Virus record (IMG/VR): IMGVR_UViG_3300009514_000005
Span: 62,001 to 126,000 of that record
From: a virus
DNA length: 64,000 nucleotides
Direction: 5' to 3' (one strand)
The notes under the pieces are model-generated. The model did not search any database and was not told where the DNA came from. It saw nothing but the letters and a program-made list of their open reading frames with translations. The position numbers were made by a program, and so were the translations under genes. This document shows positions 1 through 64,000 of the stretch, piece by piece (within the stretch, counting starts at the first letter, position 1; each line of letters opens with the position of its first letter).

Positions 1-87
1 GCTATCCAGCTCAACAAGAGATGCCAGAGCAACCTTTCGATCTTCCCTTGTGCTTAGCACCTTTGAGACTGAACTTATAATAGACAT
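1..87 (-). CDS. Partial unknown protein, N-terminus only
   Basis: A minus-strand reading frame starts with ATG at 87 and stays open to the left edge. Its visible protein begins MSIISSVSKVLSTREDRKVA (29 codons seen). An AAGGA sequence lies about nine bases upstream of the ATG, which supports the start. It follows the small membrane-protein gene in the same direction. The visible part is helical and charged, with no recognisable motif. The function is unknown. Confidence 0.55.
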   Translation of the reverse strand, partial: MSIISSVSKVLSTREDRKVALASLVELDS

Positions 88-118
88 CTATTCGATTCCT
101 TACGAAAAATAACTATCT

Positions 119-412
119 CTATCTTACTATTTTTGGCTTAGTTTTTCTCTTCTTCTTTGCAGCTTTTTTCTTTGGCCGTTTCTTGGTGGCCTTTTCCCAA
201 TTACCATCAATTTCCTGACCGTCAGTCACAGTGGATGCCTGATCTTCCACCCGACCCTTTTCGGTCATTTCCTGCGTTCTTTTATTGACCTGCTTTTTAA
301 GCCACCGGAACAAAAAGAATGCCCCAATACTAAAAAGACCACCCACGATCCAAGAAATTGGACCACTGTTAAAAAATTTTAAAACTGATTCGATTAATCC
401 TACTGGCTCCAT
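119..412 (-). CDS. Small membrane protein with lysine-rich tail
   Basis: The product is about 97 residues. One hydrophobic stretch near residues 18-37 (ISWIVGGLFSIGAFFLFRWL) is a likely single membrane span. It is followed by a charged region and a very basic C-terminus rich in KKRPKKKAAKKKRK. I chose the second ATG (412) because GGGAG lies six bases upstream; the first ATG at 433 would overlap the lipoprotein gene by 34 bases and has only a weak ribosome site. It is next to a holin-like gene and a lipoprotein gene, so a role in lysis or envelope disruption is an inference. The basic tail could bind nucleic acid or membrane phosphates. Confidence 0.7.
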   Translation of the reverse strand: MEPVGLIESVLKFFNSGPISWIVGGLFSIGAFFLFRWLKKQVNKRTQEMTEKGRVEDQASTVTDGQEIDGNWEKATKKRPKKKAAKKKRKTKPKIVR

Positions 413-1320
413 GACCAACTCCCTTTTTTCCATTCACCTATTACAGATCTTCCCTTCACAGTGAGAAGCCTTAATACATGGGGATCTTTCTTTTTGAATT
501 TGAACTTCGCCTTGGTTTTAAACTTATGCTTGTCGTCCAAAACAATTACTGAAGTTGACGGATCCCCTTCTACTTCAATCTTACCATTTTTATGACGCAC
601 TATGGGGATTGGAAGTGGGGCAAATCCAGAATCATACACAGCCACCAAAACATTCAAGTAAACATCAGGGAACTGCCCCTGGGAAATATACCCGTCAAGA
701 ACACAAATCCTGGGCCCCGTTTTTGCCAAAGCCTCATTGAGTTTAATCTCCGCAATCCCACCTGTTAAAGTGAGGTTTTTTCTATAGGCTATCCCGCATC
801 CATTCAGCTCCACGCTGACTTGACCGACCCCGCCCACATCAACCCTAAGGTACGAATCCAAGCTCCCTGTGAGCTTTCTAGTGTCTCCCAACCAAGTCTC
901 ACCATCTGTCATCCTAATAGCCAAATATCCCCTAAAGGAATGAATCTGGATCCCGGAGTTTTCTTCATTGGGAAGCTCCGGAGAAACCGTCATAGAAATC
1001 AAACAATCCCGATCAATTTTTCCAGGAATAATAATTGGAATTTCTTCTGACCCATCGTACCGAAAAGAGTAATCAATTGAGCATCGGCCTGAATAAACCT
1101 TGATCGATCCCTTGTAATAGGAAGCGATTTTAATACCCAAGTTTTGATATTTTTTTCCCTTTTCGAGAGAGCAAACTCCAAGACCATTCCACCTCTTTCC
1201 ACAGGCGATGATTTCTGCTGAAGGATAAATAGACTGAATCGCAGGAAGAGCGGGATCCGGCCTAACTTTACCGGCACAACCAACAAGAACAAAGATAAGA
1301 GAAAAAATTAAATACTTCAT
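400..1320 (-). CDS. Predicted outer-membrane or periplasmic lipoprotein
   Basis: The 306-residue product starts with a signal peptide (MKYLIFSLIFVLVGC) that ends in a lipobox LVGC, so Cys15 should be lipidated after cleavage. The rest is beta-rich and has several cysteines (for example ACGKRW, GVCSLEK, GRCSIDY and RDCLIS), with no catalytic motif that I recognise. The start is supported by an AGGAGG ribosome site just upstream. It sits beside a holin-like gene and a small membrane protein. A spanin-like, superinfection-exclusion or lysis-related envelope role is possible, but it is far longer than a typical o-spanin, so I do not assign one. Confidence 0.75.
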   Translation of the reverse strand: MKYLIFSLIFVLVGCAGKVRPDPALPAIQSIYPSAEIIACGKRWNGLGVCSLEKGKKYQNLGIKIASYYKGSIKVYSGRCSIDYSFRYDGSEEIPIIIPGKIDRDCLISMTVSPELPNEENSGIQIHSFRGYLAIRMTDGETWLGDTRKLTGSLDSYLRVDVGGVGQVSVELNGCGIAYRKNLTLTGGIAEIKLNEALAKTGPRICVLDGYISQGQFPDVYLNVLVAVYDSGFAPLPIPIVRHKNGKIEVEGDPSTSVIVLDDKHKFKTKAKFKFKKKDPHVLRLLTVKGRSVIGEWKKGSWSWSQ

Positions 1321-1331
1321 GATGACCTCCT

Positions 1332-1359
1332 AAAAAAAGAGCCTAGCATAAAACTAGGC
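1332..1359 (-). terminator. Intrinsic terminator between lysis genes
   Basis: On the minus strand, GCCTAG pairs with CTAGGC (positions 1354-1359 and 1341-1346) around a seven-base loop. TC and seven T residues follow directly (complement of 1332-1338). This is a standard rho-independent shape. It lies after the 99-residue membrane-protein gene and immediately before the ribosome site of the lipoprotein gene, so it would reduce expression of the lipoprotein and membrane-protein genes downstream. Confidence 0.55.
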
Positions 1360-1389
1360 CCAATACTCATAACAGGAGGATTCAAACGG

Positions 1390-1689
1390 CTATTTTGTTC
1401 TTTGGGGTAAAACTTTATCAATAAGATCCGCAAGCTTTTCGGCAATCGCAGAAACCTTATGCAAAGTTTTTGCAGCCAAATGAATAATAGATAAAGGCTT
1501 TTCTGTTTTAAATAGTCTTAACCCTAGCTCTACAGCTCCAGCGATGACCAAAATGCCTTTTCCTTCTCCGGGAATTAAGGCCAAAATTTTGTCAAAAATG
1601 TCCGGACCTGCGACCTCTTGAGCAAACGCTATCACTGGATAAATAAAAGCCAATATAAATATTGAAATTGTTAAATATAGATTTTTCAT
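1390..1689 (-). CDS. Small secreted or membrane protein, holin-associated
   Basis: The product is 99 residues. The N-terminus (residues 1-23, ending VIAFAQ) looks like a cleavable signal peptide or a membrane anchor. A second mildly hydrophobic segment is near residues 43-58 (KGILVIAGAVELGLRL). The C-terminal half is an amphipathic helix. It overlaps the holin gene by four bases (ATGA), which suggests translational coupling. An accessory or antiholin-like lysis role is an inference from the neighbour; no family was recognised. Confidence 0.65.
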   Translation of the reverse strand: MKNLYLTISIFILAFIYPVIAFAQEVAGPDIFDKILALIPGEGKGILVIAGAVELGLRLFKTEKPLSIIHLAAKTLHKVSAIAEKLADLIDKVLPQRTK

Positions 1690-2153
1690 GGTTTCTCCTT
1701 TGTTTCTTCCTCTTTATTATCCTTCATTACCTTCAAAAATTTAACTAAATTTTTCGGTACCGGAATTCCTATTTGACAAGAGTTTTCTAAAATAGACAAG
1801 CCCTCAGTAATTGCCAGGAAAGACTCTATCATGGTAGCTGCCGCTTTTATTGGAAGCACCCTGTCAACCAAATTACCTGTCGCAACAAGGATAAAATAAA
1901 CACAAACCTTTACTGCAACTCTGCAAAATTCTGGAGTATTTAAATCACCTGTTTTGGCAGACTTTATAACTCCTAAAATAGTATCGAAAATGATTAGGCA
2001 TATGAGTATAAAAAGGGCCTCTTTTTCGGTACCGTAAAGCCAATTAAACCAACAAGCAAATAGGGAAATAGCCGCCTTAAACCAATAATGATCCACTACA
2101 TTTGAAATGATTGTCTTACAGGTAAAAGCGGTCAAATGATAGGTATGAGACAT
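1686..2153 (-). CDS. Phage holin (holin 4 / toxin-secretion holin family)
   Basis: The product is about 155 residues with two or three membrane spans (near residues 23-40, 45-62 and 83-100). The pattern matches the phage holin 4 family: aromatic-rich first span, then an FDTILGVIKSAKTGDL-like loop, and a C-terminal EGLSILENSCQIGIPVPKNL segment. Holins form the inner-membrane lesions that trigger lysis. ATG at 2153 is preferred over TTG at 2159 because AAGGA sits about seven bases before it. No endolysin is visible next to it. Confidence 0.8.
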   Translation of the reverse strand: MSHTYHLTAFTCKTIISNVVDHYWFKAAISLFACWFNWLYGTEKEALFILICLIIFDTILGVIKSAKTGDLNTPEFCRVAVKVCVYFILVATGNLVDRVLPIKAAATMIESFLAITEGLSILENSCQIGIPVPKNLVKFLKVMKDNKEEETKEKP

Positions 2154-2192
2154 TAGCAATTCCTTTAATCAAGGATACCACTCAATGCTAAA

Positions 2193-2927
2193 TTATTCAT
2201 AAAGATCTGTTTTGTCTTGAGCGGCTTGTAAGCTTGATCCAGATCCAGTCAGGTAAACGGTCATTATTCCGCTAACAGAAGACTCAAGTTTTGCCTTAAC
2301 ATCATTAGCATCTGCTGTAATTGCCCCACCATCATGCTTCAAGGTAACCGTAATATCGTTTCCGCTCACTCCAACTGTTGTCGTAGCGTACACTCCACTT
2401 GGGTCTACATATAAAATGCTAGCGTCTCTAACAGATCTTATTGGATGAAGCGTTAAGTCTTGAATAACATAACCTTTATGGGGCCAATCAAAATTACTTA
2501 AATCTTCAGAGATAACATCAAGGCCAGAGGTGCCAGCAAAAAAATCAGCTCCAGATGGTCCAGCCCGATATTCGTCTGTGAGTTCCCTTAAGGCTTTTTG
2601 ATAAATCTCAACTTCTTTTGCAGTAACACCTGTTTCAGCCACTTTGTCATGAACCAAAATTTTAAAAGCGTTGTCCCAGATAATTTCTCGATTATCTCTT
2701 ATTTTTTGAAGCTTAGTATTTCTTTCTGATTGGACCATTGAATCGGCTCCATTATGAGCCGCCAAAATTGCATCAGCATCAGCTTGATTTTTTTCAGAAC
2801 CATAATATTTTAAAGCCCAATCATAAATGGCCTTTGCTCTGGCAGGAGTCTTTACAACATCAACCCCAAGCTCATTAATTAAGCCATCCAAGTAAACATC
2901 GCTTTCTTTTACTAACAGCTTAAACAT
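2193..2927 (-). CDS. Unknown tail-fibre-region protein
   Basis: The product is 244 residues. The first 130 residues are helical, and the rest are beta-rich with VSG-containing turns (TVGVSGND, SSVSGIM). The N-terminal VYLDGLINELG resembles RDGLIKELG in the small gene just upstream in transcription, so the two may share a short module. Its position right after the giant fibre gene suggests a fibre accessory protein, chaperone or distal virion protein. The start has GAGGT just upstream. No family was recognised. Confidence 0.65.
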   Translation of the reverse strand: MFKLLVKESDVYLDGLINELGVDVVKTPARAKAIYDWALKYYGSEKNQADADAILAAHNGADSMVQSERNTKLQKIRDNREIIWDNAFKILVHDKVAETGVTAKEVEIYQKALRELTDEYRAGPSGADFFAGTSGLDVISEDLSNFDWPHKGYVIQDLTLHPIRSVRDASILYVDPSGVYATTTVGVSGNDITVTLKHDGGAITADANDVKAKLESSVSGIMTVYLTGSGSSLQAAQDKTDLYE

Positions 2928-2929
2928 GA

Positions 2930-3118
2930 CTACCTCTGCTCGATTGATTGTAAATATACTTGTCTGTCCGAACTACCGTCATCTTTTAATCCGACAACAC
3001 CTAACCATGGAACAACCTGTAATTTCACTATTGGCCCACCTAATTCCTTAATAAGCCCATCTCTGTTGAACCCTTCCGGGATATCTTTAGAATTTATCGT
3101 GATATTGAATACCTGCAT
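2930..3118 (-). CDS. Small hypothetical protein (62 residues)
   Basis: This small gene lies between the giant fibre gene and the 244-residue gene, with only a few bases on each side and a GGGAT ribosome-like site. The product has a beta-hairpin-like N-terminus (MQVFNITINSKDIP) and a DGLIKELGG motif that recurs in the next gene as DGLINELGV. The function is unknown. Compact packing in the operon is the main support that it is expressed. Confidence 0.55.
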   Translation of the reverse strand: MQVFNITINSKDIPEGFNRDGLIKELGGPIVKLQVVPWLGVVGLKDDGSSDRQVYLQSIEQR

Positions 3119-3129
3119 TTTTCTATCCC

Positions 3130-6100
3130 TTACTTAGCTTGAGTGTTTTGATAATAAAGGGACTCAACGGAGCCTCCATCATCTTTTTCATTCATAAATC
3201 CTTTACCCGGTTGGACTTGAACTCTCATTGCTGGCCCACCCGTGATTACATCAGGCTTAAAATTGTAATCAATTACTTCTCCAGCTGTTGGCGGATTGGA
3301 TGCCTGAGGAGTCGCATCGTGAAGCTGAACACCCAAGATTCTTCCCTTAGTTAAGTTTGAAGCTCCACTTGAATCACCTTGTTTTGTTATAGAAAAAACG
3401 TCTCCGTTCGGACTCTTTAGCCCTTGACTCTCTTGGTAAAAAAGATTTGGCGATGCTCCATCAAAAAGTGTTGTCACGGTTTTTCCAGTTAGCGGTGTGC
3501 TGATATCTGGTATTTTAGCGACCACTTGGTCTGGGTAACCATCAGCACCTTGTCGGTCGTAAATAACATAGAGGCTTGTGGCACTTGTCCAGATAATTTT
3601 ATGGAGGGATCTTCTACCAAACCTTTGAGTGCCACTTGAGGACGAGTGCCCAGCAAATTTGTCTATCTGATTCACACCGTCACCAATATCAGCAATCGCT
3701 GTAAATACTGGAGTTGCCACAGTCAAGTCGGAACACGTAGACAAATTAATTTGAGTGATGACCGCATCGTTGTAAGAAACAACTGCTATTTTGTTTCCGT
3801 TCACAGCATAACCAATCGGAACATCCTGGAGAGTTGAGTTGGCATTTGCAATTTGAATTCTTGTCTGCCAAGTGACTGCATCATCGTTCGTATACCACAT
3901 ATGCATTGCGGTTGGAGATGGGCCGTTGTCGCAACCGATGATCATCATTCTATCGCCTGCTGCTCCATTATCCCCTACATGGAAAATATATGGTGAAGTT
4001 GATAACAATGCTGCGTCTGTCCCACCTGTTTTTACTACGGCGGGTGTACTCCAACTTGCTCCGCTATCAGATGAAACGGTGGTATACCCTTTTGCGGTTG
4101 TGACATTAATGGCAAAAATAAAATGCTTTGTTCCTCTTTGAACAAGTTCAACGGCGGTATAATCTTGTCCTGCATCCGGTATTGCAATAACCCCGGTCAT
4201 GCTTAGGTTTCCGCCAGCATCTATTGTTCCGTAATTGACATCGATTCTCCAATTAGCTCCATCATAATTTGGATAGGCTGCAACAACTTTGTTACTTGAA
4301 TCAATCGTTATTTTTGGCCCGTAGACATGATAATCTGTAACCGCACTTGTTTGGCCAAAATTATAAACGTCCGTGGTTACACCAGTGCTTTTGTTGTAGA
4401 GGGTCACATAATATCTAGCTTCAGTTGCTCTTTCTGCAATGGTTACAACGTAATTATCGTTTTCATCCCAGTGCCATACTTCTGCATCTGTTGCTTTATC
4501 CCAGACTTTAGGTGGAACCTCGAAAAATTGCTCGTTTGTTGGATTAAATTCTCGTTCAGTATAAGAGTTAACAACTACCTCATCAAAACCTGTAGTAGAA
4601 TCTTCCTTCTCAAAGGTTGTATAAAGTCTATCCGAAAAGGACTGAACTATAGGGTGTCCTAAGAAGTTAGTAAAACTTGGTTTATTTGCTATATCCGTTT
4701 CTTCCGCATCAAAAATAGGATCATTAGAAGCCGTTGGAGTAGTGTCATACAATCTCACCACTTTTGCTTGACCATTAGCTAACCAACTGACGGGTGCTGT
4801 ATTTTTGTGAATCCATCCCAACCAAGTCACTCCCCCTACAGATTCTACCCAAGATTCAGTAAATCTATTTGAGGCATCCCCAACTTTAACAACTGTATAG
4901 TCAAAACTGGCAGCTATGTTTGAAACATCCCAAACTTTGATCCAGTGTAAAGCAGCAGCATCAACACCACCGTTTACTTGAGAATGGGGGAAGCCAATAC
5001 TTTGAGTAGAAGTCCAGATCATGTTATTTATAAATCTACGGTGGAAGCTACCGTTTGTAGCAGCAGATGTATTCCCATTGTAATAATCAATACCGTTCAA
5101 AGTTTCATGCCATGAAGTTCTAATATTAACGGGTGCTCCACCTACGGATGGTGTAGGGGTATTCAGGGTTATAATAGTTAGATACAAGTATCCGGGGTTT
5201 ACGGCCTCAGTTGCAGAAACAACAGCTAATTTACTCCCGTTGTCACTAAGTTTAACCCTGAAAATAAAATCTCTTACTGTGGATGTTCCTATATCTGAAA
5301 CCGATAGAGCTGTTTCCCAATTTCCTGAAAAATCAACGGCATCGATCCAGTGGTGCTTTAAGTTATAAGAGCCCACAGCTTCGGTTGATGTCACTCCTAA
5401 ACGAGTAGCTCCTGCAACATCTGGATCTTCTGTAACTATGAGAGATATCGGAGCATCTGACTGAGCAACAGCAGCAGTAGCTCCATCTTTTACCGAAGAT
5501 GATGTTCCAGCGGCTCCTCCGGGTTTGTTCGAGAACGTAACGCCATCATCTTCTGACACTACTATTACAATGTTATTACTGATACTCTCTACAAATACAG
5601 CGTAAATTCTACTATTAAGAGTATCCTCAACCCAACTAACAGGATGATTAGTAAAAACATTTCCAGCATGAAGTGAAGATCCAGTGTTAGATTCAGATAA
5701 AGTTAAAGACCCTGTGTCTAAAAGAGTGCCGTAAGCTGCCTGCATTCTAGGAGTGGAGGCATCATTCTTATGAAACCAGATTACTACTTTCTTGTTTTTG
5801 ATTCTTACTCTAGGAGGAACAGTGTACCAATACTGGTCTGAAGCAGTGTGGCTTGTTCCCACAGTAAACCAATCTGGAGAAGTTCCAGGAAACCAATTAT
5901 CTCCACCGTCTACAGTGGTTTCAAATTCATAGGAAGCATCCGTTGTTGGGCCTACTATCCCGACCCTAACACCGAACAAAGGAAAATCTGGGTCAAAGCG
6001 AACATCCCAAGCAGGTTCATCTGCTGTTTTATTTCTGGTTTGCTTAGGCTGTTTTTTCCAAGTATTAGCAAAAAGTTCTGTCCTTAACCCATAGTTATTA

Positions 6101-9100
6101 TAAACAGCCTGTTGGATATCATCTGTCTCATCAACTGTGACCTCTTTTTCTGAAAGAACATGAATCTCACCGGCACCTTCAGAAGAAACTACAATCATGT
6201 TTCCAGCATACCCTTCATCGTCAACATTTGGTTTCTTAATGATATCTTCAGGTGTTCCACTGAATTGAAATTCACTTAATTTTATAGAAGCATCATCAAA
6301 CTTTAACGTTCCTGATTTTCCACCACTTGATGCACCCAAGAATATATTTGTTGTTGTTGATTTAGCTTGGAAAAATACTCTTTTTAACCCTGTAGTAGTG
6401 TGAGTTTGGGCATACAAATTTTCCCCAGGAGCAACATAAGACCCATCTCGAACAGCGATATGATGATCCATTGTTCCCGATAACGATATGGCATCTGATT
6501 CAGCCTTATAAAATTTTCCTGGTTCCGTTACAAAATCTTGCTCAATGAAACCACTGCCTCCACCATCTTGAACAACATTAACTTCGCCTGAAACTATAGT
6601 TACGCTAGAAGTGCCATTCTCTGTTTTGTTCCAACCAGTAAAATCAGTTGGGAAATCCCCATTAGTAAGTAATTCTGGCCCTAGGGCTGGGAATAATAAT
6701 TTTTGAGTTAAAATTCTTCCCAAACCATTGTGGGCAAAACTATTTTCAATTAATTTGTAAACACCAAAAACATCGGAACCATTTGATCCAAATTGGGTGG
6801 CAAAATATAAATTATTATCTGAAGAAGTGTTTGTAATTATGTGATTCGGAACGGGTGTTCCGGTGTCTGGAACATGAGTCCATACATGATAACCGTTATT
6901 AAATTCACATGAAAAAATAATTTCTGTTGCCGAAATTGCATAAATCGAATGCTTCATCTTGGCATAGTTTCTTCCAAGACTATGTTGGGTATTGTCCAGA
7001 CCTTCAGCGTAGAAAGAAAGGTATTGGCCAGTCCCAAGATGGGCGTCGTAATTAATTTCAAAATCAGAAATGGCTGGGGTAGTTGGGTTCCCCAAATCAA
7101 TCATATGAATATGTTTTGTCCTAGTCGCTGTAGAATTAACTATGGCAGTAGAACCATCATCTGCCTGAGTTGTCGTCCCTGACTGGACACTTAAAAATAA
7201 TTTTTTCAAACGGAGGTGTGCCCCCACTATTACCTGCCATTTTGTTTCGGCGTTGGTGTCTGGAAGAACTTGTTCTGTCGCCCAGTTATTCGCCAAGTTT
7301 TGATCCTTAGTATAAGCGTGTCTTAATCTTCTATTTCCAGCATCATTAGAGGAATAAACTACACTAACAAGATCATCTCCTGGTGTGTCTGGGTCATCAA
7401 TGGCCGATAATTTATATGGGGCAAAATTATGAACGTTAGTTAATTTTTGAGAAGTGGTTGTTGCCCCACTTTTAGGATTTTCTCTTCCTGCGAAGTTTGC
7501 CCCATCATCAGTTGACTTGTAGATGTCCATGGTTGATGAGGTAGTCAATGCGGCCAAATAGATGTTTCCGTTAGGGCTTCTTACAACTTGCAAGGCCGTT
7601 CTTGATTGACCTGCTGCTGGATCAGAAATAGTTCCAGCTCCATGGGCTGAGGAATCAGAAAGACTTAATGACAGTTCTTCATCTGCCGTAATAGTCCCAT
7701 AAACACCTCGAACCTCTCTATTCCCGCCACCATCTTTATGTACAAATCCAATAAAAACTTTTCCTGTATTATCAATATCTGCAACTGGACTATCTTTCAC
7801 ATAATCTGGTTGACCGACTCCATCATCCCAACCACCAACTAAAACTGTTGCCCACTTTTCATCTATTCTTCTTTCTGGGCCACTTCCAACTTTATAAGAG
7901 ACAGATAACATTGCCCCTGTTTTTTCAGAGACTTGAGCAAAAAGTTTATAGTTTCCATCCGGGGAAACAGCCATGTCTTTAAGGGTTACATCATTTGGAT
8001 TAAGAGCATCGACAAGAACTGGTTCAGACCAATTTTCCGTGTCGTCTAATGAATTTGGTTTGATATCAATGTTTGGATGCATTAAGAATTTTCTCTGATC
8101 CGCAACTAATACTGTGGCCGATGCTGGCTCACCAGCTCTTGTTGAGTTCGCTCCTGAAACACTGGAGATCTCACCGCTAGTTCCATTGATATAGAAAACA
8201 TCACCAAGAGTTAATCCGGAATAACCAGTAACCTCTGCACCTAAAATAAGATCAACCGAATCAAGAGCACTTCCAGAAACAGCTACAAAACCGCTGAAAA
8301 ATTCAGATCTATGATCAGGATTAACATAAGGAGTTAAAAATCCATCGTCTTGATATAGCGTTGAAGCATCATCAGTCGTATTGGTCCTAAATAAAAGAGG
8401 CTCAACGGTCATCCCAATGGGCCTTGTCGCGGCCCTGTGAAATGCAGCAGCCGTTAAATCAACAACACCGTAGCCAAGTTTTGGAAGAATAGAATTTGTC
8501 TCACTTGCCTTAAGAGAGAATGACCCGGAATCAATCGATATTTTAAATTTTTCCTCATCACTAACAATCGTGAAGACACCAGAACCAGTAGCAGCGTCCA
8601 TTTTGGTTTTAATATCACTAGCTAAATTTGTGAAAGGGTATGGATAATCGCCATTAGCGATCGTCAAAGGAAGGTCAGATCCACCTTGATTAAAAGTCAG
8701 TTTATTATTTGTATTATCAATTGTAATAATATTTTTTAGCTGGGGATATGCAGCATTTGGAGTTCCGAAGCTTTCGCCAAGTCTTAAGCCTCGAACAATG
8801 GTTACACCATCAATAGTCTGTAAAACAGTAACCTTAGTTTTTCCAACAGCAGTTTGCTCAACAGTGGCCCCAACAAAATCAATCTCTTTAACATCTCCAT
8901 CAATAAGAGATCCATTTTCTTTTACTGCAAGAGGATCTCCGCCTGCACCTCCCCCAAGGTTAAGAAAGGGCCTCCTGTCAATTAAGGACGCGATATTGGT
9001 AAGCGTTGTTATATCGCCAGAACCATTTGTTTCAAGGATTACAGTGAGTGCTTCCATGTTTGCAGCAGCAACACTAGGAAGATTATCGTCTTTTATAGCA

Positions 9101-10089
9101 TCAGCTTTGGTGCCATAAATAGATCCATAATTCACAAACACATTATCAATTGGGCTAATCGAAATCGTGGCTAACTGAAAAGAGTTTGGAGTACCTGAAA
9201 CTGAAGGAGTAGCAAAAGAATCATTACCAGAAACACCATGGGCCCCACCAATGGATCCAGAACTAAAACCTATAGTGGTGAGCTGATCATTGTTTACGCC
9301 ACCGTTATAATCCCCAGATGCATCTCGAGGAAATTTAGATGAAATAGTTGATGCGATATAAGTATAAACCCTTTTGCCTGCTCGAACTTTTTGAGAAGGA
9401 GTAAGAGTAACCCCAAAAGGATCGACTTGGCTTACAGCACCAAAAATTAGGTCATCCCATGGAAAAAAATCATCTAACTTTGTGAAAATGTCTGGAGGCA
9501 TTAAGCCCCCTTGAAGAGCATTCGCAAAAGGTGTTAGCCTTGGATAACTTGTGTCATCAAATCCGAAATCACCCTGCACAAGCGGAGTACCAGCACTGGA
9601 CGGTACGTCAACATGACCTACAACTATTAAGCTCGGATCATTATCAATATGAACCCCGTCAACTAATTGCATAAAAGATGAAGTTTCTTGACCGATTACA
9701 TAACTGACATCAAGAACAATATAGACTCTTTGCCCCTCAAGGCCCGTAGCATCTAAATGAGTCTCAGAATTTGGACCGGGAGGAATTGTAACCGCAGTCT
9801 GAAACCCATTTGTACCTTGGTGAACAGCAATGGAATAACCAGAAGACTCATCAAAATTTCCAGAAACATATCCGGGACCAAGAGCAGCGTTTATTTGACC
9901 AGAAACAAAACCAGGACCAACAATTATGTCACGATTAGAAAGACCACCTGGACTAATCTGAAATCCGGAATAAATACCCTTTCGAGTAATTCCAAAACCC
10001 TTTCGGTTTAGCCCGGTGGAAACATACGGCTCTTTCCATCGCATTTTTACATATTCATTATCGACCGCTGCCTGATTAAATATTGACAC
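3130..10089 (-). CDS. Giant tail fibre with sialidase-like propellers and a CBM-like module
   Basis: The 2319-residue product starts at GTG with AGGGG upstream. Residues 1-690 are beta-rich and resemble the shaft or attachment part of phage fibres. Three homologous modules of about 420 residues (near 690-1130, 1350-1800 and 1860-2270) contain Asp-box signatures such as STDDGANF, SEDDGVTF, SSDSGASW and TTVDGGDNW, typical of BNR/sialidase-type beta-propellers. Between the first two, residues about 1136-1273 (LLTNGDFPTDFTGW through FDDASIKL) look like a carbohydrate-binding jelly roll of the CBM4/9 type. The likely role is binding, and perhaps trimming, of surface glycans during adsorption. I do not see the full catalytic set of a true sialidase, so binding is the safer call. 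Confidence 0.8.
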   Translation of the reverse strand: MSIFNQAAVDNEYVKMRWKEPYVSTGLNRKGFGITRKGIYSGFQISPGGLSNRDIIVGPGFVSGQINAALGPGYVSGNFDESSGYSIAVHQGTNGFQTAVTIPPGPNSETHLDATGLEGQRVYIVLDVSYVIGQETSSFMQLVDGVHIDNDPSLIVVGHVDVPSSAGTPLVQGDFGFDDTSYPRLTPFANALQGGLMPPDIFTKLDDFFPWDDLIFGAVSQVDPFGVTLTPSQKVRAGKRVYTYIASTISSKFPRDASGDYNGGVNNDQLTTIGFSSGSIGGAHGVSGNDSFATPSVSGTPNSFQLATISISPIDNVFVNYGSIYGTKADAIKDDNLPSVAAANMEALTVILETNGSGDITTLTNIASLIDRRPFLNLGGGAGGDPLAVKENGSLIDGDVKEIDFVGATVEQTAVGKTKVTVLQTIDGVTIVRGLRLGESFGTPNAAYPQLKNIITIDNTNNKLTFNQGGSDLPLTIANGDYPYPFTNLASDIKTKMDAATGSGVFTIVSDEEKFKISIDSGSFSLKASETNSILPKLGYGVVDLTAAAFHRAATRPIGMTVEPLLFRTNTTDDASTLYQDDGFLTPYVNPDHRSEFFSGFVAVSGSALDSVDLILGAEVTGYSGLTLGDVFYINGTSGEISSVSGANSTRAGEPASATVLVADQRKFLMHPNIDIKPNSLDDTENWSEPVLVDALNPNDVTLKDMAVSPDGNYKLFAQVSEKTGAMLSVSYKVGSGPERRIDEKWATVLVGGWDDGVGQPDYVKDSPVADIDNTGKVFIGFVHKDGGGNREVRGVYGTITADEELSLSLSDSSAHGAGTISDPAAGQSRTALQVVRSPNGNIYLAALTTSSTMDIYKSTDDGANFAGRENPKSGATTTSQKLTNVHNFAPYKLSAIDDPDTPGDDLVSVVYSSNDAGNRRLRHAYTKDQNLANNWATEQVLPDTNAETKWQVIVGAHLRLKKLFLSVQSGTTTQADDGSTAIVNSTATRTKHIHMIDLGNPTTPAISDFEINYDAHLGTGQYLSFYAEGLDNTQHSLGRNYAKMKHSIYAISATEIIFSCEFNNGYHVWTHVPDTGTPVPNHIITNTSSDNNLYFATQFGSNGSDVFGVYKLIENSFAHNGLGRILTQKLLFPALGPELLTNGDFPTDFTGWNKTENGTSSVTIVSGEVNVVQDGGGSGFIEQDFVTEPGKFYKAESDAISLSGTMDHHIAVRDGSYVAPGENLYAQTHTTTGLKRVFFQAKSTTTNIFLGASSGGKSGTLKFDDASIKLSEFQFSGTPEDIIKKPNVDDEGYAGNMIVVSSEGAGEIHVLSEKEVTVDETDDIQQAVYNNYGLRTELFANTWKKQPKQTRNKTADEPAWDVRFDPDFPLFGVRVGIVGPTTDASYEFETTVDGGDNWFPGTSPDWFTVGTSHTASDQYWYTVPPRVRIKNKKVVIWFHKNDASTPRMQAAYGTLLDTGSLTLSESNTGSSLHAGNVFTNHPVSWVEDTLNSRIYAVFVESISNNIVIVVSEDDGVTFSNKPGGAAGTSSSVKDGATAAVAQSDAPISLIVTEDPDVAGATRLGVTSTEAVGSYNLKHHWIDAVDFSGNWETALSVSDIGTSTVRDFIFRVKLSDNGSKLAVVSATEAVNPGYLYLTIITLNTPTPSVGGAPVNIRTSWHETLNGIDYYNGNTSAATNGSFHRRFINNMIWTSTQSIGFPHSQVNGGVDAAALHWIKVWDVSNIAASFDYTVVKVGDASNRFTESWVESVGGVTWLGWIHKNTAPVSWLANGQAKVVRLYDTTPTASNDPIFDAEETDIANKPSFTNFLGHPIVQSFSDRLYTTFEKEDSTTGFDEVVVNSYTEREFNPTNEQFFEVPPKVWDKATDAEVWHWDENDNYVVTIAERATEARYYVTLYNKSTGVTTDVYNFGQTSAVTDYHVYGPKITIDSSNKVVAAYPNYDGANWRIDVNYGTIDAGGNLSMTGVIAIPDAGQDYTAVELVQRGTKHFIFAINVTTAKGYTTVSSDSGASWSTPAVVKTGGTDAALLSTSPYIFHVGDNGAAGDRMMIIGCDNGPSPTAMHMWYTNDDAVTWQTRIQIANANSTLQDVPIGYAVNGNKIAVVSYNDAVITQINLSTCSDLTVATPVFTAIADIGDGVNQIDKFAGHSSSSGTQRFGRRSLHKIIWTSATSLYVIYDRQGADGYPDQVVAKIPDISTPLTGKTVTTLFDGASPNLFYQESQGLKSPNGDVFSITKQGDSSGASNLTKGRILGVQLHDATPQASNPPTAGEVIDYNFKPDVITGGPAMRVQVQPGKGFMNEKDDGGSVESLYYQNTQAK
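3290..8040 (-). repeat. Three diverged propeller modules in the giant fibre
   Basis: The fibre gene holds three copies of a module of about 1.3 kb, recognisable at protein level. Each has an opening strand set (for example VRIKNKKVVIWFHKND, DSSNKVVAAYPNYDG and VSPDGNYKLFAQVSE), an Asp-box, a KIIWTSATSL-like segment, and in the last two a closing DTTPTASNDP or DATPQASNPP. The second and third copies appear closest to each other. The boundaries given are approximate. Internal duplication is the simplest explanation. Confidence 0.6.
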
Positions 10090-10146
10090 GATTCACCCCT
10101 ACGTCCTTGTTTAAGCTCCTCCTACCTTCCAATCTCAAAAGCGAAA

Positions 10147-10659
10147 TTAGAAGTTAACGGATACTAGGTGATTCAGAGTCTTTGAATCCAGCTTAGTCTC
10201 GCCAGGGAAAGTTCCATAAGCGACCATTACATCTTGAGGATCAAAAATTCCTAACTCAAAAAATATAGGAGCTTCCCCGCCAAGAGATGAACTATTTTTT
10301 GGACCGTCTGCACCGGCTCCAGTGTCAGGCTCATTAGCGATTACACCATTTGCTTCGGTGAGATCCAAGAAAGCCCTAAACTGAATCGTTGCCGGACCAA
10401 TGAAAAGAACATCAGCGGTTTCGAAAGTTTTTCTGTAATAAAAAATTCCACTAGTTTCAGCCTGAACCTCCGTTAAGGCTGGGTCAGGAGTTACCGGCTC
10501 GAGGCCACCTGAGACTCCAGTATCCGCAAAGGCCCCAGTTCCAATATGGAAATATTGCCCCCATGAATGTAGATATCCAGTACCTGTTACGGCACCAAAA
10601 GATTTTGCTAATGCAGCTCTACCGCCGTTTGTTACTACGGCTTGAATGACGTTTGCCAT
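10147..10659 (-). CDS. Tail fibre or baseplate-associated structural protein
   Basis: The 170-residue product starts MANVIQAVVTNGGRAALAKSF, which resembles the N-terminus of phage tail-fibre proteins of the gpH/T4-short-fibre attachment type (a helix followed by beta-rich repeats with an IGTG motif). The C-terminal FFELGIFDPQDVMVAYG segment also fits that style. A strong GGAGGAG ribosome site lies upstream. It lies between the baseplate wedge gpI-like gene and the giant fibre, so an adaptor joining fibre to baseplate is likely by context. Confidence 0.6.
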   Translation of the reverse strand: MANVIQAVVTNGGRAALAKSFGAVTGTGYLHSWGQYFHIGTGAFADTGVSGGLEPVTPDPALTEVQAETSGIFYYRKTFETADVLFIGPATIQFRAFLDLTEANGVIANEPDTGAGADGPKNSSSLGGEAPIFFELGIFDPQDVMVAYGTFPGETKLDSKTLNHLVSVNF

Positions 10660-10753
10660 CGTTACTCCTCCCTGTGAGTTTGATCTTCCATGTTACCCTT
10701 AATTTACACTCGGATGACGTACAAAGTTTACCAGCGTTAATTTCACAAGTCTA

Positions 10754-13402
10754 CTATGTTGCTGTCCCTTCAGCAGTTCCTCCGCCATCCAATGCAATTG
10801 TGTCACTTATAGTTATATCAAAATTTGGTAGAGGATCTCCCAAAAGTCCACCACCTTCTTCACTTATAATACTAATGCTTGGTGCTCCACTAACACTCGT
10901 AGTCAAAACTTCGTTGATATTGGAGACTGTGCCGATAGAAAGGCTGATCGGAATAATAACCGCTCCAGCATTCCCATCTTCAAATTCAACCAATATTGGA
11001 GCATCAGCCGACATGAGAGAAGTCTCTTGGGCTTCAGCATCCGAATTGGTTCCTATATTAATTCCTTCTAGTAAATCTCCTTCTCCATCAATATCAATAT
11101 TAATTCCAATACTCGCATCAACAGAAAGCTCGGCGTCAACGGGCTCAATAGTAGCCAAGCCAGAAATTCCAGAATCAACTCCAGCCTGCTCTCCGACTAC
11201 CAAAGTCAAATAAGGATCAACATTAACCGGGATCTCCATCTGCCCTTCGATATCTACATCGAACTGAGCTGTGAGATTTAAGTTAGCGTCAAGCTCACCG
11301 TCAATTTTAACAATTGATGAGCTATTAGATGCGTTCGGAGTAGCCTCAAGATCTTCATCAAGCTCGTCAATAGAAGCGGTTTCGTTAACTGCAACCGGAA
11401 TAATTACTGAAGCGATTGCATCTATATCTATTTGAGCAGTCAAATTGAGGTCTGCGTCCAAGACTCCGTCAACCTTTTCTAAAGTAGACGTATTTAAAGC
11501 TGCAACTTCGATTTCATTGATTTCATTTATCTTATCAATTGTTGAAGTCTTGCTGACTGAAACCGGAATAATTACCGAAGCTATTGTGTCTAGATCAATT
11601 TGAACAGTTAGATTGAGATCAGCATCTAAAATTCCATCAACTTTCTCTAAAGTAGAAGCGTTTGAAGCTACAATTTGAATTCCTATAATTTCTTCAATTT
11701 CATCGACTGAAGATGTTTTTCCGATTGAAACCTGAATAGCAGCTTCACCCTCGCCATCAATCTCTATTGCGGCGGTCACATTAATATCGGCATCCATGAT
11801 GGCATCTACCGGCTCAATCTCTGCTTCACTAAAGACATCAACCGGAATGTTTATCTCGTCACCGACAATAATCTGAGATGCCAGAGAAAGATCCTGATCG
11901 TAATTCTGATGTTCGTTTATCTCTGTTGAAATATTTTGATCAGCGTCAATATCGGATTCGGTTTCTCCATTCATCTCGTCAAAAGAGAAAGATTTAAACA
12001 CCGATACAGGAATAACCACGGTTCCTTCAATGTCTTCTATTTCAAATAATGTCGTCACATCAAGGCTTGTATTCATCAAGCCTTCAACTTGTGACAGGAA
12101 TGGATCAACCGTTACATTTAAAGATGCATCGAGAAAAGCATCAACTGATTCAACGGTAACCACTTCGCCTATAACCGGAGGAACCTCTGTTTGTTCTTCA
12201 ATAGTCTGAACTTCAGAACCAATAGTCAGCTCAGCAGTTTGATCAGCTTTTACGGTAAGTTCTTCAATTCCAAATGAAATTCCAGGAGGGCTATTATGAA
12301 CCTCAATGATAATTTCTTCCGTATCTTCTTCGATGAAATCAATCGTAAAAGTCTCACCAACGATAGGGCTAAGCACTATTCCGCCTAAAGGAACAATTCC
12401 AGCGCTTAAGCTAAGGCCAGCACCCATGGCGAGTTCTTCATCATATTCACAATCAATTTCTGCCCCGCAAACGACCACGAATTCATTAACGGAATAACCA
12501 ACCGAAGCTCCGAATCCAGAGAAGACAACAATGCCATCTTTTTCATCAAGCGGCGTAACATCGGCCTCAACAATATCGAATCGATTAAATTCATTGAAAT
12601 TGTATTCCTCTATTTCTTCATTAATAATAATGGTTACATTCTCGCCAACATCGACTGGAATTTCGACAAGAAGCTGAGGTGGTCTCAATTCATGATGAAT
12701 GCCAACAACATCAAAAATTTTATCGACAATAAGATCAAACAAAACATTAAAATCAATCCCAGACTCTCTTGGTTCAATAACTTGAAACTGAACTCTAATA
12801 TAAGATGATTTAGCAAACTCATTAGTTTCAGACAGAGGAAGCCCAGGGAAAGATCCTGGCGGCACATCCACATGAAATATAGGAACGGCTCTTGTGTCGG
12901 CTCTTTTTGGTTTTAAATAAAAATGATTTCTAAATGGAATGAATGGCCTAAATTGTAAATCGGCTCTCCAAAAATTAGTTACAAATACATTAAATCCAGA
13001 TGCAAGACCTCTTACGGAATAACCCTTAACGGTTGATTTAATTTGAAGCCACTGAGATGCGTTTCCAACCAATAATCTCTGAAGAGATTCAGGCTCATTC
13101 TTATCAACATTTAACCCGAATGTTCTTCCCAAAAGGATTAATAAATCTTGCCGAGCCCTATCAGAATCAATGATAGTTTCCATGTCATCAATTTCAACGC
13201 GGCGATTGTTAATTAAATGAGAGTAGGTTTTTAAAACCTTAAGGAGGGGATCTTTATCGTTATCTTTGGTTGTCTCGCCAGGATCTAGCGAAAGGCTTTC
13301 ATCAAAGTATTCCTCTGGAAACAGCTCAATAAGCAGATCTCTACCGACATCCGATTTGCCAAAAGGGCCTTTTCCAAAAGTAGATCGACCAAATCCCGCC
13401 AA
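10754..13402 (-). CDS. Baseplate wedge protein I-like with long repeat tail
   Basis: Residues about 20-330 resemble the phage tail protein I / baseplate wedge family: an acidic N-terminus, the helical segment LLKVLKTYSHLINNRRVEID, then LLILLGRTFGLNVD and the QWLQIKSTVKGYSVRGLASG region typical of proteins that follow gpJ. Unlike gpI, usually about 200 residues, this product is 882 residues. The rest (about 330-880) is acidic and made of 56-residue repeats (see the repeat entry) with a Gly-rich end. It is encoded just downstream of a gpJ-like gene, as expected for P2 gpI. The long tail is probably a fibre-like or adhesin-like extension of the wedge. Confidence 0.65.
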   Translation of the reverse strand: MAGFGRSTFGKGPFGKSDVGRDLLIELFPEEYFDESLSLDPGETTKDNDKDPLLKVLKTYSHLINNRRVEIDDMETIIDSDRARQDLLILLGRTFGLNVDKNEPESLQRLLVGNASQWLQIKSTVKGYSVRGLASGFNVFVTNFWRADLQFRPFIPFRNHFYLKPKRADTRAVPIFHVDVPPGSFPGLPLSETNEFAKSSYIRVQFQVIEPRESGIDFNVLFDLIVDKIFDVVGIHHELRPPQLLVEIPVDVGENVTIIINEEIEEYNFNEFNRFDIVEADVTPLDEKDGIVVFSGFGASVGYSVNEFVVVCGAEIDCEYDEELAMGAGLSLSAGIVPLGGIVLSPIVGETFTIDFIEEDTEEIIIEVHNSPPGISFGIEELTVKADQTAELTIGSEVQTIEEQTEVPPVIGEVVTVESVDAFLDASLNVTVDPFLSQVEGLMNTSLDVTTLFEIEDIEGTVVIPVSVFKSFSFDEMNGETESDIDADQNISTEINEHQNYDQDLSLASQIIVGDEINIPVDVFSEAEIEPVDAIMDADINVTAAIEIDGEGEAAIQVSIGKTSSVDEIEEIIGIQIVASNASTLEKVDGILDADLNLTVQIDLDTIASVIIPVSVSKTSTIDKINEINEIEVAALNTSTLEKVDGVLDADLNLTAQIDIDAIASVIIPVAVNETASIDELDEDLEATPNASNSSSIVKIDGELDANLNLTAQFDVDIEGQMEIPVNVDPYLTLVVGEQAGVDSGISGLATIEPVDAELSVDASIGINIDIDGEGDLLEGINIGTNSDAEAQETSLMSADAPILVEFEDGNAGAVIIPISLSIGTVSNINEVLTTSVSGAPSISIISEEGGGLLGDPLPNFDITISDTIALDGGGTAEGTAT
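11229..11900 (-). repeat. Four in-phase 168-bp repeats in the gpI-like gene
   Basis: The sequence block around GGAATAATTAC recurs with a spacing of exactly 168 bases: it begins near 11397 and 11565, with diverged copies near 11229 and 11733. In protein, each unit reads roughly VDGxLDADLNLTaQIDiD, then ASVIIPVSVxKTSTID. Outside this block, looser versions continue toward both ends of the gene. The high identity of the middle two copies points to recent duplication or recombination. Confidence 0.75.
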
Positions 13403-13412
13403 TCAATCCTCC

Positions 13413-13871
13413 TTAAGTGAATATTTGGGGAAAGTTGGCGTAGAATTTATTATTCTTTGAAAATCCTACGGTAAACAAACCATCCCTGGCGTCAAGCTTG
13501 CTTTTTGATATTTCAAATTTTCCAGCGAGTACGTTTCCAGTAGAAGTTCTTGGGATTGTTATGATAACCCGATCACCGTCAAATAAATCCATAAACCTAT
13601 TCTGACCGTCTGGGCCAAAGGAAATATTCAAAAAGAATCCTGACCCAAGAATTGGAACCTGAAAATCATCATCCCAAGTTAATCTTCCATAATTAGGACC
13701 ATAAAAAAATTGCCAAGCAATATTATTGGCCGGGATAAGAATGTTGGCGCATGAAGCCTGAAGGGCAAACGTAGATGCATCAACTCGATTTATAAAATCA
13801 CTATGATCATCAAACCAAGGATCAGTATCCTCTTCAGGGAATCCCCATTTATAATGCGTTGATTCTGGCAT
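13413..13871 (-). CDS. Unknown baseplate-region protein (152 residues)
   Basis: The product is 152 residues and beta-rich with many aromatic residues (WGFPEEDTDPWFDD, WQFFYGPNYGRLTWDDD). The segment FMDLFDGDRVIITIPRTSTG followed by LDARDGLFTVGF looks like a small beta-barrel or adaptor fold. It lies between the gpJ-like and gpI-like genes, with about ten bases of spacing on each side, so it is likely a baseplate or fibre-attachment component. No family was recognised. Confidence 0.6.
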   Translation of the reverse strand: MPESTHYKWGFPEEDTDPWFDDHSDFINRVDASTFALQASCANILIPANNIAWQFFYGPNYGRLTWDDDFQVPILGSGFFLNISFGPDGQNRFMDLFDGDRVIITIPRTSTGNVLAGKFEISKSKLDARDGLFTVGFSKNNKFYANFPQIFT

Positions 13872-13880
13872 TTCTCACTC

Positions 13881-15851
13881 CTATGAAGTCTCAGCTAAAA
13901 CCCCTGTAACCACTAAAAATCTTTCTTTTATTACTATAGTTACAATCTTATGTTGAATTATTTCCTGATCAGTAATAATAAGATTTCCGTCCTCGTCCAA
14001 CCTATCAAGAGGCGATGTTATTTCCGCATTCACATATCTAATATCTCCAGCGGAATTGGCATCTCTAACAGCGTTACATAGATCGTAAAGATATAAACTA
14101 TTTCCAGCGGATCTTCTGACAAGAAGCCCAAATGGATCAACAGTTCCTGTTAGAGCATTATTTGTTCTGGAAAGCACATCTTCTTCTTTGGCTGTTGAAT
14201 TTATTCCAATCTCTATTCTGATATTTGGCTCAACCAAATTAGGAGTTCCGTCCACGGTATTAACGGTAACTACAGCATCAGCTATCTTTTGCAACGTGTC
14301 CTCAGCATCTTGAAGAGTTTGGCTAGTTGGAGAAATATATTTATTATTTTGATCAACCGATAGAATCACAACCTGAACATTATTTGCTTTACTTGTATCA
14401 GACATTGTTTGGGATAAGTAATCATGGAGCCCAGAAACACTTGTATCGATTAAAAGATTTCCGGCGTCAGCATTTTCCTTAATAGCCACATTATCTTCGC
14501 AATCAACAAAATCGGTTCCGCTCACGCCAAGAGAAGGAATCCCTGATACAATTAGTCCACCTTGTCCAATCACTTGGAGCCCTGGGATACCGGAAACCCC
14601 AAGAAACCCTATCCCGGTTACATTTCCGCCATTGCATCCCAAAAACTGAGTCCCGCTAACACCTAGGTTGCTTTGACCGTCTACAGCCAGTCCACCCTGT
14701 CCCCCAACGTTTAGGCTTCCGGTACCGGAAACGCCAAGGAAATTGACTCCGCTTACTCCTGTGGCCAAAATTCCACTAACAGCATTATCTACAAGCTCCT
14801 GACCTCCACTGATACTATTAAAGAAAGCCTGAATTGTGAGATCATCATCAATACCTCTCATGATTTGAGCGTCTGCTAAGGTTACACCATTTTGAAGTTC
14901 AGCTATTGTGTCATAATCTTCTTTAACCACTGCGGCATTTTGTGTTCTAAAAAAGGCAGAAGCAAATGTTTTCACCCTTCTAATATCTTCTGGATCTGAC
15001 CCGACAACGGACGCCTCGTTCGTGACTGTCATCCCTATGGTTTGACCATTCACAACGAGCTGATCTACTGGTCCCGAGATTTGATTAGACCCAATGGCCC
15101 CCTGCAATCCTCTTCCGTACCTATAACTCAAGACAATGTTTGAATTTTCAGGAGGAATATTTCCGGTGATTCCATCACCAAATCTAAGCTTTGGTGGATC
15201 ATCAACAAAAATAACTTCATAAATATCTAAAAATTCGAAAGTAAGAATATCCTCCCTGGACCAAAGGTTTCCATCAACCGTGACGGATAAATCATCAGAG
15301 TATATAAATCTTTCTTCAGGAATTCCGATAATACTAAATTGTTGATTTTTGCTTTGATCAGAAACCCACGAAAGCTGTCTACTTTCTCCTTCTTTAAGAG
15401 TAACGCTTAGGGTCGTTTCTCCAACATTAAGCTTAGCTGGAACATCTCCGCGATACTCATAAATGATGTCTCCAGATCCTTGGAATTGAAATCCAACGGG
15501 AATCTCAATCGGAAATACATACGGAGCGTCATCAAAAGTTAAAACAGCAGAAAGAGAAGCTGGCCTGGCTGGCTCAATTGGCTTACCAAGCATTCTCGCA
15601 AGCTTTACGATGCTTTTATTTAGCCTGGCAGTATCTAAAAAATATTCACTAGCCCTTCTGTTAACCAAAAAAGCAAGAGCTTGCATTCCAAAAGCAAGCT
15701 GATCCATCATGGCATTACCAAGCTCTGTGTTTAAAAGATTATTGAAATCATCAGGATAGTTGGTTTGAAAAAAATCATTAGCCTCACTGCGAAATGTGGC
15801 AAAATCTTCAGCTATAAATTTGACTCTATTGAGTTCGTCTACGAGTGCCAT
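13881..15851 (-). CDS. Baseplate wedge protein J-like (gp6/gpJ family)
   Basis: The 656-residue product has the features of baseplate J-like proteins: an N-terminal helical region (DFATFRSEANDFFQTNYPDD, then LLNTELGNAMMDQLAFGMQAL and a segment with YFLDTARL), the middle ARMLGKPIEPARPASLSAVL, the strand LRFGDGITGNIPP, and VVKEDYDTIAELQ. These proteins form the ring of the baseplate that changes shape on infection. It directly follows the gp25-like gene, as in P2 (W then J). A Gly-rich VSG repeat block is inserted near residues 355-450, which is not usual for the family. Confidence 0.85.
   Translation of the reverse strand: MALVDELNRVKFIAEDFATFRSEANDFFQTNYPDDFNNLLNTELGNAMMDQLAFGMQALAFLVNRRASEYFLDTARLNKSIVKLARMLGKPIEPARPASLSAVLTFDDAPYVFPIEIPVGFQFQGSGDIIYEYRGDVPAKLNVGETTLSVTLKEGESRQLSWVSDQSKNQQFSIIGIPEERFIYSDDLSVTVDGNLWSREDILTFEFLDIYEVIFVDDPPKLRFGDGITGNIPPENSNIVLSYRYGRGLQGAIGSNQISGPVDQLVVNGQTIGMTVTNEASVVGSDPEDIRRVKTFASAFFRTQNAAVVKEDYDTIAELQNGVTLADAQIMRGIDDDLTIQAFFNSISGGQELVDNAVSGILATGVSGVNFLGVSGTGSLNVGGQGGLAVDGQSNLGVSGTQFLGCNGGNVTGIGFLGVSGIPGLQVIGQGGLIVSGIPSLGVSGTDFVDCEDNVAIKENADAGNLLIDTSVSGLHDYLSQTMSDTSKANNVQVVILSVDQNNKYISPTSQTLQDAEDTLQKIADAVVTVNTVDGTPNLVEPNIRIEIGINSTAKEEDVLSRTNNALTGTVDPFGLLVRRSAGNSLYLYDLCNAVRDANSAGDIRYVNAEITSPLDRLDEDGNLIITDQEIIQHKIVTIVIKERFLVVTGVLAETS
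14500..14790 (-). repeat. Two tandem Gly/Val/Ser-rich repeats inside gpJ-like protein
   Basis: The insert holds two copies of a unit of about 38 residues. Each contains FLGVSG, then LxVxGQGGLxV, then LGVSGTxF and a cysteine (copies end FLGCNGG and FVDCEDN). The codons differ between copies, so the similarity is mainly at protein level. The pattern suggests an elongated beta-roll or surface-exposed domain added to the baseplate protein. Confidence 0.65.
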
Positions 15852-16219
15852 TAAGCTGCTCTCCCGAAATCTATGGGTCCGGTTTTATCCTCAACGCCCA
15901 TAACCGAATAAAATATATTCACAATAATTCTTTTACCTGTTTCCTGAAAAGTAATTTGAAGAATAGTTATATCAGGGATTTGGGTAGATATTGAATTCGT
16001 AAGCTCACGAATAATTAGCGACTCCAGAAGAGGCCCTTCATTCTCAAAAACTTGATCCAATAAGCTCACTCCAACTGTTGGTCTCATAACCCTAGACCTT
16101 CTTATGGTCTTAACCAGTAAGACAATGGCTGACCTATAAACCTCAACACCTCTGGCCCTAGCTGGCAAACCGCCGCCTTCCGTTCTAAAGGGAAATGAAA
16201 TTCCAGATATTACTGCCAT
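15851..16219 (-). CDS. Baseplate wedge gp25/gpW-like protein
   Basis: The 122-residue product has the core of the gpW/gp25 family: SRVMRPTVGVSLLDQVFEN, then LLESLIIRELTNSI, and a final beta pair (ITILQITFQETGKRIIVNIF). In T4, gp25 is part of the inner baseplate ring that nucleates the sheath. It is typically 100-130 residues, as here. It shares one base with the next gene (TAATG-type overlap) and precedes the gpJ-like gene, the normal order. Confidence 0.85.
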   Translation of the reverse strand: MAVISGISFPFRTEGGGLPARARGVEVYRSAIVLLVKTIRRSRVMRPTVGVSLLDQVFENEGPLLESLIIRELTNSISTQIPDITILQITFQETGKRIIVNIFYSVMGVEDKTGPIDFGRAA

Positions 16220-16235
16220 ACACCTATCCTACACC

Positions 16236-17714
16236 TTAATCCTTCCGCTGAACAACGCGACCGTTGTTTTCTACCGCATATCCCTCAGGTATTTCCTGAT
16301 CAAATTCTAGAACATTATTAACCAAGATTTTAGTGATTGTTCTGGTCAAGATAACATCATTTGTATCATCAATAATTTTTGCAATTTTATTCTCTGAAAA
16401 TTCACTTACGTCTTGCATCGTCAATCTGTTGTCTCCAGAAGAAAAGTCTGCCATTCTGGCTACAAAAAATATTTCATCATAACGATCATCCTTGGCCTCA
16501 AGTTGACTTATTTTTTGATTAAATACATCAACCGTTAAGCCACCCTGCTCATAGCCGATTCGATCTCCTCCAGACTTATTTAGCCTCTGGTCGATGATGC
16601 CAAAGAGATCAAAAAAGCTCCCAGAGCCAGAGAATGTTCCATCTCCAGCCTGATTAACAGCCCCAAGACGAGCAAGCACTTGAGACAATCTAACCACTCT
16701 CTGAGTGCCCCTAGCCGTGATAACATCGTCTACAGGAATCAAACCATCATCGCCATACCTGCCAACACCGGATCCGGTTGCTGGAGAATTTTGCCAATTT
16801 AAAATATTTTGCCTCTCTGTGTTAACAGAATCTTTTGCATTACTTATTTCAGATGCTTCGATTCCAATCGAATCATTGGCATTGAGAGGAGCAAGCTGCT
16901 TAACCAGTTGATCATCAAAATAAACAACATCACTATTTAGAAGTCTTTTAAAAATTTTCATCACCCCAGGAGAAGAGGATCCATTAAGCGTTTCTCTTTC
17001 TCCATTGATAAATCCCGGATGAAATTCTTGAATCGTAGCTCCAGCCACAGGGTCACCACCTTCGGTATCGATAACGGTTATGACAACATCTTCAGCCGCC
17101 TGAGGAGGTGGCGGTGGAATTGGGGGAGCCGGAGGTATAATTGTAACGCTCTGAATAATTCCATAAACAGCGTTTCCAGCTCCGTCAAAAATTACAACTC
17201 TTTTTCCCGCACTGAATCCACCAGTGGATACGGAAGCCGTATTCCCAGAAAAAGCGCTAAAAAGAGTATCGCTCACACCGCTATCGGTAAATCCAGATTT
17301 CAACAAGGTAAGGCCAGCCTTCAACCTAGTATCAGCAGTCACTTCATGATCAGAAACAGATCCAGCAGGATTCCCGTTATTTGACGAGATAAGCTTTGGA
17401 GGGAGATTTACCCAAGGAGGACTAATCGGAAAATGAGGGCCTCCAGCTTGATTAATTGCTGAATCGATTAAATCTGCCTCATCATAAAGAGTCTTGGTCG
17501 TGCCGTTGATGGCTTTCATCTCTCCAAAATATTGATTAATAATATTGAGACGATTATCAAAAAAGACTTTATCTTCTCCATCTTTTTCAAGAAGCCGATC
17601 TCTTTGGGCCTGGAAATCATCAAGACTCTCTTCAACATTTTGTATCTCAGTTGGAAGCTGAAGAACCTGAAGGCTAATGGATTCGATTTGTGCATCAGTA
17701 AATATAAGAGACAT
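16236..17714 (-). CDS. Unknown baseplate-region structural protein (492 residues)
   Basis: The product is 492 residues. It has helical ends and a middle segment with a proline-rich linker (PPAPPIPPPPPQ) followed by a small carboxypeptidase-regulatory-like strand set (VVITVIDTEGGDPVAGATI). It lies between the spike gene (gp5/gpV-like) and the gp25-like gene, which in similar phages holds baseplate or spike-associated proteins. The last part (EFDQEIPEGYAVENNGRVVQ) is beta. No family was recognised with confidence. The VAGATI strand set often marks surface-exposed decoration domains. Confidence 0.65.
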   Translation of the reverse strand: MSLIFTDAQIESISLQVLQLPTEIQNVEESLDDFQAQRDRLLEKDGEDKVFFDNRLNIINQYFGEMKAINGTTKTLYDEADLIDSAINQAGGPHFPISPPWVNLPPKLISSNNGNPAGSVSDHEVTADTRLKAGLTLLKSGFTDSGVSDTLFSAFSGNTASVSTGGFSAGKRVVIFDGAGNAVYGIIQSVTIIPPAPPIPPPPPQAAEDVVITVIDTEGGDPVAGATIQEFHPGFINGERETLNGSSSPGVMKIFKRLLNSDVVYFDDQLVKQLAPLNANDSIGIEASEISNAKDSVNTERQNILNWQNSPATGSGVGRYGDDGLIPVDDVITARGTQRVVRLSQVLARLGAVNQAGDGTFSGSGSFFDLFGIIDQRLNKSGGDRIGYEQGGLTVDVFNQKISQLEAKDDRYDEIFFVARMADFSSGDNRLTMQDVSEFSENKIAKIIDDTNDVILTRTITKILVNNVLEFDQEIPEGYAVENNGRVVQRKD

Positions 17715-18625
17715 TATCCAGATACCACCTTGGGACTTCCCGTTGCAATATAAGCAACAATTGGTACTCCCAAATTCCCTTGGCCCACAGCGAAATCACC
17801 AACCCTGGCTACCGGCAAACCGCCGCCGCCAAGCTGAACCAATGATCCTTGAACCTTTGTTATACCGGAAGCTGCCCCTAATTCAGTTTCAGAAGTTCCG
17901 AAAAACTTTGCTTTCGCAGAAGCCTTAAATTCAATTTCCCCAGTAGCCTCGGCATTAATATTAACAGCTTTTACAGAGGCGTCTTTTGCCGTAGTGACAG
18001 TTATATTATCCGTAGTAGTAATATCGGCGGTTCCCTCAACGTTTACTGAAGCGTTCCCTTTAACTTGTATAGCCATTCCCTCTGGAGTAAAGGAAACTGA
18101 ATGTTCTCCCTCTTCCTGCTGGCTTTTAATGGTAAGTTTTTTCTCGCCAGACTCCATAACGATAGATGATTCTTTTCCGTTTTTATCTTTTGAAATTATC
18201 TTAATGGCCTCTTTGCCTTCGTTTTCATCTATTAAAATTTTCGTGCCATTCTTAAAAACCCATCCCCTTACGTTCGGATAGCCATTCTTGAAATCCTCTG
18301 GAAGTTCTCCTCTGGCGTAATAGCCTCCAAAATACATTGGGTGATTTATGTCTCCATTCTCAAAAACAACCGTTATATGATCACCAACATCAGGAGGAAA
18401 GAACTGACCCTTTTCCGGACCGGCCAAATCAAATCCAATCGGTTCGGCAGCCTTTGAAAGGATTCTTTCTCTCATTAGAGTAGGGACTTTTATCGTCACG
18501 GTTCCTCTTTTTAATTGGTCTTCATTATTAGAAACAACAATCCCGGTATAATGGCCGTAATATCGTTGGAAATATTCCAATCCAAATTTTTTTAAAATAT
18601 CTACAAAATCTTCAAAAAGGCCCAT
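17714..18625 (-). CDS. Baseplate spike protein (gp5/gpV/VgrG-like)
   Basis: The 303-residue product begins with helices, followed by the OB-fold signature of tail spikes: YTGIVVSNNEDQLKRGTVTI, then GPEKGQFFPPDVGDHITVVF and HPMYFGGYY. Residues about 120-250 form alternating short strands (KLTIKSQ, MAIQVKGNASVNVEGTADI) as in the triangular beta-helix of gp5C or gpV. The end (LPVARVGDFAVGQ) resembles the PAAR-type or gpV tip. It punctures the outer membrane. It lies directly after the hub gene. Confidence 0.85.
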   Translation of the reverse strand: MGLFEDFVDILKKFGLEYFQRYYGHYTGIVVSNNEDQLKRGTVTIKVPTLMRERILSKAAEPIGFDLAGPEKGQFFPPDVGDHITVVFENGDINHPMYFGGYYARGELPEDFKNGYPNVRGWVFKNGTKILIDENEGKEAIKIISKDKNGKESSIVMESGEKKLTIKSQQEEGEHSVSFTPEGMAIQVKGNASVNVEGTADITTTDNITVTTAKDASVKAVNINAEATGEIEFKASAKAKFFGTSETELGAASGITKVQGSLVQLGGGGLPVARVGDFAVGQGNLGVPIVAYIATGSPKVVSG

Positions 18626-18639
18626 ATTAAAAAAAATCC

Positions 18640-20022
18640 TTACTGAATGTTAACCCCACTTGTTTGAGGAATTTTAGTATTTGTTTTTGCAGAAGAAGTC
18701 GCAGATGTTGGCCTTGCTTTCTCAAATTGTTGAGATAGTGCCGAAATTAACCCACCAGTTCTAGCGCATTTCAAAGCAGTCTCAACTCCACCAGAAGAAA
18801 CATTGTGCTCAACCTCATATAAGTCATAGGCTCCAGTCAAAGCATCAATATCAGCAATGGCTACATTGACCATTTGCCCCGGAAGAAGATCAACTACACC
18901 AATTGACTGAAGACTGTACTGGAAAGTTTTATCCATAAATGAGTGAACAAGTCCTTTAGCTTTTTCAACTTCAAACTTACCGGGGACAGAAAGACCTGCT
19001 CCGCCAACATCGTCTGGTTTTACGTTTCCGGCAACATCGGCCTTTGTTCCTCTCTGTGTCGCATTTTGACCACCAGCAACAGATCCATCCTGGCTAGTAG
19101 TAGTATTTGTAGACTCAGACATGGTGCCAGCACCAGCTTTAACGTCATTAGTCTTTTTCTCTTCTCTGTTATTGGATGATATTTTTTTACCCCATGCTGC
19201 TCCTGGAAGAGTCAGATTAGTAACCTCAGTTGAAAGTCCAAGAAGTGGGTAAACTCTTTTGTTTGGATTAATTTGTCGATACATAACAAAAGTTGGAATA
19301 CGCTGAATCGTTCTTGTTCCATGTCTACTTCTTATTTTGAAAATTTGCGCGGAATCAGCATTGCCTGGATTTTTTGCCCCAGCATAAAAACCAGTACAAT
19401 TAGCAGACTCCAACACCTCTAAAGCTGACTCCCAATCTGACTTGGATTGATCGTAATTCATTTGAACATCTAAATCTTCAATAGCTTTACGGTCTTCAAT
19501 TTTTATTTCTACCTCGTCACCAATCAGCTCTTGAAGTATTTTTGATTTTGTTTGATCTTTAAATGTCCTTTGTTTTTGCGCCTTAGTACTGCTAAACATC
19601 ATGCCAACACCCTTCATAGTGATAGAGACGCCATCTGTTGAAATATCTATATCTGGTGGCATTAATATTGCTTTAAAAAAAGAAGATGATCTACCACCAT
19701 AATGAAGTCTTACGGCCATTCTGTTAACCGCAATTCCGAGTTTTGAAATGCCTATCGATCCAAGAGGAATTGGAATGGCCCCGGTCCCACTATCTGACTT
19801 GGAAAATCCAATGCCTATTTTCCCAGACTTTAAAAGCTTAATGGCTTGCTCTAAGGGAGGTGCTAGATGAACATCAACGGTAAATATTTTAAGAAGAGGA
19901 ATGTTTACTCTGACTGAATCAATATAACTAGATGCTGGGCCGATAACGGATTGAATACTTTGCATCACGCCGTTTTCCTCTAAAAGAAGCTCTACGTCTC
20001 CACCAAGAAGATCAATGGCCAT
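18640..20022 (-). CDS. Baseplate hub protein (gp27/gpD-like)
   Basis: The 460-residue product shows the late control protein D / hub features: a segment with ISTDGVSITMKGVGMMF, then RTFKDQTKSKILQELIGDEVEIKIED, and a C-terminal beta region with DLLPGQMVNVAIADIDALTG and YDLYEVEHNVSSGG. A low-complexity Ser/Thr/Gly linker (near residues 300-350) lies in the middle. Hub trimers link the tail tube with the spike. It sits between tape measure and spike, the canonical order, and shares one base with the tape measure gene. Confidence 0.8.
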   Translation of the reverse strand: MAIDLLGGDVELLLEENGVMQSIQSVIGPASSYIDSVRVNIPLLKIFTVDVHLAPPLEQAIKLLKSGKIGIGFSKSDSGTGAIPIPLGSIGISKLGIAVNRMAVRLHYGGRSSSFFKAILMPPDIDISTDGVSITMKGVGMMFSSTKAQKQRTFKDQTKSKILQELIGDEVEIKIEDRKAIEDLDVQMNYDQSKSDWESALEVLESANCTGFYAGAKNPGNADSAQIFKIRSRHGTRTIQRIPTFVMYRQINPNKRVYPLLGLSTEVTNLTLPGAAWGKKISSNNREEKKTNDVKAGAGTMSESTNTTTSQDGSVAGGQNATQRGTKADVAGNVKPDDVGGAGLSVPGKFEVEKAKGLVHSFMDKTFQYSLQSIGVVDLLPGQMVNVAIADIDALTGAYDLYEVEHNVSSGGVETALKCARTGGLISALSQQFEKARPTSATSSAKTNTKIPQTSGVNIQ

Positions 20023-22079
20023 CAGGTAATCTCCTTACCGCTTCTTTCCGCCTGAGCCCTGCTCCTTTTATCCATGGTTATTCCCATTCTGTTTGCATCA
20101 GCACCAATAACAACTTTTTGATTTCCTCCGCCTTTGGATAGATTTTGATTCAGTTGTTGTAGCTGATCTAATATCAACATATTGCTCATCGCTGTTTGTT
20201 CTGTTGCGGCAAGTTGTTTTTTTGTTACATCTTTCTCCGGCACTTTTTTTAGCCTAGCTTGCTTTTCTTTTTCTGTTCCTATTGGAATAACCGGGGCTAC
20301 TTTTCCCTTTTCCCCTCCGGCTATGATGCCCCCAGGAGTTTTAGTTTGTTGCTGGAGCTTGGGAGGAACTCCTGCTTTTGGCTTCATTTTTTCAGCACTT
20401 TTGTTTAATTTGTCAGCAGCGGAATCAAACATAGATCCAAAACCCTTGACCTTATCGCCAAGCCAATCAGCAGCACCTCCAACGGCGTTTCCAACCAATC
20501 CACCAATATTTTTCCATCCTTCAAAAATCATTTTAAAAACAGTTAATATTCCGTTTCCAAAAGTCATAAAAGCATTTGTAACAAAATCTATTGATGTTTT
20601 TATGCCAGTTCCAACGGATCCGAATACAGATGTAATTGAATCTATTGCCGACTTAAGCATTGGTGATTGAGAAACAAAGGCAGATACCCAATTATTAAGA
20701 GCGCCGAAGAACCTACCGATTGAACCCGCAAGGTCCATAATAGAGGTGCCGAGCCACTTAAATCCGCCAGTTACAGTAGACCATACTCCAGTGACAAATC
20801 CTGCGATAGCGGTGCCAAATACAGCTATGGCGGCAATCGCTGTTCCTATTCCTCCGCTAAAAGTCAAAAGTCTTTGGCCCAACATTCTTATCGGATTCCA
20901 TAAAAACTCAAAGGCATTTACAAACGGTGTCTTTATGGCGTTAATTATGCTCAAAAGCCTGGGCCCAATACCTTTAAAAACATTCAAAAATCTTCCACCG
21001 AGAGATTTGGTGACTTTCATAATTCCAGATCCAAGATTTTTAAACATTCCAGAAAGAGCACTCACTCCAGGTATCTTTAGAAGGCCGGTTCCCAAAGCTG
21101 CTAAGCCAGCGGCCAACCACCCCATTATTGTCCCAAGTATCCCCTTTTTTTCCTCTTCTTCTCCGCTTATTTCAAAAATCTTCTTCAACAAAGAAATAAC
21201 ATTTGTTTTTTTGCCGCCTTTGCCAAGAGATATATTCATATCTTTTTGTTTTTCAAATGATTCTTCATTCATCTTTAAAAGATTATTAAGAGAATTAATC
21301 ATTTTATCTCTTTGGTTTTTCTCTATTTTTCCCATCAGCATTTTAGGTAAATCCTTAATAGGCTTAAGGACGCTCCCAACGACTCCAAGGGCCGCTGTTA
21401 ACTGAGGAGGAATAATTTTAGAAAAATCGATACCAACCGTAGACAAGAAGTTTTTAGCAGAATTTCCAATATCATTAAAATAATTTCTCACTCCCTCGAA
21501 AACCTTGCTTGCTTTTTTCCAGCCAGCCATAATTGCGTTATTGCTTTTTACAAAAGTGGAAGCGTTCGAGATAATCCTATTTCTAGAATCTTCGGTAAGT
21601 TTTCCGTTTTCATCAAAAGATACATTTAGATCCCTCATGTTGGCGATCAAGTGTTCCATCAATTGAGGCTTGATTACTTTTCCCAATGCTCCAAAAGTGC
21701 CAGCAACATCGTCAGCCCTTTTTCCTCCTTCTTGAATAACCTTGTAAAGCTTTTGAAAAGATTTTGTTCCTATATTTTTTGGGGCCGTGGTCTTTTTAGC
21801 CTGACCAGTTGTAGATTTTTCATCACTGACTCCTGCCCATTGCTTGGGCCCACTAGGACCCTTCATTCCACCTAATCCCGCTGAAGCACCAGGTTTGCCA
21901 ATCTTTTCCCCAACGCCGCCAAGGCCCTTTGAAGCCTTTTTTCCTGCGCCTCCTATGTCTTTTAATTTTGAAGAAATTCCACCAAGATGTTTATGGACAT
22001 TAACAAGCTTCTTCTCGAGTCCCTTGTCGGTGGCCTTAAAACTAAAGCCTAATCCCAAGAATTTTTTATCAGCAGCCAT
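20022..22079 (-). CDS. Tape measure protein
   Basis: The 685-residue product has the usual tape-measure features: Gly/Lys-rich N-terminus (KKASKGLGGVGEKIGKPG), long helical stretches, and hydrophobic segments (for example GTIMGWLAAGLAALGTGLL and GIGTAIAAIAVFGTAIAGFV) that may act in DNA entry. Using the familiar rule of about 1.5 angstrom per residue, the tail would be near 100 nm. It follows the chaperone frameshift pair and precedes the hub gene. Confidence 0.85.
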   Translation of the reverse strand: MAADKKFLGLGFSFKATDKGLEKKLVNVHKHLGGISSKLKDIGGAGKKASKGLGGVGEKIGKPGASAGLGGMKGPSGPKQWAGVSDEKSTTGQAKKTTAPKNIGTKSFQKLYKVIQEGGKRADDVAGTFGALGKVIKPQLMEHLIANMRDLNVSFDENGKLTEDSRNRIISNASTFVKSNNAIMAGWKKASKVFEGVRNYFNDIGNSAKNFLSTVGIDFSKIIPPQLTAALGVVGSVLKPIKDLPKMLMGKIEKNQRDKMINSLNNLLKMNEESFEKQKDMNISLGKGGKKTNVISLLKKIFEISGEEEEKKGILGTIMGWLAAGLAALGTGLLKIPGVSALSGMFKNLGSGIMKVTKSLGGRFLNVFKGIGPRLLSIINAIKTPFVNAFEFLWNPIRMLGQRLLTFSGGIGTAIAAIAVFGTAIAGFVTGVWSTVTGGFKWLGTSIMDLAGSIGRFFGALNNWVSAFVSQSPMLKSAIDSITSVFGSVGTGIKTSIDFVTNAFMTFGNGILTVFKMIFEGWKNIGGLVGNAVGGAADWLGDKVKGFGSMFDSAADKLNKSAEKMKPKAGVPPKLQQQTKTPGGIIAGGEKGKVAPVIPIGTEKEKQARLKKVPEKDVTKKQLAATEQTAMSNMLILDQLQQLNQNLSKGGGNQKVVIGADANRMGITMDKRSRAQAERSGKEIT

Positions 22080-22115
22080 GCATTCACCTCACTCTACCTT
22101 AAGTGATATGGCTGC

Positions 22116-22277
22116 CTATCGCTTTCGGTCAGCCTCTACCTTCCTCTTTGCTTCTAACTCCTCTTTCCATTCAACTAGCCTTTTTCTCCTTGAAACCGGC
22201 ATACTCATAAACGAGTCATATTGAAGCCGCACTGTTTCCAATAAAAAAGCAAATTCTTCTTCCAGTGTGTCAATCAT
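22116..22277 (-). CDS. Tail assembly chaperone extension (53-residue -1 frame)
   Basis: This short gene (MIDTLEEEFAF... ending VEADRKR) starts at ATG 22277, overlapping the stop of the gp26-like gene by four bases (ATGA). It is helical and highly charged. Its frame is -1 relative to the upstream gene, and a slippery T_TTT_TTC lies just upstream in the overlap region, so it can be made as a 297-residue fusion (241 + 3 + 53 residues). This matches P2 E/E' and lambda G/GT, both just before the tape measure gene. It may also be translated by itself. Confidence 0.8.
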   Translation of the reverse strand: MIDTLEEEFAFLLETVRLQYDSFMSMPVSRRKRLVEWKEELEAKRKVEADRKR

Positions 22278-23008
22278 TCCGAGGGGAAAAAAAATTCCGA
22301 GCCCGACAACTCCATATCACTTGTGTATTCATTATGACACTTAGGGCAAGTTGCTTTATATTCGTCGTCAAAATCTCCTTCTTCTTTTTCGATAGCATTT
22401 CTAAATCTAGACCTTTCTTTCATGGGGAGAATTTTGATGCTTTCTATACCTGCTGGTTTTCCGTCAATGCTATCAACCCTTGCATAAAGACCAACGGTTG
22501 CTTTGTTTTGGTCTGTTGCAATTTTTTCAATCTTTTCCTCAACCGCGCCATCAGCTATTTTCCAACGAATTTTTCTTCCATCAGCTAACTCAAATTCCCT
22601 AAATAATTCATCGGCATTTGGCGGTCTTTCTATTTTTATTTGAGCTAAATCATAATCAACTTTATCCTTATGAGCGCATTCGGAATCAGGACAGGTTGTC
22701 ACAAAAGTAAAAATATTACCGACAGATAAAGATCTAAGCTGTAGAAGACATCCCCATCTATCAGTTACGACTAATCTTTTGGCGAAAGCATTAATCTGTG
22801 CTCTATCTTCAATATCTCCAAATTTAGTAATACAGTTAGCAATAATCTGAGTTAGTTTTGTCGCTGTTAACATTTTCTGGGAGGCCAAAACATCTTCTTC
22901 GATGCCTGTCATTTCTCGGAAAATAATATTTTTAATAACGCCAACTTCATCAACCTTTACGCCGGTAGGTAATTCATAGGATCCTAACGGTGATTTTGCG
23001 CCTTCCAT
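22274..23008 (-). CDS. gp26-like tail chaperone/hub protein with zinc-binding Cys
   Basis: The 244-residue product resembles the T4 gp26-like baseplate hub family: LPTGVKVDEVGVIKNIIFREMTG, then LTQIIANCITKFGDIED, then two Cys pairs (CPDSEC and CPKCH) that could bind zinc, and LQLRSLSVGNIFTF. In P2-type phages the gene in this position acts as a tail assembly chaperone. It is directly upstream of the 53-residue gene and carries the frameshift site. The C-terminal Phe run (EFFFPSE) is the codon run that makes the slippery site. Confidence 0.75.
   Translation of the reverse strand: MEGAKSPLGSYELPTGVKVDEVGVIKNIIFREMTGIEEDVLASQKMLTATKLTQIIANCITKFGDIEDRAQINAFAKRLVVTDRWGCLLQLRSLSVGNIFTFVTTCPDSECAHKDKVDYDLAQIKIERPPNADELFREFELADGRKIRWKIADGAVEEKIEKIATDQNKATVGLYARVDSIDGKPAGIESIKILPMKERSRFRNAIEKEEGDFDDEYKATCPKCHNEYTSDMELSGSEFFFPSE
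22286..22292 (-). other. Slippery site for -1 ribosomal frameshift (T_TTT_TTC)
   Basis: On the minus strand, the gp26-like gene reads GAA TTT TTT TTC CCC TCG GAA TGA. The heptamer T_TTT_TTC is in the correct frame for tandem slippage. A -1 shift gives TTC then CCC CTC GGA ATG ATT, running straight into the 53-residue gene. The site is nine bases before the stop. The P2 E' slippery site is of the same T6 type. No downstream pseudoknot was modelled. Confidence 0.75.
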
Positions 23009-23018
23009 TCAATGCTCC

Positions 23019-23333
23019 TTATTCTACGGGTCTTAATAGACCATCAACGGTTTCTCTAGCAGGAATTCTTATAACCATTCCCTCCCTCGCCTGATTAGGG
23101 AGATCTAAATTATTAGCAACCTGAATAACCCACATTAGTTCTGGATCATCATAAAAATCATAAGCAATTAAATCAAGCCGCGTAGCTTGACCCTGCTCTA
23201 ATTGAACATAAGTATCATCGGTACTAAAGGGAATTTCTGGATATTCAGTTTGGTCCCAAAAAATTAATCCCTTAAAATCTAAGAGTCGAGTCAGATTGAG
23301 CCAGCTTCCTGGAGAAATATTAATTTCCGCCAT
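23019..23333 (-). CDS. LysM-like tail protein (gpX/gp53-like)
   Basis: The 104-residue product contains a LysM-like segment, ATRLDLIAYDFYDDPELMWV, followed by ANNLDLPNQAREGMVIRIP. This is the signature of the small tail LysM-type proteins (P2 gpX; T4 gp53-like) that hold the baseplate together. A GGAG ribosome site precedes the ATG. The upstream overlap of 14 bases with a ribbon-helix-helix gene is notable. Confidence 0.75.
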   Translation of the reverse strand: MAEINISPGSWLNLTRLLDFKGLIFWDQTEYPEIPFSTDDTYVQLEQGQATRLDLIAYDFYDDPELMWVIQVANNLDLPNQAREGMVIRIPARETVDGLLRPVE

Positions 23334-23529
23334 TAATAATCTCCTCAGAATCAGACATAGATTGCCTATCTTTTACTATGTAATCTCTCAGCGATTCTCG
23401 CACCAGATCACTCATGCTGCGATTATCTCGCTTGCCAACGCTTTCTAAGAAATCATAAGTATTCTTGGAGACCCAGATGTTCATACGAACCCTGGCCGGA
23501 ACATCCTCTTTTAACTCACCGTTTCCCAT
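23320..23529 (-). CDS. Ribbon-helix-helix DNA-binding protein
   Basis: The product is about 69 residues from ATG 23529. Residues about 13-55 show the RHH fold: a beta strand ARVRMNIWVSK, then helix NTYDFLESVGKRD, then turn NRSMSDLVRESLRDYIV, typical of CopG/Arc-type repressors. It is inserted between tail genes, overlapping the LysM-like gene by 14 bases. A perfect TATAAT sits seven bases before the ATG and no ribosome site is visible, which would fit a leaderless transcript. It may regulate the phage late operon or another phage gene; the target is unknown. Confidence 0.7.
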   Translation of the reverse strand: MGNGELKEDVPARVRMNIWVSKNTYDFLESVGKRDNRSMSDLVRESLRDYIVKDRQSMSDSEEIINGGN

Positions 23530-23536
23530 GGAGTAA

Positions 23537-23542
23537 ATTATA
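23537..23542 (-). promoter_or_regulatory. TATAAT -10 box before the ribbon-helix-helix gene
   Basis: The minus strand reads TTTGCG TATAAT TTACTCC ATG. The -10 box is perfect, and transcription would start at about the A of the ATG. The -35 at a 17-base spacing is TAGTTA, only three of six matches, so the promoter is uncertain. The lack of a Shine-Dalgarno sequence before this gene supports, but does not prove, a leaderless start. Confidence 0.3.
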
Positions 23543-23558
23543 CGCAAAGGGAGGGCAA

Positions 23559-23762
23559 TTAACTAGTTAAAATTTCCCCAATAGAAATGACCCCCTCTGT
23601 CTTCTTTTTCTTTTTGGCGTATCCATATCCAAAATCTTTTCGATCAGAAGGACGAAGGCTGCCTAGCGGCACAGGGTAATATGCCACATTGGCAGTTGTT
23701 GTGGCCTCTTCAAAAACATCCGGGAAAAACCATCCAATTGATTGGAGCGTATCTTTTTTCAT
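23559..23762 (-). CDS. Small hypothetical protein with Lys-rich linker
   Basis: The product is 67 residues: an aromatic N-terminus (SIGWFFPDVFEEATTTANVAYYPV), a GSLRPSDRKDFGYGYAKKKKKTEG linker and VISIGEILTS. A GAGG lies just upstream of its ATG but is unusually close. One copy of the TCCAATYRATTGGA repeat lies inside its 5' end. No family was recognised. It lies among tail completion genes in the same operon. Confidence 0.55.
   Translation of the reverse strand: MKKDTLQSIGWFFPDVFEEATTTANVAYYPVPLGSLRPSDRKDFGYGYAKKKKKTEGVISIGEILTS
23733..23746. repeat. Palindrome-like 14-mer, copy 1 (TCCAATTGATTGGA)
   Basis: One of five exact copies of TCCAATYRATTGGA in the window. This one lies 16-30 bases inside the start of the 67-residue gene and encodes part of a QSIG peptide. 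The two halves are inverted repeats of TCCAAT/ATTGGA, so it could be a dimer-binding site. Confidence 0.6.
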
Positions 23763-23782
23763 AACCTCAGAATAACAGAGGG

Positions 23783-24241
23783 CTACTGAAAAGTATATTT
23801 CTTGGTATCGACTGCGATTTTTTGCATAGACTCAATTGCCTTGAAGGCCGCCTGAACTAAGTGTTTGCAGACCATAGGAATTTGTTTTGGATTGGTAATA
23901 TGAGGAGGCTTCCCATTTGAATACTTGATTTCTGAAGACCCATGCTTCGCAAGAGCGTACTCGCAATTAAATAAAAAAAATGGGCAAGAGCACTGTACCC
24001 AAGCTGGATGATCAAAATCTGGTTTTTCCCAAACATTAAGCTTTACCGTGGTTGGGTACAGTTCAATCTCTACATCGTAAAAAACGGTTTCAGTAATGGC
24101 CCGACAGCGCACCACAAAAACTATTGTATCGATCGATTTTTTCTTGGATTTAGTGGCACTAATTACAGTGGCACTGACCTGCATGGATCTTTCTTTTACA
24201 TCGTCAGGTGTGTTATCGAGCAATTGTTGCAGTGTTTTCAT
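23783..24241 (-). CDS. Conserved phage protein with SWIM-like zinc motif
   Basis: The 152-residue product has a first half of beta strands (SATVISATKSKKKSIDTI, TIVFVVRCRA) and a C-terminal metal-binding pattern: CSCPFF, then CEYALAKHG, SNGKPPHITNP, and CKHLVQAAF. The CxC...CxH arrangement is like a SWIM zinc finger, with extra Cys/His residues. A protein of this kind occurs in many tailed phages next to tail genes, but its function is unknown. AGAGGAAAA lies upstream of its ATG. Confidence 0.6.
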   Translation of the reverse strand: MKTLQQLLDNTPDDVKERSMQVSATVISATKSKKKSIDTIVFVVRCRAITETVFYDVEIELYPTTVKLNVWEKPDFDHPAWVQCSCPFFLFNCEYALAKHGSSEIKYSNGKPPHITNPKQIPMVCKHLVQAAFKAIESMQKIAVDTKKYTFQ

Positions 24242-24298
24242 CTATATAATTTTCCTCTTTTTTTATTCTCTTGTCTCGCTTCTTCTTTCTATGAGGAA

Positions 24299-24880
24299 TT
24301 AAATACCTGTGTTAAACTCTTCAAAATAAAATGGCCTCAATGTAAGTTCCGCTAAGCTAATATCTTTTCCCATTGGATCAAAATCACTTCCACCTTTATA
24401 TCTCGTAGGAACCGTCTCAATCAACATCCAAGCCCTTGCAGGGATTCTTGATATAAGATCAGTCAATACACCAAAGCCTAAATCAAGGCCACCCTGATCC
24501 CCAGGAAGGCCCAATACACCAATATCTGAATAATGAATGATGAGAAGGTTTTTTCTCTGCTCAGTTTCACCACGAATATATTTACTGATCCAATCATAAA
24601 AATCCGAATTAAAAAATCTTGTTCCCTGAGTTAATTCAATCGGCGTAACTTCAGCCCCTTGGAGAACGTAACGAGGATACTCGAAAGTCCCTTCTTTAAT
24701 AGATTTTTCATTAACCGTAATCTCTGGAGCTGTACAAGTCCTAAACCCATAGACAGGAAGAAAAACTAAAGGGAAAGAAAAGGAGATATCAAATACCTGA
24801 AAATGAGCATTTGTTAAAAAATCAGAGATCCTATTTCTTCTGTCTAGAGGATTAAGGGAATCTAAAAATTTTAGGCCCAC
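24299..24880 (-). CDS. Tail tube-like protein, second paralogue
   Basis: The 193-residue product starts at GTG with AGGGG upstream. It resembles the tail tube family in layout: a helical N-terminus, strands with VNEKSIKEGTFEYPRYVLQG, and a core that contains RKNLLIIHYSDIGV near residue 110. The final part (DISLAELTLRPFYFEEF) parallels the end of the neighbouring gp19-like protein, which has AEITLEEIDIEIEYF. The two neighbouring genes appear to be related. This one may be a tube-terminal or tube-like initiator protein. Confidence 0.65.
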   Translation of the reverse strand: MGLKFLDSLNPLDRRNRISDFLTNAHFQVFDISFSFPLVFLPVYGFRTCTAPEITVNEKSIKEGTFEYPRYVLQGAEVTPIELTQGTRFFNSDFYDWISKYIRGETEQRKNLLIIHYSDIGVLGLPGDQGGLDLGFGVLTDLISRIPARAWMLIETVPTRYKGGSDFDPMGKDISLAELTLRPFYFEEFNTGI

Positions 24881-24895
24881 AACTAATCCCCTATT

Positions 24896-25426
24896 TTACG
24901 AAATAGTTAACGCATCAACCTCGTTTCCATTTTGAAATAAACGGAAATATTCGATCTCAATATCAATCTCTTCAAGAGTTATTTCAGCGGTTGTAGAATC
25001 CCAATCCGTTCCCGTCTTAACTCGAGTAGGAAGACAGTTAAAACAATGGAATTCTCTTGATGCAATAGCATTTCTATAATCAATCAAACCACTCACATCA
25101 TCTCTATGAAAATGACGAATAATTAAATTGGTTCGATAAGGCTGATTTTCAGAAGTTGCTCTACACCAAGCCGCAAAAGTTGAATCATTTTTAACAACGC
25201 CCTTGGACAAAGTAAGAGGAGTAAAAGTGGTTTCACCTGGATACTTTCTTCGGTAAGTCCAAATTCCTTCTTGATACTCAATTGATCCAATCGTCTGCTC
25301 TGGAGCCACAACAGTATTAAATCCAGCAGCGGGTGTTGCCAGGTTGAGATATCCCTCAGTATCAATTACATGAAATCGATTCTGAGAAAATGGATCGGTA
25401 GATTGACTTCTAGCGGTGCCTGCCAT
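24896..25426 (-). CDS. Tail tube protein (gp19-like)
   Basis: The 176-residue product has the phage tail tube pattern: SQNRFHVIDTEGYLNLATPA, EGIWTYRRKYPGETTFTPLTL and SKGVVKNDSTFAAWCRA, ending with AEITLEEIDIEIEYF. The T4 gp19 type subunit stacks into the inner tube around which the sheath contracts. It directly follows the sheath gene, the classic order. Two close cysteines (HCFNCL) occur near residue 135. Confidence 0.8.
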   Translation of the reverse strand: MAGTARSQSTDPFSQNRFHVIDTEGYLNLATPAAGFNTVVAPEQTIGSIEYQEGIWTYRRKYPGETTFTPLTLSKGVVKNDSTFAAWCRATSENQPYRTNLIIRHFHRDDVSGLIDYRNAIASREFHCFNCLPTRVKTGTDWDSTTAEITLEEIDIEIEYFRLFQNGNEVDALTIS

Positions 25427-25445
25427 CGTTGCTCTCCTTTAAATA

Positions 25446-27245
25446 TTAAGCCTGACTCGCATCAAATGTTCTTTGTAATCTTAAGTGAATTATTTCAGCG
25501 GCAAGATTTGGCTTAATAAACTCGTCAATAATAATTCTCTTTGTAATTTGAATAGCTTGAGGATTATTGCTTTCGTCAACGACGACTTTGAAAGCCTGCT
25601 TCTTATCCTTGATTCCAGACCCAATGATTCCATCAATAAATTTTTGTTCTAAGTAGTAATCGAGCCTTCCTTTAATCAAACCAAATGTAGATGGACCAAC
25701 ATCTTCAAAGACAATATCTAAAAGACCAACTTCTTGTTCTTTTCGAAGATTAATGAAAAGCCTTCGAATATTTACGTCAGTGTAATCACCAATTACCTGA
25801 AGAGTGCTGTTTCCCCAAATGGCTGTTCCAACATTTCGATCTGATCGGATCGGATTGATTTGAGCTTGGAACACAATGTTTCTGTCTCCCTTGCCGAGAA
25901 CCCTTTCAACTCCTGAAATAAAGTTTAACTTCCCTCGCCTTGTCCCGGCAGGAGCCTTCCCTACGTTTTCACTAAGATCTGTGAAAGCATATCTACCAGC
26001 AACGTGACCACATGGAGGCATTGTAAGGGGCCGATTTCCATTTAGAGGATCAGGAATCTTTACCCATGGGTAATACATTGCAGCGTAACTGGATTGGCTT
26101 TTTAAAGTATTTCTTCGGTAATCAACAGCTTGTTGAGGCGTCTTTCCCTTGGGCGGCTGAAGAATTACGCTCACATCCTTACGACCTTCTGCGTAAGTAA
26201 TAAGAGCCAAATCAGTTGTCGCATCTCCGGCAAAATCAGCAAGGGCTAAAGAGAACTGCTCTTCAATATCATCAAGGGCATAAATACCTCTTTTATCTTG
26301 GACTAATTGTGCCCCAACAACATCATTAGCTGTCACAGTGCTTCCATCATCTCCACCAGAGAGAAAAATAGAAACAGAATCCGCTGGCCTTTTCAGATAA
26401 TCGATTTCTATATCAGCGCCACTCACTGGGGCTGGAATAATTGAAACCGCGAAAACTCCGGTATCATAATCCACAGATCCAGAAACAGATGGCCCACCAG
26501 AAACTCCCTGTAAATTGCCAAGGCCGTCATCAGTTCCGACAACTACATCATCTACCGTGACTTTCATTGTAGTTTCTGCAATAGGAGGACTTACGGCTGT
26601 TCCGGGAAAAGAAGTTGCAATTCCATCACCTGTTCCAATGTTTTCATCCGAGATAGTAATAGGGCTTAATTCAGGAGGAACACCTCCGGCCAAAGCGGTA
26701 AATACAACATCTTCGGAGTCTTCCAAAATTTTAAGAATATAATTTGGATCCAAAGGATCAGTAAGGTTCAAGGTTTCATAAGTTTCTTCAAGCTCGAGAA
26801 GCCCACTTGATGCATCCTTGATTTCAACGTCAATATCAAAAGCCGAATAAGTGGCAGTTGCCTGATCAAAAAGACTCTTGTTCCCCTTGATAGTAATTTT
26901 TCCATCATTGGCCCAAACACCTCTGCCTGAAGCTTGCACCGACCAGGTTCCCGTAAACACGCCAGTAGCATATTCGGCATCGGCAGAAAGCTCTCTTACG
27001 AATATAATACTGTTTCCGCCGTTGAAATCATAAGCCGTGGCCTGATAAGCGTTCAGTGACTTTGTTGAAAAGGTACCAAACCTTGCGATATATTCGTTCA
27101 GGCTCGAGTGAATGAAAGCTTCACCCTCAGGGCCCCTTGGAGAAAAACCAGCAAAAGCAAAAGAAGATGTAGATCCAGGGGGAATCCTGGCTGAACGTCC
27201 TTGTACTTCTTGTGAAATAACATCAGGTGAAAGTAGGTCTACCAT
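25446..27245 (-). CDS. Tail sheath protein (gp18-like)
   Basis: The 599-residue product has the phage sheath pattern: the N-terminus MVDLLSPDVISQEVQ, then PPGSTSSFAFAGFSPRGP, an EYIARFGTFS segment, and the conserved C-terminus with RGKLNFISGVERVLGKGDRN, QAQINPIRSDRN, AIWGNSTLQVIG, RRLFINLRKEQEV and KAFKVVVDESNNPQA. A strand-rich module at residues 199-285 interrupts the family core and matches a module in the major capsid protein. AAGGAG lies upstream of the ATG. Confidence 0.9.
   Translation of the reverse strand: MVDLLSPDVISQEVQGRSARIPPGSTSSFAFAGFSPRGPEGEAFIHSSLNEYIARFGTFSTKSLNAYQATAYDFNGGNSIIFVRELSADAEYATGVFTGTWSVQASGRGVWANDGKITIKGNKSLFDQATATYSAFDIDVEIKDASSGLLELEETYETLNLTDPLDPNYILKILEDSEDVVFTALAGGVPPELSPITISDENIGTGDGIATSFPGTAVSPPIAETTMKVTVDDVVVGTDDGLGNLQGVSGGPSVSGSVDYDTGVFAVSIIPAPVSGADIEIDYLKRPADSVSIFLSGGDDGSTVTANDVVGAQLVQDKRGIYALDDIEEQFSLALADFAGDATTDLALITYAEGRKDVSVILQPPKGKTPQQAVDYRRNTLKSQSSYAAMYYPWVKIPDPLNGNRPLTMPPCGHVAGRYAFTDLSENVGKAPAGTRRGKLNFISGVERVLGKGDRNIVFQAQINPIRSDRNVGTAIWGNSTLQVIGDYTDVNIRRLFINLRKEQEVGLLDIVFEDVGPSTFGLIKGRLDYYLEQKFIDGIIGSGIKDKKQAFKVVVDESNNPQAIQITKRIIIDEFIKPNLAAEIIHLRLQRTFDASQA
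26391..26651 (-). other. Inserted beta module in the sheath, shared with the capsid protein
   Basis: Residues about 199-285 of the sheath contain GTGDGIA, FPGT, DDGLGNLQGVSGG, SVDYDTG and SGADIEIDYL in this order. The major capsid protein has a matching set: ATGNGIA, LAGT, DDGAGNITGVGIS, TINYTTG, and GVDQVITYEY. The module is about 85 residues, near the size of an Ig-like domain, and likely surface-exposed. Confidence 0.6.
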
Positions 27246-27271
27246 GACCAGTCTCCTTATTATGTCTTATA

Positions 27272-27967
27272 TTATATCCGGTACATCCTTAAATCTACTC
27301 CGCTTACTGCTGAATTGGAAATATCTTGCTCCGCAAGATCCAACTCCCCTTCAACTCTTATAGAAAACGCATAGCCTTTAACTTTTGTAACTGGGTCAAT
27401 AACTTGCTCTAAACTTGTCACAGAACCTTCTCTGTATGCCTCGTAAGTACGGTCTAAATCCAAATCATCACTTACAAATAATTTACCTATTGCCGGAAAG
27501 ACTTTCAATGCTTTTAGCAAAATTGCTTGAACCGGCGCTTCGTATCTGTCCCATATACTTATAGTATAAGTTATATCATGAGGGATAGCTTGAATTTTTG
27601 ATTCATAATTACAAAAACCGCTCACCCCGTTTACGACGACTTGCGTACCGCTGACGCCTGCCCTGAACTCAAGCTGCCCACCCTCCATCCAACGGCCTAA
27701 GGCCGGGGTAAAATCATCCCTGACAATTGAAATAAATGGGTAAAGTTTTTTAGTGAAAATAGCTTCAGGATTTTCGAAATAAACCCTGACTACGCCGCCC
27801 CCAGTCGCGCCAGGGGCGCTTAGGAAGAAACAAGGATCAGCGGGATCAAACATATTTCCAAAGCCACTAACGGATCCCTCAACGGCCCCCAGGCTGTCTA
27901 CAACGCCACGATCAAAGTTTCTAAGAAATACACTACCCGTTCTAGTCGGATGAATCAGTATCGGCAT
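27272..27967 (-). CDS. Tail terminator or completion protein candidate
   Basis: The 231-residue product has a Gly-rich N-terminus, VSG-containing loops, and the segment ITYTISIWDRYEAPVQAILL, typical in general style of neck and tail terminator proteins that carry one long helix after a beta sheet. It lies directly upstream of the sheath gene, where tail terminator genes (gp15/gp3-like) are often found. It shares a 26-base overlap with the acidic gene that precedes it in transcription. I am not sure of the family. Confidence 0.55.
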   Translation of the reverse strand: MPILIHPTRTGSVFLRNFDRGVVDSLGAVEGSVSGFGNMFDPADPCFFLSAPGATGGGVVRVYFENPEAIFTKKLYPFISIVRDDFTPALGRWMEGGQLEFRAGVSGTQVVVNGVSGFCNYESKIQAIPHDITYTISIWDRYEAPVQAILLKALKVFPAIGKLFVSDDLDLDRTYEAYREGSVTSLEQVIDPVTKVKGYAFSIRVEGELDLAEQDISNSAVSGVDLRMYRI

Positions 27968-28232
27968 TATCGTTTAGCTCTTCTATTTGTTTTCTTATTT
28001 TTCCAATTGATTCTTTGATCCATTTTTTCTTAACAGATTCAGACTCATCCTCATCTGGAATATCTTCGATTTCTTTTGAATCAATTAATCCGCCAACGAC
28101 ATCAAAAATCACATCAGAAGCCTGGTCCACCTCTTCGTCAGACGGGTTTTCCCCAAGAAGATCGTCAACAATACCAAACAATTGCTCATCGATAATATCT
28201 CCATCTTCGTCTTTTTTTGGCTCTTCATCCAT
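27942..28232 (-). CDS. Acidic small protein, 96 residues
   Basis: The product is very acidic with Asp/Glu clusters (DEEPKKDEDGDIIDEQ and EDIPDEDESESVKK). The only apparent structure is helical, near residues 65-85 (KKWIKESIGKIRKQIEEL). ATG at 28232 has GGAG five bases upstream, so I prefer it to GTG at 28238. Its 3' end overlaps the tail terminator candidate. Acidic small proteins near neck genes can be assembly or DNA-mimic proteins, but no evidence discriminates here. Confidence 0.55.
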   Translation of the reverse strand: MDEEPKKDEDGDIIDEQLFGIVDDLLGENPSDEEVDQASDVIFDVVGGLIDSKEIEDIPDEDESESVKKKWIKESIGKIRKQIEELNDNADTDSSD

Positions 28233-28269
28233 AATCACTCCGTCTTGTAAGATATGAGTATATATTACT

Positions 28270-29079
28270 CTACCCCTTAACAGCTTTTCGAATCTTATTC
28301 TGAAACAGTTGAATTCTCTTTATATCTTGTTTGGTTGCGAAGGTCCTTAAATGAGTTTTTCTCTTATATTTTTTAAAGCTAGGATCAGTAATTGACTTAA
28401 TAAGGTCTTTTTCCTTCATAAGTGTTCGGACCCCTTGCTTTAGGCCATGCTTTATCGCTGGCCTCCAGTGGGCTTTCCCACCAGGGACCATTCCAAATTC
28501 TTGCCGCAATGCCTCAACCTCTAGCTCTGTCACTACCTTGAGCTTTTTTTGAACGGAAAATCTTGGCTCAAAGAGTAAATCAAACCTCTTCATGGCCGCA
28601 ATAATATCTCCCATTTGCTGCTTTTTTTGATTCGCAACTTGTCTTACCTTGGCGTCCCCGACCTCTTCAATAATCACAACAGCCTGCCTAGCACTAGGAG
28701 CAAATGGAATCGTCTCAATCGTCCATGGACTGAACCTCTCGAGAATTTCTCCAACTGGATTTTCTTCTCCATCATATCGGCCAACCACCCTGATGACCGA
28801 TCTTGATGCGGCGAATTCATCTGATTCCAGAGGAAGGGATTTTGCAATAATAGTCCACCAGGCTCGATTACCTTTATCTCTAATCTCGGCAACTATGAGG
28901 GATTTTTTATATCTAGTAGATCCTGGGATTTGAGAAATTCTACCAAGAAGATCTTCATGAACAATCCGCGTAATTCTTTTCCCAAATTCAAACAAAAACC
29001 AATCATATCGCTTGAGCATTTCTTCATCGAAAAGGCGCTCAAATCTTTTCCACCATTGGTTTTTTTTGATTTCTATCAT
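28270..29079 (-). CDS. Neck-region structural protein (269 residues)
   Basis: The product has a helical N-terminus rich in Trp/Phe (WWKRFERLFDEEMLKRYDWF), a beta/helix middle and a very basic C-terminal third (EKDLIKSITDPSFKKYKRKTH... with KRIQLFQNK). The gene sits in the neck region between sheath and the dTDP-rhamnose genes, and overlaps the next gene by four bases (ATGA). The basic C-terminus would fit contact with packaged DNA or a structural partner. I do not recognise the family. Confidence 0.6.
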   Translation of the reverse strand: MIEIKKNQWWKRFERLFDEEMLKRYDWFLFEFGKRITRIVHEDLLGRISQIPGSTRYKKSLIVAEIRDKGNRAWWTIIAKSLPLESDEFAASRSVIRVVGRYDGEENPVGEILERFSPWTIETIPFAPSARQAVVIIEEVGDAKVRQVANQKKQQMGDIIAAMKRFDLLFEPRFSVQKKLKVVTELEVEALRQEFGMVPGGKAHWRPAIKHGLKQGVRTLMKEKDLIKSITDPSFKKYKRKTHLRTFATKQDIKRIQLFQNKIRKAVKG

Positions 29080-29474
29080 GCACGACTTCCCGGACCATAT
29101 CCATGCATTACGTCCATATAATCATTGAAAGCTAATCCTTGAGACATCGCCTTGAGGCCCAAAACGGCGAGAGAAAGTCTTTCGGGATCAATCTTTTCTC
29201 GAGGAATAAAAACAAGGTCACCATAATCAATCATTTTTAGCCAATGACTTTGCTCTACTTTTTTGGCTCTGTCCCCATGGATATAATAAACCCATCCTTT
29301 TCGAACGAAAAAAAAGATAACATAATTTTTATTACCCTTTACAGTCTCGGCTTCAAAGACAGCCCCCATCTCAAAAACACCGGCCTCAGTTCTTATGTAT
29401 GGAGTAATATCAGACCGAGATTTACCCAGGCTAGCTATGTGTTGTTCATATTCATCAAGTTCTTTCTGGCTCAT
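29076..29474 (-). CDS. Unknown neck-region protein (132 residues)
   Basis: The product has an alternating strand pattern in the middle (NYVIFFFVRKGWVYYIHGD, KKVEQSHWLKMIDYGDLVFIP) and helices at the ends. It has a GGGAG ribosome site nine bases upstream and overlaps the previous gene by four bases. Its position, between the RHH protein and the 269-residue neck-region gene, gives no clear role. It does not resemble a known enzyme. Confidence 0.55.
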   Translation of the reverse strand: MSQKELDEYEQHIASLGKSRSDITPYIRTEAGVFEMGAVFEAETVKGNKNYVIFFFVRKGWVYYIHGDRAKKVEQSHWLKMIDYGDLVFIPREKIDPERLSLAVLGLKAMSQGLAFNDYMDVMHGYGPGSRA

Positions 29475-29664
29475 TCAACAATCTCCCATCTTTATAACGA
29501 CTAGAAAATTCACGCATCAACTTTACTAATGTTTCACGAACATATAAATTATTGCTTTTAACCGTACCTATAAAATCCCTAGCAACATCTTCTTCTAGGA
29601 AAAATTTAAAAGGTCTCTTTTTAACATCCATGTTTTCTTCTACAAAAAAATCAATCTTGTCCAT
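29455..29664 (-). CDS. Ribbon-helix-helix-like protein (69 residues)
   Basis: From ATG 29664, which has AAGGAG six bases upstream, the product is 69 residues with a strand followed by two helices (KRPFKFFLEEDVARDFIGTV and VRETLVKLMREFSSRY), consistent with a ribbon-helix-helix fold. It overlaps the rmlA-like gene by 14 bases at its start and the next gene by 20 bases at its end. It may be a local repressor or an accessory of the sugar cassette. The family call is less certain than that of the other RHH gene. Confidence 0.55.
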   Translation of the reverse strand: MDKIDFFVEENMDVKKRPFKFFLEEDVARDFIGTVKSNNLYVRETLVKLMREFSSRYKDGRLLNEPERT

Positions 29665-30385
29665 CTCTCGCTCCTTGAGAAGCAACGAAGTCAATCCAAC
29701 TATTCTTTTCTCCTAAATCTGCCCATTCACCCTTTATTTGAACTACCCTTAATCTATCTTTCTTTAAATACATTTTTAAAACATCTGTTATTTCAAGTTC
29801 TCCACGCTCCGAAGGAGATAACTCTTCCACCCTTGCAAAAACATCCCCAGGAAAATAATAAAGACCAGTTAGTATTCTATCATGCTGCGGACTACTGGGC
29901 TTCTCTATGATCTCCACAGGACCATCATCATCATAGATTACCTGCCCAAAGGATTTAGCCTTTTCTTTATCCCCAAGAGCATATTCGAAAGCGTAAGCGT
30001 AATGAGGATGAGGACAATCCAAATCAATCGCTAATTGTTTTTCTGAAAAATAATTATCCCCAAGTATCAAAAGAACTCCAATCGGAGCCCTGTCGTTTAT
30101 TGAAACTCTTTTGAAAATATCAGCAATACCTTTTGGTTCTGGCTGGAATGCATAGCTCACCTTGTCAAACCCATACTTGTCACCATCCTGGATATAATCA
30201 ACCACCTGGCTCGCATGATTAGACCCAGTTACAATAGTCACGTTCTTGATATCATGCCTTCTTAAAAACTCGAGAGGATGATCCACCATGAGGCCATCAC
30301 CAGTAGGAATGAGATGTTTGTTTAAAAATTTGGTTACCGGAGCCATTCTTGAACCAGATCCACCACAAGCAACTATGGTCAACAT
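29651..30385 (-). CDS. rmlA: Glucose-1-phosphate thymidylyltransferase-like (RmlA)
   Basis: The 244-residue product matches the RmlA family: the nucleotide-binding loop GGSGSRMAPVT (family usual GGxGTRLxPxT), the KHLIP motif, LLILGDNYFSE, then LTGLYYFPGDVF, and ERGELEITDVLKMYL and WADLGEKNSW near the end. The enzyme joins glucose-1-phosphate and dTTP to make dTDP-glucose. It ends one base-frame after rmlC (adjacent, overlapping starts) and is transcribed with it. ATG at 30385 is better spaced from GGAG than the first ATG at 30391. Substrate could be another sugar phosphate. Confidence 0.8.
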   Translation of the reverse strand: MLTIVACGGSGSRMAPVTKFLNKHLIPTGDGLMVDHPLEFLRRHDIKNVTIVTGSNHASQVVDYIQDGDKYGFDKVSYAFQPEPKGIADIFKRVSINDRAPIGVLLILGDNYFSEKQLAIDLDCPHPHYAYAFEYALGDKEKAKSFGQVIYDDDGPVEIIEKPSSPQHDRILTGLYYFPGDVFARVEELSPSERGELEITDVLKMYLKKDRLRVVQIKGEWADLGEKNSWIDFVASQGARDGQD

Positions 30386-30387
30386 AA

Positions 30388-30933
30388 TCATTCTCCTTGA
30401 TATTCAAATGGCGACTCAAAATCCTTGAGCTTCGGAAGGTTTAGATCTTTCATGGAAACACCGATCCTATCTAGATCACCCCATGGCAATCCAAGACTGG
30501 CGTCAGAAGGATCAATGCCTCCATCGGATTCTTTGTCCCACTCCTCGGTACACATATAAAGAAACCTTGTACTGTCTTTTTTAGACCAAAAACCATGAGC
30601 AAATCCAGGAGGAATGTAAACAGATATTCCATCCGGCTTTAACTCGAACGTATCGACTTGGCCGTAAGTAGGGGATCCCTTTCTGAGATCCATGGCAACA
30701 TCTGTAACGTAACCAGACAAAACCCTGATTAATTTTCCTTGGGGATTATGTTTTTGAAAATGAAGACCACGCACCATATCTTTTTCGGATACAGACATAT
30801 TCACTTGCTTAAAGCTGGGAAGAAAATCCATGTCAGACCTCTTATATAGCTCAGTAAAAGATCCACGAATATCCTCAAAAATATAGTTTTTCATTAAATA
30901 ACAACCACTCTTGGTCTTACTGAGATACCCCAT
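30388..30933 (-). CDS. rmlC: dTDP-4-dehydrorhamnose 3,5-epimerase-like (RmlC)
   Basis: The 181-residue product has RmlC features: DIRGSFTELYKRSDM, FKQVNMSVSEKDMVRGLHFQ (with the catalytic His in RGLH), RVLSGYVTDVAMDLRKGSPT, IPPGFAHGFW, and GIDPSDASLGLPWG. It is a cupin enzyme that epimerises the 3 and 5 positions of dTDP-4-keto-6-deoxyglucose. The start at 30933 has GGAG seven bases upstream and overlaps rmlD only slightly. It is between rmlD and rmlA in one operon. Confidence 0.85.
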   Translation of the reverse strand: MGYLSKTKSGCYLMKNYIFEDIRGSFTELYKRSDMDFLPSFKQVNMSVSEKDMVRGLHFQKHNPQGKLIRVLSGYVTDVAMDLRKGSPTYGQVDTFELKPDGISVYIPPGFAHGFWSKKDSTRFLYMCTEEWDKESDGGIDPSDASLGLPWGDLDRIGVSMKDLNLPKLKDFESPFEYQGE

Positions 30934-31810
30934 TATACAGCTCCATATTAAATTTATTTCTAATGTAAAACTTAACATCGTCTTGCCAACTGCCCATGCT
31001 TCCCAGCTTTAACAATTCTTTTATTTTTAATGGACTCATAGAAGTGTTTTTCGGACGACGAGCTTTGCCGAACTTAAGATCGTCAACCCCATGGACCAAC
31101 CATTGATACTCATAAGAGATTCCGTTTACAATGAAATCTGCAACTTCACATCTCGTTGCGAAATCATCGTGTGTTAAGTGATAAGTCCCGTTTGGAATAA
31201 AACTAAGCCCCTTAGCCATCATCCTACAAACCATCTCAATAATTACGAAGGCCAGCCAATCAGTCGAACAAGGGGATCCTGTTTGAGAATGAGTCACTTC
31301 GATAACCTTTTTATCGATGACTGATTGTGTTACCCAGTCTATAAAATTAAATCTAGTTTTTCCAAATAACCACTGAACCCTTAGAATGATCGAAGGAGTT
31401 CCGAGTAATCCCATCTCGCCATTTAATTTAGATTTTCCGTATTCCTGAATAGGACTAGGTTTATCCTCTTCGATATAAGGATCTTCTTTTTCACCATCAA
31501 AAACATAATCAGTACTAATATGGATTAATTTGGCCCCATATGCTTTACAAGTTTGGCCTAAAAATCTAACGCCATCTCCATTGATTAAATTAGCTACTTC
31601 GCTTTGACTCTCACACTTGTCTACGTCAGTGAATGCCGCAGCATTTATGACAATAGATGGCTTAACTTTTTCAAAGAATTTTCTAACACCAATGTTATTC
31701 GTAAGGTCTAAAGACTTATGAGTAGTAAGGATATGGCTTACCTGTCTGATTGAAAGCTGAGCCCTAAGGCTAGAACCCAACATTCCTTCGGCACCCAAAA
31801 CAACGATCAT
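30917..31810 (-). CDS. rmlD: dTDP-4-dehydrorhamnose reductase-like (RmlD)
   Basis: The 297-residue product is a short-chain dehydrogenase of the RmlD type: NAD(P)-binding GAEGMLGSSL, INAAAFTDVDKCE, the segment HISTDYVFDG, the catalytic YGKSK, and LRVQWLFGKTRFNF. It reduces dTDP-4-keto-L-rhamnose to dTDP-L-rhamnose. ATG 31810 has GGAG six bases upstream; TTG 31816 is less likely. It is the first gene of the rmlDCA set. No rmlB is present within the window. Confidence 0.85.
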   Translation of the reverse strand: MIVVLGAEGMLGSSLRAQLSIRQVSHILTTHKSLDLTNNIGVRKFFEKVKPSIVINAAAFTDVDKCESQSEVANLINGDGVRFLGQTCKAYGAKLIHISTDYVFDGEKEDPYIEEDKPSPIQEYGKSKLNGEMGLLGTPSIILRVQWLFGKTRFNFIDWVTQSVIDKKVIEVTHSQTGSPCSTDWLAFVIIEMVCRMMAKGLSFIPNGTYHLTHDDFATRCEVADFIVNGISYEYQWLVHGVDDLKFGKARRPKNTSMSPLKIKELLKLGSMGSWQDDVKFYIRNKFNMELYNGVSQ

Positions 31811-31842
31811 CGTCAACTCCGTTCAACAATTCAACCTTATTA

Positions 31843-32907
31843 CTAACTAATAGCTTTTCCAATATCTATTCTTTTTTTCCTAAGGGTACGTTGAGATCCA
31901 AAGCGATGAAATTTCCGAGACATCTGAGATATAAGGCTTCGCTTGCTATACATTCGTCTTACCGCAGCAACAACTGCATTCTGAACATCTTCAGGACTTT
32001 GAAATTTTGGAATCTTACCCGTCTGCTCCAGCTCGCCAAGAACCAATAGCATTCCATCAACAAACTTTTCAAGAGTATCGTCATCAATATGTTTAAAAAA
32101 ATCCTGAACAGTTGTCTCTTTTTCTGGCTCTTGGCCGACAGGGTTATCCTCATCTTCTTCTTTCAAAAGATTAACAATTCCGTTTAAATCCTCATAAACC
32201 TGATCAATTACTTTGCTAGCCATATTATCCTCCGATTCTTTTTTCTGAAGCCTCACTTCCTCTAATCCCAATGCTACCATTACGCCATGAAGCTCTCTTT
32301 TGAATTCATTAGAATAGCGATAGACATCTACTCTCATCTTTGGACTATCCTTAAACTTTTTATCTTCCTTATCAGAATGCTTAGCGTCCATTGCATCAAC
32401 AGCAGGGACATCTACAATATCCAAAACATCAGAACCTACAAGGGCACCAAGAAGAGCTTTTGTATCAAACCTTGGGGCATCAAGACCGCCCTTTTCTGCT
32501 CCACCTAATGTGACAGGAAAGCCCACTTCTTTTGAAAACTTAACAAAAACAGTAAAAACATCAGGAGCAAATATTACAGACAGGGCATCTCTTTTATTGA
32601 AAAAATCCCAAATATCATCCCAATCATCATCAGAAAGACCTCTAAATTCTGGCTCACCACTAAGCTCTTGTTGGAAAACCTCGGCGGTATTGGCCTCGTT
32701 TGCCTCTGAAATCGATATTCCCCTAAAGGCTGCGCTTAAAACAAAGGAATCAATACCTTCCTTTATGCCTTTATAAATGCTCGTAACGAGACCCCAATCG
32801 CGATCGGTAAACTCCGACTCCCCTTTTTTTCTAGACCTTTCCACGGCGGCTTTGGCTCTTTTCCATTTTGTTTCTTGAGCCTTGGTCTTAACCATATTGC
32901 TTGGCAT
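31843..32907 (-). CDS. Unknown head-neck region protein (354 residues)
   Basis: The product starts with a basic helix region (KTKAQETKWKRAKAAVERSR) followed by a DRDWGLVTSIYKGI segment, a pattern seen in some phage head-neck proteins. The middle is beta/helix with acidic stretches and a KKESEDN linker, and the C-terminus is basic (SRKFHRFGSQRTLRKKR). It overlaps the AT-hook gene by one base (TAATG), so the two are translationally coupled. Its function is not known. Confidence 0.55.
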   Translation of the reverse strand: MPSNMVKTKAQETKWKRAKAAVERSRKKGESEFTDRDWGLVTSIYKGIKEGIDSFVLSAAFRGISISEANEANTAEVFQQELSGEPEFRGLSDDDWDDIWDFFNKRDALSVIFAPDVFTVFVKFSKEVGFPVTLGGAEKGGLDAPRFDTKALLGALVGSDVLDIVDVPAVDAMDAKHSDKEDKKFKDSPKMRVDVYRYSNEFKRELHGVMVALGLEEVRLQKKESEDNMASKVIDQVYEDLNGIVNLLKEEDEDNPVGQEPEKETTVQDFFKHIDDDTLEKFVDGMLLVLGELEQTGKIPKFQSPEDVQNAVVAAVRRMYSKRSLISQMSRKFHRFGSQRTLRKKRIDIGKAIS

Positions 32908-33164
32908 TAATATTTCCTTATCCGAATAAGAGCTTCGTCCAATCGATTGGAGATTGAATTCAAATTAATTTTACAGATAAAATTATCTTCCTCTATTTTT
33001 TTACGTGGTCGCCCTCTTTTCTTTTCAGGCTCTTCCTGTCGACCCTCCGTTTCTTCTAGTCTTTCACCCCAATCCGAAAATAAATAATCATCAACAACCC
33101 TAGACTCCTTGCTTATGGCTTCGCCAATCATTCGATCTAAATCACCTAAGCTATCAAAATCCAT
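32907..33164 (-). CDS. Small protein with AT-hook motif
   Basis: The 85-residue product has an acidic N-terminus (MDFDSLGDLDRMIGEAISK), a basic stretch with the AT-hook core RGRP (EKKRGRPRKK, near residues 47-56) and a helical end (SISNRLDEALIRIRKY). AT-hooks bind the minor groove of AT-rich DNA. TAATG overlaps both neighbours. A DNA-binding virion or regulatory role is inferred. Confidence 0.6.
   Translation of the reverse strand: MDFDSLGDLDRMIGEAISKESRVVDDYLFSDWGERLEETEGRQEEPEKKRGRPRKKIEEDNFICKINLNSISNRLDEALIRIRKY
32938..32951. repeat. Palindrome 14-mer, copy 2 (TCCAATCGATTGGA)
   Basis: This copy is a perfect palindrome. It lies within the 3' end of the AT-hook gene, about 31 bases before the start of the next gene. 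It is one of five copies of TCCAATYRATTGGA in the window and could be an operator or protein-binding site near the start of the 354-residue gene. Confidence 0.6.
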
Positions 33165-33691
33165 TAAAGGGCTCCGCCATCAGGCAATTTTCTCTCTGGT
33201 ATAAATGAATCATGCCTTACAAAGTCACAGATATACTGAGTCCAAACATCAGAGTCATTTTCCCATCCATCTCGCTCAACTTTTTTTAGCTCAAAAAACC
33301 ATCTCTTGTCTGGAATATTTGAAAATAATTCAAATACATCACCTTCCTTTACTCTATCTCCTTCCGAAGTAGCTGGCACATTTTTATCTTCAAGATTTTT
33401 TCGACTAAAATAAATCACGCCATCTCGAGTAATGTCTAAACCATGAGGAGTTCCGTCAGAAGTTCTAACTGGTTTCTGAAAAAGACCCAACACTTCAAAT
33501 GGATAATAATTAGTTCCAACCGGGCCATTCGCGTCAACGATTGGCTCACCGTATAAGCAATCGATTTCAGCCATTGATGTTGGCTTGGTGAATGTCCAAA
33601 GAATCAGATTATCGGTACCGGCGAGAGTAAGAACCTCAACGTTGACCTGATCATAAAATGTTTGCTCAGAATTATTAAGTAAAGTTCCCAT
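33164..33691 (-). CDS. Neck or head-completion protein (175 residues)
   Basis: The product is beta-rich with many aromatic residues and ends with KKVERDGWENDSDVWTQYIC, then VRHDSFIPERKLPDGGAL, a style found in conserved structural proteins of large myoviruses near the portal-neck genes. The middle includes GRP-like loops (PVRTSDGTPHGLDITRDGV). It has no Cys-rich or enzymatic motif. Neck or head closure is inferred from location. Confidence 0.55.
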   Translation of the reverse strand: MGTLLNNSEQTFYDQVNVEVLTLAGTDNLILWTFTKPTSMAEIDCLYGEPIVDANGPVGTNYYPFEVLGLFQKPVRTSDGTPHGLDITRDGVIYFSRKNLEDKNVPATSEGDRVKEGDVFELFSNIPDKRWFFELKKVERDGWENDSDVWTQYICDFVRHDSFIPERKLPDGGAL

Positions 33692-33700
33692 ACCATCATT

Positions 33701-33898
33701 CTACAATCTTTGAATCACCTTGAGTAGAATCTCTCTGTTTCTTCTCACTTCACTAGACAAATAATCCTCACCAGCAGATTTTAGCTCTATCTCAATTCTG
33801 CCAAGTTCTGTTATTACTTCTTTGATTTTTTGATGAGCTGGGAGTTCTAATTTTTCTAACAAAGGGAGACCAAAGTTATCAACATCAGGAAGGTTCAT
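33701..33898 (-). CDS. Small helical protein (65 residues)
   Basis: The product is 65 residues and mostly helical (LPAHQKIKEVITELGRIEIE and VRRNREILLKVIQRL). The first part (DNFGLPLLEKLEL) is a short amphipathic stretch. An AGGGG-type ribosome site precedes the ATG. It sits in the neck-head boundary, next to a large acidic gene. No family was recognised. Confidence 0.5.
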   Translation of the reverse strand: MNLPDVDNFGLPLLEKLELPAHQKIKEVITELGRIEIELKSAGEDYLSSEVRRNREILLKVIQRL

Positions 33899-33922
33899 GG
33901 GCTGCCCCTAAAGGAAAGGGGC

Positions 33923-36136
33923 CTAAGCCCCCTTCTTCATTTTTTCTTTTAATTTCTTTTTCATTTCGTCAGAGAGAGCCTTGCCTTTCCCTTCAGTAAT
34001 GCCCTTTCTGATCCCACGGAAGCTATTGTAAGCCTCGAAAAGCTTCGCCCCCATGATCTTAAGAGACTGCTCATCAAACACACCTTTTTCCATCATTTCG
34101 CCAATGAAGGCTTGATCCGTAAAACAACGGTGTGGAAATCGGCTAAGAACTCTTTCGATAGACTCCTTCCTAAGAGGACCTTCGCTTTTTTCTCTGAGAT
34201 CACTTAGGGTTCGGGCTAGATATGCTTTTGGACCAGCGCTTTCTTTTTTCATTCCAAGAAGCTTTTTCTCTTTTGCTTTTTCCTCGGGGGTTTTTTTCTT
34301 GCTCCCCATATGGGTTCCACCGCAAGCTTCCTTGATTTTTCTATTTCGACTTTCTCGAATTCGTCTCATACGGCTTTCTTTCATATGAGCGTAATCACCA
34401 ACTTTTTTCGGAGTTTTTACTTTGCTGTCGGGAAGGCCACCCTCGTCATACTCTTGGCCTTCTTTTCCATGAGGACGATCCAGAGATGTTTTTGAATCCA
34501 TGGTTCCTTCATTGCCTTTGTAATTTTGCTTCAATGCACCACGCTTTAGAGAATCAATATCAGAATCTTTACTCTTGATTCCACTCATGGCAGAACTTCC
34601 ACCGGGCTTCTCGCCATACTCAGTGCCGGATTTACTAGAAACCTTACCTGGACCACCACCTGGCTTCATGTGATCAGACATGGCAGTGTAGCCTTTCTTT
34701 AAATTCTTGTCCCGATCTTTGGTGCGAGTATCATACTCTTTTACGCTGGATGCATCGCGATACTCGTCTTCCTGAAGAGGAAGTCCAAAAAAGCTAACAT
34801 CTTCAAAATCATTCCAAAAATCTCGGTCTTCAGTTTTACTCTTCATCTCACCCTCCATCGGTAATGACATTATAACTCTTTCCTCATCCATTTCAAAACC
34901 TTCTTGAACGCTATCATAAACTGGATCAATTGACTCTTTCTTACCGCCAGGGATTATTCCCTTTGGGCCACTTTTGGTTGCACCCTTGGTGACTGGTCTG
35001 CCTCTTCTTGTCCTTCTCTCTTTTTCTTGCTCTTCCCTCTCATCTCTTTCCGAACCTTCCTCTTCTTGTTCCATAAACTTTTCAAGCTCTTTGTCGCTAA
35101 TTTTCAATTCTTTTTGCAGATCCCGAACATTAACCTGGGCAATCCAAAAAGCCCCGCCTCCTAAACCACCCGTGGCATAAGTATCTTCCCCGCTCCAATA
35201 CAACATAGCCTGGCTGCCAGCTTCTTTTTTTTCTTCTTCACTTAAGCCATCAATAAGAGCCTCAAGTAAATCATCAACTGGTTTGCCATTTATTTTTCCA
35301 GGACGATCCTCAAGATAAACCTCTTCCTCTTCGACAGGCCATCTAACCAATTCTCTGTAAAGGGTATAGTAGGAATCAACCTGGTTATCGGAAGTTTTTT
35401 CAAGGGCCACTACAATATCATCATCAGACACACCTCTTTTTCTAGCTATCTTGATAATAGGAATCAACTCATCATCATCATCGGCCGTATCACCTTCGAG
35501 CCAATCATCTAAATCAAAATTCTCAAAAGCATACCCAAGATGAGTTTCACCATAATCATCACTCTTCATGTACTCTTCTTCTGATTCATCTACATCATTT
35601 AGAAATTGAACAAGAGCTTCTATCTGTTGTTTTTTTCCTTTAAATCTATATTCAAAACCGCCACCAACACCCCTCTTTTCTCCAGGCTCTTCTTTTTCAG
35701 GAAACATTGTCGCGTGATCATATTGTTGAAAAGAATCAGACATTACCCTGAATCCTTCATCAAGTTTTTTTGGATCAACAATATCTGGATTTTGGATTAT
35801 CGCACTCACCCGAATAACATTAAAGTTTCCCTCTTCTGATTCCTTCTTCCAATACTCATACCCACTGGCATCATTCCATCCATAAACAGTAAACCCCTCG
35901 CCCTCCCAATCACGGGTCTCAATATCTTTTTCCATCTCGGCATATTGCTCGGGAGTCATCTTGGAAACATCAGGATAAGAATAACCAGTTCGCTCACTCG
36001 TAGTGAAAATATTTTTATCGCCAACATTTGGATCATAATCAACAGGAGTTCTTAGTTCCTGCTCAAGATTCTCCATCTTCTTTTCAATGGGAGCTTGTTT
36101 TTCAAAACCCCCTTTTTGAACTTCGGCTTCGTTCAT
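33923..36136 (-). CDS. Acidic mosaic head-region protein, paralogue A
   Basis: The 737-residue product shares a domain of about 165 residues (near residues 170-350) with the next gene: an ENFDLDDWLEG helix start, then IIKIARKRGVSDDDI, PGKINGKPVDDLLEALIDGL, SEEEKKEAGSQAMLYWSGED and FWIAQVNVRDLQKEL. Its N-terminal part is beta/helix. The middle carries an RGRP AT-hook core (RTRRGRPVTKGA) and several ES(I/A) linkers. The C-terminal 120 residues are basic and helical. TAATG overlaps the neighbour. It is probably a structural or injected head-region protein; the function is unknown. Confidence 0.6.
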   Translation of the reverse strand: MNEAEVQKGGFEKQAPIEKKMENLEQELRTPVDYDPNVGDKNIFTTSERTGYSYPDVSKMTPEQYAEMEKDIETRDWEGEGFTVYGWNDASGYEYWKKESEEGNFNVIRVSAIIQNPDIVDPKKLDEGFRVMSDSFQQYDHATMFPEKEEPGEKRGVGGGFEYRFKGKKQQIEALVQFLNDVDESEEEYMKSDDYGETHLGYAFENFDLDDWLEGDTADDDDELIPIIKIARKRGVSDDDIVVALEKTSDNQVDSYYTLYRELVRWPVEEEEVYLEDRPGKINGKPVDDLLEALIDGLSEEEKKEAGSQAMLYWSGEDTYATGGLGGGAFWIAQVNVRDLQKELKISDKELEKFMEQEEEGSERDEREEQEKERRTRRGRPVTKGATKSGPKGIIPGGKKESIDPVYDSVQEGFEMDEERVIMSLPMEGEMKSKTEDRDFWNDFEDVSFFGLPLQEDEYRDASSVKEYDTRTKDRDKNLKKGYTAMSDHMKPGGGPGKVSSKSGTEYGEKPGGSSAMSGIKSKDSDIDSLKRGALKQNYKGNEGTMDSKTSLDRPHGKEGQEYDEGGLPDSKVKTPKKVGDYAHMKESRMRRIRESRNRKIKEACGGTHMGSKKKTPEEKAKEKKLLGMKKESAGPKAYLARTLSDLREKSEGPLRKESIERVLSRFPHRCFTDQAFIGEMMEKGVFDEQSLKIMGAKLFEAYNSFRGIRKGITEGKGKALSDEMKKKLKEKMKKGA

Positions 36137-38127
36137 TATGCAGGTTCCTTGATGTCCTTTGGTTCTTTGGCTGCAACTGGTCTTGGAGGACGAGCGGCTT
36201 TTTTAACCTCTGGAGCTTCTCTTGAAATTTCACCAGAATCAATTTTAGCTTTAGCGTCGTCAGCACTATCGGCTGTTCCAAGCGGTTCTTTCTTCCCATC
36301 CAGTACTGCCTGAAGATCTTTTTGAGTTGTGACAAGAGTTTCCCCGTAGTCACCACCAAAAATAACAAACCCTTGGTGTTCAATAGTTCCAGGAGGCTTC
36401 CATCCTCTAACAGACCTCCCAGCCTTAGTTTGATATTGTTTTACCAATTCCATAGGGAAGTCTTTATCGATAAGCTCTTTGGCCTGGTCAATGCTTGAAA
36501 CAGTAAGAGGGACTCCACCATGACTAACCTGATCACCCTCCCCTCCATGACCATGATGAACATTAAAAGTTTTTCCATCACGATTTCTAAGAATGCTGTA
36601 TTCATCTACACTTACATAATCTTCAATATCGCCATGAATAATTACAAATTTGTTACCACTCGTTCTAGCTCTTTCGATACCGTCCTCAACTTCTGACTCA
36701 TTTGGATCCTCTAAATGAACCCCAGTAATTAAATCATCACTCGAGCTAACCGCAACTTTCACCGTAATTCCATCCACCTCTCTCACGAATCCTGTTTGAC
36801 CGGCATCATAATCAATTACCTCAGCAGCCCTCTCGCCTTCTTTTCCTTTTCCGAATTCAGCTCGGTAAATATCGGCTTCATCAATTGATTCTTCTTCAAC
36901 CTCAACACCAAGATCTACGGCCAATTCATCCGGGTCTACCCTGGCTACCCAAGACCGATAAGATGCATCCATGTAAACATAATCGTCTCCTGGAGACCAA
37001 TATGCATCGTCCACATTGTTGGCCACATCCTTAAGATCTTCTTCAGATAGACCTTTTATAAGATCATCCATTACATCATTAGTATCTCGGCCATTTACTT
37101 TTCCAGAAATTCCTGAAATTTGATCCGCAATTTCTCCAATTAATGCATGAATAATTCCATGAGTTTCTCTTTCAATTGTTCCTGGAGAAATATCTAAATT
37201 ATTTGAAATAGCATCCTTAATTTCTTCATCTGATTTACCTGCTTTTCTAGCGGCTTCGATAACCGCAACAACATCTTCTGTATATCTATCCGGATCTCTC
37301 GCGTAATCATCAAGATCAAACCCCTCCCAATAAGCATCAATATAATTATTTCCAGCGTCTTCATGCTCAGTTTCATACTCGTATCGCCATCTAGCTTGAT
37401 CGTTTATAAATTGAGCAAGAGTCTCTTTTTGGCTTTCTTTATCGGAAAATGAATAACCTTGATTTTCTAAATCTGGATCATCGGCCTCATCTACAGATTT
37501 GTTCTTACTTTTCTTTTCGGCCCACTCAGACAAATACTGCTTATTACTTTGGACCGCCTCAACCATTGGCTGAAAATTTCCAGAAGTATCTATACCGAGC
37601 ACTCGCTCTTCTTCAGTAGTGAGTTTTTGTCTGGCAATCTCAGCCCATTGAAGCTCACCATCTTCAGCTTCTCTTTCCTGAAAAGAGCCATCCATTTGCT
37701 GGGTGACGTTATGATTATCCAAATACCAAGACAGATAAAGATCAACGTCTTCATTGTTAATACTATGATTCCAATAATCATGACCGACATCATTACTTCC
37801 AAAAGCCACATTACAACAAATCCTGGGATCCACTCGAGAAGTTACAACTAACCCATCATCAAGCCAGCCCTGGCCCTGCCTATAACCATGAGCGCTTTTT
37901 AGCTCATCAATAGTTCCCATCTCTTCAAGCTGCTTAACGCAATCAGTTAGAACATCCATGTTCACCCCTTGCTCTTCAAGCTCTCGAGTATCAAGCTTCC
38001 AAGCAAATCCATTGTTTTCCTTGAAGACATACCCTTGGTCACCTTCAGCCTCACCAAACCTTCCCCACTTAACCCGGCCAGAAGCAACTAGTTTCCCAAT
38101 GACTTTTCCTTGATCATGTCCAAGCAT
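36136..38127 (-). CDS. Acidic mosaic head-region protein, paralogue B
   Basis: The 663-residue product has three recognisable parts: an N-terminal part with a KWGRFGEAEGDQGYVFKE-like start; a domain shared with paralogue A (EGFDLDDYARDPDRYTED, VIEAARKAGKSDEEIKDAI, GKVNGRDTNDVMDDLIKGL, DAYWSPGDDYVYM, WVARVDPDELAVDL); and a C-terminal strand unit (DGITVKV, HLEDPNESEVEDGIERA, FVIIHGDIED) that is repeated in the 1216-residue gene. ES(I/V)DEA linkers separate domains. The function is not known. Its place between capsid and neck genes suggests a virion or head-filling role. Confidence 0.6.
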   Translation of the reverse strand: MLGHDQGKVIGKLVASGRVKWGRFGEAEGDQGYVFKENNGFAWKLDTRELEEQGVNMDVLTDCVKQLEEMGTIDELKSAHGYRQGQGWLDDGLVVTSRVDPRICCNVAFGSNDVGHDYWNHSINNEDVDLYLSWYLDNHNVTQQMDGSFQEREAEDGELQWAEIARQKLTTEEERVLGIDTSGNFQPMVEAVQSNKQYLSEWAEKKSKNKSVDEADDPDLENQGYSFSDKESQKETLAQFINDQARWRYEYETEHEDAGNNYIDAYWEGFDLDDYARDPDRYTEDVVAVIEAARKAGKSDEEIKDAISNNLDISPGTIERETHGIIHALIGEIADQISGISGKVNGRDTNDVMDDLIKGLSEEDLKDVANNVDDAYWSPGDDYVYMDASYRSWVARVDPDELAVDLGVEVEEESIDEADIYRAEFGKGKEGERAAEVIDYDAGQTGFVREVDGITVKVAVSSSDDLITGVHLEDPNESEVEDGIERARTSGNKFVIIHGDIEDYVSVDEYSILRNRDGKTFNVHHGHGGEGDQVSHGGVPLTVSSIDQAKELIDKDFPMELVKQYQTKAGRSVRGWKPPGTIEHQGFVIFGGDYGETLVTTQKDLQAVLDGKKEPLGTADSADDAKAKIDSGEISREAPEVKKAARPPRPVAAKEPKDIKEPA

Positions 38128-38128
38128 T

Positions 38129-38545
38129 TTATCCCTCCGCCCATCTAGCCATTCGTTCTTTCCCGATAGCTCTTAATCTGTACTGATCCCTCAGGTATCC
38201 TATCGTAATGACATCCAACATTTTTTGTTCTGAGCTATCCCATAAAACCAAGCTCATATGCCAAGTATCAGTGATTACATAGCTTTTCAAAAGATAACTT
38301 TTCCCTTTGATCTTGATACGGTACCGGAGCATTGTCCCGCTAGCACTTCTTCTTCTCGTTGGAGATCCAGCTTTTACCTTAACGCTTTTTAAAATCTGTT
38401 GAACAATTTGTTTTGCCTTCGCCTCCGGAGAATCAGCTTGGCCCTTTATCTTTGCCTTTTTGACAGGAGCACCACCAGATACAGGAAGCCCTAATCCTTT
38501 CAGGAATTTATTTAGTCCAGCAAAACGCTCTAAAATTTGGTCCAT
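38129..38545 (-). CDS. Unknown basic protein (138 residues)
   Basis: The product is basic (isoelectric point clearly high by reading): KKAKIKGQADSPEAKAKQIV, RRRSASG, KIKGKSYLLKSYV. The second half is beta-rich with KSYVITDTWHMSLVLWDS, then RDQYRLRAIGKERMARWAEG. It lies between the Nudix gene and paralogue B with only a few bases of spacing. No family was recognised; binding to DNA or another virion protein is possible. Confidence 0.5.
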   Translation of the reverse strand: MDQILERFAGLNKFLKGLGLPVSGGAPVKKAKIKGQADSPEAKAKQIVQQILKSVKVKAGSPTRRRSASGTMLRYRIKIKGKSYLLKSYVITDTWHMSLVLWDSSEQKMLDVITIGYLRDQYRLRAIGKERMARWAEG

Positions 38546-38548
38546 ATC

Positions 38549-39061
38549 TTAATTTACCATCAGTTCAATTGGAAATCCAAAGTTGTCTACCCCATGATCC
38601 AAAGAATAATAATCCACATCTTCCTTGATCGAACCAATAAAATATTCATCTTCCTCTTTGGATATAAGGCCCATTTTTTCAATTTCTTTTTTAAATTTTG
38701 GCTGTAAATTCTGAGGCAAATCGTTGGTCGGAAACCATCCATAATCTTGATGCTCTGGACTTAAATCCGGAACAAAGCTATTTGTTTCTTCCACCGGAAC
38801 ATCGAATATAAACATTGTGTAGACATCATTAGAGACGCTCTCACCAGTGTTTTCCGATTTCGGAAGAGACCCTATCTCTTCCTCCGTTTCTCTTTTGGCG
38901 GCATCCAGCGGGTCTTCTCCGTCCTCTATATGACCACCAGGAATCCCCCATGTGCTTGGAAAGGTTTCCTCATCATCACTTTTTTTAATAAGAAAAATAT
39001 CATCACCAGACTTAAAAAGAATCCCGGCAGCAATCTTATCTGTACCTTCAAAAATTAACAT
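38549..39061 (-). CDS. Nudix hydrolase
   Basis: The 170-residue product has the full Nudix box, GGHIEDGEDPLDAAKRETEE followed by EIG, in the correct spacing (GX5EX7REUXEEXGU), at about residues 41-63. An early segment GILFKSGDDIFLIKKSDDEE is the typical first strand. The enzyme hydrolyses nucleoside diphosphates linked to another group. TAATG overlaps the next gene. In phages such enzymes may clean up nucleotides or act on NAD or mRNA caps; the substrate is not known. An HQDYGWFPTNDLP segment also fits the family. Confidence 0.85.
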   Translation of the reverse strand: MLIFEGTDKIAAGILFKSGDDIFLIKKSDDEETFPSTWGIPGGHIEDGEDPLDAAKRETEEEIGSLPKSENTGESVSNDVYTMFIFDVPVEETNSFVPDLSPEHQDYGWFPTNDLPQNLQPKFKKEIEKMGLISKEEDEYFIGSIKEDVDYYSLDHGVDNFGFPIELMVN

Positions 39062-40047
39062 TATTCCTTAGATTTTGTTGAAAGCTTTTGATGGGCTATC
39101 GATGCATCGCGATAATAATTCATTGTTTTTTCTGGAACTCCGGTTCCATCTAAATCATCCCATTGTTTTTTCTGGGCATGAGAAGCATCGATATGATCCT
39201 GTCTTGTGAAATCTCTATGAGCAGGATTGGCCACATAAAGCCAAATATCTTTTCCGCTTCTTGTTTTTCCAATCACTCGATCAGGGCCAATGTCTCCAGT
39301 TGCCTTGGGACTCTTGCTGGCTGGCTCCTCTTTCTCGTCAATCGATTCCTTCGCTTCTTTGCCTTTAATTCTTTGAACAACTTGTTCTAGCTGACTCAAA
39401 ACATCTGGTTCGACCTTTCCAAATAAATCCTCAACATCCTGCAAAAGACCAAGAGCATGTTTGGCTTTATCTTTTTTCATCTGTACGTCATCGCCTTCTT
39501 CGATGGATTCGTCCCCAGCATCCTCAGGGCCAAGATCCATTTTGTCTATAGCGTTATAAGCAGAGTCATAAGGAGACTCAAAACTAGGCCCACTAGAAGA
39601 ACTCACCCCACGCTCTTTCATAAACTTCGCAGTCTCTGGATCATCTTCAGGAGAAACCCCGTGGCCGACAGCCACCATTGCAAGATTGTAGGCGGCATTT
39701 TCATCAAATTCAACAAGCTCTGCTACTGTTAATTTTCCGGCCCAATGCTCATTGTATGCCTTCACAATTTCGTAACCAAGCCTTGAATCAACAAAGGTAT
39801 CAATATCAAAACCTTTTTCACTGATAAAATCCGGAACAGTTTGAGTAAGTTCCCCATGGATTTCACCTTCAAGATCCGGGTAGTCTGATTCAATGGTACT
39901 AGCAAAAGCATCGATAAAAAGAATCCAGGCCATGTAGTCTCGGTAATCTTCTCCATCAATCTCAGGAGGATTTTCTTCGTCTTCCCTGATGATGCCTTCA
40001 CAGATAAAAGCATCATAAAAACCATCGATTGATTTTTTCAAATCCAT
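39061..40047 (-). CDS. Acidic head-region protein with C-terminal His-rich helix domain
   Basis: The 328-residue product has an acidic helical N-terminus (KKSIDGFYDAFI through DYPDLEGEIHGEL) and ES(I)DEKEEP and ESIEEGDD linkers. Its C-terminal part (near residues 250-325) has the pattern IGKTRSGKDIWLYVANPAH, DFTRQDHIDASHAQK and YYRDASIAHQKLS, with His pairs spaced as in a small helical phage domain. It may be cleaved or packaged in the head; the linkers resemble those in the other mosaic proteins. No function is assigned. Confidence 0.55.
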   Translation of the reverse strand: MDLKKSIDGFYDAFICEGIIREDEENPPEIDGEDYRDYMAWILFIDAFASTIESDYPDLEGEIHGELTQTVPDFISEKGFDIDTFVDSRLGYEIVKAYNEHWAGKLTVAELVEFDENAAYNLAMVAVGHGVSPEDDPETAKFMKERGVSSSSGPSFESPYDSAYNAIDKMDLGPEDAGDESIEEGDDVQMKKDKAKHALGLLQDVEDLFGKVEPDVLSQLEQVVQRIKGKEAKESIDEKEEPASKSPKATGDIGPDRVIGKTRSGKDIWLYVANPAHRDFTRQDHIDASHAQKKQWDDLDGTGVPEKTMNYYRDASIAHQKLSTKSKE

Positions 40048-40051
40048 ATCA

Positions 40052-40795
40052 TCACCCCGCTATAAATCCATCCGGCCCTTGAGAGGCGTAGATTTCTTTC
40101 TCCAAAAGCTCTATCTCAGCTTTGGCTTCCTCTAATAAAGTTTTTCCATCTAACGTAATTGTACCACCGGCTGCTGGCATAGAATCATATTTCGATCTAA
40201 TCCGGCCAACAATAGTGTGACATTTTGCATGAAGATATCTAGCGAAAAGCTCCTCGTCTCTTCCTCCTAAATCCTGAACATCAAAAGTATTTAACTTTGC
40301 CTGAACCAAAATAGTTCCAGAAACACCGCCAGCTCTTCTTGTAATGTGTAAAATTCTAGTTTGCTGCTCGTAAAACCAATCAGGCTCTACGGAAAAGACC
40401 CGCTTTCTCTTTTCGTTGAACTCTAATAACTGAGCGAATCCAGAATAATTAGTAAGACCAGCGCCTATTTGTCCTACGTTTTGAGGGCCATAAGGAATCA
40501 CATCGAAAAAACCTAAGCTAAAAAAAGCCGCAACGTCATCAGGAATCTGAAAGATAACATCCAAAACATTAACCACGTCATCGTCTTGAGGATAAACAGT
40601 AGTGTTTGCGTCATAGGTTATGGGACGGAAAATAGTATAACCCTTTTTGGCGGAAAACCATCGCTTGGTTTGATCTACTGCGACATCATATTGCTCATCT
40701 GTTAACTCAACCTGTACGATGGCACCTGAATCACTAATGGATCCGCCAAGGGTAAGCACCACTTCTTCCTTGAGTGCATTTATGCTTTTTCCCAT
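40052..40795 (-). CDS. Neck protein (gp13-like candidate)
   Basis: The 247-residue product has the pattern of a head completion or neck protein: an N-terminal beta region (VQVELTDEQYDVAVDQTKRW) and a long helical end with LFARYLHAKCHTIVGRIRSK and TLLEEAKAEIELLEKEIYAS. The layout resembles T4 gp13-like proteins that seal the portal. It is upstream of the acidic head protein and downstream of the capsid gene in this phage. I rate the family as plausible, not certain. Confidence 0.55.
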   Translation of the reverse strand: MGKSINALKEEVVLTLGGSISDSGAIVQVELTDEQYDVAVDQTKRWFSAKKGYTIFRPITYDANTTVYPQDDDVVNVLDVIFQIPDDVAAFFSLGFFDVIPYGPQNVGQIGAGLTNYSGFAQLLEFNEKRKRVFSVEPDWFYEQQTRILHITRRAGGVSGTILVQAKLNTFDVQDLGGRDEELFARYLHAKCHTIVGRIRSKYDSMPAAGGTITLDGKTLLEEAKAEIELLEKEIYASQGPDGFIAG

Positions 40796-40832
40796 AAGCC
40801 TTCCTTAATGCTTAATAAGGATTATTTTCTTC

Positions 40833-41228
40833 TTACTCTTCTTCTTCTTTTTCTTTTTCTTTTTCTTTTTCTTTTTCCGGGTCTAGATTCATCTCTTTAG
40901 CCTCATCTTTTGGCTCTTCTTTTTCCTCTTCGCCCTCTTTAGGTTCTTCTTTTTTATCGTCACCCTTTTCCATCTCGCGATAGACATCACCAAGCTTATC
41001 GGCAAGATCAGAGGCATCGCGAAGATTAGTGGCAAGTTTTTCAAGCATATCAGAAGCGCTCATCTTCTCGCCCTCGTCACCTTCTTTATCATCCTTGCCG
41101 CCCTCGTCACCAAGATCACCAAGATCCAATCCAGGCATAGCCTGCGAAAGCTCATTGCTGGCCTCGTCTTCAACAAATCTTTCCTCAAGCTCTTGGCTTT
41201 CTTTTAATAATTCATCGATCTTTTCCAT
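40833..41228 (-). CDS. Highly acidic low-complexity protein (131 residues)
   Basis: The product is almost entirely Asp/Glu/Lys with long helical segments (DELLKESQELEERFVEDEA and DMLEKLATNLRDASDLADKL) and a C-terminal run of EKEKEKEKE. ATG 41228 has GGAG seven bases before. It directly follows the major capsid protein gene and its terminator, so its expression may come from a different promoter or from read-through. An internal-core or decoration role is possible by analogy with small acidic phage proteins. Confidence 0.55.
   Translation of the reverse strand: MEKIDELLKESQELEERFVEDEASNELSQAMPGLDLGDLGDEGGKDDKEGDEGEKMSASDMLEKLATNLRDASDLADKLGDVYREMEKGDDKKEEPKEGEEEKEEPKDEAKEMNLDPEKEKEKEKEKEEEE
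40847..40876. repeat. Five tandem copies of CTTTTT hexamer
   Basis: The forward strand has CTTTTT repeated five times, coding (on the minus strand) for the EKEKEKE tail. The unit is six bases, so length changes add or remove two codons without shifting the frame. Slipped-strand expansion is possible, giving length variation of the acidic tail. Confidence 0.7.
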
Positions 41229-41272
41229 CAAAATGCTCCTTTAAGAAATTTGATTCCCTTTAATGATCATAC

Positions 41273-41312
41273 CAAAAAAAACTGGGCAAGCACATTAAAG
41301 CACTTGCCCAGT
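41273..41312 (-). terminator. Intrinsic terminator after the major capsid gene
   Basis: On the minus strand, ACTGGGCAAG (41312-41303) pairs with CTTGCCCAGT (41290-41281) around a 12-base loop, followed by a run of eight T residues (complement of 41273-41280). This is a strong rho-independent terminator of ten perfect base pairs, placed 26 bases downstream of the capsid stop codon. It would cap the abundant capsid transcript and lower expression of later genes. Confidence 0.85.
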
Positions 41313-41338
41313 TAAAATTCCATTCAAGAATCCAGTTA

Positions 41339-42847
41339 TTAAGCTGGCAACCCGAATGCAAACTCCTTAGGATCAGAAACGTGATCCGGACCAAAAGTCC
41401 CTGGAGTTAAAGTTGTAAGATTTGTGGTTTTAAGAAGCCCGTAAAACTCAGGTCTGGCCAAAAGTTTTGCGTAACGAGTTCTCAATCCTTTCCTAAATTT
41501 AAAATCGTTTGGATCAAGGAATGTTGCGGTGACCTGAAGAGGAACGTACGGGGCCCATACATACCCTGCGTCAATGAAGTTGTTTCCACGATATCCGATG
41601 ATTGCCTGCTCTGCTTGAAGATACGGATCTTTGTAAGCAATATATCTTTGTTGCAGTGTTCCCATCTTCATCATGCCCCAAGTTTGAGGAGATTCAGCAG
41701 CGCTTCTCGCGTCTGCGTTTCCGGCAAAGATTGGTCTAAAGTCACCATGGGTTCCCAATTGCTCAACTTGAGCCGCAAGATCGTAACTCATCACAATCCA
41801 GTTTGCTGGACCCCTCAAGGTATTCTTTCCAATCTGGTTAGAGATCAGAGTGATCGGAGTTAGAATTGATCGGATATGCTCAATATCGTTCAATCCAGAA
41901 GGAACCGTGAAATCGAAAGTGGTTGTTGCTCCAGTGTTTCCAACCCTTAAGTCTTCGATGATCTCTCGATCGATTTCTAAGGCCAGTTCACTTCCGATAC
42001 CAGCAACTAATTCCTGCTCTGCGTCCACCCCGTGAAGAGCTTTCAAGTCATCGGCTGACTCGGTTGACCACAATGCTTTAATCTTTCTGGTTCGAGCTAC
42101 CACCGCCACAAGAGCAATGTCGATATTTACTGTTGGAACCTTGGTATTACACTCGTTGTTATACTCATAAGTAATTACCTGGTCCACGCCACTTCCTGGA
42201 GCCACTGAATAAGTCACACTGATTTCACCAGTGGTATAGTTAATGGTTCCAGCAGAGATTCCAACTCCGGTGATGTTTCCAGCACCATCATCCACTCCAC
42301 TTACAGCTCCAGTCAATAAAGACAAACTGTTCTTTCTAACGGGGTTCCACTTAAGAGTTCCAGCAAGAGTAACCGCGATACCGTTACCAGTTGCAGAAGC
42401 TTCACCGTCAATAAACTCGCTAGAGTAATTTCGGTTAAAATCCTTTACCAGTTTATCGCCTTCAGTCACAGCACCCTTGGTATCGCCATACTTTAACTCA
42501 AAGTAAAAAATGGCTCCAACCGGGGCAGACATTGGCTGAACAGAAACAATCTCTGGGGCAATCAAAGACGGCCAAACCCTTCGAAGAAGAGGAAAGGTAT
42601 ATTTAATAAATGGGGCAGTGTTAGTGGTGGCTGTTGCCTCGCCAAGAACATGCTTTTCCTTGAATTGCTTTAACTCAGAGAGCTGATTCTCGTAGAGCTG
42701 AGATAGACAATATTTTTGGTAGGAATTTTGGACCTTGCCAGGAATCCATTTATTCCATCGCTCAATAAGAGCTTTTCGCTGAGGGTTACGGACAAAATTG
42801 TCCCCATTCAGCTCTCCCCGCATTTCTTGGAGTTTTCTTTGTTCCAT
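41339..42847 (-). CDS. Major capsid protein (gp23-like)
   Basis: The 502-residue product matches the T4 gp23 capsid family: a helical N-terminal propeptide (to about residue 70), then TAPFIKYTFPLLRRVWPSLI and IVSVQPMSAPVGAIFYFE, and the C-terminal MKMGTLQQRYIAYKDPYLQAEQ and AIIGYRGNNFIDAGYVWAPY. A GEATAT motif at residues 69-74 is a likely prohead protease cleavage site. Residues 148-231 form the module shared with the sheath. GGAGAGGG lies upstream of its ATG. Confidence 0.9.
   Translation of the reverse strand: MEQRKLQEMRGELNGDNFVRNPQRKALIERWNKWIPGKVQNSYQKYCLSQLYENQLSELKQFKEKHVLGEATATTNTAPFIKYTFPLLRRVWPSLIAPEIVSVQPMSAPVGAIFYFELKYGDTKGAVTEGDKLVKDFNRNYSSEFIDGEASATGNGIAVTLAGTLKWNPVRKNSLSLLTGAVSGVDDGAGNITGVGISAGTINYTTGEISVTYSVAPGSGVDQVITYEYNNECNTKVPTVNIDIALVAVVARTRKIKALWSTESADDLKALHGVDAEQELVAGIGSELALEIDREIIEDLRVGNTGATTTFDFTVPSGLNDIEHIRSILTPITLISNQIGKNTLRGPANWIVMSYDLAAQVEQLGTHGDFRPIFAGNADARSAAESPQTWGMMKMGTLQQRYIAYKDPYLQAEQAIIGYRGNNFIDAGYVWAPYVPLQVTATFLDPNDFKFRKGLRTRYAKLLARPEFYGLLKTTNLTTLTPGTFGPDHVSDPKEFAFGLPA
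42155..42406 (-). other. Inserted beta module in the capsid protein, shared with the sheath
   Basis: Residues about 148-231 of the capsid protein hold ATGNGIA, LAGT, DDGAGNITGVGIS, TINYTTGEI and GVDQVITYEY, in the same order and spacing as the matching parts of the sheath module (residues 199-285). The first and last parts of the capsid protein align with family members, so this module is an insertion. It likely points outward from the capsid. Confidence 0.6.
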
Positions 42848-42880
42848 TTTTTCCCTCTCCTTGGTCTAGTGGAATTCTAT

Positions 42881-44470
42881 TTAAACATTTGAAATTTGCT
42901 CGATGTCTTCATAACTCATCCCGAATTCCTGAAGCTCACCTTCTAATCCTTCTGTTACCATCTCCCCGCTTGATTGAGTCCTCTTTCGAGTTCCAGTTTC
43001 ATTAACATGGTCCTCAACTAAAGATGGATTCTTTTCTGCTCCGCGTTTTAATCTTTCTTGAATTAAATTATATTCCTTTGTTTTCTTCGCATCAACCTTA
43101 AACTTTTCAACTATTTGGTCAATCTCTTTTTTAGAGGTCGATTCAACACATATTTGTCTGATCTTTGGTCCGTTAGGATTATTGGCAATCTTCTTTTCAA
43201 GATAAAGCTGTAACCCATAATTCTTCGCAAGCTGCATAGATTCAGTGAGGGCTTCATCCCGCTTTTTGATCTGATCTTCAAGCTGTTTAATCTTCTTATC
43301 AAGGGCTTCTGTGATTTTTTTACTCTCTCGCTCTTTAGCTTTTTCTTCAGCGATCTGATCAGCAATATGTGACTTGGCTTTCACTACGGCTTCCTTCAAA
43401 CTGTCTTGAGTCTCATATTGCTTGATGTCTCCGATCAACTTAAGGATATGATCTTTATGAGAATCCTCAAAAATTTCTTTACTCAAGGTTACGCGCATTC
43501 CCATTCTCTGAGCGATCGCAGCAATTTTTTCAGCCTTTTCTTCAACAACCTTGATTTCCGCATCTTTCTTTTCCAGCGACTCTTTAAGAGAAGCGATTTC
43601 ATCATCACGCTTCTTGATCTCGACATCAACGTCTTCCGGAAGAACAAATGGTCTCATAAGGGTTTTCACCTGATCAAGAACACCCCTTGCTCCAGCCACC
43701 TCAGGATCACTAAGAAGCTTATTTTTAGCTTCTTCCATAAACTTTTCCTTGGCCTCTTCGATTTTCTTAGGAAGCTCTTCAGCGAACTTTTTAGTGAGTT
43801 CAACCTTCTGCTCTTCTAGTTTGGTCTGAAGAACGCTCTCAGTTAAAGTTGCCTTGTTTTCATTATTGGTTTCCATTACGGTCTCCTTGGGTGATTCATC
43901 TTTAATTACTTCTAGATCTTTGTGGTGATTGCCTTCGCTAAAAAATTCAGGATAACTTGATTGTACGGCAGGATCAGCCACAAAATCATGAGTCATGTAT
44001 TGATAATCATCTTGCACTTCTTCAATTCCATCACTATTTTGAGCCGTTGATCCCATGCCACGACTTGAGATACCGATGGCTCCACCACCCTGCAAAATAC
44101 TTTTAAGCTGTTTTCCATGTTCATTGTCTAAAATTTTGGCTTCACCAATAATTTGGCCATCAGGAGTAATTTCCAAACATGTGATGATATGGCTAACTCG
44201 CGCAAGTGATGTCTTGCCATCTGCAGGGTGGTCAAGATGACCCAAAACCTTCCCAACCTTAATGGCCTCTTGAATTTTATTAATTTCTCTTTCCCAAAGG
44301 GCTCTCGGATAAACTCTTTTATTTTCAGTTGGCACATCGCAGCGGCCAAATTCACCTCGGGCCATGAAGCTTCCGTCTTTACTCTCCTGGATAGTAAGCT
44401 TGATAAGCGTGGCATCAGTGAGGGTTCTTGCGCTTTTTTTGAATCCTGATTCGCTTAATTTCTCAGCCAT
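42881..44470 (-). CDS. Prohead protease (gp21-like) fused to coiled-coil scaffold
   Basis: From ATG 44470 the product is 529 residues. The first half is a T4 gp21-type serine protease: RGEFGRCDVPTENKRVYP, then VGKVLGHLDHPAD with the catalytic His near residue 81, and AIGISSRGMGS with the catalytic Ser near 135. The second half (from about residue 205) is a long, charged helix with heptad-like E/K-rich stretches (KLEEQKVELTKKFAEELPKK), as in the gp22-type scaffold. In T4 these are two genes, so this is a fusion. TTG 44491 is also in frame, but lies in a hairpin; ATG 44470 has AAGG eight bases upstream. Confidence 0.85.
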   Translation of the reverse strand: MAEKLSESGFKKSARTLTDATLIKLTIQESKDGSFMARGEFGRCDVPTENKRVYPRALWEREINKIQEAIKVGKVLGHLDHPADGKTSLARVSHIITCLEITPDGQIIGEAKILDNEHGKQLKSILQGGGAIGISSRGMGSTAQNSDGIEEVQDDYQYMTHDFVADPAVQSSYPEFFSEGNHHKDLEVIKDESPKETVMETNNENKATLTESVLQTKLEEQKVELTKKFAEELPKKIEEAKEKFMEEAKNKLLSDPEVAGARGVLDQVKTLMRPFVLPEDVDVEIKKRDDEIASLKESLEKKDAEIKVVEEKAEKIAAIAQRMGMRVTLSKEIFEDSHKDHILKLIGDIKQYETQDSLKEAVVKAKSHIADQIAEEKAKERESKKITEALDKKIKQLEDQIKKRDEALTESMQLAKNYGLQLYLEKKIANNPNGPKIRQICVESTSKKEIDQIVEKFKVDAKKTKEYNLIQERLKRGAEKNPSLVEDHVNETGTRKRTQSSGEMVTEGLEGELQEFGMSYEDIEQISNV

Positions 44471-44484
44471 TCCGTCAGCCTTTT

Positions 44485-44509
44485 GCTCCAATCAATTGGA
44501 GCTATTTTT
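44485..44509 (+). terminator. Plus-strand hairpin and T-run near the protease start
   Basis: On the plus strand, GCTCCAA (44485-44491) pairs with TTGGAGC (44496-44502) around TCAA, followed by TATTTTTT. This has the shape of an intrinsic terminator for plus-strand transcripts, although no plus-strand gene is nearby. It contains palindrome copy 3. It may block antisense transcription into the head genes or act as a minus-strand mRNA structure at the protease start. Confidence 0.4.
44487..44500. repeat. Palindrome-like 14-mer, copy 3 (TCCAATCAATTGGA)
   Basis: One of five exact copies of TCCAATYRATTGGA. This copy lies 17-30 bases before the ATG of the prohead protease gene, overlapping the end of the preceding small gene's 3' region. 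It forms the core of a stable hairpin with a T-run on the plus strand. Confidence 0.6.
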
Positions 44510-44693
44510 TAAACCAGTAAGTAAAACCTGGAATAACGCTCTTCTTTTTCTTGATAAGCTTGCTCTTTATTTTACTATCACCAATCTTATCGTAAAGGTT
44601 TTTGTGTAGTTTCTCAAGATGACCGCCTAATTCTTTAGGATCTTTCATACCTTTGTAGCTTTTAGTTGTCTTTTGTTTTCTAGGTTCAGCCAT
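44502..44693 (-). CDS. Small basic protein (63 residues)
   Basis: From ATG 44693 the product is MAEPRKQKTTKSYKGMKDPK and further, a basic, mostly helical small protein (KLHKNLYDKIGDSKIKSKLI) ending in GFTYWFKK. The ATG comes one base after the stop of the gene upstream, which suggests coupled translation and explains the lack of a strong ribosome site. It lies between the protease/scaffold and another head-region gene. T4 has a small basic head-core protein in a similar spot, but I see no sequence evidence of identity. Confidence 0.5.
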   Translation of the reverse strand: MAEPRKQKTTKSYKGMKDPKELGGHLEKLHKNLYDKIGDSKIKSKLIKKKKSVIPGFTYWFKK

Positions 44694-44694
44694 A

Positions 44695-45315
44695 TTAATT
44701 ATGTCTATATGCGACAATTTCAGTCGATCCGTAACCAAGCTTTTCTCTTAATGATTCAGAAATAGTAGTCTCTATCTCCTCACCATCATAACTTCCAAAG
44801 TGCTCTTCTGGAACATCAAGATAAAGATCCAGCCATTTAGAAAGGCTAGTCACTTTAGTCGTTCCAGGACCAGCAGATTGGCCAAGAGCCCAATTAACCA
44901 AAGCCTCATCTCCAACCATTACTCTGAATTCCTCTGGATCATTTTGGACCATTTCTAACCAGTATTGACGGGCAGCCTTACCGGCGTCTTCACGATTTTC
45001 AGCCACATAATAATCGGCACCATCGATTTCAACCATGTACATATTTTCGGAAAGATTATCAAAACCTTTGATCTCTTCTTTTTTCCCATCAATCTCAATC
45101 CAATCTACGTCAGACCCCTCTTCTTCCTCATCCTGCTCGGTGAGTTTTTTTGTCTCATGGACACTCTTCATTAAGACCCCAGCCAGATCATTAAAGCCTG
45201 GATATTGCTTAGTAAACCCCTTGGCAATCTCTTCCATATCTTCTTTTTTGAGGTCACCTTTATGCTCATCCAGTTGAGAGTGAAATTTATCAATGATTGA
45301 TTCTAATTTTTCCAT
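44695..45315 (-). CDS. Head-region protein with DYYVAENREDAGKAA domain
   Basis: The 206-residue product has a helical N-terminal half and a C-terminal domain with the pattern VEIDGADYYVAENREDAGKA, YWLEMVQNDPEEFRVMVGDE, LVNWALGQSAGPGTTKV, LSKWLDLYLDVPEEHFGSYD and KLGYGSTEIVAYRHN. This set, with its conserved aromatic and acidic positions, looks like a distinct domain of unknown function. It starts directly after the stop of the neighbouring gene. It lies among head genes and is likely packaged or structural. Confidence 0.55.
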   Translation of the reverse strand: MEKLESIIDKFHSQLDEHKGDLKKEDMEEIAKGFTKQYPGFNDLAGVLMKSVHETKKLTEQDEEEEGSDVDWIEIDGKKEEIKGFDNLSENMYMVEIDGADYYVAENREDAGKAARQYWLEMVQNDPEEFRVMVGDEALVNWALGQSAGPGTTKVTSLSKWLDLYLDVPEEHFGSYDGEEIETTISESLREKLGYGSTEIVAYRHN

Positions 45316-45624
45316 TTATTCATCCTCCGGAAGAACATCCCTAAATTTGTCCACGTATGTAATAATCTTATCCTTTTCAGCAAGTTCTTGCTTCTGAAAT
45401 TCACTCCACTTACTAATTTCTTCTTCAGCGGAATAGATCTCTCTCTTTTTTTCTCTAGTACGATTCTTCAGGCAACGATACGCGGCTTGTTGGCTTTTGT
45501 GAAGATGGGGACAGAATTTAGTGCGATAATTTCCATTCCCGTCACTCATGACGAGCCCAGTTATTCCGGCCCCATACTCCTGGCCACGATCTCCCAAATC
45601 CTGCATCGCTAAAGATTCTTTCAT
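45316..45624 (-). CDS. Small protein with CPHLHK-type Cys/His motif
   Basis: The 102-residue product has FCPHLHKSQQAAYRCLKN (near residues 37-55), which has the spacing of a Cys/His metal site (C-P-H-x-H and a Cys twelve residues later). The rest is helical and charged. It overlaps the 1216-residue gene by four bases (ATGA). Function is unknown; the metal-binding idea is an inference. Confidence 0.55.
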   Translation of the reverse strand: MKESLAMQDLGDRGQEYGAGITGLVMSDGNGNYRTKFCPHLHKSQQAAYRCLKNRTREKKREIYSAEEEISKWSEFQKQELAEKDKIITYVDKFRDVLPEDE

Positions 45625-48600
45625 CCCAATGCCTTTAAAATCTCATCCACCTTTAATCTACCACCAGTTATTCTTTCAATGTCCCTGGCGGCCTCTCTAG
45701 CATCTTCCCTTCTCGGGAGATTGTTAATAGCGTCAACAGCATCCTCAACACCAATCTCACCAATATAAAACTCAAGCTGCTCTTTAAAAAAATCATCATC
45801 TATATCTGGAGAAATTTGATTCGTATCTACCTCAGGCTTTGACTCTCCAAAAATTTCAAAATACTTATTTATCCAATGGAGACCCTTGGTAATTTGCTCA
45901 TCAGAAAGCTCTTCATCAACTGGGATATCCGGAGCCATGTAACCTTCTCCAGCCACCATCGCATTAATTAAATGCTCTGGATTTTTAATCACAAGAGTAA
46001 CCGTTTGATGTTCCTGATCAATCGTGGCCGAATCAATTCCAGCCGAAGTGCTAACACCCACCTGATTACCATCAGAATCCATTCCAATGTATTCAGCAGG
46101 TACATTATCAATTATTTCATAAGCTTGCTCTAATGCATCATAAACAGCTTTGACATATTGGGGTTCCATACTAAAAGATTCAGCATCACTAAGAGCAAAG
46201 CCAACAGCAGATGGAAAATATTTATCAGCACCATCAAACTGTTCAGGAAGATCAACATTCATGGATTGAATTTCTTGATCCGTATATCCAGGATGTGTCT
46301 CAATTTCAAACGGCTCCTCTAGCCTAGAATAAATCTCGGAATATCCCATATCTTCAATGGCATCTTTTAAAGGAATTTGAACAGTAACAGTACGATCTAC
46401 TGGAGATGTATCTTGTTCCGCAATTACTCTACTGGAACCACCAACGCTCTCTTGTTGAATTTCCCCATGAATCCAAACAACCGGAAACATTTTGGCAAAA
46501 GCATCCTCAATCGCTCGATCCAATTCATCACGATCCGGATTATCTAAATGCATTCCAACTTTGTGCTCATCTTCCGGGCCAGAAATCTTTTTAACTTTGA
46601 CCGTAAAACCATCTTCTTCGTAAGTTTCCTCTTCGAAATCTGGTCCACGTTTTTTCTTTTCGATCCCAAGCTGGCGAACATTGTCGTCATCAGCTTCCGC
46701 TAGGGGCTTTCTCGGCACCTCTTTAGCCTCACCTTTTACGATGGGGCCACGATCCCTAGCTGCCAAATCTTCATAATCCAGCTCAACATAATCCACTTTA
46801 CTACCAAGAGTTTTTTGAAACTCTTTTAGATCTTCTTGGGTATGAGCGTAAACATTTAAAGCCGCACCTTCTGATCCCCTGGCGATAGAAATTCCTTGGC
46901 CACCTTTTTCCTGAAGCTCTTCAACAGCTTCTTGCTCTATCGGTGATTTAAGATAAATTGTTGCGAAAAAACCTTTGGTTTCTTTTTCTTCCCTAACGAT
47001 TCCAGTTGGACCGCTTTTTCTTGATCTTCTTTTACCTTCGGGCTCAAAATCAAAACTGGTATCTAGTGCAGCCTCTAGCTCACCAATGCCATCAATCTCA
47101 CCATCCGGATGGACTACGATTTCAATATCAAATTCATGCTTAGGATTATCACCAGTTTCATCAAAGCCAGCAGACCATGTGAAAACGCCATACATGGAAT
47201 CATTAATCATTGATGGACCGTATAAATAAATCTCCAGAACACCTTTTTCTTTTTCATTGTCTTTTTGGATATCTAATAAATCATACTTAGCAGATGGTTC
47301 CTTGTCGGTGCTGTAACCCATTTTAGCTAATTCACCAGCCACACGCTTTAAGAACTCAAGCTTTTGATCACTGCTCATCTCGGAAGTTTCTTCACCCAAA
47401 GATTCTTTGGACCCAAGATTTCTTTTCTTTTTACCTGGAGTCATTTTTGGGAACTCCCCAAGCTCACCACCATAAGGATCAGACCCACGGGCATACCCGC
47501 CTTCTTTTTGAATATCTTTCATTCGCTTGTAGGCAGATGCGGTATGGCCAGAACCTTTGTAGTCTTCAGTTTTAGACTCATAATAATCTTCAGATGGCTC
47601 ATCAAGATCACTGAATGCGTCTGCACCGGATTCGGTGAACTTAGCGACACCCTCTAGGGCGATATAGTATTCAGGGTCAACCTCTACTGATAATTCAAAT
47701 TGATCACCAGGATCATATTTAGATCGAAACCACCCAGCAGAAAGAACCAACGTAGATACTTTTTCTTTGTAGCCCGGATCATAAACATCATTTTTGTAAT
47801 CAAATGATAGAGTTCCTTCCTCTCCAAATCTATATTCAAAGTCTTCTATATCTTCTTTATTCGTTAAGGAATCAAATTTAACCTCAATACCATTGGGTGA
47901 CTCTTGAGTGTCCATATATGATTCAAACCTAACGCCCACCACTGAAGGAGAAAAAACAATTTTGTTTCCAACCTTCTTATAATCAACATCACCCTTAAGC
48001 TTAACGAAAACACCAGCACCACCGCCTTCTGACACAACACCAGATTCGGTAACGAGTTTTTCCATGGCCCTATCAAGGTACTCAACAATCTTAACCAGAA
48101 TCCCATGAGCCTCTTCAGTGTCAACAGCACCTTCCTGAATAGCCTTGGCTATTGTCTCAGCATTTTCCTTTAGAGAAACAAGATCACCTCTAACTTCTAA
48201 TTGTTTTTCCTCAAGGATTGGTTCTTTCTTTGGGCCACTTAATTCCTCGTTTAGAAATCCGGAAAATCCACTATTCATATGAGCGGTGTTTTTTTCGGTT
48301 TTAACGAACTCTGGCATATCAGGAAGATTATCAAAGCCAAGATCTTCACTGCTTGTCCTATCGATTATCTCCTTGTGTTCTTTAACGGATTCCTCGGCTC
48401 CGGATCCCTTCACATAAATAACAATGTGAACATAATTTTCACTTGGATACTGCTCTAGATATTCTTCAATCTCTTCATCGGTAACATCTGATAATTCTTT
48501 CCTTTGTTCTCTGGCGATTTCTTCTTTGGCTGCATCATGTTCAATTGGACCTACTAAATCCTCTTCAGAAGCCTTACTGATATCTATACCTGAAACATCC

Positions 48601-49271
48601 CAACCACCTGAAGCTAGTTGATCAAGAGCATCCTCGGCGGCTTCTTTTTCCGACATACCAATACCAGTGGCTACATCTTCCCAATCGGTAAAAGATGTTC
48701 CAGCGCCTTGCCAATAACTTGAGTTTTCAACGCCATAATTTTCAATCTCATAATCAGCAACTTTTTTGTCACCGTCTTCATCTTCTTTGATGATTTTCTT
48801 TGAACCGTGGTCAGGGAAAATTTCATTCAGATCCTCAGCAAGAGCCCCAGCATTTAAAAAAGCCTGGATAAGATCTTTGGACTCACCACCATTTAACTGA
48901 TGATCTATTTCTTTTAACTCTTTTACGAGCCCATCGATTCGACCTTTATTTTCCATTTTCCACTCCCTCATATTTTCGAGTAAATTATGCCAGCCTTCTC
49001 TTCCGGCAACTCGGAGCCTTCTTCTTGGGCCAAGCTTTCTCTTGCCCATTCTCTTCTGAATTGCTTTCCTCTTTTTTGCTAATCTTTTAAATCTCGGCTT
49101 TCTTCGTCGCATTTTGGAAGCCCTTTTAATTCTGGACTTATGCTTTCTTGCGTACCTTCTGGATTTGGCCCTTTGAGCTGGAGACCTACGTTTAACACGC
49201 TGAATCTTCACCTCTTCCAACCAATGTTCAACAAGTAACGCTAAACTTTCTACATCTGGAAATTTGTTCAT
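45621..49271 (-). CDS. Giant mosaic head-region protein (1216 residues)
   Basis: Residues about 20-85 are strongly basic (VKRRSPAQRAKSRRYARKHK and more), as in DNA-binding or ribosomal-like basic tails. Then follow at least four acidic, domain-like parts: one with WQGAGTSFTDWEDVATGIGM and EDALDQLASGGWDV, one with FVKLKGDVDYKKVGN, one with KGFFATIYLKSPIEQ, and one (DGFTVKVKKIS, LDNPDRDELDRAIEDAF, PVVWIHGEIQQ) that matches the end of paralogue B. Between them lie Lys/Gly/Ser-rich linkers and ES(V/L) motifs. It may be a polyprotein processed by the prohead protease. The function is unknown. Confidence 0.6.
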   Translation of the reverse strand: MNKFPDVESLALLVEHWLEEVKIQRVKRRSPAQRAKSRRYARKHKSRIKRASKMRRRKPRFKRLAKKRKAIQKRMGKRKLGPRRRLRVAGREGWHNLLENMREWKMENKGRIDGLVKELKEIDHQLNGGESKDLIQAFLNAGALAEDLNEIFPDHGSKKIIKEDEDGDKKVADYEIENYGVENSSYWQGAGTSFTDWEDVATGIGMSEKEAAEDALDQLASGGWDVSGIDISKASEEDLVGPIEHDAAKEEIAREQRKELSDVTDEEIEEYLEQYPSENYVHIVIYVKGSGAEESVKEHKEIIDRTSSEDLGFDNLPDMPEFVKTEKNTAHMNSGFSGFLNEELSGPKKEPILEEKQLEVRGDLVSLKENAETIAKAIQEGAVDTEEAHGILVKIVEYLDRAMEKLVTESGVVSEGGGAGVFVKLKGDVDYKKVGNKIVFSPSVVGVRFESYMDTQESPNGIEVKFDSLTNKEDIEDFEYRFGEEGTLSFDYKNDVYDPGYKEKVSTLVLSAGWFRSKYDPGDQFELSVEVDPEYYIALEGVAKFTESGADAFSDLDEPSEDYYESKTEDYKGSGHTASAYKRMKDIQKEGGYARGSDPYGGELGEFPKMTPGKKKRNLGSKESLGEETSEMSSDQKLEFLKRVAGELAKMGYSTDKEPSAKYDLLDIQKDNEKEKGVLEIYLYGPSMINDSMYGVFTWSAGFDETGDNPKHEFDIEIVVHPDGEIDGIGELEAALDTSFDFEPEGKRRSRKSGPTGIVREEKETKGFFATIYLKSPIEQEAVEELQEKGGQGISIARGSEGAALNVYAHTQEDLKEFQKTLGSKVDYVELDYEDLAARDRGPIVKGEAKEVPRKPLAEADDDNVRQLGIEKKKRGPDFEEETYEEDGFTVKVKKISGPEDEHKVGMHLDNPDRDELDRAIEDAFAKMFPVVWIHGEIQQESVGGSSRVIAEQDTSPVDRTVTVQIPLKDAIEDMGYSEIYSRLEEPFEIETHPGYTDQEIQSMNVDLPEQFDGADKYFPSAVGFALSDAESFSMEPQYVKAVYDALEQAYEIIDNVPAEYIGMDSDGNQVGVSTSAGIDSATIDQEHQTVTLVIKNPEHLINAMVAGEGYMAPDIPVDEELSDEQITKGLHWINKYFEIFGESKPEVDTNQISPDIDDDFFKEQLEFYIGEIGVEDAVDAINNLPRREDAREAARDIERITGGRLKVDEILKALG

Positions 49272-49295
49272 CTACCTGTCCCTGGTAATATATTC

Positions 49296-49324
49296 ATTCT
49301 AGCATGAGCATAATAATTGATCAA
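49296..49324 (-). promoter_or_regulatory. Sigma70-like promoter before the giant mosaic gene
   Basis: On the minus strand, TTGATC (49324-49319) and TAGAAT (49301-49296) are separated by exactly 17 bases. The -35 matches four of six and the -10 five of six consensus positions. It lies about 25-50 bases before the ATG of the 1216-residue gene (49271), in a short intergenic gap. A transcription start near 49289 would give a short leader. Confidence 0.5.
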
Positions 49325-49328
49325 AAAG

Positions 49329-49676
49329 CTATTTATCCTCAGCCGTTTTCCATAGCTTATCCGGATCTATACTTTCTCCTGAAAGCATTGCCGCGACCAT
49401 TTCTTCGGCCTCTGTTTTCTTTTTTGACTCAACTTCTTCCTCGCTCATCAAAGAAACACTATAAGCCTCATCAAGAACAATCTCATTGTTCTCTATTCGA
49501 AGTCTTCTGAATTCATTATCTTCTTTGACAACGACTACATAGTTTCCAAAAGTGGCGAGTCTTTTCGAGTCTTTATAGTTTTTATTCTCTGAAAGCACAT
49601 GATCAATCTCGGCCATCTTACTCTCAAAACTACCCTTCACAATATTATCCAAATCTTTTACTTGAATGAATTTCAT
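49329..49676 (-). CDS. Unknown protein of portal region (115 residues)
   Basis: The product is 115 residues with an N-terminal helix (IVKGSFESKMAEIDHVLSEN), a beta middle (TFGNYVVVVKEDNEFRRLRI) and a helical, acidic end with an ES(I)D motif (SEEEVESKKKTEAEEMVAAM, LSGESIDPDKLWK). It overlaps the next gene by four bases (ATGA). It lies between the portal and the mosaic gene. The function is unknown. Confidence 0.55.
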   Translation of the reverse strand: MKFIQVKDLDNIVKGSFESKMAEIDHVLSENKNYKDSKRLATFGNYVVVVKEDNEFRRLRIENNEIVLDEAYSVSLMSEEEVESKKKTEAEEMVAAMLSGESIDPDKLWKTAEDK

Positions 49677-50074
49677 GATATTTCCCTCTCGAAAAAGTCC
49701 TTAAAACTATCCTGCATTTTAATTACCGCCGTATAAAAATTATCTAGCTCAATTTGAATATCAGCTTCAAAATATATCTCACCACTTTTAAGGTCTTCAA
49801 TTTTTGTAGGCCATTCTAAAATTGTCACCTCAGAGATAGCTTCAACTCCAGGAAATTCCTCCTCGGTGATTTCGTCAATCTCTCTGGCTAATTTTTTATT
49901 CCAATCAGGGCCAGTAAATTTGTCATCCAAAAAATCAGACAACGCATCTTCATCTTCTGGGTCACCATCAAATTCTTTTACAACAGAACTGACATCCCCA
50001 AGATCAACTCGACCATCCAGTTTTATAGTGCCGGGCTTTGATTCGTCGTATGACTCTTCGATTTTAATTTCCAT
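49673..50074 (-). CDS. Acidic protein following portal (133 residues)
   Basis: From ATG 50074, preceded by GAGG and overlapping the portal stop by one base (TAATG), the product is 133 residues with a VDLGDVSSVVKEFDG helix segment, an EDEDALSDFLDDKFTG acidic loop and a beta C-terminal part (AISEVTILEWPTKIEDL, IYFEADIQIELDNFY). No enzymatic motif. Translation is probably coupled to portal. The first ATG at 50131 would overlap the portal too far and has no ribosome site. Confidence 0.6.
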   Translation of the reverse strand: MEIKIEESYDESKPGTIKLDGRVDLGDVSSVVKEFDGDPEDEDALSDFLDDKFTGPDWNKKLAREIDEITEEEFPGVEAISEVTILEWPTKIEDLKSGEIYFEADIQIELDNFYTAVIKMQDSFKDFFEREIS

Positions 50075-51849
50075 TATTTTTTCCTCATTGTATGCTGAAG
50101 ATCCTTCAGTAATCCTTCCATCCTTGACCACTTAGCATCAAAACTCTTATCAGTCTTACGCATATCGTTAATTTTCTCATTAAGAGAGTCAGTATTCTTT
50201 TTAATACCGGCCATTAAAAATCTATCACTGTTAGTTCCATAATATCTCGAAGCGGCCTCGGGCGCACCTCCTTCCGGAGAAGGGGCAGCAGCAGCCGGGG
50301 TTGGCCTTGGAGCCTCGGGAGCAGGAGCCCCGCCAGGAGAACCTCTTTTTGCCACAGCCTTTGCTATTGATCCAGCCGCAGCCCCAGGAGCAGCACCCTC
50401 TTCACCCGGAACTTCCCTAACCCTAAGCTCTTCCATCTCTTTGATTTGATCATCAGAAAACCCAAGTATATTTGTCATGATCCAATACCTTGGGGCCCAA
50501 GCTTGAAACTTATCGGCTAACTCTAGTTCAGCACTACGGATCTCTAGTTGAGCCAATTCAAAAATAGCACTAGGAATTGTCATCTGAATTGAAAAATCAA
50601 CCCTGTCTGGATCGATACCAATTGCGGCCAGATGAACTCTTCCCATCCTTCGATACCCATTCTTAACTTCTCTCTGGATCCGCATAATAGTTCTGGCAAA
50701 CCTGGCATCTTCAGCGGAAAGATGAGTCTTGGCCGTAGACTCTTCATATGTAAGAAATGGTTTTGGAACTTTCAGGGCAGCAAATAATTTGTTTTCGAAA
50801 AATTTAATATCATCAATTTGATCATAAACAGGACCGGCCAAGCTCTCTACCCTTGTCGTGGCGTTGCCTTCCCTTGTAGGCATAAAAAAATCTTCATCTG
50901 AGGAGAAAACGTCAAAAGACTGATCAAGCTCTCCTGTTTTTGAATTTAAAAATTTCTTCTTTTTAAACCTAGCCTTTACTTGATTCAGATAACCGTTCAC
51001 CTCGTTTGGGGGAACATTGCTAACATCAATATAAAATGCGTATCTAGATGGTGCTCTGGAGAGCCTGTGCATTACGATTGAATCTTCAAGTAAAACCAAT
51101 CTTTTATAAATCCATCTCGCCGGTTCTCCAATCCCATAACCGTAAATGCTATTGCGGCTTTTTCCTCTGAGCCTCATATGGATCGTTTCCCAATCCTCTA
51201 AGACCGATGTTGTATTGTCTCCGTATTGATTGTTTCTTCCGGTTTCCTTGTTCTCGAGACGCTGAAAGAAATCCTTGGTTGAAACATTAAAAGATCCTCT
51301 TGGGTCGTAAAGATAACCAATTACGCTTCCGTCCTGACCCGGCACTTCGATTCGCCTAACCGTTGGAGCCGGAAGATAATTGCTGGCCACAACACCTTCG
51401 CCACTCTTAACGACAAGCTCTTGAATATCATTTCCATATTTGCAAAGAGACCTGACCTGCTCCCAGATTTTTTCCTCAGTTTTAACAGTATCAAACATGT
51501 CTTCTAGTTTTTCCCGTATGTCTTCATCTTCAGCCTCAGGCCAAATAGATTTATCTGAAAGCTGATCAAGTTGCGATGCATCGTCTGAGTACACGTCTAA
51601 CGCACTGCTTATGAGCGGTGAGTCATCCTGGTCTTCATAGTCAATAAATCTGGATATGAGATCCTGCTCAACCTTGAGATAATCATTCACCCCTTGACCG
51701 CCAGTGGTATTTAGAAAATCAAACCCAAAGGCCCCAGACGAGCCAAGCATCCCCGTGGAGCTAATAGACGGGATACTCGGAATGTTAAATTGCTTTTCGC
51801 GATTAAAAACATTTCTAATAAACGACAACGAATTAGCTACTAAGCCCAT
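50074..51849 (-). CDS. Portal protein (gp20-like)
   Basis: The 591-residue product has the T4 gp20 portal family signature: DLISRFIDYEDQDDSPLISS, then ALDVYSDDASQLDQL and the segment WEQVRSLCKYGNDIQELVVK, VLLEDSIVMHRLSRAPSRYAF, YIDVSNVPPNEVNGYL and DEDFFMPTREGNATTRVESL. The dodecamer forms the portal vertex for DNA packaging. The C-terminal 100 residues carry a Pro/Ala/Gly-rich linker (APGAAAGSIAKAVAKRGSPG), which is longer than usual. AAGGA precedes the start. Confidence 0.9.
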   Translation of the reverse strand: MGLVANSLSFIRNVFNREKQFNIPSIPSISSTGMLGSSGAFGFDFLNTTGGQGVNDYLKVEQDLISRFIDYEDQDDSPLISSALDVYSDDASQLDQLSDKSIWPEAEDEDIREKLEDMFDTVKTEEKIWEQVRSLCKYGNDIQELVVKSGEGVVASNYLPAPTVRRIEVPGQDGSVIGYLYDPRGSFNVSTKDFFQRLENKETGRNNQYGDNTTSVLEDWETIHMRLRGKSRNSIYGYGIGEPARWIYKRLVLLEDSIVMHRLSRAPSRYAFYIDVSNVPPNEVNGYLNQVKARFKKKKFLNSKTGELDQSFDVFSSDEDFFMPTREGNATTRVESLAGPVYDQIDDIKFFENKLFAALKVPKPFLTYEESTAKTHLSAEDARFARTIMRIQREVKNGYRRMGRVHLAAIGIDPDRVDFSIQMTIPSAIFELAQLEIRSAELELADKFQAWAPRYWIMTNILGFSDDQIKEMEELRVREVPGEEGAAPGAAAGSIAKAVAKRGSPGGAPAPEAPRPTPAAAAPSPEGGAPEAASRYYGTNSDRFLMAGIKKNTDSLNEKINDMRKTDKSFDAKWSRMEGLLKDLQHTMRKK

Positions 51850-51862
51850 CTTGATTTCCTTT

Positions 51863-54800
51863 TTAACCAGTCACAAACGGCATTGAGAAGTTCTTCTTCC
51901 AATTTACATAAGGACCGCCCTCTATAGAAGACTGATTTTGCATTTCTTTTTCCAAACGCTTTCTCTCTGCCTTTTCTTCCCACCCAGCAATATCTCTATT
52001 CTCATGACCAGTTCTAACAGCAACCATATTATGCTCACATACCCAGCTTTGATCATCATCATCAAATGCAAGATATTGTTGAGCGTTCTGCTGCGTGTCT
52101 TCAGTCATATAAGTTCTAGTGTCCCTACTTAAAGTATAGATCGCTCCACATAAAGCATCACTCGAATCCTTTGAATTCCCTTCCGGATGGTCGATTTTTC
52201 CAGTTTTGGCATCTTTTTCTAGCCCTTTAAGCTCAGTTAATAAAGGTTCATATCTATATTGTCGGATACGGTTCTCATAAAAGGCATTCTTTAGCGTTAC
52301 ATACGGAGCGTTAAGAGGAATATTTTTTCCCTGGGTAACCCGATCCATACTAACCAGCTCTACTTGATAGCCACGCTGTTTTAAAGTTTGCAGCATTCCT
52401 ACGGACTGATATTGATCACAGGTGACTTTTTTTATGAAAAATCCATTAGCGTGAATTCGATAAATAAGCTGCCTTATTTCAGATTGAACTATCTCGCCAT
52501 TAGTCGGGGCCTCGATTTTTAAATGAAAATCGACAATGTAAATAGGGAGTAGCTCATCGGCCTGACCCAGGCGAGAAACCCTTTTGTAGCCCCCAACATG
52601 AGCCATACAGATTCCGGTCAAGTCATTGTTTTTTGAAAGGTCCATATGGATATGACGTGGTGCCTGAGGATTTAACAAAGGAGCATTCTCTCCATACACA
52701 TTGGTTTTGATTAATTTATTCCAATGAATAACAATTGGAGCATCTTGAACCCAAATCAAATCTTTAAAAGGATGAGTCCGATTATCAAACGATTCATAAA
52801 TTTTATCTCTACGAGCAAAGAAAGGAGAAATTGCTGCGGTGGCGTACCCGGAAATATCCCTTATGCTATTATGAACAAAAACACCTGGCCCCACTAAAAA
52901 ATTATTATATTTTTCTACCGAGATATCATAAACATCTTCTCTGCCAGATATTTTTATTTCTTTTACTTTATGATTATTTGGATCATTAGAATCATTATCA
53001 CACCAATAACAACCATCTTTTTTAATACTTCTTTTATTGTGCCACCTTAAATGCCCACCCCAAGAAGCAATATTATTCATAAACCCAGGATTATCTGAAC
53101 ACCATTTTTTCTTGGCTTTACCTATTTTATTTTTAGCATCTTGTTTTTTTGCTGGATTGTTTTCGATATTATTTTTTTTAGAAAACTCTATGAAATTATC
53201 TATATTTTTTTTTCTTGCAATTTTTTGTTTTTCCGTAGGGTTATCACTTCCCCATCCATATTTTTTACCTATCTTAGAAGCAATTTTCTTATGATGATCT
53301 GACTTATTATATTTAATCATTTGATCGGAAGACCTTTTTTTAAATTTCTTAACCCATTTTTCTTCTCCACGTTTTATCAAATCACTTCTTTTTTTAGCTG
53401 ATTTTTTCCTAGACTCATCAGAATGTAAAAACTTTATTGATCTAGACCTGTGAATAATCACATGATCTTTATTTGACATGATTTCTAAATTATCTGGACT
53501 GTTATCTTTTTTATCTTCATTTATATGATGAACAACATAACCATTATCAATACATCCTTTACTTAACTTTGTTTCAACGGCCACCGCTCGATGAGTCCAT
53601 AGCTTCATTCCATATTTATTACATTTATATGTCTCATAACCGCCTTTGTTTTCGGTCCTATAAAGCGGCATCAAAGAATCACCAACAGTTAACTCATCTG
53701 CTCTTTTGTATTCACCTGATCGCAATAAAAATTCATGATTATCCGTACATTTAACCACCGCATCATTGTCTAATACAATTTCATAAATCAAAGCATTTTT
53801 CTTTGTTAACCTAGCATCATAGCCAAGCCCAGGCTTCAGTGTTCCATCGAGACCACATGAATAAACCCAAAACTCTTTTTTCCCAACCAAATCTTTAATC
53901 GGAACACATTGACCATTCAAAAGAGGTATTTCTGTATCACCAGTCAAGCATCCATCCAAATCGTCCTCAAAAGCTTTTTTAAATTCAACCGGAACATCAA
54001 TAACCCTCATCTCTTCAGGATCAGATTCTCCATCTGCCAAGACCCTAGACAGCTTAGAGTCATTACCGATAGCGACCTTAAACGTATGACCGCTATATCT
54101 ACCCTGAGGCTGAACCTCGTAAACGGCTCTTTCCCTTACGAAAACATTTGGATCATCAATGGATTGCTTGATTCTTTTTTCCGTAAATGAATTAACGGTT
54201 TTCTTTGAGGATATGCAAAGCAAAAGCCCAGGTAATTTTCCGGACACCATGAATCTGGACTCCATCCTTCTTTTAATGGATGTGTAAATAGCTTCCGCGT
54301 AATCCTTAGCAGTATCGTCTTGGCCCTTTTTCTTTTTAAAAAAGTTGGACTCATCAATGATTGCCCCGAAGCAGTTGGCTCCAAGAGTGGATCTCTCAGT
54401 CGAAACACCAGGAGCAATCCATATACCGTTAGGCAAAAGAATCTCGTACTCCAAACTTTTTAAAGGTTTAAATTCTTTTTGAAAATAAGGGGTATCCTTG
54501 ATGATACTTAAAAGTTTATCCCCAACAATATCCCTGGCTAAATCCTTGGTGACAGATATTCCCAGGAAAGCAATTTTATCATTGGGCTGGATCCCATAAG
54601 CCTCATGAGGGTTACGCAAACAACTCACCTCGTAAATCATTCGAGCCATAGCAATGACCCCAAAGGTTGTTTTACCAGCACCAATGGATCCACCAATAAA
54701 AGCTTCGGAATATTTATTGTTAAACAATTCAAACAAATCTTCTTTTAACGGTTCAAAAAGACTTCTTCCGAATTTACCTAGGAAATAATTATCAGTAAGG

Positions 54801-54949
54801 AATGTGTGCATATCGACAGGAGGAGTTCGATAAATGCTTTGACTTGCTACATCAAGAAAGGGACTTCGGCCGTTAGACTTAAGGTCTTCAACGATCCTAT
54901 CAAGCATCCATCGCTCATCATTACTGAGAGCGGAAAGATCCTCGTACAA
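51863..54949 (-). CDS. Terminase large subunit with intein
   Basis: The open frame from TTG 54949 is 1028 residues, of which 361 are an intein. The extein shows the ATPase motifs (Walker A GGSIGAGKTT near residues 86-95, Walker B FGAIIDE near 194-200) and, after the intein, the RNase-H-fold nuclease: HIHMDLSKNNDLTGICMAHV, VTCDQYQSVGMLQTLKQRG and DSSDALCGAIYTL. A 21-codon in-frame extension with a good AAGGAG site five bases before an ATT codon at 55012 suggests the real start may be ATT. It follows ftsZ-like and precedes portal, the usual T4 order. Confidence 0.9.
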   Translation of the reverse strand: MYEDLSALSNDERWMLDRIVEDLKSNGRSPFLDVASQSIYRTPPVDMHTFLTDNYFLGKFGRSLFEPLKEDLFELFNNKYSEAFIGGSIGAGKTTFGVIAMARMIYEVSCLRNPHEAYGIQPNDKIAFLGISVTKDLARDIVGDKLLSIIKDTPYFQKEFKPLKSLEYEILLPNGIWIAPGVSTERSTLGANCFGAIIDESNFFKKKKGQDDTAKDYAEAIYTSIKRRMESRFMVSGKLPGLLLCISSKKTVNSFTEKRIKQSIDDPNVFVRERAVYEVQPQGRYSGHTFKVAIGNDSKLSRVLADGESDPEEMRVIDVPVEFKKAFEDDLDGCLTGDTEIPLLNGQCVPIKDLVGKKEFWVYSCGLDGTLKPGLGYDARLTKKNALIYEIVLDNDAVVKCTDNHEFLLRSGEYKRADELTVGDSLMPLYRTENKGGYETYKCNKYGMKLWTHRAVAVETKLSKGCIDNGYVVHHINEDKKDNSPDNLEIMSNKDHVIIHRSRSIKFLHSDESRKKSAKKRSDLIKRGEEKWVKKFKKRSSDQMIKYNKSDHHKKIASKIGKKYGWGSDNPTEKQKIARKKNIDNFIEFSKKNNIENNPAKKQDAKNKIGKAKKKWCSDNPGFMNNIASWGGHLRWHNKRSIKKDGCYWCDNDSNDPNNHKVKEIKISGREDVYDISVEKYNNFLVGPGVFVHNSIRDISGYATAAISPFFARRDKIYESFDNRTHPFKDLIWVQDAPIVIHWNKLIKTNVYGENAPLLNPQAPRHIHMDLSKNNDLTGICMAHVGGYKRVSRLGQADELLPIYIVDFHLKIEAPTNGEIVQSEIRQLIYRIHANGFFIKKVTCDQYQSVGMLQTLKQRGYQVELVSMDRVTQGKNIPLNAPYVTLKNAFYENRIRQYRYEPLLTELKGLEKDAKTGKIDHPEGNSKDSSDALCGAIYTLSRDTRTYMTEDTQQNAQQYLAFDDDDQSWVCEHNMVAVRTGHENRDIAGWEEKAERKRLEKEMQNQSSIEGGPYVNWKKNFSMPFVTG
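52868..53950 (-). other. Intein with HNH endonuclease in terminase
   Basis: Residues 334-694 of the frame (361 residues) have all intein signs: Cys1 in CLTGDTEIPL, block B CTDNHEFLL, a homing-nuclease region in the middle with the HNH pattern VVHHINEDKKDNSPDNLEIM (first His of the pair at residue 474), repeated SDNP/NNPAKKQ units, and C-terminal blocks (REDVYDISVEKYNNF and GVFVHN) followed by Ser as the +1 extein residue. It splices to restore FEDDLDG joined to SIRDISGY. Confidence 0.92.
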
Positions 54950-55021
54950 GAGTTTGTCGACTTCGTCAGAGGTGCGAACACTCTGAAATCTTCCTCCTTG
55001 ATCGTAAAGAATGTTATCTCC

Positions 55022-56149
55022 TTAAGATGCTGGGTAACCCCCACCGGCCCTGGCTTTTAGTTCTGCAATTCTTTTATCCGGTCGGCCCATATTTCCAATG
55101 ATTGTATAAAGATGAATGGCTGAACCACCGGCTTCATAAATTCCCCTATGAAGCTTTGTTTCCGGCCCTTTGTGCATAAGGTCGTTCAGAGATCTAAATG
55201 ATTCCTCAAGAACTTCGGTTGATATGCTACCAAGTCCTTCCGCGTTGGAAACAACAATACCGGCCCCGGTTTTTGCTTTAGAGATATCACACCCCTCAAC
55301 CAAGAGACCTTTCTTCACATTGTTACGAATTGAATTAGCTACGGCATTTGAATCCGAAACATCATCTATCTTGGTTCTTCCGAACACCATGATTCCTGCC
55401 TCGAGTACAGATTTATAATCTTCTGGATCAAAAACCTGATGAGCTGTCTCGTCATCGATTGCAGCCAACTGATTAAATGAATCAAAAAGAGCCGCTGTAT
55501 TTTTATTAGCCTTTCCGTAAGCATCAATAATGCTAGCTCCACCATACATTTTTGTTACCCTAGCGTTATCGACAATGACTAATGGAGAAAGAAGATCAGC
55601 TTCGGCCATGGCTAGTAATTCCTCAAAAGCCTCTAAAGCATTATGCTGTACGGCTGAAGACTCATCATAGCTAGGAAGGGTAACCATTACCCCAACCCTT
55701 TTCTCTGGATTAGACACGAGATTAAGCCTCATGTATTCCTTGCATTCTTTCACCAGTGTTTCGATGGATCCAGATCCAGTTCCACCACCAGCGCCAATAC
55801 AAATAATAATTTGCTCTACACCTTTTTTGAAAACCTTTTGAATTAATCCTCGAATATTATCAGCTTCCTTTTCAGCGCATACTTTGCCAACAGAAGGATT
55901 TTTTCCGGCACCACCTGGAGAGTCCATGATTAAACGATTCTCTTCGGGAACCTGTAGTCTTTTCATATCTTTTTCAGTGGTATTAATGATGGCCACTCGC
56001 TTGTAACCAAGATTATAAAAAGCATTGGCCAAATTTCCGCCACCACCACCTGACCCAAGGAAAGCCATCTTAACGGCAGTTTTTCTCTCCTCTTCAACTT
56101 CCTCAACTTCTATTTCCATTGACTCTTCATCGATATCTATATCAATCAT
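55022..56149 (-). CDS. FtsZ/tubulin-like GTPase
   Basis: From ATG 56149 (GGAGG four bases upstream) the product is 375 residues. It has an N-terminal acidic segment, a GSGGGGGNLANAF loop, the tubulin signature IGAGGGTGSG near residues 118-127, and a T7-like loop FDPEDYKSVLEAG with the two acidic residues (241 and 244) needed for GTP hydrolysis. The C-terminus is short and ends YPAS. Tubulin-like proteins in large phages build filaments or spindles that position phage DNA; others resemble FtsZ. It is directly upstream of the terminase gene. The exact clade cannot be decided by eye. Confidence 0.85.
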   Translation of the reverse strand: MIDIDIDEESMEIEVEEVEEERKTAVKMAFLGSGGGGGNLANAFYNLGYKRVAIINTTEKDMKRLQVPEENRLIMDSPGGAGKNPSVGKVCAEKEADNIRGLIQKVFKKGVEQIIICIGAGGGTGSGSIETLVKECKEYMRLNLVSNPEKRVGVMVTLPSYDESSAVQHNALEAFEELLAMAEADLLSPLVIVDNARVTKMYGGASIIDAYGKANKNTAALFDSFNQLAAIDDETAHQVFDPEDYKSVLEAGIMVFGRTKIDDVSDSNAVANSIRNNVKKGLLVEGCDISKAKTGAGIVVSNAEGLGSISTEVLEESFRSLNDLMHKGPETKLHRGIYEAGGSAIHLYTIIGNMGRPDKRIAELKARAGGGYPAS

Positions 56150-56256
56150 GGTTCCTCCATTTTTCCTGCCGGAATCACGCAACTCTTTGAATTCCCGTTG
56201 GCTCAAGATGTTATACGAATACTTTAACACAATCACTTGCCTTTAGGCAGACCGCT

Positions 56257-58122
56257 ATGATAGCCCAACCAATAACACCGTTATTATTTGTTGAGAAAAA
56301 TATGTCACAATCAGAGCTTTTCGTACACCAAAATAAAACAGAAATTACATTTCGGCCCTACCAAATTGAGGCCATTGAAAAAGTAATCGAAGAACACCAA
56401 GAAAATCAATGTAATCGACAACTTATAGTTGTCGCAACAGCGGGTGGTAAAACTTTAATCTTCAGTAAAATAGCTGATTACTATCTAAAAAAAGGATCCA
56501 AGGTTTTAATCCTGGCCCACCGTGAAGAGCTTTTAGACCAAGCAAAAGATAAAATGGAATGGGTAGTTGGTTATGATTACAAGATCGGAATCGAGAGAGC
56601 CGAGTTCGAAGCGTCCACTGATGACGACATCGTTCTAGCCTCAGTCCCAACAATCGGAAGAAGTGATTCAAAAAGAATCCTAAAATTCCCCAGGGATCAT
56701 TTTGACATTGTAATTACCGATGAGGCGCATCATGCATGTGCCGTGTCATACCAGAACATTTTGGACTACTTTGTTCAATATCCAAAAACTCTCTCCCTTG
56801 GTGTTACGGCCACTCCTTTTCGTTCTGATGAAGAAAGCCTCACAAAGGTTTACGACAAGGTAACCTTCCGAAGAGACATGCTTGATCTTATGAAAGACGG
56901 CTTTCTCACGCCAATCATAAGCCACAGGATTAGCTCTAAAACTGATTTGTCTCGAGTACGAACCACCGCTGGGGACTTCAACCTAAAAGACCTGGCCGCT
57001 GCCGTTAATAACGAGGAGAGGAATACTCTCATTATAGAGACATGGCGAAAAAGATTTCCAGACAAAAGAGCACTTATCTTCGCTACAGATCTTGATCACG
57101 TTAGACGCCTTGCGGAAGAGTTCCAATCAATTGGAGTTAAGGCTGCGGGCATTACGGGCGATATGAACAAGTCTGACCGAAGACAAATTATTCACGATTT
57201 TAAGCAAGGAAACCTGACGGTCCTTGTCAACTACGGGATTCTCACTGAAGGCTACGATGATCCCGGTTTAGAGCTAATCATCATGGCTCGACCAACTCAG
57301 TCTATGCTTTTGGCCACTCAAATTTTCGGTAGAGGTACCAGACTGTTTGAGGGAAAAGAAAACCTTCATGTAGTTGAAATTATAGATTTTCATTCAAGCA
57401 AAACCGCCACTGTTGCTAAAGTCTTTGGATTTAGACAAAGCTTTAATTGTGAAGATCATAACTTTTTAGAATGCGTTCAAACTGCTAACAGGCTCAAACA
57501 GGAAAAGGAATTTTTCAATCCCTACAATTGTTTATCATGGAGAGATATGCTGGCCTGTTTTGAGCGATCCACTCCATCAAACCCTCTCGGGACCGAAATA
57601 ACAAAACGAGAAACATCTCCAGGAGGAAAGGACAGGGTTCCTAGAGAGGATCTATTTTCTGAATTCAAGAAAGAAGATACAGCTTGGTACGATTCACGCT
57701 ACAGATATTATCCTGGGCAATACGGCGAGCTAAACTTCATCCACAGGGATAGCCAAAGACAATCAAGATTTTTGGTAAAATTAAAGCCAAATGAACTTGG
57801 AGGGTGGACATCTCAAATACTAACAAAACCTATAAGTGCTCCAAGAAGACAGAAGGCAAGCCTGGTAACAGAAATATCTTCCCCGAACAAACACGGAACA
57901 GCTAAATTAATTGAAGAATTCATTTTAAACAACTTTAACGATTGGGACTACTTATTGAGAATAAATGCGCCGTGGAAGAAAAAATCAATAGGGGTTCCTT
58001 GCACTGATAAACAATGGGCTTTGATAAATAAATATAAACTGACTAAACTTAAACAAGGAGAAGTAGATAAGGTTATGGCATCCGACCTAATTGGGATGTA
58101 TATGAACAGAAGAAAAAAATGA
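56257..58122 (+). CDS. SF2 DEAD/H-box helicase (UvsW-like)
   Basis: The 621-residue product has superfamily 2 motifs in order: FRPYQIEAI, Walker A ATAGGKT (residues 60-66), HREELLDQA, motif II DEAH (155-158), VTATP (183-187), and motif VI in FGRGTRL near residue 363. It is a plus-strand gene, divergent from the ftsZ-like gene. Phage UvsW/Hel-type helicases unwind recombination intermediates and R-loops. ATG 56257 has a weak AGG site; ATG 56302 (MSQSE) is an alternative. The C-terminal 200 residues are not similar to a known domain by eye. Confidence 0.85.
   Translation: MIAQPITPLLFVEKNMSQSELFVHQNKTEITFRPYQIEAIEKVIEEHQENQCNRQLIVVATAGGKTLIFSKIADYYLKKGSKVLILAHREELLDQAKDKMEWVVGYDYKIGIERAEFEASTDDDIVLASVPTIGRSDSKRILKFPRDHFDIVITDEAHHACAVSYQNILDYFVQYPKTLSLGVTATPFRSDEESLTKVYDKVTFRRDMLDLMKDGFLTPIISHRISSKTDLSRVRTTAGDFNLKDLAAAVNNEERNTLIIETWRKRFPDKRALIFATDLDHVRRLAEEFQSIGVKAAGITGDMNKSDRRQIIHDFKQGNLTVLVNYGILTEGYDDPGLELIIMARPTQSMLLATQIFGRGTRLFEGKENLHVVEIIDFHSSKTATVAKVFGFRQSFNCEDHNFLECVQTANRLKQEKEFFNPYNCLSWRDMLACFERSTPSNPLGTEITKRETSPGGKDRVPREDLFSEFKKEDTAWYDSRYRYYPGQYGELNFIHRDSQRQSRFLVKLKPNELGGWTSQILTKPISAPRRQKASLVTEISSPNKHGTAKLIEEFILNNFNDWDYLLRINAPWKKKSIGVPCTDKQWALINKYKLTKLKQGEVDKVMASDLIGMYMNRRKK
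57122..57135. repeat. Palindrome-like 14-mer, copy 4 (TCCAATCAATTGGA)
   Basis: One of five exact copies of TCCAATYRATTGGA. This copy lies inside the helicase coding region and encodes part of a QSIG peptide, as does copy 1, so the sequence may be tolerated where that peptide is used, or it may be an embedded binding site. Confidence 0.55.
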
Positions 58123-58352
58123 GCTACAACTATTATCCTGACCCATGGGTCAGATGTCTCGGAGTAAGTTGCGATAATCCAGATCTAAGCGACCTGATTG
58201 ATCCTCCAGACAACATAACAAAAGCCTACTGCACTTCCATTAGATGTGTAAAATCAAGACACAAGGGAAGAACATTAAAGCACGTAGAACCAGACGCTAC
58301 CGACTGTCCTCACTGTGGACACGCTCTTCTTTGGACTCATGATGATGATTAA
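58119..58352 (+). CDS. Zinc-ribbon-like small protein (77 residues)
   Basis: The product has Cys residues in CLGVSCDNP, YCTSIRC and DCPHCGHALLWTH. The last is a clear CPHCGH zinc-ribbon half. It overlaps the helicase by four bases (ATGA), so the two are coupled. Its 3' end overlaps a minus-strand gene by 56 bases (convergent). It may aid DNA or RNA binding of the helicase, or be a separate regulator. Confidence 0.65.
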   Translation: MSYNYYPDPWVRCLGVSCDNPDLSDLIDPPDNITKAYCTSIRCVKSRHKGRTLKHVEPDATDCPHCGHALLWTHDDD

Positions 58353-58497
58353 GACTTATTAGTGAATCTCCGAATAAATCATCTTCGAAAGTTCGATAAC
58401 TAAAACCGCAGTCCCTACAAGTAAGCTCCAATATATAGCTGACATTACGCACAGGCTCTCTGACATTGTATTCTCCAAAACATTTTTTACACGGCAT
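58297..58497 (-). CDS. Zinc-ribbon-like protein on the opposite strand (66 residues)
   Basis: From ATG 58497, preceded by GAGGAG, the product has MPCKKCFGEYN and ELTCRDCGFSYRTF, two CxxC knuckles of a zinc ribbon, and an acidic His-rich tail (LNHHHESKEERVH). Its 3' end overlaps the plus-strand zinc-ribbon gene by 56 bases. The strong ribosome site supports real expression. Function unknown. Confidence 0.6.
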   Translation of the reverse strand: MPCKKCFGEYNVREPVRNVSYILELTCRDCGFSYRTFEDDLFGDSLISLNHHHESKEERVHSEDSR

Positions 58498-58586
58498 TTT
58501 ACTCCTCAACAAAAAGCCTAAACTAATTTCTGGGTATCACAAACTTTTTTCTTGTACGAGTCCCCCTGTGTTGATAGCATCTGGCC

Positions 58587-59369
58587 ATGGCTTACCACGA
58601 AATAAAGCATCAGAACTGCATAGAAGGACTGAAAGAGCTAGGTAACGAAGAGGTATCACTCTTATTTACATCGCCTCCATATCGTAAGAAGGAGGGTTTT
58701 AGCACTGAGCTGATCTCAGAGGTAGCCAGGCAAACCGCCAGGATCTTAAAACCAGGAGGTATCGCAGCAATCAACTTTGATCAAATGGCTGAAGACCCAA
58801 TCAGGCCAGCCAAAGTAGCAGTAATGTTTGATCAATATTTAGATACAGGCCCAACCATCGCATGGATAAAATCAATTTATATTGAATCGGTAAAATGCCC
58901 CGACCCTGAATGCAAACATCACACTGAAACCTTCTCTATCAACAAAGGACAATACACCCCGATCAACGGAGACAACTGGGTCACAAAAAAATGGGAACCC
59001 ATCATGCTGTTCAGTAAGGGCAGAAGAAATTTTGACCGACTATCGATAGGAATTCCTTACGCAGACAAATCAAACATTGGTCGATTTAATCACGAAGGGG
59101 TTGACCGACAATGCCGGGGAACCACTTGGATGAGAACCTATCAACCACGCACTGGAGCGAAGCTACATCCGGAATCCATGCCAGTGGAAATCCCAATGGA
59201 CATAATAAAGCTTGCAGGGATTAAATCAGGAGACCTTATGGTGGATCCATTTTTAGGATCAGGAACTACACTGGAAGGGTTGCTGAACGTAAATCCAAAG
59301 ATCAATTTCATGGGTTATGAAATCAATCCTGATTATGTAAAAATATCCGAGAGACTTCTGTCCAATTGA
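58587..59369 (+). CDS. DNA methyltransferase (beta class, N4-cytosine or N6-adenine)
   Basis: The 260-residue product has motif IV TSPPY at residues 28-32, and motif I-like DPFLGSGTT at 220-228, an order (IV before I) that marks the beta class. TSPPY is common in N4-cytosine and some N6-adenine enzymes. A Cys/His group (CPDPECKHH) near residues 108-117 may bind zinc. Phage methylation may protect DNA from host restriction. No cognate restriction gene is seen here. The last residue is followed by palindrome copy 5. Confidence 0.8.
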   Translation: MAYHEIKHQNCIEGLKELGNEEVSLLFTSPPYRKKEGFSTELISEVARQTARILKPGGIAAINFDQMAEDPIRPAKVAVMFDQYLDTGPTIAWIKSIYIESVKCPDPECKHHTETFSINKGQYTPINGDNWVTKKWEPIMLFSKGRRNFDRLSIGIPYADKSNIGRFNHEGVDRQCRGTTWMRTYQPRTGAKLHPESMPVEIPMDIIKLAGIKSGDLMVDPFLGSGTTLEGLLNVNPKINFMGYEINPDYVKISERLLSN

Positions 59370-59374
59370 TTGGA
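59361..59374. repeat. Palindrome-like 14-mer, copy 5 (TCCAATTGATTGGA)
   Basis: One of five exact copies of TCCAATYRATTGGA. This copy spans the end of the methyltransferase gene (its stop codon lies inside) and reaches the 3' end of the convergent gene. With the neighbouring bases it forms a longer inverted repeat GTCCAAT-TG-ATTGGAC. Confidence 0.6.
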
Positions 59375-59668
59375 CTACTCTTTGAACTTTACCGGCTCAT
59401 CATCATGCTGAGACTTAAGAGAACATTTTCCATTTCGAACAGGAAAATACCAGAAGTTACCAATGTCTGGATCTTCAACAAAAAACCTCTCTTCGCCTAT
59501 CATTAGGTTTTTAAACTCTCTTACCGATATTCTATTTTTATTTAAATCAACATTATCGACAACATGGAAATCAGATGCGTGTTGAAGAGGAATCACTAAA
59601 ACATGATCGGCTGGACATTCCGACAAAAGCTTTTCAACATGATCAAGAGAGAATCCTCTACAGGCCAA
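59375..59668 (-). CDS. Unknown small protein near kinase (97 residues)
   Basis: A TTG at 59668 has AGAGG six bases upstream and gives a 97-residue product; the upstream TTG 59701 gives 108 residues. The protein has SLDHVEKLLSECPADHVLVI, a beta/helix start, and ends with GNFWYFPVRNGKCSLKSQHD. It slightly overlaps the 3' end of the kinase gene and is probably co-transcribed. No family recognised. Confidence 0.5.
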   Translation of the reverse strand: MACRGFSLDHVEKLLSECPADHVLVIPLQHASDFHVVDNVDLNKNRISVREFKNLMIGEERFFVEDPDIGNFWYFPVRNGKCSLKSQHDDEPVKFKE

Positions 59669-60278
59669 CCAACACCTCTTTTGATAATCCCCATCGCTCA
59701 ATGCATTCCTTTAAAATGAGCATCGTATTTGCTTTTTTGGGGCTTTTAAAAGTATCCAAATACATGTCAAATTTTCCTTCGGAGGCATACTTATCCAAGC
59801 CTGTTTCGGTAAAATGATAGAGGTCTCTAGATGGATCTTCACACCGCTCCACCCTGACATCTTCCGGGCATTCGAGCCTTATCTTTAAAGCATCTGGAAA
59901 AGCATTGAACTCGTTCTCGGTTCTGGCATCATCAACAATAAATATAACAGAACTAATCACTATAAGAGGATGCTCCATTGCTTCTTTAGAGAGCTGATCC
60001 ACCTTGTTGTGCATAAGTTTAATTAAAGCTTCCTGGTCAATTGTATTTCTAATCCAATCGCCTAGATGCTGAAGGAGAACACCATCTTTAGGAATGTTTC
60101 TTACGACTCCGTAACTAGCAAGAACCTGTAAAACTTTATCGTGCATATCGTAAAGAGGCTTGGCGTAAAGAAGGTGGTGAACTGTTAGGCCGTAATTTTC
60201 CAGGATACGTTTAAGCTCTTTTGTTTGAGATGTTTTGCCGCTTCCGATCTTTCCAGATAATAAAATAATGTTACTCAT
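59658..60278 (-). CDS. Deoxynucleoside monophosphate kinase-like
   Basis: The 206-residue product has a P-loop GKIGSGKTS at residues 9-17, a lid-like region with LQHLGDWIRNTIDQE, and VIFIVDDARTENEFNAFPDA, followed by LKIRLECPEDVRVERCEDPS, a pattern seen in phage dNMP kinases (T4 gp1-like). The enzyme phosphorylates dNMPs to support phage DNA synthesis. GGAGAATTT precedes its ATG. It is next to a small membrane protein gene in the same operon. Confidence 0.75.
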   Translation of the reverse strand: MSNIILLSGKIGSGKTSQTKELKRILENYGLTVHHLLYAKPLYDMHDKVLQVLASYGVVRNIPKDGVLLQHLGDWIRNTIDQEALIKLMHNKVDQLSKEAMEHPLIVISSVIFIVDDARTENEFNAFPDALKIRLECPEDVRVERCEDPSRDLYHFTETGLDKYASEGKFDMYLDTFKSPKKANTMLILKECIERWGLSKEVLVGL

Positions 60279-60522
60279 AAATTCTCCTGGGTTTTATCCT
60301 TAATCTTTTCCAGCATTGCTTAGCACGATAATGAGACTCTATATAATAATCTTCTCCATCTTGTGAAGGATGCATCCCGCCTTTATAAACCAACATATAA
60401 ACAGGAGCCCAAATCATAATAACCACAGCCAAGCATAATATTGCAAACCCAAGAAATCCAAGACAAAACCAATTGGCCTCTTGAATCATTTCTTTCTGCG
60501 TCATGTTTAGTTCAATTTTCAT
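60271..60522 (-). CDS. Small membrane protein (83 residues)
   Basis: The product has an amphipathic N-terminus and a long hydrophobic span (WFCLGFLGFAILCLAVVIMI through WAPVYMLVY), possibly two short spans, then a charged tail with YYIESHYRAKQCWKRLRIKP. It overlaps the kinase gene by eight bases. No ribosome site is obvious. Function is unknown; host membrane modification or lysis timing are possible. Confidence 0.55.
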   Translation of the reverse strand: MKIELNMTQKEMIQEANWFCLGFLGFAILCLAVVIMIWAPVYMLVYKGGMHPSQDGEDYYIESHYRAKQCWKRLRIKPRRIYE

Positions 60523-60575
60523 CTTTACATTTTGTCTACCAGATAATTACATGAATGCAAATCACGGGGGGTCAA

Positions 60576-60881
60576 ATGGCATCACAAGTTTCAGTGCTGG
60601 AATTACACCACTGGGTAGAGAAAAATAAACTCAGAACATGGCACCACACATCATGGGGCAAAAAAGGCCATACCCTTGACGTTAAATACCTAGACTTCTG
60701 CTTAGACACGAGGACCATGACTATATTTAGAGTGCAGTCCCGTGGCATGGGCGACCGTAAAGTTGAGGCCGATTTTAGAGAAGATTTTGACGGAAGCATT
60801 CTGGATCTTTTGATTCACAAAATTGAATCTAAGCAGACTTCCTCATCTTCACAAGCTCAAGATAAAGCTGATAAGGACTAG
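60576..60881 (+). CDS. Unknown small protein, plus strand (101 residues)
   Basis: The ATG at 60576 follows a GGGGGG site; an upstream ATG at 60555 would add seven residues. The product has SVLELHHWVEKNKLRTWHHT, a helix-turn region, and FRVQSRGMGDRKVEADFRED. The Ser/Gln-rich C-terminus (KQTSSSSQAQDKADKD) overlaps the minus-strand hydrolase gene by 53 bases. It may be a small DNA-binding protein. Family unknown. Confidence 0.5.
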   Translation: MASQVSVLELHHWVEKNKLRTWHHTSWGKKGHTLDVKYLDFCLDTRTMTIFRVQSRGMGDRKVEADFREDFDGSILDLLIHKIESKQTSSSSQAQDKADKD

Positions 60882-61314
60882 TCATACCATAATCCCTAAC
60901 ACTTCTTTTCACTAGCCAGTCAGGAAGAATATCGATTACCTCAGTGCAAAGAAACTCTTTAGAACTTCCCCATTTATTTGTAGGAGGAAACGGAACCTTG
61001 AAAAACTTCTTCAGTATTCCCCTCCAAATAAAATAAGCAAAGGCCCCAAAATCATATGAGTTTTGATCAAAGTGATCTATCAGAGAAGTCCAAACCTCTT
61101 CTTCTTTCTCGAGAGGTAAATCATAATCAAGATCGAAAAGAATATCGCTTTTCTTTTTAAAAGTATTTAACCAAGCAAGCTCCACACCAAAAAGACTACT
61201 GTGGATTACGAACTTATCATCAAACACAAAAGCTGTATGACTTACAGGCTCACCAAGTCCCCATGAAATAAATCTAGATATTGGATGTTTACTGATTGTG
61301 AATACTATTTTCAT
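60829..61314 (-). CDS. Permuted papain-like (NlpC/P60-type, YiiX-like) hydrolase
   Basis: The 161-residue product fits the permuted NlpC/P60 (YiiX/YebB-like) family: a first part with a likely catalytic His (GEPVSHTAFVF), then VIHSSLFGVELAWLNTF, the core segment NSYDFGAFAYFIWRG, and a likely catalytic Cys in SKEFLCTEVIDIL. Such enzymes cleave peptide or lipid-type bonds. It is placed between small genes and the beta-helix spike gene and overlaps the spike gene by four bases (ATGA). A role in wall or surface degradation during entry is inferred. Confidence 0.65.
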   Translation of the reverse strand: MKIVFTISKHPISRFISWGLGEPVSHTAFVFDDKFVIHSSLFGVELAWLNTFKKKSDILFDLDYDLPLEKEEEVWTSLIDHFDQNSYDFGAFAYFIWRGILKKFFKVPFPPTNKWGSSKEFLCTEVIDILPDWLVKRSVRDYGMTSPYQLYLELVKMRKSA

Positions 61315-63101
61315 GACGTTTTGTTGTTACTGGATGCCGTATCAGTTCCATTGTCAACAAAGTTAGTTCCAGTATTCCCCTTAAAATTGTTTCCGGTAAC
61401 AATAGTATCATTCGCACTGGAAATAATTTCAAGACCATTCCCTCCGTTTCCATAAATTCTATTGGAATTAATTATATTATCATCAGCGGCACAATTTATA
61501 CCGTCTCCAGAATTATCATGAATAATATTATTAGAGCTTACGCAATCATCATCTCCACTGCTTAAAGAAATGCCGTCTCCACCATTATCACTTATATTAT
61601 TTCCAGAGATCACTCCGTTGATGCCAGCCTGAATTCCATGGCTTCCGTTGCCTGTTATCAAACAATCATTAATCGCATTCTTGGTTCCATCAAAATCTAA
61701 TCCAACTCCAGCATTGTCTGAAATAGTACAAGAATCAATGATCGCTTTCCCTGTTCCAGCCTCATCGTCAAGGCCCTTGTCTTCATTCAAGGAAAGAATA
61801 CAATCGGTTACATTCACTTGCTCGGCACCATCTTCAAGAGAAATACCATGCTGGCCATTTGCTATGGCAGCACAACTATCAATAAAAACAGATTTTCCAC
61901 CTTGAACCCTATACCCTTTGTGCAAATTATTTTTAGACATGCAAGATTCAAATGAAATTAAATAAGAATTCAAAATTCTAAAACCAGAACTATTATTATT
62001 TTCCGTTAGGCAAGCCACCAGGTGACATTCACCACAATCCTCAAGACCAAACCCATCATCACCTGGAGCTGTGTTTCCACAATCATCCACTAAGCAATGC
62101 CTTAAAAGACCATGCATTACACCTCTCAACCAAATCCCAAAAGCTCCAGATCCAGTAACAATAATATTTTGTATCAATATTCCTGTATACATGGCTTGGG
62201 CAACATAGGCTTCCCCGGATAGAGCTGATCCCATATATGGGTTTTTTAAGATCAAAGTTGTATCGTTTGTAATGCTTTGGATCTCATGGAAAGAACACCC
62301 AAGAAGAATAAAATCTCCTGGTGATAAATTTGTAAAGGTGGTCCCAGATCCGGTTACCGTAGACGAATTATGGCTAACGCTTATCGTTCCTGCTGTTTCC
62401 TTGGTTCCTCCGCTCGCGTCTGATTTAACAGACTGAGAGCCTGAAAAAGCAATAATTACCCCTCCAGCAGACTCTCCTATCAAGTGTCCGTCATCTGGAA
62501 TATTAACTCCAGAAACCTCTGCATAAGTTCCATTCCTAACAAACACAGATTTGTTTCCATCATTAAACGCTTCCGCTACAGAAAGGTAATCACCGCATCC
62601 AGAAACAGTTGAAACAATAGCGTCATATTTTCTAGGAACTTTAACCGTAGCCTTTGCCCCTGTCTCGTCAGAAACTATTACACGGCCTTCAAAATTAAGA
62701 ATAGATTTTTCCGTTCCTATGGTTTGATCATCTTCTTGAACTTCAATATCTGATGTTGATCCAGTCTTAATCCATTTTGAATCATCAAAAATAAAACTTA
62801 CGGATTTTCCAGAATCAAGAATCACCTCATTCATCAAAGAAGTATTCGCAGTTTGAATCTTGGCTGAAAAAGGAGAACTAGATTCTACAGTTATTATAAG
62901 ATTCTGACCCTTCTTGCTGTTTCCAGACACAGGAAGAGTAATGTTCCTATCGGCACCAGAGATAGTAAACCGAATATAGGAACCAATGGTTTCATCAAGG
63001 GTGATGTTTCCGGAAACAGATGTAACCCCAGCATCCCAGACGGTCTGGCGATTAACCTGCAAATCTCTCTGAATTAACTGATCACCCTGTACTTCGCTCA
63101 T
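61311..63101 (-). CDS. Right-handed beta-helix tail spike
   Basis: The 596-residue product has an N-terminal attachment region, a low-complexity middle, and from about residue 330 a series of helical turns with patterns such as NNIIHDNSGDGINCA, SCTISDNAGVGLDFDG and CLITGNGSHGIQAG, typical of parallel beta-helices (pectate lyase-like). Such spikes often cut capsule or O-antigen polysaccharides. Catalytic residues cannot be named from sequence alone. It starts with GGGAAG-type site and overlaps the next gene. Confidence 0.8.
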   Translation of the reverse strand: MSEVQGDQLIQRDLQVNRQTVWDAGVTSVSGNITLDETIGSYIRFTISGADRNITLPVSGNSKKGQNLIITVESSSPFSAKIQTANTSLMNEVILDSGKSVSFIFDDSKWIKTGSTSDIEVQEDDQTIGTEKSILNFEGRVIVSDETGAKATVKVPRKYDAIVSTVSGCGDYLSVAEAFNDGNKSVFVRNGTYAEVSGVNIPDDGHLIGESAGGVIIAFSGSQSVKSDASGGTKETAGTISVSHNSSTVTGSGTTFTNLSPGDFILLGCSFHEIQSITNDTTLILKNPYMGSALSGEAYVAQAMYTGILIQNIIVTGSGAFGIWLRGVMHGLLRHCLVDDCGNTAPGDDGFGLEDCGECHLVACLTENNNSSGFRILNSYLISFESCMSKNNLHKGYRVQGGKSVFIDSCAAIANGQHGISLEDGAEQVNVTDCILSLNEDKGLDDEAGTGKAIIDSCTISDNAGVGLDFDGTKNAINDCLITGNGSHGIQAGINGVISGNNISDNGGDGISLSSGDDDCVSSNNIIHDNSGDGINCAADDNIINSNRIYGNGGNGLEIISSANDTIVTGNNFKGNTGTNFVDNGTDTASSNNKTS

Positions 63102-63411
63102 TCACTTTCTTCCCAAGGTCTTTACCCTCTTCAGACAAAACCTCGAGGTCTTTAAGCGAAAACACCTGATTCCAAGTTTGACCATCAAGATTTTGAATGA
63201 AGCAGCAATTTATTTTTGCTTGATAAACCTTCTTTAGTTTTAGCTTTTTTAAGTTAATCACATTCTGCTCTAAGATAGCATGGCGAATATCATCAATGCT
63301 TCTGGTATCAGCATTAGCTTTATAGGGACTATTCCATCCAATCACATCGATATCTTTCTTTCCCCACTTGACCTGAAATAAAGCCAAGTAAGGAAAGCTG
63401 AAATGATCCAT
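63082..63411 (-). CDS. Unknown protein before the spike gene (109 residues)
   Basis: The product is 109 residues with a mixed strand/helix pattern (FSFPYLALFQVKWGKKDIDV, then ADTRSIDDIRHAILEQN and LKKLKLKKVYQAKINCC) and ends with SEEGKDLGKKVNERSTG. It overlaps the spike gene by 20 bases. It lies between two virion-type genes, so an assembly factor or small fibre-associated protein is possible. No family recognised. Confidence 0.55.
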   Translation of the reverse strand: MDHFSFPYLALFQVKWGKKDIDVIGWNSPYKANADTRSIDDIRHAILEQNVINLKKLKLKKVYQAKINCCFIQNLDGQTWNQVFSLKDLEVLSEEGKDLGKKVNERSTG

Positions 63412-63423
63412 AAATTACCCCGG

Positions 63424-64000
63424 TTAAACAACTACAATCTTGCCAGCAAAGCGGAGATCAGGAACTTCCGGAGCCCTAAATGTTATATCTTCATTAGCAA
63501 GAGATTTGACTCTGTCGACAATAACCTTCTGATAATCTGACCCGGATAATTTAAACAATTGAATGATCGGATTTGGGCCCCTAGTATGAGTGGCCTTGGC
63601 AATGGTCTGAGTATAATATCCACCTGATGGAGCACCCCAAGAACCGGCGGCATTAAATGTCGCGGCAAATCTAGTCGCCACAACACCATCCGATTCCTCG
63701 AGATAGTTCACATGCCATGTTCCAGCCTCAGTCCCCTGCTTACGCAAAGTAAAAGCGTAGGCACGACCAATAGCGACCGTCTTCAATAAAACCGGAGTGG
63801 TGGAATCAAAAGTTTTTACATCCAAAGAATCCACGGAACCAATGTTGTCGACAACAACCTGCCAACCTTCTGCCAGGCTGGTCGCATCCGGGAGAACAAC
63901 ATCCTGAACGCCATTGCCATCGGTTTCCATCCTGTTCCACCAAAACGAATGCTCATCTAAACTTTGAGTAGAAGAAATCCCTGAAACAGAAGTAGACCCT
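63424..64000 (-). CDS. Partial virion protein, 5' end outside the window
   Basis: The frame is open from the stop at 63424 to the right edge. Upstream of the internal ATG at 63930 the frame continues with STSVSGISSTQSLDEHSFWW and then METDGNGVQDVVLPDA, a normal coding pattern, so the gene starts beyond 64000. The visible part is beta-rich (LAEGWQVVVDNIGSVDSLDV) and resembles the N-terminus of the beta-helix spike neighbour in style. It is likely a fibre or spike protein. Confidence 0.65.
   Translation of the reverse strand, partial: GSTSVSGISSTQSLDEHSFWWNRMETDGNGVQDVVLPDATSLAEGWQVVVDNIGSVDSLDVKTFDSTTPVLLKTVAIGRAYAFTLRKQGTEAGTWHVNYLEESDGVVATRFAATFNAAGSWGAPSGGYYTQTIAKATHTRGPNPIIQLFKLSGSDYQKVIVDRVKSLANEDITFRAPEVPDLRFAGKIVVV

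Follow-up and report, generated by a model that had tools for sequence, protein, structure and literature searches.

How a phage makes both the short and the long form of its tail assembly chaperone is the question raised by a locus in the window, a 64,000-nt part of a 134.6 kb virus record; coordinates below are those of the window unless another locus is named. There, a gp26-like gene (22274–23008, minus strand) ends in an overlap with a second, much shorter reading frame, and the tape measure gene follows. In this study, we concluded that the locus very probably encodes the tail assembly chaperone of a contractile-tailed phage of the T4 type, which would make both forms by a −1 frameshift. 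Family membership, gene order, the slippery site and an open and conserved −1 frame were observed here.

The zero-frame product of 244 aa, the putative short form (TAC-N), matched PF12322 (E = 7.5e-9, 36 bits against a cut-off of 24.5 bits) and phrog_150 (E = 5.4e-13). Its AlphaFold model (pLDDT 91.6) matched predicted structures of T4-like proteins annotated as "baseplate hub assembly protein", at best with E = 2.1e-21 and TMq 0.86, and among the solved structures of the PDB neither a sequence match nor a fold match to the 244-aa form was found. The first-pass annotation had described the protein as zinc-type, which appears reasonable given its CxxxxC and CxxC pairs, common to the loci L002, L086, L012 and L091. 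It had also treated the gp26-like partner as a departure from the known chaperone architecture, and this view did not hold. T4 gp26 and gp51 belong to the same family as the window protein, matching both PF12322 (E = 8.8e-64 and 3.9e-52, respectively) and phrog_150. Vladimirov, Gautam and Davidson (2022, Virology 566:9–15) reportedly recognised this family as the tail assembly chaperone of T4-like phages, with gp26 as TAC-N and gp51 as TAC-NC, so a gp26-like partner is expected rather than new. T4 gp51 is gp26-like with about 50 further C-terminal residues, and genes 26 and 51 lie on opposite strands. Since both T4 proteins are of the gp26 family and gp51 is the longer, T4 makes the short and long forms from separate genes, whereas the window phage would make them from one locus by −1 frameshifting. 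A single PF12322 gene is present in the whole record of the window virus, and likewise one per record in L002, L012 and L086. Vladimirov et al. are also said to have found frameshifting conserved in several T4-like groups, with genes 26 and 51 serving in T4. PMC10885494 describes as a finding of Vladimirov et al. (2022) that some T4-like phages follow a two-gene strategy, and PMC12846349 cites −1 frameshift signals of the poly-T type in the TAC-N genes of T4-like phages.

Genes for a gp53-like wedge protein, two gp19-type tube proteins and a sheath lie 5′ of the chaperone gene, from which we take the region to be the tail module of a phage with a contractile tail. The two tube genes are adjacent (24299–25426, minus strand; both PF06841), and they are followed by other small genes, the chaperone gene and the tape measure gene, which places the chaperone between tube and tape measure. 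The tape measure gene (20022–22079, minus strand; 685 aa; phrog_58 "tail length tape measure protein", E = 4e-12) begins 36 nt downstream of the −1 extension. This order of tube, chaperone and tape measure genes is kept in L002 and, by gene layout, also in L012 and L115. The sheath of L002 is 62% identical to that of the window, and its gene order is the same. L002 also has an adjacent pair of tube genes resembling that of the window by sequence. Inside the tail module of this closest relative, a subtilase (Peptidase_S8, E = 3.1e-50) is encoded at L002 6492–7604, and it was not seen at the corresponding place in the window. Nucleotide-sugar genes adjoin the tail module at window 29651–31816 (minus strand), encoding an NTP_transferase, a dTDP-4-dehydrorhamnose 3,5-epimerase and an RmlD-type reductase, which suggests a dTDP-rhamnose-type pathway in the window virus. 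A large baseplate-region protein (13881–15851, minus strand) carries an inserted glycine-rich repeat (GVSGTGSLNVGGQGGL...) and had no Pfam match. In L003 (1–7263), similar ORFs carrying ELRDYxxCxxAVKQxGxAL repeats form a long array beside a phage tail module.

The gp26-like gene ends GAA TTT TTT TTC CCC TCG GAA TGA on the minus strand, exactly as the first-pass annotation had read it, and the slippery heptamer T_TTT_TTC lies in the gp26 frame at 22292–22286, inside an 8-T run (22294–22287). A −1 shift at this point enters the overlapping frame CCC CTC GGA ATG ATT GAC and continues to a stop at 22116; this frame is open from 22316 and ends 52 codons beyond the gp26 stop, so that the window has the slippery heptamer and the following open −1 frame that a programmed −1 frameshift calls for. 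The extension (22116–22286, minus strand) consists of PLG, the 53 aa of the shorter ORF (22277–22116, minus strand) and the stop, and would yield a long form (TAC-NC) of 241 + 56 = 297 aa, the length originally given, with FFF-PLGMIDTLEEEF as the predicted peptide across the fusion junction. An ATG overlapping the gp26 stop (ATGA; ATG at 22275–22277, minus strand) offers a possible, unsupported independent start for the 53-aa ORF. The overlap is present in the window as first described, but a start at that point is not conserved in close relatives, for which reason it is probably incidental or secondary. The heptamer alone is just mildly unusual: among the 58 genes of the window, 8 carry XXXYYYZ in frame within their final 25 codons, and in 3 of these 8 the −1 frame also stays open for at least 40 codons past the stop. 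It is also cheap in this AT-rich gene (P = 0.59 given FFF and codon usage). The case for frameshifting is convincing because of conservation across relatives, and not because of the window alone.

Close relatives were not found in viral or genome contigs when the window gp26 alone was used as the query, and L002 and L086 were found through sheath-based searches. In total, 13 −1 loci were compared: the window, L002, L086, L012 and L091, together with L101, L102, L107, L117, L118, L119, L123 and L126 from bacterial genomes. In each of these 13 gp26-family genes, whose homologous C-terminal domain lies in the −1 frame, T_TTT_TTN occurs in frame close to the end of the gene. Of the first 59 distinct junctions, 8 were counted as having the heptamer; at that stage 8 −1 loci were known, and every one of them carries it. 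The junctions themselves differ in their codons, reading GAT TTT TTC TTC CAA TAG in L002, GGT TTT TTC TTC CCA in both L086 and L091, and GAT TTT TTG TTC CCG in L012. The −1 extension of the window is related to the −1 frames of L002 (51% identity over 39 aa, E = 5e-15) and L086 (45% identity over 51 aa, E = 3e-13). Profile matches link it to the −1 frame domains of L012 and L091 and to the C-terminal domain in other viruses with a gp26-family gene (hhalign probability 88–97%). The extra C-terminal domain expected of a long form is thus found as a homologous −1 frame domain in relatives; its match to the T4 gp51 C-terminus was weak (E = 0.0055 in a 28-sequence search). The slippery site and the second frame, whose conservation in homologues had been proposed as a check, are therefore both kept in every −1 locus, which supports the original proposal that the two frames ahead of the tape measure gene are joined by a programmed −1 frameshift.

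The codons at the slippery site provide further evidence. Rare codons are needed for T_TTT_TTN in several GC-rich relatives, and the joint probability of the slippery string, given the amino acids and codon usage, was 0.0062 in L086, 0.0366 in L012, 0.0195 in L101, 0.0001 in L102 and 0.0265 in L107. The product over eight −1 loci is 10^-12.5 if they are independent, and the true strength of this codon evidence is lower because the loci are partly related. Judged from these sequences, selection on the slippery nucleotide string is a conclusion that seems hard to avoid.

The same comparisons bear on the other ways in which the two frames could be explained. In translational coupling, ribosomes would restart at the ATGA after reaching TGA and produce a separate 53-aa C-terminal protein without any fusion. 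The overlap in the window would permit this, and L107 and L118 also have ATGA; however, L002 reads ATA where the window has ATG, over the 60 nt next to the stop the −1 frames of L101 and L102 offer neither ATG nor GTG nor TTG, and the only starts in L086 and L091 fall inside the domain. As the stretch from slip site to domain holds no usable start in these five loci, restart cannot explain the C-terminal part in several of the −1 relatives. Moreover, by sequence, a Shine-Dalgarno is absent before the window ATG, T4 gp51 and the bacterial in-frame relatives carry the extension as a covalent part of the protein, and restart would give the slippery heptamer no reason to be conserved with rare codons. 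We therefore consider restart unlikely.

Slippage could also occur during transcription, with the polymerase adding or dropping a U on the T8 run, so that mixed mRNAs would yield the fusion by normal translation. Runs of T8–T9 permit polymerase slippage, and the window has T8 while L107 and L118 have T9, so that this route is conceivable for the window taken by itself, but L002, L086, L091, L012, L101 and L102 have just T6, which is too short for efficient polymerase slippage. The T_TTT_TTN phase is kept in all loci, including those with T6, and T7 is mostly kept in the group with +1/−2 extensions described below; both observations speak against this explanation, which we regard as very unlikely. 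A coincidence, in which the heptamer has nothing to do with the adjacent ORF and ribosomes do not shift frame, is close to negligible in our judgement: an in-frame heptamer near the gene end together with an open −1 frame does occur in 3 of the 58 window genes, yet chance would not account for a −1 peptide that is conserved as protein in divergent viruses and always accompanied by the heptamer. A programmed ribosomal −1 frameshift is the reading that we retain.

Signals that often accompany such sites were sought around the junction. The 85 nt downstream of the window site folded no better than shuffles (z = 0.06), and the same was true downstream in L002, L086 and L012; L091 alone had a downstream hairpin (z = −2.33), a single-locus signal. 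A pseudoknot, a point raised by the first-pass annotation, was not found in the window by a simple and crude H-type search, and an upstream Shine-Dalgarno-like duplex in the window was matched by 44% of shuffles. Neither a stimulatory RNA structure nor an internal Shine-Dalgarno, which are common and non-obligatory, was thus detected in the window. L002 has pseudoknot-like stems and a Shine-Dalgarno, and its pseudoknot-like hit was unmatched in 60 shuffles, as a signal of this single locus that relatives do not share; such signals from one locus carry little weight. No conserved stimulator was found across the examined −1 loci, no Rfam family overlapped the slip site, and promoter-like sites around the junction were no more frequent than in shuffles.

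Considering these results, we favour a model in which the majority of ribosomes would end at TGA and produce the 244-aa gp26-like TAC-N. With tRNA-Phe occupying both the P and the A site, a minority would slip back one base on U_UUU_UUC and read past TGA, producing the 297-aa gp51-like TAC-NC. We infer that slippage takes place, as we do its efficiency, the short:long ratio and what the two forms bind. If they act as gpG and gpGT do in lambda, TAC-N would cover the tape measure protein, tail tube subunits would be brought in by the C-terminal domain of the less abundant TAC-NC, and both TAC-N and TAC-NC would depart before the tail is completed. The lambda system resembles the proposed one: a short and a long chaperone arise there through a −1 frameshift close to where the first gene ends, beside the tape measure gene, and its gpG/gpGT ratio is about 30:1 (PMC5009743). 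P2 E/E′ is alike in that a contractile-tailed phage uses a programmed frameshift in its tail operon (Christie et al., 2002, as cited in PMC12859696), with an efficiency 2–3 times that of lambda (PMC5009743). Tail chaperone frameshifts are −1, −2 or +1 depending on the phage (PMC5009743); phage Mu and other phages with +1/−2 tail chaperones follow the same two-product logic, whereas the window uses −1.

Other modes exist within the gp26 family itself. Gp26 ends TTT TTT TGG CCN in 29 of the 59 junctions, covering many of the sampled T4-like viruses, and the C-terminal domain then follows in the +1/−2 frame, often without a nearby start codon. The −1 and +1/−2 C-terminal domains are homologous by profile (hhalign probability 88–97%). 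The +1/−2 extension occurs in several T4-like groups (L066, L042, L057, L016, L087, L088, L082, L084, L092 and others); +1 fits better in L082 and L083, and −2 fits better in L084. In the tree, the window, L002, L086, L012, L101 and L102 form one −1 clade (support 98/93), and L091 and L107 fall outside this main clade. Translation modes cluster on the tree far better than shuffled labels, and deep placements are unsure because the branches are long. Bacterial PF12322 genes L104–L106, L108–L112, L120–L122, L124 and L125 have an in-frame fused TAC-C-like domain. Region L114 is an extracellular contractile injection system with sheath, gp19 tube, Pvc16_N, AAA and eCIS_core; in this one in-frame-fusion region examined, no tape-measure-like gene was found right after the chaperone. 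In the bacterial loci L107 (region L116), L117, L118 and L119, the −1 domain follows T_TTT_TTN in a T8–T9 run. As region L116 contains Pvc16_N and AAA genes, a −1 frameshifted chaperone may be present in a contractile injection system (L107/L116).

We lean slightly towards the view that the gp26/PF12322 family has switched its route to the long form several times, with a short:long ratio that is tunable and tied to tape-measure length. The routes would be −1 at T_TTT_TTN, +1/−2 often at TTT TTT TGG CCN, two genes as in T4, and, in the extracellular contractile injection systems of bacteria, fusion in frame; at least one relative of these systems, L107, also has a −1 site. If this is true, injection systems without a long tape measure could manage with the long form alone.

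Frameshifting was already known for the T4-type chaperone family, and the window phage thus appears to be a well-supported added example. With it, the T4-type tail chaperones gain a lineage that uses −1 frameshifting and whose codons give evidence of selection on the slippery site, whereas T4, the best studied of them, relies on two genes. The example also points to a recurrent annotation gap, in which the C-terminal frame is omitted or labelled as a separate hypothetical protein in named phages: LIS04 has no annotation of this frame, SP-15 and immuto have a partial one, and in BRock it is a separate hypothetical protein. Furthermore, the occurrence of −1 and +1/−2 frameshifting, fusion and two genes within one family offers a natural comparison for what sets the short:long ratio.
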